A stretch of 33,284 nt of DNA from Bacillota bacterium (GTDB lineage Bacteria > Bacillota > Clostridia > Acetivibrionales > DTU013). Positions 1-33,284 of the stretch are shown one piece after another. The notes beneath the pieces are model-generated. The model saw only the letters and a program-made list of their open reading frames with translations. It did no database searches and was not told the DNA's origin. The position numbers and the translations under genes are program-made. The stretch lies in NCBI GenBank assembly GCA_029778665.1, contig JAKOPX010000468.1:1-33284 (forward strand). The letters are read 5' to 3'. Every line of letters starts with the position of its first letter. The stretch's first letter is position 1.

Positions 1-1
1 A

Positions 2-469
2 GGAAACCAGTCCGGAACGGGCTCGTTCCAGGTAGAGTTAGATTTTTCGAAGCTGACTTCCTTTGCAGCGGACAACTCGGTCAAGCCTCAAAGCGTGGAC
101 GGATACACATCAGGCAGCCTTGTTTCGTTCAGTATCGGTTCCGACGGTGTTATCACCGGTATATATGACAACGGGCAGCAGCAGGCGCTGGGGCTCATAG
201 CAATTTCTAACTTCGAGAACCCGGCGGGTCTGCAGAAGGTCGGAGACAACATGTATATCCCGACGACAAACTCCGGCGATTACAAAGCCGTAAAACCAGG
301 TTCCGGCGGTACCGGCACGCTCAACCCGGGAACCCTTGAGATGTCCAATGTGGACCTGTCAAAAGAGTTCACGGAAATGATCATCACGCAGAGAGGGTTC
401 CAGGCCAACAGCCGTATCATAACCACATCGGATGAGATGCTGCAGGAACTGGTGAGCCTGAAGAGATAA
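2..469 (+). CDS. flgE: Flagellar hook protein FlgE, 3' end (partial)
   Basis: This is the C-terminal part of the hook protein, which polymerises into the curved joint between rod and filament outside the cell. The reading frame is open from the window edge to the TAA at 467-469, so the start lies upstream. The visible part carries the FlgE features: the stretch SVDGYTSGSL, the segment reading YDNGQQQALGLIAISNFENP, and the C-terminal D0 helix (SNVDLSKEFTEMIITQRGFQ, then ANSRIITTSDEMLQELVSLKR) that packs in the hook core. FlgG-type rod proteins share the C-terminal helix, but the gene next to flbD in Firmicutes is normally flgE. A gap of about 270 bases follows before flbD. Confidence 0.9.
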   Translation, partial: GNQSGTGSFQVELDFSKLTSFAADNSVKPQSVDGYTSGSLVSFSIGSDGVITGIYDNGQQQALGLIAISNFENPAGLQKVGDNMYIPTTNSGDYKAVKPGSGGTGTLNPGTLEMSNVDLSKEFTEMIITQRGFQANSRIITTSDEMLQELVSLKR

Positions 470-554
470 TGATGACGGTGATGCTGACGGCTGAACGGGC
501 CGTCTGACAGAAAGCAAGACGACGGACAGAAAGAGCCGGAAAAGGGCATTACAG

Positions 555-634
555 GGCGCTCCTTCCGGTCCGGTACGAGGCAGTATATCGAAGCCTGGCT
601 CATGATATGAAGACCTGAAGACCGGAAGGAGCCC
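555..634 (+). repeat. Imperfect inverted repeat in the flgE-flbD gap
   Basis: The left arm (555-571, GGGCGCTCCTTCCGGTC) pairs with the right arm (620-634, GACCGGAAGGAGCCC) over 15 pairs with a two-base bulge, enclosing about 48 bases. No T-tract follows, so it does not look like a rho-independent terminator. The 270-base gap also has a small hairpin at 486-504 and a perfect 14-base palindrome (TTTTTCATGAAAAA, 672-685). I see no convincing promoter or small gene in it. The structure may stabilise or process the mRNA between the abundantly expressed hook gene and the genes downstream; that is inference. Confidence 0.5.
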
Positions 635-739
635 ATCCTAAAAATGTGAGGAAAGGATAAAACTCGATGAATTTTTCATGAAAAAGCGCGGGATTTGCTG
701 TTTTATGAAAAACTATTGAGTTTTTGGGGTAAAAATATT

Positions 740-952
740 ATGATTAAACTGACCAGACTTAACGGCTCGGTTTATGTCCTTAACAGCAGTTTGATAGAGA
801 CTGTGGAATCCACGCCTGATACGGTCATTACCACAGTCGATGGAAAGAAATACGTATGCAGGGAATCTGTCGATGAAGTCATCAGGAAGGTCATAGAGTT
901 CAAGGGAAGTATCAGGTTCTTTGCAGATACACAAAAGACAGAGGGGGCATAA
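740..952 (+). CDS. flbD: Flagellar protein FlbD
   Basis: This is a small soluble protein of 70 residues, the usual length for the FlbD family found in flagellar operons of Firmicutes and spirochaetes. Its molecular role is not settled. The start opens with the family's conserved MIKLTRLNGS, followed by the I..V...PDT.I....GKKYVC.E....V pattern. The frame is open further upstream to an ATG at 695, but the added residues have no family counterpart and the conserved N-terminus begins at 740. A GGGG stretch at 726-729 is the only, weak, Shine-Dalgarno candidate. The stop is three bases before the TTG of fliL, so the two are probably coupled. In several clostridia motA and motB lie between flbD and fliL; they are absent here. 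Confidence 0.88.
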   Translation: MIKLTRLNGSVYVLNSSLIETVESTPDTVITTVDGKKYVCRESVDEVIRKVIEFKGSIRFFADTQKTEGA

Positions 953-955
953 GGT

Positions 956-1480
956 TTGGAGTCCAAAAGCACATTCTTCATTCTCATCGTGATAGTAGCA
1001 GTCCTTGCTCTTTCGCTTGCCGCCCTGGCCGGGTATTTGCTGATCGTGCAGGGGAGCCCCGGAGACAGTGGAGACGGACGGCAGGATGGTTCCGAAGAAG
1101 ACACTGTTGTGGTGCCTAAAGAAGAAGAGCTTCTGAAAATCCCGCTTTACGACGGAGCGAAGTATTTTACCCTGAAAAAGGAAAAAGCGAACGACTCCTC
1201 CATAATCCAGGTCAATGTAACTCTTAAATGTTACAGGACTCTGAAAAGCAACAAGAAGGTTGTCGTTGAAGAGCTCATAAATGCTAAAAAGGAAGAGATA
1301 CAGGAGCTTGTCGTAAGGTTTTTCATGAGTCGGACCGTCAATGAGATCAGGGATGTTGATATGCTTGACAGTGCAAAACTTGAGCTTGCCGGTCAGATCA
1401 ACAGCCTGCTCAGCGAAGGTCTTGAAAAGCCTGAGGACGTCGTGTACAGAGTCATCTTTTCCGAATGGCTGTTCCAGTAG
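956..1480 (+). CDS. fliL: Flagellar basal body-associated protein FliL
   Basis: FliL is a single-pass membrane protein that sits around the stator units at the basal body and supports torque generation. The 174-residue product has one N-terminal membrane helix (about residues 6-30, FFILIVIVAVLALSLAALAG), a short acidic Gly/Asp/Ser-rich linker, and an extracytoplasmic FliL domain ending in the typical VIFSEWLFQ. The start is TTG at 956. The alternative would lose the membrane helix, and a strong GAGGGGG Shine-Dalgarno (941-947) lies 8 bases upstream. It is followed by fliM after 39 bases. Confidence 0.92.
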   Translation: MESKSTFFILIVIVAVLALSLAALAGYLLIVQGSPGDSGDGRQDGSEEDTVVVPKEEELLKIPLYDGAKYFTLKKEKANDSSIIQVNVTLKCYRTLKSNKKVVVEELINAKKEEIQELVVRFFMSRTVNEIRDVDMLDSAKLELAGQINSLLSEGLEKPEDVVYRVIFSEWLFQ

Positions 1481-1519
1481 TCCGTCCGGCTACCCGGATC
1501 TGAGACGGGAGGTGGTATT

Positions 1520-2506
1520 ATGGGGGACATTCTTTCACAGAATGAGATAGATGATCTTTTGAAAAAGTTAAGCTCGGGTGAGATCAGCGCACACGAGATA
1601 CAGACCACCACGCAGAAAAAAAAGGTAAAGGTCCATGATTTCCGAAGGGCCAGCAAATTTGCAAAGGACCACATCAAGACCCTCAACATAATATATGACA
1701 ACTATGCGAGGCTGGTCACGAACTTCCTGACGGGCTACCTGAGGACGCTGGTACAGGTCGATGTCGTATCTGTGGAAGCGCTTCCTTACAGCGATTTCAG
1801 CAATTCGGTCGCAAATCCCGTCATAATCGCCGTAGTGGATTTTGCTCCGCTGACTGGTTCCATAATATTCGAGATAGAGCCTCATATCGCTTTTGCGTTG
1901 GTGGACAGGATACTCGGCGGCAGGGGGGCTTCGCTGGAAAGGATCAGGGAGTTTACCGAGATAGAACTGGCTATAATCGAAAGAATCATGATACAGATGC
2001 TGAACCTGATGCGTGAGCCGTGGGAAAACGTACTGTCGATAAGGCCAAGGCTGGACAAGATAGAAACCAATGCGCAGTTCGCCCAGATAGTCGCGCAGAA
2101 TGAAACGGTGGCCCTCATAACGCTGAGTGCTCGCGTCGGCGAAGTAGACGGAATGATGAACATATGCATTCCTCATATGGTAGTTGAACCGATAGTTTCA
2201 AAGCTCAGTACCAGGTTCTGGTTTTCCACCATCGAAAAGGAAGCCACGCCTGAGATGAAGAGGGACATCGAAAGGGGAGTGCAGAGCACTTATGTTCCTG
2301 TAAAGGCGGTACTGGGCAGGACGACGGTAACTGTAAGGGATGTTCTTGAACTGCAGCCCGGAGACGTGCTTGCGCTGGACACCGGCGTCAACGACGAGCT
2401 TGAAGTGCGTGTAGGCGATCTGCTGAAGTTCTATGGAATTCCGGGCGTAAGGAAGAACAGGACGGCAGTCAGGATTACGCGGGTAGTGAAGAAGGAGGAA
2501 GAGTGA
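1520..2506 (+). CDS. fliM: Flagellar motor switch protein FliM
   Basis: FliM is the middle component of the cytoplasmic C-ring and the docking point for CheY-P, which changes the direction of rotation. The protein has 328 residues, the normal length. The N-terminal CheY-binding peptide is plain (LSQNEIDDLL, residues 5-14). The central CheC-like domain carries the GGRG motif (in ILGGRGASL), and the C-terminal SpoA/FliN-like domain follows (LQPGDVLALD onward). The ATG at 1520 is preceded by GGGAGGTGG. The stop shares a base with the ATG of fliY (TGATG), as expected for tightly coupled switch proteins. Confidence 0.96.
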   Translation: MGDILSQNEIDDLLKKLSSGEISAHEIQTTTQKKKVKVHDFRRASKFAKDHIKTLNIIYDNYARLVTNFLTGYLRTLVQVDVVSVEALPYSDFSNSVANPVIIAVVDFAPLTGSIIFEIEPHIAFALVDRILGGRGASLERIREFTEIELAIIERIMIQMLNLMREPWENVLSIRPRLDKIETNAQFAQIVAQNETVALITLSARVGEVDGMMNICIPHMVVEPIVSKLSTRFWFSTIEKEATPEMKRDIERGVQSTYVPVKAVLGRTTVTVRDVLELQPGDVLALDTGVNDELEVRVGDLLKFYGIPGVRKNRTAVRITRVVKKEEE

Positions 2507-3690
2507 TGGGTGACATGTTATCTCAGGCTGAAATAGATGCGTTGCTGAGGGGAGCAGTTCCGACAGACACTGACGGAGAGTCCCTTGACCCCCAGGAAGT
2601 GGATGCCCTCGGAGAGATAGGCAATATAAGCATGGGTACTTCGGCCACGACATTGTTTGCGTTGTTGGGGCAAAAGGTGACTATAACGACCCCCAGGGTA
2701 TCGGTATGCACATGGAAGGAAATATCGAACCAGTATTCCCAGGTACATGTGGGGGTGAAAGTCGAGTATACCTACGGACTGATCGGTACGAACCTGCTTA
2801 TTTTGAAGGAACATGACGTAAAGGTCATAACCGACCTGATGATGGGAGGCGACGGATCGAACACGGAAGGCAGCCTTACGGAACTCCACCTGAGCGCCAT
2901 CAGTGAGGCTATGAACCAGATGGTGGGATCGGCTTCGACTTCGATGTCTTCGATGTTCGACAAGAGGATAGAAATCTCACCTCCGAAAGCGTTCATCTTC
3001 AGTGCAGGCAATATGGATGAAGCCGCCCTCATGGACGACAATGAAAAGGTTGTAAAAGTCGCTTTCAAAATGATCATTGGCGACCTTGTGGACAGCGAGA
3101 TAATGCAGATAATACCGATCACTTTCGCGAAAGAGATGGTCGGAGCGCTGTTGAACATGGAGACCGACAGCGGTACATTCAAGCTGCCTGACCAGATTTC
3201 AGATGATACTTCGAACATGAGCACACAGGCTGCTACGGGGTCTTCCGTATCCGGTTTCCAGGGCCAGCCGCAGCAGGCACAGCCGTCGTACAGCCAGCCT
3301 CAGCCGTCTCAGCAGGTGTTTTACAACACTTCGCAGTATGATTACGGATACGCGGAACGTGAAACGAGGCAGCACAGGGAGCCTGTCAACGTGCAGCCTG
3401 CACAGTTCCAGAGTTTTGAGGAAGACAGGATAGTACTTGACAAAAACAATATCAGCCTCATAATGGATGTGCCGCTGCAGATCACTGTCGAACTGGGGAG
3501 GACCCAGAAACTTATCAAGGACATACTCGAATTCAGCCCGGGATCCATAATAGAACTTGACAAACTGGCCGGCGAGCCGGTAGATATCCTTGTAAACGGG
3601 AAACAGATAGCCAAGGGTGAAGTGGTGGTAATCGACGAAAGTTTCGGCGTAAGGATAACTGATATAGCAGACCCCAGCAAGCGTCTGTGA
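2506..3690 (+). CDS. fliY: Flagellar motor switch phosphatase FliY
   Basis: FliY combines a FliN-type C-ring domain with a CheC-type CheY-P phosphatase. The order is: an N-terminal FliM-like CheY-P tether (MLSQAEIDALL); a CheC-like domain with two phosphatase half-sites, one around EIGN at residues 37-40 and one in AISEAMNQMVG; a Gln/Pro/Ser-rich flexible linker (about residues 235-300); and a C-terminal SpoA/FliN domain (about 310-394). Length is 394 residues, near other FliY proteins. A GTG three bases upstream is also in frame, but the ATG at 2506 sits 7 bases after AAGGAGG, which is better spaced. FliY replaces FliN in many Firmicutes. Confidence 0.94.
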   Translation: MGDMLSQAEIDALLRGAVPTDTDGESLDPQEVDALGEIGNISMGTSATTLFALLGQKVTITTPRVSVCTWKEISNQYSQVHVGVKVEYTYGLIGTNLLILKEHDVKVITDLMMGGDGSNTEGSLTELHLSAISEAMNQMVGSASTSMSSMFDKRIEISPPKAFIFSAGNMDEAALMDDNEKVVKVAFKMIIGDLVDSEIMQIIPITFAKEMVGALLNMETDSGTFKLPDQISDDTSNMSTQAATGSSVSGFQGQPQQAQPSYSQPQPSQQVFYNTSQYDYGYAERETRQHREPVNVQPAQFQSFEEDRIVLDKNNISLIMDVPLQITVELGRTQKLIKDILEFSPGSIIELDKLAGEPVDILVNGKQIAKGEVVVIDESFGVRITDIADPSKRL

Positions 3691-3702
3691 GAAAATTATT
3701 GC

Positions 3703-3731
3703 TTGATTATGTATCTGTGAAATGTTAACAT
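3703..3731 (+). promoter_or_regulatory. Possible sigma-A promoter before cheY
   Basis: TTGATT (3703-3708) and TAACAT (3726-3731) are separated by 17 bases in the 107-base A+T-rich gap between fliY and cheY. Each hexamer matches four of six consensus bases. It could give cheY and the export-gate genes a separate start, or be chance. Confidence 0.3.
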
Positions 3732-3797
3732 AAATATACATGAAAAAACAGTCAAATAACCTAATATTCGACTCACTACACATAAGGAGAGAGAAGT

Positions 3798-4160
3798 ATG
3801 GGAAAGACCGTCTTGATTGTTGATGATGCAGCATTTATGAGGATGATGATCAGAGACATATTGACCAAGAACGGGTACGAGGTAATAGGAGAGGCAGAGA
3901 ACGGGGGTCGTGCAATCGAGAAATACAGGGAACTGATGCCTGATCTGGTTATCATGGATATTACGATGCCCGAGGTCAACGGTATCGAGGCAGTCAGAGA
4001 GATACGCAAGATCAATCCTGAATCCCAGGTAATTATGTGTTCGGCCATGGGACAGCAGGCCATGGTCATAGAGTCGATACAGGCAGGAGCTAGAGATTTC
4101 ATCGTCAAGCCGTTCCAGGCAGAGAGGGTTATAGAAGCTGTAAAGAAGGTACTTGGCTGA
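3798..4160 (+). CDS. cheY: Chemotaxis response regulator CheY
   Basis: This is a stand-alone receiver domain of 120 residues. CheA phosphorylates it and it carries the signal to FliM/FliY at the motor. All receiver residues are present: the acidic pair D9-D10, the phosphoacceptor D54 in VIMDITMP, the switch serine S82 in IMCSAMG and the lysine K104 in FIVKPF. The start is clear, with AAGGAGAG about 7 bases upstream of the ATG. A position between fliY and fliO is the usual place for cheY in Bacillus and clostridia, which supports the motor CheY role rather than an unrelated regulator. Confidence 0.95.
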   Translation: MGKTVLIVDDAAFMRMMIRDILTKNGYEVIGEAENGGRAIEKYRELMPDLVIMDITMPEVNGIEAVREIRKINPESQVIMCSAMGQQAMVIESIQAGARDFIVKPFQAERVIEAVKKVLG

Positions 4161-4232
4161 AATGCCTGCGATTGATACCGGAAGAGGCCGGGCAGGCAGT
4201 GGATCAGGACGCTTGCAGGCCGGGGGTTTGCA

Positions 4233-4757
4233 ATGGAATTCATTGATATACTTAAGATAATATTATTCCTGATTGGTTTCAGTGCGCTGCTGTTCCTTGC
4301 ATATGTCACTGCCAGGTATGTCGGACAGAAACAGATCAGATCGATGCAGGGCAGGAACATAAGCATAGTCGAAACTGTGATGCTTGGCCCGGACAAGAGA
4401 CTGCATCTCGTCAGGGCAGGAAAGAATTACGTGCTGATCGCCACCACTTCCAAAACTGTAGAATTCCTTACTACGGTGGAGATCGACGAGGAAGCAGAAA
4501 CCGGAACCGCTGATGCAGAAAACAGCACGCGTTTTGATTTCAGATCATTGTTTGAGAAATACAGCGGGATATATAGATCAAAAATCACAAGCAGGGAAGA
4601 AAAACAGGAACGTTCTGAGGAAGGACAGGAAGGACCCGCTTTCAGAAAGAATCTTGAGAAGCTCAGGATCATACTGGTCAAAAGCCGGGATGGCGGTGCC
4701 GGCAATGATATAAACGGGGTTGACGATACTAATGATAAAGATGAGACGAGGTCTTAA
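4233..4757 (+). CDS. fliO: Flagellar biosynthesis protein FliO (FliZ-type)
   Basis: FliO is a bitopic membrane protein that helps assemble the FliP ring of the flagellar type III export gate. The 174-residue product has one N-terminal membrane helix (about residues 5-27, ILKIILFLIGFSALLFLAYV), then a small cytoplasmic beta domain with the family pattern R.I.IVETVMLGPDKRLHLVRAGKNYVLI, and a charged, poorly conserved tail. A GGGGG stretch (4222-4226) is 6 bases before the ATG. The 3' end overlaps the start of fliP. Confidence 0.87.
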   Translation: MEFIDILKIILFLIGFSALLFLAYVTARYVGQKQIRSMQGRNISIVETVMLGPDKRLHLVRAGKNYVLIATTSKTVEFLTTVEIDEEAETGTADAENSTRFDFRSLFEKYSGIYRSKITSREEKQERSEEGQEGPAFRKNLEKLRIILVKSRDGGAGNDINGVDDTNDKDETRS

Positions 4758-5505
4758 ACTCGCAACAGCATTGACAATAATGACACTTTTCAGTTCAGAC
4801 GCTTATGCTGAAACCACGTTTCCCTTCAAATTCGGTTTCAGTGTGGAACCGGCAACCACTCCGCAAGAGGTTTCGTCAAGTATCCAGCTGCTGCTCATCC
4901 TGACGGTTCTGTCCCTGGCGCCCGCCATCATCATAATGATGACTTCTTTCACAAGGATAATAATAGTGCTTTCGTTCCTGAGAAATGCGCTCGGGACGCA
5001 GCAAATGCCGCCCAACCAGGTCCTGATCGGGCTTGCTTTGTTTTTGTCGCTTTTTATAATGACTCCTGTCATAAATGACATAAACACCCAGGCATATGAA
5101 CCCTTCAACAGAGGCGAGATAACACAGGAGCAAGCAATGGAAAATACGACCAATGCACTGAAAGGGTTCATGCTTAAGCAGTTTCGTGACGATGAAAAGG
5201 AACTGGCATTTTTTGTATCCCTGGCAGAAATAGAAACGCCGGTGAGGAATCCGATGGATCTGCCCATGACCGTCGTAATCCCTGCCTTTATCATAAATGA
5301 GCTGACCATAGCATTCCAGATAGGTTTCATGATATACATACCTTTTCTTATCATCGATATGGTGGTTTCGAGTACGCTTATGTCGATGGGCATGATGATG
5401 CTCCCGCCTATCATGATTTCGCTGCCGTTCAAAATACTGCTGTTTATCCTTGTGGACGGATGGAACCTGATCACGAAGACGCTGGTTTCATCGTTCATAA
5501 CATAG
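4732..5505 (+). CDS. fliP: Flagellar export gate protein FliP
   Basis: FliP forms the core pentamer of the export gate together with FliQ and FliR. The protein shows a cleavable-looking signal peptide (MRRGLKLATALTIMTLF, then SSDAYA), then the conserved LAPAIIIMMTSFTRIIIVLSF segment, the motif RNALGTQQMPPNQVL, and C-terminal helices with the PFKILLFILVDGWNL signature. Length is about 257 residues. The start is uncertain: TTG 4720, ATG 4732 and ATG 4741 are all in frame and none has a well-spaced Shine-Dalgarno. I chose 4732 because GGGG (4716-4719) lies upstream and it keeps the signal peptide. All three overlap fliO, suggesting coupled translation. Confidence 0.94.
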   Translation: MIKMRRGLKLATALTIMTLFSSDAYAETTFPFKFGFSVEPATTPQEVSSSIQLLLILTVLSLAPAIIIMMTSFTRIIIVLSFLRNALGTQQMPPNQVLIGLALFLSLFIMTPVINDINTQAYEPFNRGEITQEQAMENTTNALKGFMLKQFRDDEKELAFFVSLAEIETPVRNPMDLPMTVVIPAFIINELTIAFQIGFMIYIPFLIIDMVVSSTLMSMGMMMLPPIMISLPFKILLFILVDGWNLITKTLVSSFIT

Positions 5506-5548
5506 GCGGGCCGATGAGGGATCACCAGTGACTTTCAGGAGGTGCAGG

Positions 5549-5818
5549 ATGGACCAGGAAACTGTTATCGCTATCGCTCAGAATGCATTGCTGACAGTTA
5601 TATATGTGTCGGCTCCGTTGCTTCTTGTAAGCCTTATTGTCGGACTGGCCGTGAGTATATTCCAGGCGACAACGCAGATACAGGAGGCGACTTTGTCATT
5701 CATACCGAAAATCCTGTCGGTCATACTGACCATTGCAGTGCTCGGGAACTGGATGCTGAACATGCTGACCGACTATACGACAAACCTCTATGAAAGCATA
5801 CTGCAGATTATCAGGTAG
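5549..5818 (+). CDS. fliQ: Flagellar export gate protein FliQ
   Basis: FliQ is a small two-helix membrane subunit of the flagellar type III gate. At 89 residues it has the exact family length. It shows helix 1 (LLTVIYVSAPLLLVSLIVGL), the conserved loop FQATTQIQEATLSFIPK, and helix 2 (ILSVILTIAVLGNWMLNML). The frame is open upstream to 5528, but the strong AGGAGGTG at 5537-5544 lies 4 bases before the ATG at 5549, and the family begins there. Confidence 0.95.
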   Translation: MDQETVIAIAQNALLTVIYVSAPLLLVSLIVGLAVSIFQATTQIQEATLSFIPKILSVILTIAVLGNWMLNMLTDYTTNLYESILQIIR

Positions 5819-5884
5819 CCGTCGCGGTTGCCGGTATACAGCGTGTTGGATTGAAACCGGTCATTTTACGAAGGGGGGATATGG

Positions 5885-6673
5885 TTGCAGCTGCCGGCAG
5901 GGTTGATCCTGAACGGTTTTAATGTGTTCTTGCTGGTTTTCATACGCATGACCGGCCTGTTTGTAGTTGCGCCGGTTTTTGGAAGAAGGAACGTCCCCAC
6001 TTATTTCAAGATCGGGTTTTCGTTTTTCATATCATTGATACTTATCAACACGACCGTTCTGCAGTCTGTCGAATATGCGGATACCCTGCCGGGATATGTG
6101 ATGCTTGTGATGAAAGAGTTCCTTGTAGGCCTGTCCATGGGCTTCGTGGCATATCTCTCATATACGGCGATATATATAGCCGGTGAACTCATCGATATGA
6201 AGATCGGATTCGGAGTGGTCAATGTCATAGACCCGATGAGCAATATCCAGGTGCCCATTACTTCGAACTTCTATTTCATAGCAAGCATGCTGATCTTCCT
6301 TGCCATGGGCGGCCACCATATGCTGATAAAAGCGCTGTTCGACAGTTTTTCGTCGCTGCCGCCCGGAAGCGCCGCTTTTTCTGAAGGTGCGAACGATATC
6401 ATAATGAATCTGTTCAGCACTGTCCTTGCGACCGGTTTCAAGCTGGCTGCGCCGATAGTAGCGGCTGTACTGATAGCTGATGTGGCTCTTGGCACCATAT
6501 CCAGGATGGTGCCGCAGATGAATGTGTTCGTGATAGGCATGCCCCTGAAAATATTCGTGGGCCTTATAATAGTGGTCATTACGATACCTATGTTCGTGGA
6601 GATAATGAAATCTGTCTTTGAACTTATGGGCAACAGTGTAAGTAACTATCTGAAGGAGTTAAATCCGGGATGA
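5885..6673 (+). CDS. fliR: Flagellar export gate protein FliR
   Basis: FliR is a multi-pass membrane subunit that caps the FliP5-FliQ4 gate helix. The 262-residue product has the family's N-terminal FLLVFIRMTGLFVVAPVFG with the following R.VP...KIG, a central segment with GVVNVIDPMSN, and a C-terminal FELM region. The start is TTG at 5885: GGGGGG (5873-5878) is spaced 6 bases away, and the nearby ATG at 5881 is in another frame. The stop overlaps the flhB start by four bases (ATGA). Confidence 0.94.
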   Translation: MQLPAGLILNGFNVFLLVFIRMTGLFVVAPVFGRRNVPTYFKIGFSFFISLILINTTVLQSVEYADTLPGYVMLVMKEFLVGLSMGFVAYLSYTAIYIAGELIDMKIGFGVVNVIDPMSNIQVPITSNFYFIASMLIFLAMGGHHMLIKALFDSFSSLPPGSAAFSEGANDIIMNLFSTVLATGFKLAAPIVAAVLIADVALGTISRMVPQMNVFVIGMPLKIFVGLIIVVITIPMFVEIMKSVFELMGNSVSNYLKELNPG

Positions 6674-7779
6674 TCTATGATATAGACCTCCAGTTGTTCG
6701 CCCAGGGACCCGGAGGCGAAGACAAAACCGAAAAGGCGACCCCTAAGAAAAGGCGCGAGGCGAGGAAGAAAGGGCAGGTATTCCAGAGCAGGGAAATAAC
6801 CACGGCCATGGTCCTGCTTTTCACTTTCATATCGCTGAGAATCTTCGGGGCGAACATATACGATAAACTGAAAATGTTTTTCGTGAAAGCGTTCACGGAA
6901 TACCCGCTGTCCAGTGACCTCTACATGCCGGATATACTCGTGAGGATATTCATTGACGGCGTACTGGTGTTTTTCAGGACTGCCGGTCCTGTACTGGCTA
7001 TAAGCCTCATTACGGGGCTCATTGTCAGTTATGCGCAGGTCGGATTCCTGTTCACGACGGAGACACTAAAACCGGATTTGAGCAGGATCAACCCGTTGAA
7101 TGGCATGAAGAGGCTCTTTTCGCTCCGTTCGTTGATCGAGCTTGTAAAGGCGATACTGAAGGTGGCTGTTGTTGCCTGGATCGCTTACTCGTATCTGAAC
7201 GGGAAGGCACAGACAATAGTATCGCTCATGGATATGGATATTTTGGGCATAGCCGCGTTCATCGGGGTCACTTCCGTGGATCTTGCCATCAGGATATGCC
7301 TGGCTCTGCTTGTATTGGGAGCGTTCGACTTTGCATACCAGTGGTGGGAGTTCGAGAAAAACATGAAGATGACCAAACAGGAGGTCAAGGAAGAATTGAA
7401 ACAGACCGAAGGCAATCCCGAAATAAGGGCAAGGATCAGGCAAAAGCAGCGCCAGCTTTCGATGCGCAGGATGATGCAGGAAGTGCCGAAGGCGGATGTG
7501 GTGATAACCAACCCGACCCATTTCGCATGCGCGCTGAAATACGATGAAAAAGTCGCTCCTGCCCCTGTGCTGCTGGCTAAAGGACAGGATTACATCGCAT
7601 TGCGGATAAGGGAGATAGCAAAGGAAAACAATGTCGAGATAGTTGAAAACAAGCCGCTGGCGAGGACTTTATATGAAACCGTGGAAATAGGGCAGGCAAT
7701 ACCGCCTGAACTGTACCAGGCCGTGGCTGAAGTGCTTGCATTCGTTTACAGCCTGAAGGGCAGGACAGCAGCAAGCTGA
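6670..7779 (+). CDS. flhB: Flagellar export switch protein FlhB
   Basis: FlhB controls the change of export substrate from rod/hook proteins to filament proteins. The 369-residue product begins with the typical GGEDKTEKATPKKRREARKKG basic segment, has four membrane helices, and carries the autocleavage motif NPTH (N281-H284) in the cytoplasmic domain, so self-cleavage should occur. The ATG overlaps the fliR stop. The sequence ends shortly after the folded domain with little C-terminal tail. Confidence 0.96.
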   Translation: MIYDIDLQLFAQGPGGEDKTEKATPKKRREARKKGQVFQSREITTAMVLLFTFISLRIFGANIYDKLKMFFVKAFTEYPLSSDLYMPDILVRIFIDGVLVFFRTAGPVLAISLITGLIVSYAQVGFLFTTETLKPDLSRINPLNGMKRLFSLRSLIELVKAILKVAVVAWIAYSYLNGKAQTIVSLMDMDILGIAAFIGVTSVDLAIRICLALLVLGAFDFAYQWWEFEKNMKMTKQEVKEELKQTEGNPEIRARIRQKQRQLSMRRMMQEVPKADVVITNPTHFACALKYDEKVAPAPVLLAKGQDYIALRIREIAKENNVEIVENKPLARTLYETVEIGQAIPPELYQAVAEVLAFVYSLKGRTAAS

Positions 7780-7812
7780 ATTATGGAGTAAGTAAGGAGG
7801 CTGCATCAGGAT

Positions 7813-9837
7813 TTGAGAGCCAGGGACGTTTCTTTACCTGTTGTAATAGTCGCAATAGTTCTTGCATTCATCATACCGCTGCCGAGTGCCGTCATTGATG
7901 TGTTGCTTGCGATCAACATCATGATCTCGGTAATAATACTGCTGAACACCATCTACATGAAGGAAGCCCTGCAGATGTCGATCTTTCCGTCTCTGCTGGT
8001 AATTACCACACTGTTCAGGCTTGCTCTCAATGTCAGCACGACGAGGCTGATAATAGGAAAAGGGGAAGCCGGCGGCGTCATTGCAGGGTTTGGAAGGTTT
8101 GTCGGCGGAAACGATCTGGTCGTAGGCTTCATCATATTCATCGTCATCACTCTCGTTAATTTCATTGTCATCACCCGAGGCGCGGAGAGAGTCGCAGAAG
8201 TCGCTGCAAGATTCACTCTGGACGCGATGCCCGGCAAGCAAATGGCCATCGACGCCGACCTGAATGCCGGACTGATAAATGAAGCCGAAGCCAAGGAGAG
8301 GCGAAAAAAGATCCAGAAGGAAGCCGATTTCTACGGCGCAATGGACGGTGCCAGCAAATTCGTCAAAAATGATGCCATAATGGGCATCGTCATAACAATT
8401 CTGAATATTGTCGGGGGCATCATAATGGGGATGGTGTCCAGGGGCGAATCCCTGCAGGAGGCGCTTCAGACCTATGCCATACTTACCATCGGCGACGGCC
8501 TCGTCAGCCAGATCCCTGCCCTGATGATTTCCACGTCGACCAGCTTCATAGTCACAAGGGCAGCTTCGGAATCAGATATGAGCGCTGACTTCCTGAAGCA
8601 GGTGTTCAGTAACCCGAAAGTACTTTATATAGCGGCGGTACTGAGCTTCATCCTTGCTTTCTTCCTGCCGACGGTACCATTCCTGTTGCTGGCTGCAGTG
8701 CTTGGTTTCCTCGGATACACATTGTCCAGGCAGCGGATCGCCGAGCAGAAGCAGCAGGAAGTGCAGATAGAGGAAACGGAAGTCGAAGAGATACGAAAAC
8801 CGGAGAATGTAGTTTCGCTGCTGCAGGTGGACCCCATCGAGGTGGAATTCGGATACGGCATCATCCCGCTGGCTGATGTGAACCAGGGCGGAGACCTCCT
8901 GGACAGGGTGGTCATGATAAGAAGGCAGCTTGCCCTTGAACTTGGCATGATCGTCCCGATAATCAGGCTTCGTGACAATATCCAGCTTGCGCCCAATGAA
9001 TACCTGATCAAGATAAAGGGAGTCGAAGCTGCGAGAGGAGATCTGATGCTGGACCATTATCTTGCCATGGATCCTGGGATCGCCGAGGAGGAAATAGAGG
9101 GCATTAAGACGAAAGAGCCTGCATTTGGCCTGCCCGCGATATGGATAGCTGAAGAGCAGAGAGACAGGGCCGAAATGCTCGGCTATACCGTTGTGGATCC
9201 GCCATCGGTGATAGCGACCCATCTGACAGAAATCATTAAGAGGTATGCCCATGAACTGACGGGACGCCAGGAAGTACAGACTTTGCTGGACAATGTTAAG
9301 CAGAATTACCCGGTGATAGTGGAAGAACTCGTTCCAAAACTGATGACAGTGGGCGATATACAGAAGGTGCTTGCCAACCTTCTGAAAGAGGGAGTTTCCA
9401 TAAGGGATATGGTTACGATACTGGAAGCGTTGGCCGACTATGCGCCAGTCACCAGCGATACCGACATGCTGACCGAATATGTGCGACAAAGGCTTGGAAG
9501 GGCTATTTCGAAAAAATATTTCTCGGATCAGAATACCAGTGTCATAACATTGGACCCGAAGCTGGAGCAACTGCTGATGGATTCACTGCAGAAAACGGAG
9601 ACAGGTGCGTACCTTGCCCTGGAACCGGGTGTCACGAATTCGATACTCGGAAGCCTTTCAAGGCAGGTGCAAAAGCTTGTCCAGCTTGGGAAACAACCGA
9701 TAGTACTGGCTTCCCCGATAGTCAGGCTGTATTTCAAGAAACTGGCTGACCAGGCAATTCCGGGCATTGTGGTGCTTTCCTACAATGAACTTGACCCCGA
9801 ACTGGAGATACATTCTGCGGGAGTTGTCAGTATTTAG
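7813..9837 (+). CDS. flhA: Flagellar export gate protein FlhA
   Basis: FlhA is the nonameric export-gate protein that couples proton flow to secretion and binds export chaperones. At 674 residues it is full length. It shows N-terminal membrane helices (first at about 6-45), the FHIPEP-family region (LFRLALNVSTTRLI, then the cytoplasmic loop GGNDLVVGFIIF to DAMPGKQMAIDADLNAG), and a large C-terminal cytoplasmic domain. The start is TTG at 7813 with AAGGAGG 12 bases upstream, a wide spacing. No other in-frame start keeps the conserved N-terminus. Confidence 0.95.
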   Translation: MRARDVSLPVVIVAIVLAFIIPLPSAVIDVLLAINIMISVIILLNTIYMKEALQMSIFPSLLVITTLFRLALNVSTTRLIIGKGEAGGVIAGFGRFVGGNDLVVGFIIFIVITLVNFIVITRGAERVAEVAARFTLDAMPGKQMAIDADLNAGLINEAEAKERRKKIQKEADFYGAMDGASKFVKNDAIMGIVITILNIVGGIIMGMVSRGESLQEALQTYAILTIGDGLVSQIPALMISTSTSFIVTRAASESDMSADFLKQVFSNPKVLYIAAVLSFILAFFLPTVPFLLLAAVLGFLGYTLSRQRIAEQKQQEVQIEETEVEEIRKPENVVSLLQVDPIEVEFGYGIIPLADVNQGGDLLDRVVMIRRQLALELGMIVPIIRLRDNIQLAPNEYLIKIKGVEAARGDLMLDHYLAMDPGIAEEEIEGIKTKEPAFGLPAIWIAEEQRDRAEMLGYTVVDPPSVIATHLTEIIKRYAHELTGRQEVQTLLDNVKQNYPVIVEELVPKLMTVGDIQKVLANLLKEGVSIRDMVTILEALADYAPVTSDTDMLTEYVRQRLGRAISKKYFSDQNTSVITLDPKLEQLLMDSLQKTETGAYLALEPGVTNSILGSLSRQVQKLVQLGKQPIVLASPIVRLYFKKLADQAIPGIVVLSYNELDPELEIHSAGVVSI

Positions 9838-9863
9838 TGTAACGTGTCGGATATGCAGTTAAA

Positions 9864-9892
9864 TGGCAAAATTCGCTGTTTTATGGTACAAT
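9864..9892 (+). promoter_or_regulatory. Possible extended -10 promoter before flhF
   Basis: TACAAT (9887-9892) is preceded by TG at 9884-9885, giving an extended -10 element. The -35 region 17 bases upstream (TGGCAA) is weak. It lies in the 94-base gap between flhA and flhF, one of the few real gaps in the cluster, so a separate internal start for flhF and the chemotaxis genes is plausible. Confidence 0.4.
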
Positions 9893-9931
9893 AAATAAGA
9901 ATAACGGGAATACATACGAGTGAGGAAAACC

Positions 9932-11119
9932 ATGAAGATACGCCGTTATGTGGCAAAAAACACTCAGGAAGCCATCCTGAAGGTAAAGATGGATCTGGGC
10001 AGCGAGGCCCTGATCCTGAATACGAGGAAAATCAGGAAAAAAGGCCTGCTGGGTCTTTTCTCCAAACCATTGACAGAAGTCCTTGCAGCAGTTGACGAAT
10101 ACGGTCAGAAACTTGCTTCGGCAGATAAGACGGGATCGAGCCAGTCCTCCATGTCGAATTTTGTAGATGATTCAGATAAAAAGGAGGAAAAAATAGCTAT
10201 TCTGGAGAATAGAATATCAGGTATTGAAGAGACCCTGCGCGAACTCTGCGAGAAGGTGCTGAATGGAAGCAGACCCACAGTAGGTACTGAAGCAGTGGAG
10301 GACTCAAAAAAACTGAAGGCCGGTTTTGCAGAGGTTTTTTACAATAACCTCGTCAGTAATGAAGTGGACCCGGAGATAGCGAGAAAGGTCGTAAACGCGG
10401 CAGCATCAAGGCTGCCTGCATCAGCTGGAGTCAGTGAAATGGCTGCCCAGTTGTCCGGCATCATAGCGGGCCTGCTTGGGAAACCTGAAACGATAAAGGA
10501 AAACAGCGAGGGCAAGCCGGTTACAGTCATATTCGTAGGGCCGACCGGTGTCGGCAAGACTACCACGCTGGCAAAGATAGCAGCAAATTACCTGCTGAAC
10601 AGGAAGAAGTCCGTAGGCCTGATAACTGCCGACACTTACAGGATCGCAGCCGTGGAACAGCTGAAGACATACGCGGAGATACTTGGGATACCTGTATCGG
10701 TCGTCTATACGCCGGCTGAGATGCAGGAGGCTATAAGCCAGTACTCGGATAAGGATCTGATACTAATCGATACGGCAGGAAGGAGCCACAAAAACAAAGC
10801 GCAGTTCGAAGAACTCAAGGCACTGGTGGCAGCTTCCGGAGCCGACGAAATATACCTGGTCCTGAGTACCACGACGAGTTGGAAGAACTGCAGGGAGATA
10901 TTGAAAAGTTACAGCTTTTTGCGAGACTACAAGCTGTTGTTTACAAAGACCGACGAGACCCCAGTGCTGGGCATCGTCCTGAATGTCAGGTATATGACGG
11001 GGAAAAGCCTTTCATATATCACGACCGGGCAGAGTGTGCCGGACGACATTGAAACGGTGAATGTAGACAAGATAACGAAGAATCTTATAGGGAGTTATCT
11101 GAAAGATGGACCAAGCTGA
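9932..11119 (+). CDS. flhF: Flagellar placement GTPase FlhF
   Basis: FlhF is an SRP-type GTPase that sets flagellar position and number, working with FlhG. The 395-residue protein has the basic N-terminal B domain (MKIRRYVAKNTQEAI), a variable linker, and an NG domain. In the NG domain G1 is GPTGVGKTTTLAKIA, followed by the DTYRIAAVEQL segment, G3 DTAGR and G4 TKTD. A GTG at 9920 is in frame, but the family begins at MKIRRY and the GTGAGGA sequence at 9920-9926 then serves as the Shine-Dalgarno. The 3' end overlaps flhG by 14 bases. Confidence 0.95.
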   Translation: MKIRRYVAKNTQEAILKVKMDLGSEALILNTRKIRKKGLLGLFSKPLTEVLAAVDEYGQKLASADKTGSSQSSMSNFVDDSDKKEEKIAILENRISGIEETLRELCEKVLNGSRPTVGTEAVEDSKKLKAGFAEVFYNNLVSNEVDPEIARKVVNAAASRLPASAGVSEMAAQLSGIIAGLLGKPETIKENSEGKPVTVIFVGPTGVGKTTTLAKIAANYLLNRKKSVGLITADTYRIAAVEQLKTYAEILGIPVSVVYTPAEMQEAISQYSDKDLILIDTAGRSHKNKAQFEELKALVAASGADEIYLVLSTTTSWKNCREILKSYSFLRDYKLLFTKTDETPVLGIVLNVRYMTGKSLSYITTGQSVPDDIETVNVDKITKNLIGSYLKDGPS

Positions 11120-12014
11120 AAAACTCAGGCAAGTAATTGAGGACCTGAAAGCGAAACAGCTGCGCAACAGGAGGGCTTTGCCGGCGATACCGGCAAAAAG
11201 GACGGCCAGGGTCATCGCTGTTACCAGCGGCAAGGGGGGAGTAGGCAAAACAAATATTTCTGTCAACCTTGCCATAGCCCTGAGCGAGCAGGGCAGAAGG
11301 GTCGTGATACTGGACGCTGATTTCGGCCTGGCAAATATCGACGTACTGTTGGGGATAGTACCGAGGCATACGTTGCTGGATGTCATAAAGGGAAGGAAAA
11401 ATATAACTGAGATACTGACCGTTGGGCCGCAAAATGTCAGGTTCATCTCCGGCGGTTCAGGAGTGGAGGAACTGTTAAGGCTTGACAGCAAACAGATAGT
11501 AAGGTTCATTGAAAACATTTCGATGCTGGACAGGCTGGCAGACATCATAATCATCGATACGGGTGCCGGCATTTCAGATAGTGTGATGAGCTGCATCATG
11601 GCCGCGGACGAGATACTGCTGGTGACTACGCCTGAGCCTACTTCGATAACTGATGCATATGCACTGATAAAGATGGTGTCAGGCAGAGACAGGTCGAAGA
11701 AGATCAATCTCGTGGTCAACAGGGCGGATAGCAGTTCTGAGGCTATCGACGTACAGAACAAGCTCGTGTTGGTGGCTGACAGGTTTCTTGGGCTGAGATT
11801 GGATCCTACAGGCTATATAATGAATGATGATGCCGTGCAAAAAGCAGTTAGACAGCAGCAGCCGTTTGTACTGGCTTACCCCAGGAGCCCGGCTGCCAGG
11901 AATATCAGGGAAATCTCGACAAAGCTTACCGGCAATGAGAATACGGGCAATCAACAGCAGGATCCTGGCGTCAGAGGCTTTTTCAGCAGGCTTGTCGGCC
12001 TTGTGAGAACTTAG
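11106..12014 (+). CDS. flhG: Flagellar number regulator FlhG (MinD-like ATPase)
   Basis: FlhG is a MinD/ParA-family ATPase that stimulates FlhF GTP hydrolysis and limits flagellar number. The 302-residue product carries the N-terminal activator peptide with the DQAEKLR motif (residues 2-8), a deviant Walker A (SGKGGVGKTN), Walker B-type segments (VVILDADFGLANIDVLLG and IIIDTGAG) and the family's C-terminal part. The membrane-targeting helix expected at the C-terminus is only weakly evident (FFSRLVGLVRT). Confidence 0.93.
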   Translation: MDQAEKLRQVIEDLKAKQLRNRRALPAIPAKRTARVIAVTSGKGGVGKTNISVNLAIALSEQGRRVVILDADFGLANIDVLLGIVPRHTLLDVIKGRKNITEILTVGPQNVRFISGGSGVEELLRLDSKQIVRFIENISMLDRLADIIIIDTGAGISDSVMSCIMAADEILLVTTPEPTSITDAYALIKMVSGRDRSKKINLVVNRADSSSEAIDVQNKLVLVADRFLGLRLDPTGYIMNDDAVQKAVRQQQPFVLAYPRSPAARNIREISTKLTGNENTGNQQQDPGVRGFFSRLVGLVRT

Positions 12015-12033
12015 AAGGCTGCGGGAGATGTGC

Positions 12034-12729
12034 ATGGAACTGACGGATATCGAAACAGGTACAAGACTGGAACTTGAGCCGGAATACGGCACGGACAGCG
12101 AAAGGAAGCCGGTATATGTGAGCAGTTTCGAATGGGCAGAAGGAAGAGACTCCGCCCTGATAACCGCTCCCATTTCCGCAGGCAGGCTGGTTCCCCTGGA
12201 AAAGGGAGCTGTATACAATATCTGTTTTTTGAATAAAGAAGGCAAGTTGCTCAACCTGTACAAGTTCAGGGCAGTCGTCAGGGAGAGGCTGGTGATCGAC
12301 AATATGCACCTGCTTCTTATAGAGAAGCTTGGCGAGATAGCTAGGATACAGAGGAGAAACTTTTTCAGGCTTGACTGTTATGTGGATGTACGGTACAGGG
12401 TTATAAAGTCTATCAGCGATGATGACAACTGTGACATCCCGTTCAGGAAAACGATCACCAGCGATCTGAGCGGAGGAGGGATACGACTTCTGCTCGACGA
12501 AAAAATTGACCCCGGTACATACCTTGAATGTGAACTTTTCACCGAAACAGACAGGAAGATCCGTTTTTTCGGGAAAGTCGTCAGGTTCGAACATATCGGG
12601 TCAGGCGGGAAGTACAGGTATGCAGCCGGCGTTGCGTATGTAGATATCGATGAAAAAGAGAGGGAAGATGTAATAAAGTATATTTTCGAAGAACAGCGCA
12701 AACTTCTCAAAAAGGGCTGGAACAGGTGA
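12034..12729 (+). CDS. YcgR-like PilZ domain protein (c-di-GMP sensor)
   Basis: The protein is predicted to bind cyclic di-GMP and adjust motor function. It has an N-terminal YcgR-type beta domain (about residues 1-100, with the VPLEKGAVYN segment) and a C-terminal PilZ domain. Both c-di-GMP contacts are visible: the arginine motif in RIQRRNFFRL and the D.S..G motif in SDLSGGGIRL. B. subtilis YpfA/DgrV (also called MotI) is the functional parallel. The start could be ATG 12028 or ATG 12034. I prefer 12034 because GGGAG (12023-12027) is 6 bases upstream of it and touches the first ATG. The position between flhG and cheB ties it to motility, and the stop shares a base with cheB (TGATG). Confidence 0.85.
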   Translation: MELTDIETGTRLELEPEYGTDSERKPVYVSSFEWAEGRDSALITAPISAGRLVPLEKGAVYNICFLNKEGKLLNLYKFRAVVRERLVIDNMHLLLIEKLGEIARIQRRNFFRLDCYVDVRYRVIKSISDDDNCDIPFRKTITSDLSGGGIRLLLDEKIDPGTYLECELFTETDRKIRFFGKVVRFEHIGSGGKYRYAAGVAYVDIDEKEREDVIKYIFEEQRKLLKKGWNR

Positions 12730-13790
12730 TGTCGAAAATGATAGGCGTGCTCGTTATAGATGATTCGGCTTTTATGCGCAAAGTACTGAGAGACATAATG
12801 GAAAGCGCGCATGACATAAAAGTCGTCGGGACAGCTAAAAACGGGCTGGAGGCATTGGAAATGGTACGTGAACTCCATCCCGATGTCATAACGCTCGACC
12901 TGAATATGCCGTCGATGGATGGGCTGACCTGCCTCAGGGAGTTGCAGAAAATCACGGATGCTCCTGTCATCATGCTCAGCAGCCTGACTGTTGAAGGGGG
13001 AAAAGCCACGATAGAAGCCCTGGAAGCAGGAGCTATAGATTTTGTGACAAAGCCGTCAAATATGTTTGAGATATCGGGAGAGCAGAAAAAGGTAGAAATA
13101 ATCAAGAAAATAAGGATGGCTTACAGGTTCAGCAAAAAGAAACGGACTTTCGTGGAGAATTGCCCGAAGGCGGCTGTAACTGAGCAAAGACAGAGGAGCA
13201 GCGAACTTAAAGCTTTGATCGCTATCGGTTCTTCGACCGGAGGTCCGAGGGCCCTGCAGGAAGTCATACCCTATATACCTGAGGATATCCCGGCTGCTGT
13301 ACTTGTGGTGCAGCACATGCCGCCCGGTTTCACGAGATCCCTGGCCGAAAGGCTTGATTCGCTGAGCGGGATGACGGTCAAGGAAGGAGACGACAACGAA
13401 ATAATATGCCCGGGATATGTATACCTGGCACCCGGCGATTTCCACATGGAAGTGGTGAAAGACCAGGACGGCAGGCTGAGGATACGGCTTACAAAGAACG
13501 AGCCGGAAAAAGGACACCGGCCTTCCGTGAATGTACTGATGAAATCCATAGCCAAGACCGGGTTCCCGAATGTGATAGGAGTCATCATGACAGGCATGGG
13601 TAACGACGGGAAAGAAGGAGTTATAAGTATCAAGGAAAAAAACAAGGGAGTCATCATATGTCAGGATGAGATGTCCTGCGTCGTATACGGGATGCCGAAG
13701 GCCGTAGTGAACACCGGCCTTGCGGATGCGATAGTACCGTTGAAGGAAATAGCAGGTATGATAGTCAAATATTTGGGGGTGGAGCAATAA
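12729..13790 (+). CDS. cheB: Chemotaxis methylesterase/deamidase CheB
   Basis: CheB removes methyl groups from receptor glutamates, and its activity is controlled by phosphorylation. The 353-residue product has an N-terminal receiver domain (acidic pair in VIDDSAFMRK, phosphoacceptor in ITLDLNMPSMDG, lysine in FVTKPS), a linker, and the C-terminal esterase domain. The catalytic triad is in view: serine in AIGSSTGGP, histidine in VVQHMPPGFT and aspartate in MTGMGNDG. An in-frame GTG precedes the chosen ATG; the ATG makes a one-base overlap with the upstream stop. The partner methyltransferase CheR is not in the window. Confidence 0.95.
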   Translation: MSKMIGVLVIDDSAFMRKVLRDIMESAHDIKVVGTAKNGLEALEMVRELHPDVITLDLNMPSMDGLTCLRELQKITDAPVIMLSSLTVEGGKATIEALEAGAIDFVTKPSNMFEISGEQKKVEIIKKIRMAYRFSKKKRTFVENCPKAAVTEQRQRSSELKALIAIGSSTGGPRALQEVIPYIPEDIPAAVLVVQHMPPGFTRSLAERLDSLSGMTVKEGDDNEIICPGYVYLAPGDFHMEVVKDQDGRLRIRLTKNEPEKGHRPSVNVLMKSIAKTGFPNVIGVIMTGMGNDGKEGVISIKEKNKGVIICQDEMSCVVYGMPKAVVNTGLADAIVPLKEIAGMIVKYLGVEQ

Positions 13791-15847
13791 TGGACATGAG
13801 TCAATATCTGGAGATTTTCATCGAGGAAAGCAAGGAGCATCTGCAGAGTTTGAATCAGAGCCTGCTACAACTTGAAAAGAACCCGGGCGACCGGTCTATG
13901 ATCAATGAGATTTTCAGGGTGGCACACACGATAAAGGGAATGGCCGGGACAATGGGTTTCAACAAGATGGCGAAACTGACCCATGATATGGAGAATGTTC
14001 TGCACGCCCTGAGGAACGATGAACTGGAAGTAAGCCCTGAACTTGTCGATATCCTGTTCAAGTGCTTAGATGCGCTTGAAAGCTATACGGCAAATATAGT
14101 AGAAACCGGTTCCGAAGGGGACAGGGACAGCGAGGAGCTGTCAGGGATACTTTCCGGACTGCTCAGCAGCAAAAGTACTCCGAAGGATCAGGAACAGCCC
14201 GGAACCGTTGCTCCACCCGCAGCTGAAACAGGTCATGGGATCGTTTCAGATATTGAACTTGATCAATATGAGACAAATATCATCGACAAGGCGACCGAAT
14301 TGGGGAACGATGTCTGGCAGATAACCGTCAGGCTGAATAAAGGCTGCCTGCTTAAGTCTGCCAGAGCATTCATAATATTCAAGACCCTTGAAAGGCATTC
14401 AGAGATCATAAAATCCGTACCGCCTGTCCAGGACATCGAGGACGAAAAATTCGACTTCGAATTTACTGTGATCGTCCTTACAAAAGAGGACGCGGAAACG
14501 ATCAAAAAGGACCTCAATTCCATCGCGGAAGTTGACGAGGTCATCATGAAACTGGTCAGGGAGAGGAACAAAGCGGCTGCCAGTGTGCAGGCCGAAGAAA
14601 TACCGGTTTCCGAGCAACTGCAGGTTACCGGTGATCACAAACAGGCAGCGGCAGCCGGACAGGACAGTAACGATTCCACCGCGAAGAAGACCAAGACCGG
14701 CAAGACTGTCAGGGTCGACATAGACAGGCTGGATGTCCTGCTCAACCTGGTAAGCGAGCTCATAATCCAGAAAACCCGTCTCGAAGGGCTTGAGGGAATC
14801 GAAAGGACACAGCAGTATACAGAGGCGATAGAGTACCTGGAACGGATAACTACAAGCCTGCATGATGCAGTGATGAAGGTAAGGATGGTGCCTGTCGAAA
14901 CTGTATTCAACCGTTTCCCGAGAATGATAAGGGACGTCTCCAGGGAACTGGGCAAGGAAGTGGAGCTTGAAATGTCAGGCGTTGACACGGAGCTTGACCG
15001 GACTGTGATAGACGAGATCGGCGATCCACTGATCCATCTTCTGAGGAACGCCTGCGACCATGGGATCGAGTCAAGGGAAGAGAGAAGGAAGCTGGGAAAG
15101 CCGGAATGCGGAAAGATAGAACTGAAGGCTTACCAGGATGGAAATAACGTGGTCATTGAGATCGGAGACGACGGACAGGGTATCAATGTTGAGAAGGTGA
15201 GGCAGAAGATAGTCGAACGAGGTCTCGTGTCGAAAGACATTGCTGCAAACCTGTCGAAGAAGGATCTCATAGAATACCTCTTCAAGCCGAGCTTCAGCAC
15301 CGCGGATAAAGTGACCGACATTTCAGGAAGAGGAGTAGGCCTTGACGTGGTAAAAACCAAGATAGAGGCTCTTGGCGGAACTGTCGAAGTTGAAACAGAG
15401 CCAGGGAAAGGCAGCAGGTTCTATATCAGGCTGCCGCTTACGCTCGCGATAATCCAGGCGTTGCTCGTCATGATCGGCGATGAGAAGTATGCCATCCAGC
15501 TGGGTTCCGTGCACAAGATAATAAATATCACACCGGGCGATATAAAAACAGTTCAGAAACAGGAAGTAGTCATGTACAGGAACTCCGTGATCCCGATAGT
15601 CAGGTTGCGGGAAGCTCTTGAAGTGCCCGGAGAAAGCAGTGCAGACCAGAAGGTCATGACCCTCGTCATCGTCAAGAAAGGAGAAAGGCTTACAGGATTT
15701 ATTGTCGACAGGATCATAGGGCAGCAGGAAATAGTTCAGAAATCCCTTGGGAAATATCTGGCGGGTACAAAAGTGATCACGAGCGCTACCATACTTGGTG
15801 ACGGCAACGTAGCACTGATACTGGATGTCAATGCTCTTGCCAACTGA
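13790..15847 (+). CDS. cheA: Chemotaxis histidine kinase CheA
   Basis: CheA autophosphorylates in response to receptor arrays and passes phosphate to CheY and CheB. The 685-residue protein has all five domains in order. These are P1 with phosphohistidine H46 in AHTIKG; a P2-like CheY-docking region (about 160-265); the P3 dimerisation helices (VDIDRLDVLLNLVSELIIQK); the P4 ATPase with N box HLLRNACDHGIE, G1 EIGDDGQGI and G2 GRGVGLDVV; and the P5 CheW-like domain (about 550-685). Flexible Pro/Gln/Ala-rich linkers flank P2. The ATG overlaps the cheB stop by one base (TAATG). Confidence 0.97.
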   Translation: MDMSQYLEIFIEESKEHLQSLNQSLLQLEKNPGDRSMINEIFRVAHTIKGMAGTMGFNKMAKLTHDMENVLHALRNDELEVSPELVDILFKCLDALESYTANIVETGSEGDRDSEELSGILSGLLSSKSTPKDQEQPGTVAPPAAETGHGIVSDIELDQYETNIIDKATELGNDVWQITVRLNKGCLLKSARAFIIFKTLERHSEIIKSVPPVQDIEDEKFDFEFTVIVLTKEDAETIKKDLNSIAEVDEVIMKLVRERNKAAASVQAEEIPVSEQLQVTGDHKQAAAAGQDSNDSTAKKTKTGKTVRVDIDRLDVLLNLVSELIIQKTRLEGLEGIERTQQYTEAIEYLERITTSLHDAVMKVRMVPVETVFNRFPRMIRDVSRELGKEVELEMSGVDTELDRTVIDEIGDPLIHLLRNACDHGIESREERRKLGKPECGKIELKAYQDGNNVVIEIGDDGQGINVEKVRQKIVERGLVSKDIAANLSKKDLIEYLFKPSFSTADKVTDISGRGVGLDVVKTKIEALGGTVEVETEPGKGSRFYIRLPLTLAIIQALLVMIGDEKYAIQLGSVHKIINITPGDIKTVQKQEVVMYRNSVIPIVRLREALEVPGESSADQKVMTLVIVKKGERLTGFIVDRIIGQQEIVQKSLGKYLAGTKVITSATILGDGNVALILDVNALAN

Positions 15848-15889
15848 GTATGCAGCCGAAGCGGAAGATCAGTTTAGGGGGGTTCGGAT

Positions 15890-16348
15890 ATGGAGGTCCA
15901 GAATACGACTGAAACAAGGAAATACCTGGTTTTCAGGCTTGAAAACGATGAATTCGGTATAGAAATAGACAAGATCTCAACTATTATCGAAAAGGACATG
16001 AATATCACCAGGGTTCCGAAACAACCGGCATTTGTCAAAGGAGTGATCAACCTCAGGGGCGAGATAATACCCGTGTTGAGTCTTCGCCTGAAGTTCGGAC
16101 TTTCTGATGATGTATGTGATGAAAATACCAGGATAATCATCATCAAACTGGAAGACCTGACTGTCGGGCTGATCGTGGATTCTGTCGCCGAGGTCGTGGA
16201 ACTTGACGACGAGACCACGGAGAGCATATCCAATATAGCCGGCGAGAAATCGTTAGAGTACCTGAAAGGTGTGGGTAAATTAAACGGCAGGATAATAACG
16301 CTTCTTGATCTGGAAAAGGTCGTCATACCTGAGGAAGCTGCCACGTAA
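15890..16348 (+). CDS. cheW: Chemotaxis coupling protein CheW
   Basis: CheW joins CheA to the chemoreceptors in the signalling array. The 152-residue product is one SH3-like CheW domain: it starts with TRKYLVFRLENDEFGIEIDKI, followed by I.RVP..P.FVKGVINLRGEIIPV and the later GLIVDSV segment, all typical. TAGGGGGG lies about 7 bases before the ATG. It follows cheA after 42 bases and precedes cheC by 36. Confidence 0.95.
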   Translation: MEVQNTTETRKYLVFRLENDEFGIEIDKISTIIEKDMNITRVPKQPAFVKGVINLRGEIIPVLSLRLKFGLSDDVCDENTRIIIIKLEDLTVGLIVDSVAEVVELDDETTESISNIAGEKSLEYLKGVGKLNGRIITLLDLEKVVIPEEAAT

Positions 16349-16384
16349 GTGCAGCGTTTATGAGTTTGAACGGGAGAATGTGCC

Positions 16385-17020
16385 ATGGTTAAAAATATCA
16401 ATGATCTTAACAGCATCCATATCGATGTGTTGAAGGAGATAGGAAACATCGGAGCAGGTAATGCCGCAACAGCGCTGGCAAAGCTGCTGAACAGGAGAAT
16501 AGACATGGATGTTCCAAGGGTCAAGATAATGGAATTCAGGGATGTCAGCGAGACACTCGGAGGGGCGGAACTGCCGGTGGTCGGCATAATGCTCAAGGTG
16601 ACCGGCGACTTTACCGGCAACATACTGTTCATATTAAAGCAGCAGGCCGCGGAGATACTCGTCAATATGCTCATGGGAAGACCTGCTGGTGACAGCGGCG
16701 CTGCAGAAGGCCATGTATTTGACGAAATAGAAATTTCAGCGCTGAAGGAGATCGGAAATATCCTGGCAGGATCATACCTGTCATCGCTGTCTGCACTGAC
16801 AAACCTCAACATTGCCCCGTCCGTGCCTGATCTGGCAATTGACATGGCCGGGGCCATACTGAGCGTACCAGCTATAGAGTTCGGCAAAGTGGGAGACAGC
16901 GTTCTCTATATAGAAACGGAATTTACTGAAGGAGACAAAAGGGTTGTCGGGGATTTCTTCCTGGTACCTGATGTAGATACTTACAGCGTGTTAATGAATG
17001 CATTGGGAGTTAGTTTCTGA
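16385..17020 (+). CDS. cheC: CheY-P phosphatase CheC
   Basis: CheC dephosphorylates CheY-P and is stimulated by CheD. The 211-residue protein has the two symmetric active-site helices, each with the E..N pair: LKEIGNIGAGNAATALAKLL and LKEIGNILAGSYLSSLSAL. The intact pair suggests active phosphatase. CheD follows directly after the stop, consistent with the known CheC-CheD complex. FliY upstream provides a second, motor-bound phosphatase. Confidence 0.95.
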   Translation: MVKNINDLNSIHIDVLKEIGNIGAGNAATALAKLLNRRIDMDVPRVKIMEFRDVSETLGGAELPVVGIMLKVTGDFTGNILFILKQQAAEILVNMLMGRPAGDSGAAEGHVFDEIEISALKEIGNILAGSYLSSLSALTNLNIAPSVPDLAIDMAGAILSVPAIEFGKVGDSVLYIETEFTEGDKRVVGDFFLVPDVDTYSVLMNALGVSF

Positions 17021-17509
17021 ATGGTTAAGGTCATAAAAGTAGGAATGGCAGATTTGCAGTCGTCCGTGCATCCTTGTATAATTACGACGCTTGGCCTGGG
17101 TTCCTGTGTTGGCGTGGCATTGTACGACCCGGTCAAAAAGGTTGCCGGACTGGCACATATAATGCTTCCATCGAGCCAGCAGGCTCGTAACAATTCAAAT
17201 ATTGCGAAGTTTGCAGACACTGCGATCGTAAAGCTGGTCCAGGACATGCTGGCTTTGGGCGCAGAGAAATCAAGGCTGATAGCAAAGCTTGCAGGAGGAG
17301 CGCAGATGTTCTCGTTTGTCGACGGATCATCTGAAATGCTCAGGATAGGAGCAAGAAACGTGGCAGCAGCAAAGGAAGTGCTGAATTCATTGAAAATACC
17401 CATAATTTCCGAGGATACGGGCGGTAATTACGGGAGGACCATTGAGATACATTCCGAGGACGGAAAGCTGAAGATCAGGACCATCGGGCATGGGACAAAG
17501 GAGATATAG
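17021..17509 (+). CDS. cheD: Chemoreceptor glutamine deamidase CheD
   Basis: CheD deamidates glutamines in chemoreceptors and activates CheC. The 162-residue product has the catalytic residues of the family: C29 in GLGSCVGV, H46 in AGLAHIMLP, and T23 just before, in the same relative places as C27/H44/T21 of Thermotoga CheD. The gene starts on the base after the cheC stop (TGAATG), so translation is probably coupled; GGGAG at about 17005 is a distant Shine-Dalgarno. Confidence 0.94.
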   Translation: MVKVIKVGMADLQSSVHPCIITTLGLGSCVGVALYDPVKKVAGLAHIMLPSSQQARNNSNIAKFADTAIVKLVQDMLALGAEKSRLIAKLAGGAQMFSFVDGSSEMLRIGARNVAAAKEVLNSLKIPIISEDTGGNYGRTIEIHSEDGKLKIRTIGHGTKEI

Positions 17510-17511
17510 AT

Positions 17512-17916
17512 ATGGGAAACATTCGGAAACTACCATTTTTATCCGGGTGTTCGGCAGCAATACTGGCAGGTATAATAAGCTTTGCCGTTGGAGTCGACAA
17601 CAGGACCATATATATCCGTATGGCAGTGATGATGTTTCTTTTTTATGGAATAGGAGTCCTTGTGAAGAATGCGGTTCTGAATACACAAAAGGAAATTGAA
17701 GAAAAAAAGAAAGAAATGGAACAGGAAGAAGCCAGGAGCAAAAGGAAGCAGAAGGAAGAGCCCATGCAGGAAGCTCCTGAACGGGGTAAAAACACTTTAC
17801 TCCAGGACGAAAGAACCGTGGCGGAACCAAAAGAGATCAGGAAGGAGTATAATCCAGACCTGGAAGAGGAATTCAGAGCACTGAGCGATGTTATCCTTAC
17901 AAGAACTAAAGAATAA
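17512..17916 (+). CDS. Small two-helix membrane protein upstream of sigD
   Basis: I do not recognise a named family. The 134-residue product has two short hydrophobic segments (about residues 10-27 and 36-52, the second MAVMMFLFYGIGVLVKNAV), then a long, highly charged Glu/Lys-rich stretch that should form a helix or coiled coil in the cytoplasm, and a C-terminal ...YNPDLEEEFRALSDVILTR segment. An excellent AAGGAGAT precedes the ATG at good spacing. It lies two bases after cheD and 22 before sigD, so it is expressed with them. A role at the flagellar base or in export control is possible by position only. Confidence 0.8.
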   Translation: MGNIRKLPFLSGCSAAILAGIISFAVGVDNRTIYIRMAVMMFLFYGIGVLVKNAVLNTQKEIEEKKKEMEQEEARSKRKQKEEPMQEAPERGKNTLLQDERTVAEPKEIRKEYNPDLEEEFRALSDVILTRTKE

Positions 17917-17938
17917 ACCGGGTATACGGGGGATTTAG

Positions 17939-18709
17939 ATGCAGAATGACTCTATGAGCCACAAGGAAATATGGAAGAAGTATCAGGAAACAAGAGACCC
18001 TGCCCTGAGAGAGACCCTGATACTCATGTACTCGCATCTGGTCAAGTATGTGGCGGGAAGGTTGAACATATATTTCGGATCGAATGTTGAGTATGAGGAT
18101 CTGGTAAGTTATGGCGTATTTGGACTGATCGACGCCATAGACAAGTATGACATGAATAAAGGCGTCAAGTTTGAAACATATGCTTCATTGAGGATAAGAG
18201 GAGCGATCATTGACAGCATCAGGGAAATGGACTGGGTGCCGAGATCCCTGAGACAGAAATGCAAGGAACTGGAGAAAGCCTACTGGGAAGTAGAGAATGA
18301 ACTCGGACGGTCGGCGACCGACAGAGACATAGCCGAAAAGCTGAACATATCCGTTGAAGAACTGCACAAGCTGCTGAATGAAGTCAATGTAACTTCACTG
18401 ATCTCGCTGGAGGACTTCCTTGAGCAGAATTATGAGATCGGAGTGGAGCCGACCAGCGGCAAAAGGCAGGACAGGCCTGAATATGAGGCGGAACTCAACG
18501 AATTGAGCGAGATACTTGGCAATGCAATAGACAAACTGCCCGAGAAGGAAAAGATGGTATTGACGCTGTACTACTACGAAGAATTGACTTTGAAGGAGAT
18601 AAGTGCGATAATGAAAGTGTCGGAGTCGCGCATTTCACAGCTTCATACCAAGGCAATCATGCGTCTCAGAGGCAAGCTTGCAAGACAGAGATCACTGCTT
18701 GATGATTGA
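17939..18709 (+). CDS. sigD: Flagellar sigma factor SigD (FliA, sigma-28)
   Basis: SigD directs RNA polymerase to late flagellar, chemotaxis and autolysin genes. The 256-residue protein has region 2 (LVKYVAGRLNIYFGSNVEYEDL, then VSYGVFGLIDAIDKYD, ending KFETYASLRIRGAIIDSIRE), region 3 (the VPRSLRQK linker onward), and a region 4 helix-turn-helix (LTLKEISAIMKVSESRISQL). It is close to B. subtilis SigD and E. coli FliA in layout. The start is the ATG at 17939 with GGGGG about 5 bases upstream. No FlgM anti-sigma gene is nearby. Placement after cheD matches Bacillus. Confidence 0.95.
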   Translation: MQNDSMSHKEIWKKYQETRDPALRETLILMYSHLVKYVAGRLNIYFGSNVEYEDLVSYGVFGLIDAIDKYDMNKGVKFETYASLRIRGAIIDSIREMDWVPRSLRQKCKELEKAYWEVENELGRSATDRDIAEKLNISVEELHKLLNEVNVTSLISLEDFLEQNYEIGVEPTSGKRQDRPEYEAELNELSEILGNAIDKLPEKEKMVLTLYYYEELTLKEISAIMKVSESRISQLHTKAIMRLRGKLARQRSLLDD

Positions 18710-18761
18710 TTTTTGACAAAACAACTGATGCGATCCATATTTACCAGGAGGTCTTGCCTTA

Positions 18762-20384
18762 ATGGTGAGAAATGGTATGGGTTTCAACATAAATGACGGT
18801 TTTTGCGAATTGCTTTTCAAAGAGGACGGAGTTTACCTCTGCGTATACCCTCCCGAGGGCAGCGGCAGAAGGCTTGATCTTAACGCCGTCCTGGACCGGC
18901 TTGCAAGGAAAAAGGTCAGGGATTTTGACAGGGTCAAGGTCGAACTTGCGGTCAGAAGGGCGGACAAGGTTCCTGTAAAGATAGCCGAACCGCAGGAAGA
19001 GGAAAAAATCGATGCGACTGTGAAGGTAACAGTATCGCCTGACAAAATGAAGGCTTATGTCACCTTTACCCCTCCTGACAACGGCAGGATGCTGACCATG
19101 GACGAGGTACTTGACGAGCTTTCGAAAAACGGCGTGATCTATGGCATCAACAGGACCAACCTTGAGAATTTGATAAAGTATCCGGTATATAACGAAATGA
19201 TATGCATAGCCGAAGGGACACCGCCGGTAAACGGCGAAAACGGCAGGGTGGAATACCATTTCGACATCAGCAGGGATCACAGGCCGACCATACTTGAGGA
19301 TGGCAGGGTAGACTTCAGGGAACTGAACCTGATACAGAACATTGAAAAAGGCGGAGTACTATGCACACTGATACCGCCCACACCGGGCAAGCCCGGCAGG
19401 ACGGTCGCGGGAACGGACATACCGGCCCTGGACGGTAAACCTGCCGTTTTGCCCAGGGGAAGGAATGTTATCGTTTCCGAGGACGGGACTCAACTGATCG
19501 CGAATATAAGCGGGCAGATATGCTATATAGACGGAAAGGTAAGCGTTTTTGCCACGCACGAAGTAAAGGCGGACGTGGACAATTCCACCGGGAATATCAA
19601 CTTTATCGGCAATGTGGTCGTGATGGGCAATGTCCTGTCGGGATTCACCATAGAAGCAGGCGGGAACGTTGAGGTAATGGGCGTTGTCGAAGGAGCCACT
19701 ATCAAGGCTGGCGGCGACATTATCCTGCGAAGAGGGATGCAGGGTATGGGCAAGGGCGTTCTGATCAGCGGGGGAGACATTATCGCAAGGTTCATAGAAA
19801 ACAGCACCGTGGAAGCAAGGAATGACATCAAGGCTGAAGCGATAATGCACAGCAATGTGAAGTGCGGCAACAAGCTCGAACTCTCAGGCAGAAAAGGACT
19901 CCTTGTCGGCGGAAGCTGCAAGGTTGGCAAGGAAATAGTTGCCAAGGTAATAGGTTCCCACCTGGCGACAGTCACTGAAATAGAGGTCGGCGTGGACCCG
20001 ACGGTCAGGGAAAGATATAAGGCAGTAAGAGATGAAATCATACAGATAGAGACAGATTTAAGGAAAGCGGAGCAGGCTATCAACATACTGAAAAAAATGG
20101 AGATGGCTGGTACAATTACGCCTGATAAAAAAGAGATGCTTGCAAAAAGCATGAGGACCAGGATCTATTACTCAAGCAGGCTAATGGAACTGAAAGATGA
20201 ACTTGGCCAGCTCGAGGACAAGCTGCAGCAGGAAGCATATGGCAGGGTAAGGTGCCATGATATAATATATCCCGGTACAAGGGTGGCCATCGGGTCATGT
20301 AAGATGTATGTAAAGGAGAACCTTCACTATTGCACGCTTTACAGGGATGGCGCAGATATCAGGGTAGGACCGGTAGACAAGTGA
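18762..20384 (+). CDS. fapA: FapA family (DUF342) flagellar assembly-associated protein
   Basis: The 540-residue protein belongs to the FapA/DUF342 family. In Vibrio, FapA is needed for polar flagellar assembly; its role in clostridia is undefined. Visible parts are: an N-terminal region (about 1-190); a central parallel beta-helix built from repeating G-N/G-D turns (VVMGNVLSGFTIEAGGNVEV, MGVVEGATIKAGGDIILRRG, ISGGDIIARFIENSTVEARN); and a coiled coil (about 415-490) before a small C-terminal domain. The Shine-Dalgarno CAGGAGGTC (18745-18753) ends 8 bases before the ATG. Position after sigD is usual in clostridia. Confidence 0.85.
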   Translation: MVRNGMGFNINDGFCELLFKEDGVYLCVYPPEGSGRRLDLNAVLDRLARKKVRDFDRVKVELAVRRADKVPVKIAEPQEEEKIDATVKVTVSPDKMKAYVTFTPPDNGRMLTMDEVLDELSKNGVIYGINRTNLENLIKYPVYNEMICIAEGTPPVNGENGRVEYHFDISRDHRPTILEDGRVDFRELNLIQNIEKGGVLCTLIPPTPGKPGRTVAGTDIPALDGKPAVLPRGRNVIVSEDGTQLIANISGQICYIDGKVSVFATHEVKADVDNSTGNINFIGNVVVMGNVLSGFTIEAGGNVEVMGVVEGATIKAGGDIILRRGMQGMGKGVLISGGDIIARFIENSTVEARNDIKAEAIMHSNVKCGNKLELSGRKGLLVGGSCKVGKEIVAKVIGSHLATVTEIEVGVDPTVRERYKAVRDEIIQIETDLRKAEQAINILKKMEMAGTITPDKKEMLAKSMRTRIYYSSRLMELKDELGQLEDKLQQEAYGRVRCHDIIYPGTRVAIGSCKMYVKENLHYCTLYRDGADIRVGPVDK

Positions 20385-20425
20385 TCTGACCAGGCTCTGC
20401 TGTTCCGGGCAGGGATGTGAGGAGT

Positions 20426-20752
20426 ATGTCTGTCAAGCCTGTTGATTTTCAAATCGTGATACCGAGATCGGTAGATGCGGCCAGAGTGCGGAGCGAAGAG
20501 CTTCAGAAAAACGAAGCAGTCCAGCAGCAGCAGGCTGCGGCCGTGCAGAACCGGGCGGAAAATGCACTGAAACAGGTCTATTCGCGTTCGAAAACAGAGG
20601 AAGCCAGGATAACCGAAAAGCAGAGGGAGCGCGGAGGACAGGGAGAAGGCGGGAAGAAGAAAGAAAATAAAGGGAAAGACGGCAGTAAAGGAAAAAGCGG
20701 AAGGAAATACGGCGGTACGCCGCCGGAAAGCAGGATCGATATCAGGATCTGA
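20426..20752 (+). CDS. Basic low-complexity protein downstream of fapA (unknown)
   Basis: I do not recognise this 108-residue product. The first 35 residues look folded or helical (SVKPVDFQIVIPRSVDAARV), then Gln/Ala/Glu-rich sequence, then a Lys/Gly/Glu-rich tail (GGKKKENKGKDGSKGKSGRK) that is probably disordered and strongly basic. No membrane segment or signal peptide is seen. The start is uncertain: GTG 20417 or ATG 20426. Similar unannotated genes occur after DUF342 genes in clostridial flagellar clusters, so it is likely real. The basic tail could bind nucleic acid or acidic surfaces; that is only a guess. Confidence 0.6.
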   Translation: MSVKPVDFQIVIPRSVDAARVRSEELQKNEAVQQQQAAAVQNRAENALKQVYSRSKTEEARITEKQRERGGQGEGGKKKENKGKDGSKGKSGRKYGGTPPESRIDIRI

Positions 20753-20865
20753 CAATATATGTAATATACAATACAAAAGAAAAAAGACATTCGGGCATGT
20801 CCCGGGCCGCCCCGCAGCGGCACGAAACCCCGATGATGCCTGATCGTCTGTGAGAGGTGAAAGAA

Positions 20866-21483
20866 TTGAGCGGATTTTACATCAGCATGGTTTTTATAGG
20901 TATCCTTTTGGTACTTGTTTCTCTGGTACTCATCTTTATCGACAGGAAGAATGTCTTCACGTTCAAAAAATCTGCCGATGAAAAAATACAGGAACTTCTG
21001 GGGATCATCAGTGATGCCGAGCAGATGATCGAGGAGCTGAACCGTTTTTCAGGATACATAGTTGATCAGGTCGATCTCAAGAATGACGAACTGAACAGGA
21101 ATATAGCGGAGGCGGAGCAGAAAATCAACGCCCTGGTGGAAAAAGTACGCCTTGCTGCGTCAGGACAAAATATCCAGGAGTTGAAAGCAGAAGAGCGGAA
21201 CAACATGGTTTCGGAAGCCAACGGGGCGCTGGATGCAGAAATTGAGGAAAAAGCTGCCGGCGTAAACGCATATGTAGCTGCCAGCCCTGCAGGAAGTGTG
21301 GCCGCGGCTTACAGCAGAAACAGTGTGCGCACTACTGCAGGGAAAAAGGATAAAGTCATCCATTTCAACAAGTACCAGGAAGTGCTGCGCCTTTCGAAAG
21401 AGGGAATGAATGAACTGGAAATCGCAAAGAACCTGAATATGGGCAAAGGAGAGGTCGAACTGATCATTGGTCTCAGGAGATGA
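20866..21483 (+). CDS. DUF6115/SwrB-like single-pass membrane protein
   Basis: The product (205 residues from the TTG at 20866) has one N-terminal membrane helix (about 4-26, YISMVFIGILLVLVSLVLIF). A cytoplasmic coiled coil with many Glu/Asn follows (about 40-115), then an Ala/Gly/Ser-rich linker. The C-terminal helix-turn-helix-like block contains EVLRLSKEGMNELEIAKNLN and ends MGKGEVELIIGLRR, the signature I associate with the DUF6115/DUF2802 families. B. subtilis SwrB, encoded just after sigD, has a similar layout and promotes activation of flagellar type III export. AGAGGTG (20854-20860) is 6 bases before the TTG; a GTG at 20857 would overlap that site. Function is inferred from layout and position. 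Confidence 0.75.
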   Translation: MSGFYISMVFIGILLVLVSLVLIFIDRKNVFTFKKSADEKIQELLGIISDAEQMIEELNRFSGYIVDQVDLKNDELNRNIAEAEQKINALVEKVRLAASGQNIQELKAEERNNMVSEANGALDAEIEEKAAGVNAYVAASPAGSVAAAYSRNSVRTTAGKKDKVIHFNKYQEVLRLSKEGMNELEIAKNLNMGKGEVELIIGLRR

Positions 21484-21488
21484 GCAGG

Positions 21489-21662
21489 ATGGACGGCGGG
21501 CGTTTTCATCTGAAGAGTTTGATCCTCGGGATCGGCATCGGGATCATCATAACATCGCTGATAAGCCTGATATACATTTCAGGCAGAGACCCTTTTGAAG
21601 GCATCAGCGATGAACAGATAATGGTCAGGGCTGAGAAAATGGGGATGGTCATGAAAGAGTAG
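21489..21662 (+). CDS. Very small MltG-like membrane protein
   Basis: This 57-residue product has one membrane helix (SLILGIGIGIIITSLISLIY) followed by a short tail with DEQIMVRAEKMGMVMKE. The tail resembles the DEEI..RAK.LGM segment found in small clostridial proteins that are often labelled as endolytic transglycosylase MltG-like, yet it has no room for a catalytic domain. AGGAGA (21475-21480) is 8 bases before this ATG. An ATG at 21480 overlapping the upstream stop is also possible (60 residues). It closes the flagellar cluster. Confidence 0.6.
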   Translation: MDGGRFHLKSLILGIGIGIIITSLISLIYISGRDPFEGISDEQIMVRAEKMGMVMKE

Positions 21663-21740
21663 CGCCGGCAGATGAGGGGAAGCATTTTGCCTGCTGAGGC
21701 TAAAACCTCTGAAAGCGACTTGCCGCCTGAATTCTGTTTC

Positions 21741-21769
21741 TTGACAATGGCAAGGGGCTATTGTATAAT
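21741..21769 (+). promoter_or_regulatory. Consensus sigma-A promoter of tRNA-Leu
   Basis: TTGACA (21741-21746) and TATAAT (21764-21769) match consensus perfectly with a 17-base spacer. Transcription should begin about 18 bases before the mature tRNA 5' end. Confidence 0.92.
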
Positions 21770-21793
21770 TCAAGTTGCGGCTGCGGAAGAGAT

Positions 21794-21880
21794 GCCGAAG
21801 TGGCGAAATTGGCAGACGCACGTGACTCAAAATCACGCGGTAGCGATACCATGCCGGTTCGAGTCCGGCCTTCGGCACCA
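21794..21880 (+). tRNA. tRNA-Leu (anticodon CAA)
   Basis: The 87-base class II tRNA folds well. The acceptor GCCGAAG (21794-21800) pairs with CTTCGGC, and CCA is encoded at the 3' end. The D-arm contains GGCGAAATTGGCAGACGC. The anticodon stem-loop CGTGA-CTCAAAA-TCACG puts CAA at 21828-21830 (reads UUG codons). A variable arm is present, and the T-loop is GGTTCGAGTCC. It stands alone, with its own promoter and terminator. Confidence 0.96.
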
Positions 21881-21892
21881 TGGATGAAAGCG

Positions 21893-21935
21893 AGGTCAGG
21901 CAATAACTGTTCTGTTGACTGACCTTGTTTTTTTA
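21893..21935 (+). terminator. Rho-independent terminator of tRNA-Leu
   Basis: A stem AGGTCAG (21893-21899) with CTGACCT (21919-21925) and a 19-base loop is followed by TGTTTTTTTATTT. It ends the tRNA transcript before the hemerythrin gene. Confidence 0.85.
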
Positions 21936-22081
21936 TTTATAAGGCCATGATGAAAAAAATGCTGACTGCCGGTTTATGATATTTCCACAAGGGGTATATT
22001 TATAAATAAGTCAAAATTTGTCTGAAATTCTGCAACTGTTCCGAATCCAAAGAGACAGCATTAACCAGGGGGGGTACATGT

Positions 22082-22501
22082 ATGTATTTCAAGTGGAAAG
22101 ACGAGTATTGCACCGGCATCGAGGCTATCGACAATCAGCACAGGCATTTGATGGAGATAGGCTCGAAGATCTTTGACCTTGCATATGCTGATGACGGGTG
22201 TGACCATTATGACGAGATAATGGAAGTCCTTGGGGAACTGAAGGATTACACCGTCTACCATTTCGGATATGAAGAAGAGCTGATGGTGCGATACGGTTAT
22301 GAAAGATATGAACCGCACAAGTTCCAGCACTTTTTCCTTACAAAGAAGATTGAAAAGTTCGAGGAAGAAAAGCAGGAAATCGATGACAGGCAGAAGGATA
22401 CTATACTGAAGCTGGCCGAATTCTTGTCGGACTGGGTCACGAATCACATCCTGAAGGAAGACATGCTGTATAAGGATTTTTTCAAAAGCAAGGGTATGTG
22501 A
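22082..22501 (+). CDS. Bacteriohemerythrin
   Basis: This is a single-domain, 139-residue oxygen-binding di-iron protein of the hemerythrin family. All seven iron ligands are in place: H20, H60 and E64 (HxxxE), H79 and H83 (HxxxH), H122 and D127 (HxxxxD). It starts with the typical YFKWKDEY.TGI..ID.QH. In anaerobes such proteins are thought to sense or scavenge oxygen, sometimes linked to chemotaxis. AGGGGGGG (22067-22074) lies 7 bases before the ATG; an ATG at 22078 is in another frame. The gene appears monocistronic. I found no convincing promoter in the 145 bases upstream. Confidence 0.94.
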   Translation: MYFKWKDEYCTGIEAIDNQHRHLMEIGSKIFDLAYADDGCDHYDEIMEVLGELKDYTVYHFGYEEELMVRYGYERYEPHKFQHFFLTKKIEKFEEEKQEIDDRQKDTILKLAEFLSDWVTNHILKEDMLYKDFFKSKGM

Positions 22502-22525
22502 TGTGTCCTTTCAGTAAGTAACATA

Positions 22526-22554
22526 TTGACAGCTACCGAAGCATCGTATATCAT
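22526..22554 (+). promoter_or_regulatory. Sigma-A promoter of the valS T-box transcript
   Basis: TTGACA (22526-22531) and TATCAT (22549-22554) are spaced by 17 bases. They sit just upstream of the structured T-box leader, so transcription would begin near 22561. Confidence 0.8.
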
Positions 22555-22574
22555 TATTAAAAATAAAACTGAAC

Positions 22575-22872
22575 ACAGGCAAAACGGCGTTGACGGGGAG
22601 GAGTACATGCGCTCCTGAAACACAGAGAGAAGATGGCCGGTGAAAATCTTCATGACGGACGCATGGAAGTAGCCTCTGAGCTGTGGACCGAAAGGCCGGG
22701 CCGAGTAGGCTCCAACGGAGTTTCCACCGTTAAAGGGAAAGCAATATCGGATATCATTACATGATGTCCCGTATTGGCAGAGTGCAGATCTGAGATCTGA
22801 ATTGAGGTGGTACCGCGGATTTAAAGTCCGTCCTGAGCATGACAAGATGTCTGCTCGGGGCGGACTTTTTGA
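22575..22872 (+). promoter_or_regulatory. T-box riboswitch, valine specifier (GTA)
   Basis: The leader senses uncharged tRNA-Val and controls valS by antitermination. Stem I is visible. The loop E halves are AGTA (22602-22605) and GAA (22666-22668), flanked by the CATGCG/CGCATG helix, and the codon right after GAA is GTA (22669-22671), a valine codon. The apical part reads GAAGATGGCCGGTGAAAATC. The T-box itself is AGGTGGTACCGCG (22805-22817), almost exact consensus, and the intrinsic terminator follows. Specifier, motif and downstream valS agree. Confidence 0.95.
22823..22870 (+). terminator. T-box regulated terminator
   Basis: A 16-pair stem (AAAGTCCGTCCTGAGC, 22823-22838, with GCTCGGGGCGGACTTT, 22853-22868) ends in a T-run (22866-22870). 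Binding of uncharged tRNA-Val to the T-box sequence just upstream should favour the antiterminator instead. Confidence 0.93.
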
Positions 22873-22915
22873 TTACGTAAGTTTTGACTGTGTTCGCAGT
22901 TGGGAGGTATCATCG

Positions 22916-25291
22916 ATGGACAAAAAGTATCCATTTGAGCAGTCGGAAAAGGAAATGCAGAAATTCTGGGAAGAAAACGGGATTTACCGTTTCGATCCTG
23001 ATAGCCCGAAGGAGATCTGGTCGATAGACACTCCTCCTCCGACGGTAAGCGGAAACCTTCACATAGGTCATGTCTTTTCCTATGCGCAGGCCGAGATGAT
23101 CGCAAGGTACAGGAGGATGCAGGGCTATAATGTCTTTTACCCGTTCGGGTTCGATGATAACGGGCTGCCGACTGAAAGGCTGGTGGAGAAGGAAGAAGGC
23201 ATAAAGGCAGCCGATGTGCCAAAAAGGGAATTCGTTGAAAGATGTCTATCGGCTACGAAGAAGTATATAGAAGAGTTCAGGGATCTGTGGCGGTCGCTGG
23301 GTTTTTCCGTTGACTGGTCGCTCCAGTATGAGACCATCGGCACGGAAGCGCAGAGGATTTCACAGAGGTCTTTCATCAGGCTGTTCAGGGAAGGGAAGGC
23401 ATATATGAAGGAGTCGCCGGTGCTCTGGTGCACAGAATGCAGGACTTCCATCGCCCAGGCTGAACTCGAGACAGCAGAAAAAACAACGGTTTTCAATTAT
23501 ATACCCTTTGAGTTTGCTGACGGAGGCGGCAGACTGGTTGTTGCAACGACACGTCCCGAACTGCTGTACGGATGCGTCTGCCTCTTCGTGAACCCTGATG
23601 ATGAGAGGTACGCGCGCTACGAAGGGAAGACCGTCCGTGTCCCGCTGTATGGGCATGAAATCCCGGTGCTGGCAGACAGAAAGGTTTCGGTGGATAAAGG
23701 CACGGGAATAGTCATGTGTGCAACTTTCGGAGACAGTACGGATGCGGAATGGTATGAAGAGCATAAACTGCCGTACAGGGGGACAATAACGCAGGAAGGC
23801 TTGATCGACTCTGGTGTGCCGTTTGTCGGAGGAATGGATATAAAGCAGGCAAGAAAGCGGATCACGGAACTTCTCAGGGAAAACGGGCTGCTGCAAAAGT
23901 CCGAAGAGATCACGCATACCGTGGCCGTCCACGAACGCTGCGGCAAGGAAACAGAAATAATACTTTCCAGGCAGTGGTACATCGATATATTGACCAACAG
24001 GGAGAAATTCATCGAAGCAGCCGAGCAAATCAACTGGTATCCTGGATACATGAAGGAAAGGTACAGGACCTGGGTCGAAAATCTGAAATGGGACTGGTGC
24101 ATTTCAAGGCAGCGTTACTTTGGTGTGCCGATTCCGGTCTGGTACTGCGGAAAATGCGGCAAACCCGCGGCAGCGGACGAGTCACAGCTGCCGGTCGACC
24201 CGGCTGAAAGCAGTCCGGACATGCCGTGTTCCTGCGGGAGCACCGAGTTTATACCGGAAACTGCAGTTCTGGATACTTGGGCAACTTCTTCCGTGACGCC
24301 GCAGATAAACGCACGATGGTGCGAAGCTGGCGATATGAGCGCGAAACTGCTGCCTATGAGCATGAGGACGCAGGCACATGAAATAATAAGGACATGGGCC
24401 TTCTACACGATAGTCAGAAGCATTTACCACACCGGCAGCATTCCATGGAAGGATATCATGATCTGCGGTTTCGTCCTCGCAAAGAAAAACGAGAAAATCA
24501 GCAAATCGAAAAGCAACTCGGCTATGTCCCCGAAGTCCCTCATAGAGAAACATTCGGCGGATGCCATAAGATACTGGGCGGCAAATTCAAGGCTCGGGAC
24601 CGATACTTATTTTTCTCCCGACGATCTGGATGTTTCTGCCAGGTTCATCACAAAGCTGTGGAATGCTGCAAGATTCACCATATCCCAGATCCGTGATTTC
24701 GATCCCGGGGAGGAGCCGGAAATGCTTCCGGTGGACAGGTGGATCAGGGAGCGGAGCAGGCAGACCATGAACGAGGCTGCAAAACTGCTGGACCGGTATG
24801 AAGTCGGACTTGCGCGCCGTGTTGTCGACGAATTTTTCTGGAAGGATTTTTGCGACGATTACATTGAGATAGTCAAAGAAAGGCTGTATCAGCCGGACAT
24901 CCACGGCTGTACAGAGCGGAGGTCGGCCCAGCGGGCCTTATATGACACCATGCTCGATATCCTGAAAATGTATGCCATATATGTACCTCATATTACGGAA
25001 TATATCTACCAGGCATACTTCAGGAAGCATGAAGCTGAGATTTCCCTGCATCTGACCCGCTGGCGCCATAACAGGGATTTTGACGAAGACATCCTGGAAT
25101 TCGGGAAGCAACTGAAAGAGGCGATCAGCCGTGCCAGAAGGCTCAAATCTGCGGAATCGCTGTCGATGAAGGCCGAAATAGAAGAGCTTTGTATCAGCAC
25201 GGAAGAGAAATACAGGGAGTACTTCTTACGGACGCTCCCGGACATCAGGGCCTGCTGCAGGGCAAAAGAGATAAAACTGACAATACTGTGA
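22916..25291 (+). CDS. valS: Valyl-tRNA synthetase, short archaeal/rickettsial type
   Basis: This class I synthetase attaches valine to tRNA-Val. The 791-residue protein has the HIGH-type motif (SGNLHIGHVF), a CP1 editing domain and the KMSKS variant KISKSKSN. It lacks the C-terminal coiled coil of ordinary bacterial ValS (about 880 residues). Several stretches are of archaeal/rickettsial type: TTRPELLYGCV, VMCATFGDSTDAEW in the editing pocket, and ENLKWDWCISRQRYFGVPIP. The zinc-ribbon-like CGKCG...CSCGS is visible near residue 410-440. The ATG at 22916 follows GGGAGG by 8 bases; the upstream open frame lies in the T-box leader. The T-box specifier confirms the amino acid. Confidence 0.95.
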   Translation: MDKKYPFEQSEKEMQKFWEENGIYRFDPDSPKEIWSIDTPPPTVSGNLHIGHVFSYAQAEMIARYRRMQGYNVFYPFGFDDNGLPTERLVEKEEGIKAADVPKREFVERCLSATKKYIEEFRDLWRSLGFSVDWSLQYETIGTEAQRISQRSFIRLFREGKAYMKESPVLWCTECRTSIAQAELETAEKTTVFNYIPFEFADGGGRLVVATTRPELLYGCVCLFVNPDDERYARYEGKTVRVPLYGHEIPVLADRKVSVDKGTGIVMCATFGDSTDAEWYEEHKLPYRGTITQEGLIDSGVPFVGGMDIKQARKRITELLRENGLLQKSEEITHTVAVHERCGKETEIILSRQWYIDILTNREKFIEAAEQINWYPGYMKERYRTWVENLKWDWCISRQRYFGVPIPVWYCGKCGKPAAADESQLPVDPAESSPDMPCSCGSTEFIPETAVLDTWATSSVTPQINARWCEAGDMSAKLLPMSMRTQAHEIIRTWAFYTIVRSIYHTGSIPWKDIMICGFVLAKKNEKISKSKSNSAMSPKSLIEKHSADAIRYWAANSRLGTDTYFSPDDLDVSARFITKLWNAARFTISQIRDFDPGEEPEMLPVDRWIRERSRQTMNEAAKLLDRYEVGLARRVVDEFFWKDFCDDYIEIVKERLYQPDIHGCTERRSAQRALYDTMLDILKMYAIYVPHITEYIYQAYFRKHEAEISLHLTRWRHNRDFDEDILEFGKQLKEAISRARRLKSAESLSMKAEIEELCISTEEKYREYFLRTLPDIRACCRAKEIKLTIL

Positions 25292-25350
25292 TTTGTACTG
25301 ACTGCACAAAAAAGGAGCCAGGCACGATATTGGTTTATTGCAAAAAATTG

Positions 25351-25379
25351 TTGAACGAATGTCATCTTTTATTTATAAT
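25351..25379 (+). promoter_or_regulatory. Sigma-A promoter of the folT riboswitch transcript
   Basis: TTGAAC (25351-25356) and a perfect TATAAT (25374-25379) are 17 bases apart. They lie 52 bases before the THF aptamer. Confidence 0.82.
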
Positions 25380-25430
25380 AGACGGTAAGCAATCCCGGCG
25401 ACGGGATGCGGAAAAGTTATACCTTTCAAG

Positions 25431-25537
25431 ATGACAGAGTAGGTTATTGCGCGTTAAGTGCCAGTTGGATGGGAAGTTGCCGCTGGACGAAAAATCCTTC
25501 GTGGATTTGCGGTGCAATAGCCGCATTCCGCTGTCAC
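25431..25537 (+). promoter_or_regulatory. Tetrahydrofolate (THF) riboswitch aptamer
   Basis: The conserved THF-I elements occur in order: P1 TGACAG (25432-25437) with CTGTCA (25531-25536), AGAGTAGG, GCGTTAAGTGCC, GGATGGGAAGTTGCC, GGACGAAAAATCC, and GCGGTGCAATAGCCGCATTCCGC. The aptamer binds reduced folates and typically controls folate transport or synthesis genes in Firmicutes. The downstream folT matches that role exactly. Confidence 0.93.
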
Positions 25538-25624
25538 ATGAGGTGAAGGCATTTTCCTTCCTTCTGTGACGCAGCGTCGTCGAGAAGGAGCGCCGTCAGC
25601 TGTCGGTCTTTGCAGCTGGCGGGC
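25531..25624 (+). promoter_or_regulatory. Expression platform of the THF riboswitch
   Basis: Two hairpins follow the aptamer. Hairpin A pairs GTCACA (25533-25538) with TGTGAC (25565-25570), helped by GAAGG/CCTTC. It shares its left arm with the 3' strand of aptamer P1, so both cannot form. Hairpin B pairs CCGTCAGCTG (25593-25602) with CAGCTGGCGG (25613-25622). TGACG (25567-25571) can also pair with CGTCA (25594-25598), bridging A and B. Only a short TTATT follows B, so termination is uncertain. Confidence 0.6.
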
Positions 25625-25653
25625 TTATTGAAAGGAAGGAGGTGCTTTGTTTT

Positions 25654-26172
25654 ATGAAAAAGACAAAAGTGATCACTTTTATGGGCATGCTTGTAGCACT
25701 GAATGTGCTGCTTACGCATGTCGTACCGCTCATAAAGACCGATTTTGTAAGAATCAGTTTTGGCTTCATACCGCTTTCTCTCGGATCAATGCTTTTCGGG
25801 CCGGTCATAGGCGGTATGGGCGGTGCGATCAGTGATTTGCTCGGCATGATCATCGCTCCCAAAGGCGCATATTTCCCGGGATTTACACTGAGTGCATTTC
25901 TTTCAGGAGCTATTTACGGGCTGTTCCTGTACAGGAAGCCTAAAAACCTGACAAGGATCACTCTTGCTGTGCTTAGCATTTCCGTATTCGTCAATTTGGG
26001 GCTGAATACTTACTGGCTTACGATCCTTCAGGGGAAGGGCTTTCTGGTGATGCTTCCTGAAAGGGTTATACAGAATGCAATAATGTCTGTTATACAGGTC
26101 GCGATGATTTCACTTGTCTGGAAATTCGTGGGGAAAAGCATTGAAAATGAGTTGCTGAAGCAGCCTGTGTGA
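25654..26172 (+). CDS. folT: Folate ECF transporter substrate-binding subunit FolT
   Basis: FolT is the membrane S component that captures folate and works with a shared ECF energising module encoded elsewhere. The 172-residue protein has five to six membrane helices, the N-terminal MKKTKVITFMGMLVALNVLL, the conserved loop RISFGFIPLSLGSMLFGPV with IGGMGGAISDLLGM, and the PGFTLSAFLSGAIYG segment. AAGGAGGTG (25636-25644) lies 9 bases before the ATG. It is the only gene after the THF riboswitch and before a strong hairpin at 26177-26203. Confidence 0.92.
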   Translation: MKKTKVITFMGMLVALNVLLTHVVPLIKTDFVRISFGFIPLSLGSMLFGPVIGGMGGAISDLLGMIIAPKGAYFPGFTLSAFLSGAIYGLFLYRKPKNLTRITLAVLSISVFVNLGLNTYWLTILQGKGFLVMLPERVIQNAIMSVIQVAMISLVWKFVGKSIENELLKQPV

Positions 26173-26176
26173 TATG

Positions 26177-26203
26177 GCGGGGAGTCCTTAACGGACTCCC
26201 TGC
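26177..26203. terminator. Convergent hairpin between folT and the CBM25 gene
   Basis: A GC-rich stem of about 11 pairs (GCGGGGAGTCC with GGACTCCCTGC, loop TTAAC) lies between the two gene ends that face each other. No strong T-tract follows on either strand, so it may act as a weak bidirectional terminator or an mRNA 3' stabiliser. Confidence 0.55.
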
Positions 26204-26219
26204 TGCTTCACCTCACTTG

Positions 26220-26543
26220 CTATTTCAATATCTCAATGCTGTAACCCTTTCCGTTATTGTCATCCACGTTATTGAAAGTATCCTTGAAGCTGAGTTTCAG
26301 ATAATCTTCCTTCAATGCAGGTATCGTGGCTTCAAAACCTGTGTCTTTTTTTACCATCGGGATGGCCTGTTCGTTATCCCAGTTGCTTCCATAGCCCAAA
26401 TGGAGCGTTATCTCCTCGGCACCGTTTTTGGCAAGGATGCCGTCGTAAAAAACAGTTATTTTGTCTCCTACGACAGGCAAAGCCGGACTGATGGCCACTC
26501 CTTTATCCAGGTAATCCAAATTTCTGGTTTTTCTTTCGTTCAT
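26220..26543 (-). CDS. Stand-alone CBM25-like starch-binding protein
   Basis: The 107-residue product is mostly one carbohydrate-binding domain of the CBM25/CBM53 type. It shows VGDKITVFYDGILAKNGAEE, LHLGYGSNWDNEQAIPM, KKDTGFEATIP and the NNVDDNNGKGYSIE ending. It has no signal peptide, membrane helix or catalytic domain, so it is probably cytoplasmic. CBM25 binds alpha-glucans, so a link to glycogen or starch-like storage polymer is likely but unproven. The start is one of two adjacent ATGs; this one is 7 bases after an AGGGGTG site (complement of 26549-26555). The frame is open further upstream to 26903, but that part overlaps the divergent gene and looks spurious. Confidence 0.8.
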   Translation of the reverse strand: MNERKTRNLDYLDKGVAISPALPVVGDKITVFYDGILAKNGAEEITLHLGYGSNWDNEQAIPMVKKDTGFEATIPALKEDYLKLSFKDTFNNVDDNNGKGYSIEILK

Positions 26544-26760
26544 CATGTCACCCCTGTCATTTTGTGTGCTTACTGCTGCAAGGCAGTCACATATCGTCCA
26601 TGAAATAACCTCATGATGATTAGCATATACATCTCTGGATGAAAAATTCGCGGAAGAGATACATGAATGCGGAAGGCAGCGTTTACAGCAGAATTTTTTC
26701 TGTCCAATTGCCAAGACTAAATATGTGATCATCCAGAATGACAATGAGAGGACATCGAAA
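26544..26760. other. Divergent intergenic region
   Basis: These 217 bases separate the minus-strand CBM25 gene from the plus-strand nucleotidyltransferase fusion and should hold promoters for both. I could not pick a convincing -35/-10 pair on either strand. GAGAGGA (26746-26752) is the Shine-Dalgarno for the plus-strand gene. Confidence 0.5.
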
Positions 26761-29190
26761 ATGAAAGCAGTTATAATGGCAGGCGGTGAAGGCACAAGGC
26801 TGAGGCCCCTTACATGCAACAGGCCAAAGCCGATGGTGCCGGTTGCCGGAAGACCGGTCATGGAGCATACAGTCAGGTTGCTGAAAAACCACGGCATGGA
26901 CAATATAGCCGTTACGCTGCAGTATCTGCCAGATCACATAACAGAGTATTTCGGGGACGGCAGTACTTTCGGCGTGAGGATGCGGTATTATATCGAAAGC
27001 AGACCCCTTGGTACCGCAGGAAGCGTAAAAAATGCGGAGGATTTTCTCGATGAGACGTTCCTTGTGATCAGCGGTGATGCACTTACAGATATAGATCTTA
27101 TAAAGGCCGTCAGCTTTCACAGGGAAAAGGGGGCCCTGGCGACGCTGGTGCTCAAAAGGGTCGATGTGCCGCTGGAATACGGAGTAGTAGTCACGGACGA
27201 AGACGGGAGGATAATACGCTTCCTCGAAAAACCGGGCTGGGGAGAAGTGTTCAGTGATACCGTGAACACAGGCATATACATCCTGTCGCCTGAAATATTC
27301 AGCTATTACAAAAAGGACCAGGTCTTCGATTTCAGCAGGGACCTGTTTCCGCTGCTGATGAAAGAGAACAGGAAATTGTATGGTTATATAACGGATGAAT
27401 ACTGGTGCGACATAGGCGACATTAACGCATATATGCAGGCGAATTTCGATGTGATGGACAGAAAAGTAAAGGCAGACATACCTGGTACGGAAATCAGGCA
27501 GGGTGTCTGGACCGGCAGCGGAACTACAGTCGATGAGTCAGCAAGGATCGAAGGACCCTGCATAATAGGTTCCGGCTGTTATGTAAAAGAAGGCGCCGTC
27601 ATCGGCAGCCATACAGTGATCGGCGACAACTGCATCGTGGAAGAGAGCAGCAGCATCAAAAGAAGCGTGATCTGGAAAAACTCGATCATCGGTGAAAAAG
27701 CGGAAATAAGGGGCAGCGTGATATGCAGCCGCGCGGTCCTGGAAAGCGGGACATCTGCCTTTGAAGGTTCTGTCGTCGGTGAAGGATCCCATATCGGTGA
27801 AAGGACGATTATAAGGCCATCCGTGAAAATATGGCCAGGAAAGCATGTTGACATGTGCATGGAGCTTTGCGAGAACCTTGTCTGGGGTTCCAGGGCCGGA
27901 AGGAACATATTTGGCTACAGGGGAGTCACGGGGACCGTAAATACGGACATGACGCCCGAATTTGCCGCAAAACTCGCTGCTGCATTTGCAGCGGCAGTGA
28001 AAAGCAGGGGGATCATAGGAGTATGCTGCGACGGAACACCGGCGGCAACGATGATAAAAAGCGCGCTTGTTTCCGGACTGCTTTCGGCAGGAGTGCACGT
28101 GAATGATTACAGGAGGCTCCTGCTTCCTGCCCTGAGATCAGCAGTCAGGCTTTACAGGCTTGACGGAGGTATCTATGCCGGCGTATGCGGCGAAGGCAGG
28201 CACCGGCTGGCGCTGGATTTCATCGACAATGCCGGAAGGAACATAGACAAATCGACTGAAAGAAGAGTGGAAACGTTGTTTTACAGGGATGATTTCGGCC
28301 GATGCGAAGCAGGATGTATAAAAGGCGTGACTGAAATATCTGATTTCGGCGATTTTTACCTGAAAAACATAATCAGCGGGATCAGGTCGGAAAAACTGGG
28401 CTTCAGGATCGCGATGAGGAAGGGACCGGAACATGTAACAGAAGCGATAACATCACTGCTGGGAGAAACCGGTTGCTCAGTGGAGACAGTTGATGCCGGC
28501 ATCCTGAATGACATGAAACAGTTCTGCGAGTTCGTCAGGAAAGGCAGATTCGATATCGGCGTGTCCATTGGTGAAACATGCGAAAAAATGCTGCTGGTGG
28601 ATGCGTCGGGAAGGCTTGTCACCGAGGATATGTTCATGGCGCTCGTTTCCTTGGTAATCCTCAGGAAAATGAAAGGAAGTACGCTGGTCGTGCCTGTCTC
28701 GGCAAGCCAGGCCATTGAAAGGCTGGCTGAAGAGTACAACGGAAGCGTGGTACGCACCCGGACGGCAGCAAGGGACATTATGGCAGGACTGTTGGCAAAA
28801 GAAGCGAAGGAGGAACTGTTGGAACAGTTCACAATGTATTTCGACGCGGCAGCCGGACTTGTGAAACTGCTGGACTTCATGAAAACCAACAACACTTCAC
28901 TGCAGGAAATGGTTAACATGCTGCCTGAGATCCATATGCGCAGGAAGGAAGTCGAATGCAGCTGGGATGCGAAGGGCAGGGTGATAAAAAAGATAATACA
29001 GGAGCATTACGGAGGAAGGGTCGAGATGCTCGAAGGGATCAAGGTATACAACGACAAAGGCTGGGTGCTTGTCCTGCCTGATGCGGAAAGGCCTGTATGC
29101 AACGTTATCGGAGAGGGGTTTACAGAGGAATTCGCTGAAGAACTGACCAACATCTATGCCAGGAAAGTGATGGAAATAAGCCGAAGCTGA
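26761..29190 (+). CDS. Sugar-phosphate nucleotidyltransferase fused to a degenerate phosphohexomutase
   Basis: The 809-residue protein has three parts. Residues 1-235 are a nucleotidyltransferase of the mannose/glucose-1-phosphate type ([11 protein letters not shown], later [11 protein letters not shown] and [11 protein letters not shown]), which would make an NDP-sugar. Residues about 250-375 are left-handed beta-helix hexapeptide repeats ([20 protein letters not shown]). Residues about 385-809 resemble phosphomanno/phosphoglucomutase, but the active motifs are changed. The TASHNP serine position reads GVCGEG (Cys476 by hand alignment), DGDADR reads IGETCEK (603-609), and RPSGTEP reads LPDAERP (772-778). 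The mutase half is probably not catalytic. Such fusions occur in clostridia and cyanobacteria. The ATG at 26761 follows GAGAGGA by 8 bases. Confidence 0.88.
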
Positions 29191-29259
29191 AAAAATGCAT
29201 TATTTCATGTCTCCAACGGCTCCTGGGACAGACGTCGGATTTCCAGTAAAAGCTTTCAC

Positions 29260-29288
29260 TTGAAATCGTGAGGCTTAACAAGTAGAAT
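29260..29288 (+). promoter_or_regulatory. Sigma-A promoter before the DUF881 genes
   Basis: TTGAAA (29260-29265) and TAGAAT (29283-29288) each match five of six consensus bases with a 17-base spacer. They lie 35 bases before the first DUF881 gene. Confidence 0.75.
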
Positions 29289-29323
29289 TGAGTTGAACAC
29301 GGATTTTCATTTCGGGAGTTGCT

Positions 29324-30049
29324 ATGAACAAACCTGCGAGCCGTTATATTTCATTTATAGTATTCATGCTGCTGGGAACGCTCATGGCATGGCAGCTGAA
29401 AAGCACACTCAACGTAAAGAGGGCTGCTGCTTCCAATGCCCTGAATGCCAATGCCCTGAGGGAACAGATAACGGAGCTCATGCAGGATATCGATGAACTC
29501 AGGGTGGCGATCGATGAAAACATTGCGCTGCAGAATGAGATCATCAGGGAATATATAGAGCTGCAGAATGACGACCAGCTGAGGAGGGAATGGGATGTCA
29601 TCAAACTGCAGACCGGCCTTGTGGGAGTCGAAGGGCCTGGCATCAGGATAACCCTGGATGACGCTCCTGCCCGGGAGCCCGACATGCCTTTTTCCTGGTT
29701 CATCATACACGACTACGATATCAGGTCCATACTGAACGACCTGAAAATTGCAGGGGCGCAGGCTATCGCCATCAACGGGGAACGTGTCGTGCCAATGAGC
29801 GAACAGATATGTGCGGGACCGACCATAATCATCAATGGCAACAGGTATCCGGTCCCTTATGTTATCGAGGCGATCGGCGATCCTGATGCGCTGTATGAAG
29901 CCATGAACATAAGCGATAAAGTGTTGGAACTGAGGCGGTTCAATATCCAGGTAGACATAAAAAAAGCAGACAGGATACGGATATCCAAATTCAGCGGCGC
30001 TGACAAACTTGACAGGTATATTTCCGGACTGGAGGTTGTCGTAAAATGA
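29324..30049 (+). CDS. DUF881 family membrane protein, first copy (YlxW/YlxX type)
   Basis: The 241-residue protein has an N-terminal membrane helix (about 8-24), an extracytoplasmic coiled coil (about 38-90, ELMQDIDELRVAIDENIALQ), and a C-terminal DUF881 domain with the typical GPGIRITLDDA, IHDYDIRSILNDLKIAGAQA and INGERVVPMSEQICAGPTI. In B. subtilis the relatives YlxW and YlxX lie beside division genes; the function is not established. GGGAG lies about 7 bases before the ATG. The gene overlaps the second copy by four bases (ATGA). Confidence 0.85.
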   Translation: MNKPASRYISFIVFMLLGTLMAWQLKSTLNVKRAAASNALNANALREQITELMQDIDELRVAIDENIALQNEIIREYIELQNDDQLRREWDVIKLQTGLVGVEGPGIRITLDDAPAREPDMPFSWFIIHDYDIRSILNDLKIAGAQAIAINGERVVPMSEQICAGPTIIINGNRYPVPYVIEAIGDPDALYEAMNISDKVLELRRFNIQVDIKKADRIRISKFSGADKLDRYISGLEVVVK

Positions 30050-30741
30050 AAATAGCGCGCAATCTGGCGATGATGATGGTGTGTATGCTGCTGGGCATAA
30101 TGCTTGCGCTTCAGTACAAAAGCGTTAATTATAACCAGAGAATGGCCAGCCTTGAGAATAAAAGGCTTGAAGAACTCAAGGAGGAAATAATCAGGCTCCA
30201 GAACCAGAAAAATGAGCTGCAGGAAAGGTACCAGAAACTGGAGGAGGAAAACCAGACATATGCCAGGGTAAAAGCCGGCGACAGCGAAGCCGTGCAGCAA
30301 CTGAAGAACAACCTGCTGAAGGCAAGGATATTTGCAGGCCTTGAAGATGTAAAAGGAGCTGGTATAATAATCACGCTGGACGACAACTTCCCGTGGTCTG
30401 TTTCGTATTACGACATACTTGATGTCGTGAATGAGCTCAGGGCCAGCGGCGCCCAGGCGATTTCCATCAACGACGAGAGGGTCGTGGCGATGACGGAGAT
30501 CCGCGGAGCCGGGGATTACATCATGATAAACGGAAAGCAGCACAGGACGCCGTTTGTGATAAAGGCGATAGCCAATCCGAATAACCTTGAACGTGCACTG
30601 ACGATGATCGGCGGTGTTGTGGAAAACCTCGAGGCAGACGGACTTAAAGTGAGTATTAAAAAATCTGACGAGATCATAATATATAAATTCGTCGATGACG
30701 GCACTTCTATCAGGACAGATCTGCTCACACCCGTGGAATGA
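30046..30741 (+). CDS. DUF881 family membrane protein, second copy
   Basis: This tandem paralogue of 231 residues has the same layout: a membrane helix (about 5-22), a Glu/Lys/Gln-rich coiled coil (about 32-75) and a DUF881 domain (AGIIITLDD, YDILDVVNELRASGAQAISI, NDERVVAMTEIRGAGDYIMI). It diverges strongly from the first copy, so this is an old duplication as seen for ylxW/ylxX. The ATG overlaps the upstream stop, so the two proteins are probably made in fixed ratio and may form a hetero-oligomer through the coiled coils (inference). Confidence 0.85.
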   Translation: MKIARNLAMMMVCMLLGIMLALQYKSVNYNQRMASLENKRLEELKEEIIRLQNQKNELQERYQKLEEENQTYARVKAGDSEAVQQLKNNLLKARIFAGLEDVKGAGIIITLDDNFPWSVSYYDILDVVNELRASGAQAISINDERVVAMTEIRGAGDYIMINGKQHRTPFVIKAIANPNNLERALTMIGGVVENLEADGLKVSIKKSDEIIIYKFVDDGTSIRTDLLTPVE

Positions 30742-30764
30742 GGACGGCCACAAAGTAATCGGCA

Positions 30765-30836
30765 TATTTTCCGGCCTCCATAATAAAATTGTAAAAGCAG
30801 GCAATATGGCTTTTTTGCCTATTTTCCGGAGGTCGT
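30765..30836 (+). promoter_or_regulatory. Leader able to mask the pdaA Shine-Dalgarno
   Basis: CGGCCTCC (30772-30779) can pair over eight positions with GGAGGTCG (30828-30835), which contains the pdaA Shine-Dalgarno. Inside it, AGGCAA (30799-30804) can pair with TTGCCT (30815-30820), or AAAAGC (30793-30798) with GCTTTT (30809-30814). A 10-base direct repeat TATTTTCCGG occurs at 30765-30774 and 30820-30829. The layout suggests reduced translation unless the stem opens; it is read from sequence only. Confidence 0.4.
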
Positions 30837-30839
30837 ATC

Positions 30840-31901
30840 ATGAGAACTTGCAAAAAGAGCATAGAATCGGCCTGTGCCAGGACGGCCGCCGCGGCTGCCG
30901 CCTTATGCCTGGCCGTTAGTCTTTCAGGCTGTTCGGAAACAGGTAAATACAACCCTGCGCTGAGCGACCTGGGAGGTGTATACGCCAGCAGCTTCAGGGA
31001 CCTGGACCTTTCGGTCGAGATAAGCGGGAAGCTGTCTGAAGAGGATGTGGAAGACAGCAGCATATATGCGCAGGAAAACTGGGGTTCCGACGGATTTACA
31101 CAATATGACCATGATTCTGAACGTACAGTATTCGGGGAAGATGATGGATCTGCAGTTATTGCCGAAGGAGAAGTCAGCAATAAATTATTGAGATGGGGCA
31201 TATCGAGGAGACCTGACAATCTGCCGCCAAAAGCGGACCCCGGCGCTCCGGAGCTTCTTGAAAAATATGGCGGAGCATGGATAGGGGACACAGAAAAAAG
31301 TGTCATTTACCTGACATTTGATGAAGGCTACGAAAACGGATATACTCCCGTCATACTCGACACACTGGCAAAGCATAATGTCAAGGCTGTTTTTTTCATA
31401 ACGGGGCCCTATCTGAAAGAGCACCAGGACCTTGTCAGGAGAATGGCAGAAGAAGGGCATATCGTCGGGAATCACACCGTGCATCACCCGAGCCTGCCCA
31501 CTCTGGATGACAGGCAGGTGGAAGAGGAGATACTCGGCCTGGAAAGGGCATTCAGGGAGAAATTCGGCAAAGGGATGGAGTTTTTGCGTCCGCCGAAAGG
31601 AGAGTACAGTGAAAGGACTCTCCGGCTGGCCAATGATCTAGGATACTGCACCCTGTTCTGGAGCTTCGCCTATGACGACTGGTACCGGGACAAGGTAAGA
31701 GGGCCGCAGTACGCATATGACATTGTCATGCGCAACCTGCACAATGGCGCAGTTTTGTTGCTGCACGCCGTATCAAAGGATAATGCATATGCTCTGGACA
31801 GCATAATAAAAGGTGCAGCGGAGAGGGGATACAGTTTCGGGGATCCGCGCGATCTGCTGCCGTCCGGGAAGGCTGGAGATGCAACCTATGGCGAAGAATA
31901 G
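30840..31901 (+). CDS. pdaA: PdaA-type peptidoglycan N-acetylmuramic acid de-N-acetylase, lipoprotein form
   Basis: PdaA removes the acetyl group from muramic acid residues during formation of the muramic delta-lactam of spore cortex. The 353-residue protein has a signal peptide with a lipobox (LSGC, Cys31), a spacer of about 110 acidic residues and a NodB domain. The PdaA form of motif 1 is LTFDEGYENGYT (D161), metal ligands are H212 and H216 in GNHTVHHPS, then RPPKGEYS and LLHAVS. CGGAGGT lies about 6 bases before the ATG. The B. subtilis enzyme has an ordinary signal sequence and no lipobox as far as I recall. The gene's end overlaps yqfC. Confidence 0.9.
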   Translation: MRTCKKSIESACARTAAAAAALCLAVSLSGCSETGKYNPALSDLGGVYASSFRDLDLSVEISGKLSEEDVEDSSIYAQENWGSDGFTQYDHDSERTVFGEDDGSAVIAEGEVSNKLLRWGISRRPDNLPPKADPGAPELLEKYGGAWIGDTEKSVIYLTFDEGYENGYTPVILDTLAKHNVKAVFFITGPYLKEHQDLVRRMAEEGHIVGNHTVHHPSLPTLDDRQVEEEILGLERAFREKFGKGMEFLRPPKGEYSERTLRLANDLGYCTLFWSFAYDDWYRDKVRGPQYAYDIVMRNLHNGAVLLLHAVSKDNAYALDSIIKGAAERGYSFGDPRDLLPSGKAGDATYGEE

Positions 31902-32226
31902 CGCGGCTGATGCCAAGGGAGGCAAAAAAGCGGACGGGAACAGGAGCGCCGGCAAAAAAAGCGTAAAGGAAAAATTCACGGAAATGCTGGAACTCCCCAA
32001 GGACCTGGTCCTGGACCGCCCTAAACTGACTCTCATCGGCAACAGGGATATGATGATCGAAAACTACAAATCTGTACTGGAATACGATACCGGTATCCTG
32101 AGAATAAACACGGGAACCGGTGTCATCAGGATTACAGGGTCTGACCTCTCGATAAGGGAAATCACTTCCGATGATATCGTTGTATCAGGAATGGTCCGCT
32201 CAGTCGAATTCATCGATGCGGGGTGA
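31888..32226 (+). CDS. yqfC: Sporulation protein YqfC
   Basis: YqfC is a small protein made under mother-cell control (sigma-E in B. subtilis) and required for efficient sporulation; its mechanism is unclear. The 112-residue product matches the family core (FTEMLELPKDLVLDRPKLTL, IGNRDMMIENYKSVLEY, IRITGSDLSIREI). It has an added N-terminal stretch of about 30 Lys/Ala/Gly-rich residues (AKNSAADAKGGKKADGNRSA). The start at 31888 lies inside the end of pdaA, 9 bases after GGAG (31875-31878); ATG 31879 is an alternative. Overlap on both sides suggests coupling with pdaA and yqfD. Confidence 0.87.
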   Translation: MAKNSAADAKGGKKADGNRSAGKKSVKEKFTEMLELPKDLVLDRPKLTLIGNRDMMIENYKSVLEYDTGILRINTGTGVIRITGSDLSIREITSDDIVVSGMVRSVEFIDAG

Positions 32227-32231
32227 AATTC

Positions 32232-33284
32232 TTGCTGTTCAGATTGTGGAATTATCTGCGCGGATATGTTATTATTATAATCGAAGGCTTTTTCATAGAG
32301 AAATTCATAAACATCTGCGCCAGACGCCGGATACACCTGTGGGATGTCAGGCTCCAGAGCGAGCGTCGGGTGACGGCGAGGATGAGCATCAGCGGATTCA
32401 GGCTCATCAGGCCTGTCGCCAGGAAGACAGGATGCAGGGTGAGGCTGCTGAGGAAAAGGGGCCTGCCGTTTGTGTTCAGCAAGTATCGCAGACGGAAGGC
32501 GTTTTTTGCTGGAGCGGTTTTGTTTTTTATACTGATAAACGTGCTTGCGTCTTTTGTGTGGAGCATAGAGATCACCGGCAATGAGAAGCTGGATACGGTT
32601 TTCCTTGAAAACGCGCTGGCAGCCAACGGCATCAGGACAGGAGCGCTGAAATACAGGATCGATACCCGCCGCGCTGTTGAAAGGATGATGCTGGAAATCG
32701 GCAGGCTGTCCTGGATCAGCATAAGTATAAAAGGAACAAAGGTGAAGGTAGAGGTAAGGGAACGCGGTGACATACCGGAAATAGTGCCGAGGCATATACC
32801 ATGTGACATTGTTGCCTTGAGGGACGGCATTATCAGGCAGGTCATCGCAAAGGAGGGTATCGAGGCAGTATCGGAAGGAGATACTGTGAAAAAGGGGCAG
32901 GTGCTTATATCAGGACGCGTCCCTGTTAAAGGGGAAGAACAGTACCGGCTGGTACATGCGATGGGGACCGTCAGCGCGAGGACATGGTATGAGGACGAAG
33001 CGCCCGTCGTCCTTACCAGGACTGAGACGGTCAGGACAGGCAGGGCGATAAGGGATCACTCGCTGATACTGTTTTCAAAAGAGCTTGACCTGATAAGGAA
33101 AAAGGTCAGGTTCAGCGAGTATGTTACAGAGGAATCAAGGAAAAAACTCAGCATAGGCGATGACCTGGTTTTCCCGTTTGAATGGGTGACCGTCACCCAT
33201 TTCGAAGTCGCGACACTGGAAGCCAGTATCAGCGAAGAGGATGCGAGGGAAACGGCGGCAAGGGAAGCGTATGAAAAAGCGCTG
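32232..33284 (+). CDS. yqfD: Sporulation protein YqfD, 5' part (partial)
   Basis: The frame stays open to the window edge (351 codons visible), so the gene is cut. It begins LLFRLWNYLRGYVIIIIEGF, has a membrane helix at about 92-110 (KAFFAGAVLFFILINVLASF), a FtsQ/POTRA-like extracytoplasmic stretch (VWSIEITGNEKL) and the family's V..RDGII..VI...G...V..GD.VKKGQVLI segment. This matches YqfD, a mother-cell sporulation membrane protein always found after yqfC. The start is TTG 32232, with GGGGTGA (32220-32226) 5 bases upstream. GTG 32223, which overlaps the yqfC stop, is an alternative adding three residues. phoH would be expected next. Confidence 0.88.
   Translation, partial: MLFRLWNYLRGYVIIIIEGFFIEKFINICARRRIHLWDVRLQSERRVTARMSISGFRLIRPVARKTGCRVRLLRKRGLPFVFSKYRRRKAFFAGAVLFFILINVLASFVWSIEITGNEKLDTVFLENALAANGIRTGALKYRIDTRRAVERMMLEIGRLSWISISIKGTKVKVEVRERGDIPEIVPRHIPCDIVALRDGIIRQVIAKEGIEAVSEGDTVKKGQVLISGRVPVKGEEQYRLVHAMGTVSARTWYEDEAPVVLTRTETVRTGRAIRDHSLILFSKELDLIRKKVRFSEYVTEESRKKLSIGDDLVFPFEWVTVTHFEVATLEASISEEDARETAAREAYEKAL

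What the first reader, a model, noticed from the sequence alone, without database searches (positions are those of the whole stretch)
26761..29190. Nucleotidyltransferase fused to a mutase-like domain with all three active motifs lost
The C-terminal half has the phosphohexomutase fold order, but the phosphoserine site reads GVCGEG with Cys476, the metal loop DGDADR reads IGETCEK, and the phosphate-binding RPSGTEP reads LPDAERP. The N-terminal nucleotidyltransferase motifs are intact. A long domain kept in frame without catalytic residues suggests a regulatory or sugar-phosphate sensing role. Cysteine at the phospho-acceptor place is also notable.
Basis: partly seen in the sequence, partly recalled or inferred. 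Interest (0 to 1): 0.5.

Follow-up and report, generated by a model that had tools for sequence, protein, structure and literature searches.

The report
Sugar-activating enzyme with dead mutase domain
This bacterial gene joins an apparently working sugar-activating enzyme to a second enzyme domain that keeps its shape but has lost its whole catalytic machinery, a state shared by its sampled relatives, so the second half probably serves as a structural or regulatory part.

Summary
Gene 26761-29190 (+, 809 aa) is NTP_transferase + beta-helix + a complete phosphohexomutase fold (AF2 pLDDT 85.8; Z 41.1 to 9du5). Alignments put GVCGEG at TASHNP, GETCEK at DGDADR and LPDAERP at RPSGTEP; a fourth loop, GExSGH, is deleted. 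It is a family trait: 142 distinct family domains keep at most 3 of 15 active-site residues, while 21 of 23 canonical mutases keep 15; nucleotidyltransferase residues stay in 147-148 of 150 rows. The domain is under purifying selection (dN/dS 0.11 in the least saturated pair). The sensing idea is weakened: the phosphate loop has become acidic and the sugar loop is gone; Cys476 is Cys in 8 of 142, Ser in 63. Neighbours (CBM53 in 21 of 65 loci, a GT4 in 15 of 65, controls 0 of 30) hint at alpha-glucan supply, but that GT4 was not found in the window's genus. Most likely: a scaffold or allosteric domain on an NDP-sugar pyrophosphorylase. The fusion itself is common.

The parts
26761..29190 (+). 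whole gene, 809 aa plus stop: NDP-sugar pyrophosphorylase fused to a pseudo-phosphohexomutase
   Evidence: one-piece relatives at 50% identity or more in 52 of 58 genomes of the order, own included
26764..27453 (+). NTP_transferase domain (residues 2-231), catalytic residues intact
   Evidence: Pfam 192.7 bits; G9, G11, R13, K23, D106, D217 kept in 147-148 of 150 rows
27496..27810 (+). left-handed parallel beta-helix (residues 246-350)
   Evidence: Pfam LbH_EIF2B 66.1 bits, Hexapep 48.1 bits
27904..29187 (+). phosphohexomutase-like domain (residues 382-809), complete fold, no active site
   Evidence: Pfam PGM_PMM_I and III, TIGR03990 178.9 bits, cut-off 439, AF2 model and Z 41.1 to 9du5
28180..28197 (+). 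former phosphoserine loop TASHNP, reads GVCGEG (474-479, Cys476)
28570..28587 (+). former metal loop DGDADR, reads GETCEK (604-609)
28795..28818 (+). place of the sugar-recognition loop GGExSGH, largely deleted (around 679-686)
29074..29094 (+). former phosphate-binding loop RPSGTEP, reads LPDAERP (772-778)
   Evidence: L772, P773, D774 conserved in the family
26220..26546 (-). context, not part of the protein: divergent small CBM53 (starch/carbohydrate-binding) protein
   Evidence: Pfam CBM53 37.2 bits, cut-off 27.6; start chosen by reading the frame; a like protein within 1.5 kb in 21 of 65 fusion loci, 0 of 30 controls

Best explanation
An NDP-sugar pyrophosphorylase whose C-terminal half is a pseudo-phosphohexomutase. 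The N-terminal domain joins a sugar-1-phosphate to a nucleotide (shown only as intact motifs); the beta-helix probably drives oligomerisation (inferred from families with such domains). The mutase-like domain is nearest to archaeal GlmM-type mutases, lost the phosphoserine, metal, sugar and phosphate loops before the sampled family diversified (inferred from the counted members sharing the loss), and now works without mutase chemistry, most likely as a scaffold or allosteric domain through a newly conserved surface (inferred). The activated sugar is probably NDP-glucose or similar for alpha-glucan-type synthesis (inferred from gene neighbours, weakest step).
For: All four active-site loops lost: at most 3 of 15 residues in 142 of 142 distinct domains; 15 of 15 in 21 of 23 canonical mutases, 14 and 12 in the other two. 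Fold intact. Purifying selection: dN/dS 0.114 (PGM-like), 0.143 (LbH), 0.052 (NTase) in the pair with dS about 1. 29 positions conserved in the family but not in canonical mutases, among them L772 and D774 in the old phosphate loop, C733, W735, W768. All 142 lie in one group apart from the canonical mutases, an archaeal GlmM nearest. The genome has an intact PGM and a GlmM cut by a contig end. CBM53 protein near the fusion in 21 of 65 loci, a glycogen-synthase-like GT4 in 15 of 65, 0 of 30 controls each; GH57 branching enzyme and GH15 near one.
Against: No experiment. The scaffold/allosteric step is not shown; conserved positions could not be mapped in three dimensions. The GT4 is not found at E 1e-60 in the window's genome or its 4 genus mates, and the CBM53 protein is not found near the fusion in L166-L168 of the same genus. 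NTase substrate unresolved: best curated model is a mannose-1-P guanylyltransferase, under its cut-off; best solved chain is a UTP-glucose-1-P uridylyltransferase. Support printed for the family node was only 0.5 after rerooting. One close relative has an in-frame stop, some loci look split.
Confidence: 0.6

Rival explanations
1. The C-domain still binds a sugar phosphate or nucleotide sugar in the old cleft and reports it to the nucleotidyltransferase.
For: Fold kept; L772, P773, D774 and E608 in two old loops are conserved.
Against: Phosphate-binding R, S, T replaced mostly by L, D, E/D; R426 and K486 of canonical mutases lost; sugar loop deleted in 136 of 142; Ser-loop entropy 2.7-3.7 bits against 1.96 for its domain.
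Confidence: 0.2
2. The domain is a true mutase with an unusual active site (Cys or another nucleophile), so the protein is bifunctional.
For: Whole fold kept under selection; such proteins are called bifunctional in databases (recalled).
Against: Position 476 is S 63, D 19, G 11, A 9, C 8 of 142; the DxDxD triad is never complete (2 of 3 in 5 of 142, fewer in the rest).
Confidence: 0.04
3. Inert remnant: the fused domain is decaying and has no role.
For: One close relative (L006/L008) has an in-frame stop near residue 749; a few loci appear split.
Against: One-piece relatives at 50% identity or more in 52 of 58 genomes of the order; dN/dS about 0.1; 29 newly conserved positions.
Confidence: 0.06

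Closest known systems
Database family of NTP_transferase + LbH + PGM-like fusions ('MPG1 transferase', CDD cd05805; recalled, not looked up)
   Same: Domain order
   Different: Described there (recalled) as bifunctional; here the sampled members lack mutase catalytic residues
Archaeal phosphohexomutases / GlmM (9du5, 1wqa, 2f7l; TIGR03990)
   Same: Nearest fold and sequence (Z 39-41, 24-25% identity)
   Different: 9du5 and 1wqa show the motif residues in the alignments, and archaeal GlmM L143 is among the canonical set; this domain has lost all four loops
Mannose-1-P guanylyltransferases / UTP-glucose-1-P uridylyltransferase (NF052502, 8x7s, 7x8j)
   Same: N-terminal NTase and beta-helix
   Different: Chains of 376-401 residues (8x7s, 7x8j), matched only by the NTase and helix part; NF052502 score under its cut-off
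PGM5 (6y8x, listed; its lack of activity recalled)
   Same: Mutase fold with reduced or absent activity
   Different: Free-standing, and by recall much less altered at the active site; here the loops are gone and the domain is fused
GMPPA/GMPPB complex (7d72; regulatory role of GMPPA recalled)
   Same: A non-catalytic part regulating a nucleotidyltransferase (the possible likeness)
   Different: There the regulator is a nucleotidyltransferase-like subunit, not a mutase

Membership tests
NDP-sugar pyrophosphorylase (NTP_transferase + LbH) | Pfam domain over cut-off and catalytic residues present | tested here: met
   192.7 bits vs 21.2; G9, G11, R13, K23, D106, D217 present
NDP-sugar pyrophosphorylase (NTP_transferase + LbH) | nucleotidyl transfer activity and sugar specificity | not testable with these tools
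   needs an assay; no curated cut-off reached among the 25 of 67 models shown
alpha-D-phosphohexomutase superfamily | four-domain fold | tested here: met
   AF2 pLDDT 85.8; Z 41.1, rmsd 2.4 over 420 residues to 9du5; canonical mutases were in the folding alignment
alpha-D-phosphohexomutase superfamily | phosphoserine loop TASHNP | tested here: not met
   GVCGEG
alpha-D-phosphohexomutase superfamily | metal loop DGDADR | tested here: not met
   GETCEK
alpha-D-phosphohexomutase superfamily | sugar loop GExSGH | tested here: not met
   deleted; gap at G and E in 136 of 142
alpha-D-phosphohexomutase superfamily | phosphate loop RPSGTEP | tested here: not met
   LPDAERP
phosphoglucosamine mutase GlmM (TIGR03990) | score over the curated cut-off | tested here: not met
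   178.9-180.6 bits vs 439
mannose-1-phosphate guanylyltransferase (NF052502) | score over the curated cut-off | tested here: not met
   259 bits vs 440
NTase/PGM-like fusion family (cd05805, recalled) | same full-length architecture in relatives | tested here: met
   full-length relatives in the window's order, class and phylum and in Streptomyces, Nonomuraea and Sulfuricurvum records; the CDD model itself was not run
allosteric regulator of a nucleotidyltransferase | ligand- or partner-dependent change of NTase activity | not testable with these tools
   none

The most novel reading that the evidence does not exclude
The family is a widespread bacterial class of fused pseudo-mutases: an enzyme domain converted, before the sampled members diverged, into an obligate scaffold or allosteric part that ties NDP-sugar supply to an alpha-glucan apparatus (GT4, CBM53, branching enzyme), so that 'bifunctional' labels on such proteins are wrong.
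Probability: 0.3. Interest if true: 0.55.

Novelty: new variant of a known kind. Interest (0 to 1): 0.33.

Why it matters
If right, a common bacterial protein class would be wrongly credited with mutase activity in annotation and metabolic models, and it offers a clean natural case of an enzyme domain repurposed as a non-catalytic partner, with an intact catalytic domain on the same chain as internal control.

Tried and rejected
Intact motifs elsewhere in the domain: three alignments give the same register, and the C-domain sequence shown holds no TASHNP, DGDADR or RPSGTEP. Phosphocysteine nucleophile: rejected, Cys is not conserved. A loss confined to this lineage: rejected, the sampled relatives share it. 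A solved fusion structure: 175 chains matched the family profile, 60 were shown, and the best stretch of none of the 60 spans both halves. An 877-aa frame with a mutase domain (L227; 789 residues read) looked like an intact fusion; the piece begins with a phosphoglucomutase and ends in an acidic tail, with no NTase in it. Phage collection: 5 weak hits (20-22% identity), not followed. PHROGs: 4 families of unknown function. Literature: ten searches of the held library listed no paper on a dead mutase domain in these fusions; only listings were seen, no paper was opened, and the library lacks most subscription journals, so absence from print is not established. A full-length alignment meant for folding misplaced the mutase rows on the NTase half and was not used.

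Rows dropped: of 151 rows (window plus 150 loci), L007 (the window again) and L139 were left out by id, and L008 and L161 failed the length filter; 147 remained, 142 distinct. L139 and L161 are degenerate too, and L008 is cut before the phosphate loop and degenerate in the other two. The canonical set was picked by having [TS][AG]SHNP, so its SHNP score is partly by construction; of 33 loci tried 3 lacked that exact pattern and 7 long forms were set aside, leaving 23. Those 3 read SASHNS with the other three loops intact. Some loci repeat a genome, so 142 counts sequences, not genomes. In one search, 150 rows were counted (L007 left out). A4 used 13 of the 16 viral-contig loci.

Full report
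What is there. The gene at 26761-29190 on the + strand encodes 809 residues. Pfam finds NTP_transferase at 2-231 (192.7 bits), a left-handed beta-helix at 246-350, PGM_PMM_I at 382-512 and PGM_PMM_III at 623-718, the last just under its cut-off in the protein scan (20.5 vs 20.7) and over it in the genome scan (23.6). Against NCBIfam the C-domain is nearest to archaeal GlmM (TIGR03990, 178.9 bits), far under the cut-off of 439. The window is a whole contig of a draft genome of 2.43 Mb in 562 contigs, 83.9% complete. The nearest named record found is a Clostridiaceae metagenome-assembled genome, 78% identical.

The motifs. An alignment with 23 canonical mutases and one with 13 mutases from viral contigs give the same register. 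In addition the sugar loop GExSGH is deleted, and canonical basic residues at 390, 426 and 486 are lost. The predicted structure of the C-domain has mean pLDDT 85.8 and pTM 0.84. It matches 9du5 with Z 41.1, rmsd 2.4 over 420 residues and TM 0.87. The folding alignment contained canonical mutases, so the model supports the fold but not details of the cleft.

It is a family trait. All 58 genomes of the order match the query; 52 (own included) carry a one-piece match at 50% identity or more, others carry it in pieces or only as the 43% paralogue, two (G055, G056) show only weak matches; many genomes have a second paralogue at about 42-45%. At class level 63 of 196 genomes match at E 1e-80 or better, at phylum level 122 of 199 at 1e-60, some of them by NTase-only matches. 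In the plasmid collection 8 of 1586 matching records cover at least 80% of the query: four Streptomyces, one Nonomuraea (an 11.85-Mb record), one Sulfuricurvum, and two archaeal records in which glmM and glmU are separate neighbours; I fetched the fusions of two Streptomyces, the Nonomuraea and the Sulfuricurvum record. In 142 distinct C-domains the number of active-site residues kept out of 15 is 0 in 23, 1 in 76, 2 in 39 and 3 in 4; canonical mutases keep 15 in 21 of 23, 14 and 12 in the other two. The canonical set was picked by its serine motif, so only the other three loops are an unbiased contrast; three more mutases without the exact motif also have those loops. The NTase residues G9, G11, R13, K23, D106 and D217 are kept in 147-148 of 150 rows. 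Position 476 is Ser in 63, Asp in 19, Gly in 11, Ala in 9, Cys in 8 of 142, so the cysteine is a local substitution. FastTree puts all 142 in one group apart from the canonical mutases, an archaeal GlmM nearest; the support printed for that node after rerooting was only 0.5 and I do not lean on it.

Is it maintained? Mean entropy per position is 1.20 bits in the NTase, 2.03 in the beta-helix and 1.96, 2.68, 2.27, 1.94 in the four mutase-like domains; the old serine loop (474-481) has 2.7-3.7, while W768, P773 and D774 at the old phosphate loop have 0.28, 0.14 and 0.55. Nei-Gojobori dN/dS against the least saturated relative (L010, dS about 1) is 0.052, 0.143 and 0.114 for NTase, beta-helix and mutase-like domain; the other five pairs are saturated or near it. 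Twenty-nine positions are conserved in the family (80% or more) but rare in canonical mutases (10% or less), one of them where most canonical sequences have no residue; 29 others are conserved in both. So the domain is under purifying selection with new constraints. Against this, L006/L008 has an in-frame stop near residue 749 and a few loci look split; either could be assembly error.

Neighbours. A small CBM53 protein lies divergently upstream (26220-26546; Pfam 37.2 bits; start read). A like protein is within 1.5 kb of the fusion in 21 of 65 loci: 17 of 29 order loci (L008-L036), 4 of 27 in the class sample (L083-L109, two of the four being genomes of the order), 0 of 9 in the phylum sample (L130-L138). 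It is in 10 of 21 wider loci and in 0 of 30 control loci around canonical mutases. A GT4 resembling glycogen synthase (glgA_Coryne 158-177 bits, cut-off 302) flanks the fusion in 15 of 65, including 9 of 9 phylum-sample loci (six genera), and 0 of 30 controls. Genomes that trained these two profiles are among those tested. One locus also has a GH57 branching enzyme and a GH15 enzyme (L185). Against the link, the GT4 is absent at E 1e-60 from the window's genome and its 4 genus mates, though present in 17 of 30 relatives, and the CBM53 protein is not found near the fusion in L166-L168. Downstream in the window are two DUF881 genes, a PdaA-like deacetylase, a YabP-family gene and YqfD, a sporulation-type cluster; the PdaA-like gene follows in 12 of the 13 order loci.

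Mechanism. Shown: intact NTase motifs, lost mutase loops, kept fold (predicted), selection. Inferred: the NTase makes an NDP-sugar, perhaps NDP-glucose for alpha-glucan synthesis; the C-domain acts as scaffold or allosteric part. Binding of sugar phosphates in the old cleft is made less likely by an acidic loop where phosphate used to bind and a missing sugar loop, but is not excluded. The mutase fold has a precedent as an interaction partner in CdaA-GlmM complexes (7olh, 7ojs, 9g69; titles).

Novelty. The architecture is known in databases (cd05805, recalled) and common here. That the mutase half is dead across the sampled family I did not find in ten searches of the held library (listings only), which does not prove it is unpublished. 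I rate it a new variant of a known kind with modest interest.

Noticed in passing
window 29324-33284: Two DUF881 genes, a PdaA-like deacetylase, a YabP-family gene and YqfD follow the fusion; a PhoH gene follows further on in 11 of the 21 loci compared.
   Followed up: partly
L006 / L008 (same contig), near residue 749 of the fusion: In-frame stop in a close relative at 78% identity; may be an assembly error or loss of the last 60 residues.
   Followed up: no
L063-L082 (second paralogue in the order): A second fusion paralogue at about 42-45% identity in many genomes of the order, not listed for the window's own genome, also without mutase residues; one copy (G057:C93) lies beside the GT4.
   Followed up: partly
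L229-L244: Sixteen contigs of a viral collection encode mutase relatives; 15 of 16 show all four mutase loops, L242 is too short to tell. Host DNA in predicted proviruses is a guess.
   Followed up: partly
L227: Phosphoglucomutase with a long acidic, alanine- and glutamate-rich C-terminal tail (877-aa frame, 789 residues read).
   Followed up: no
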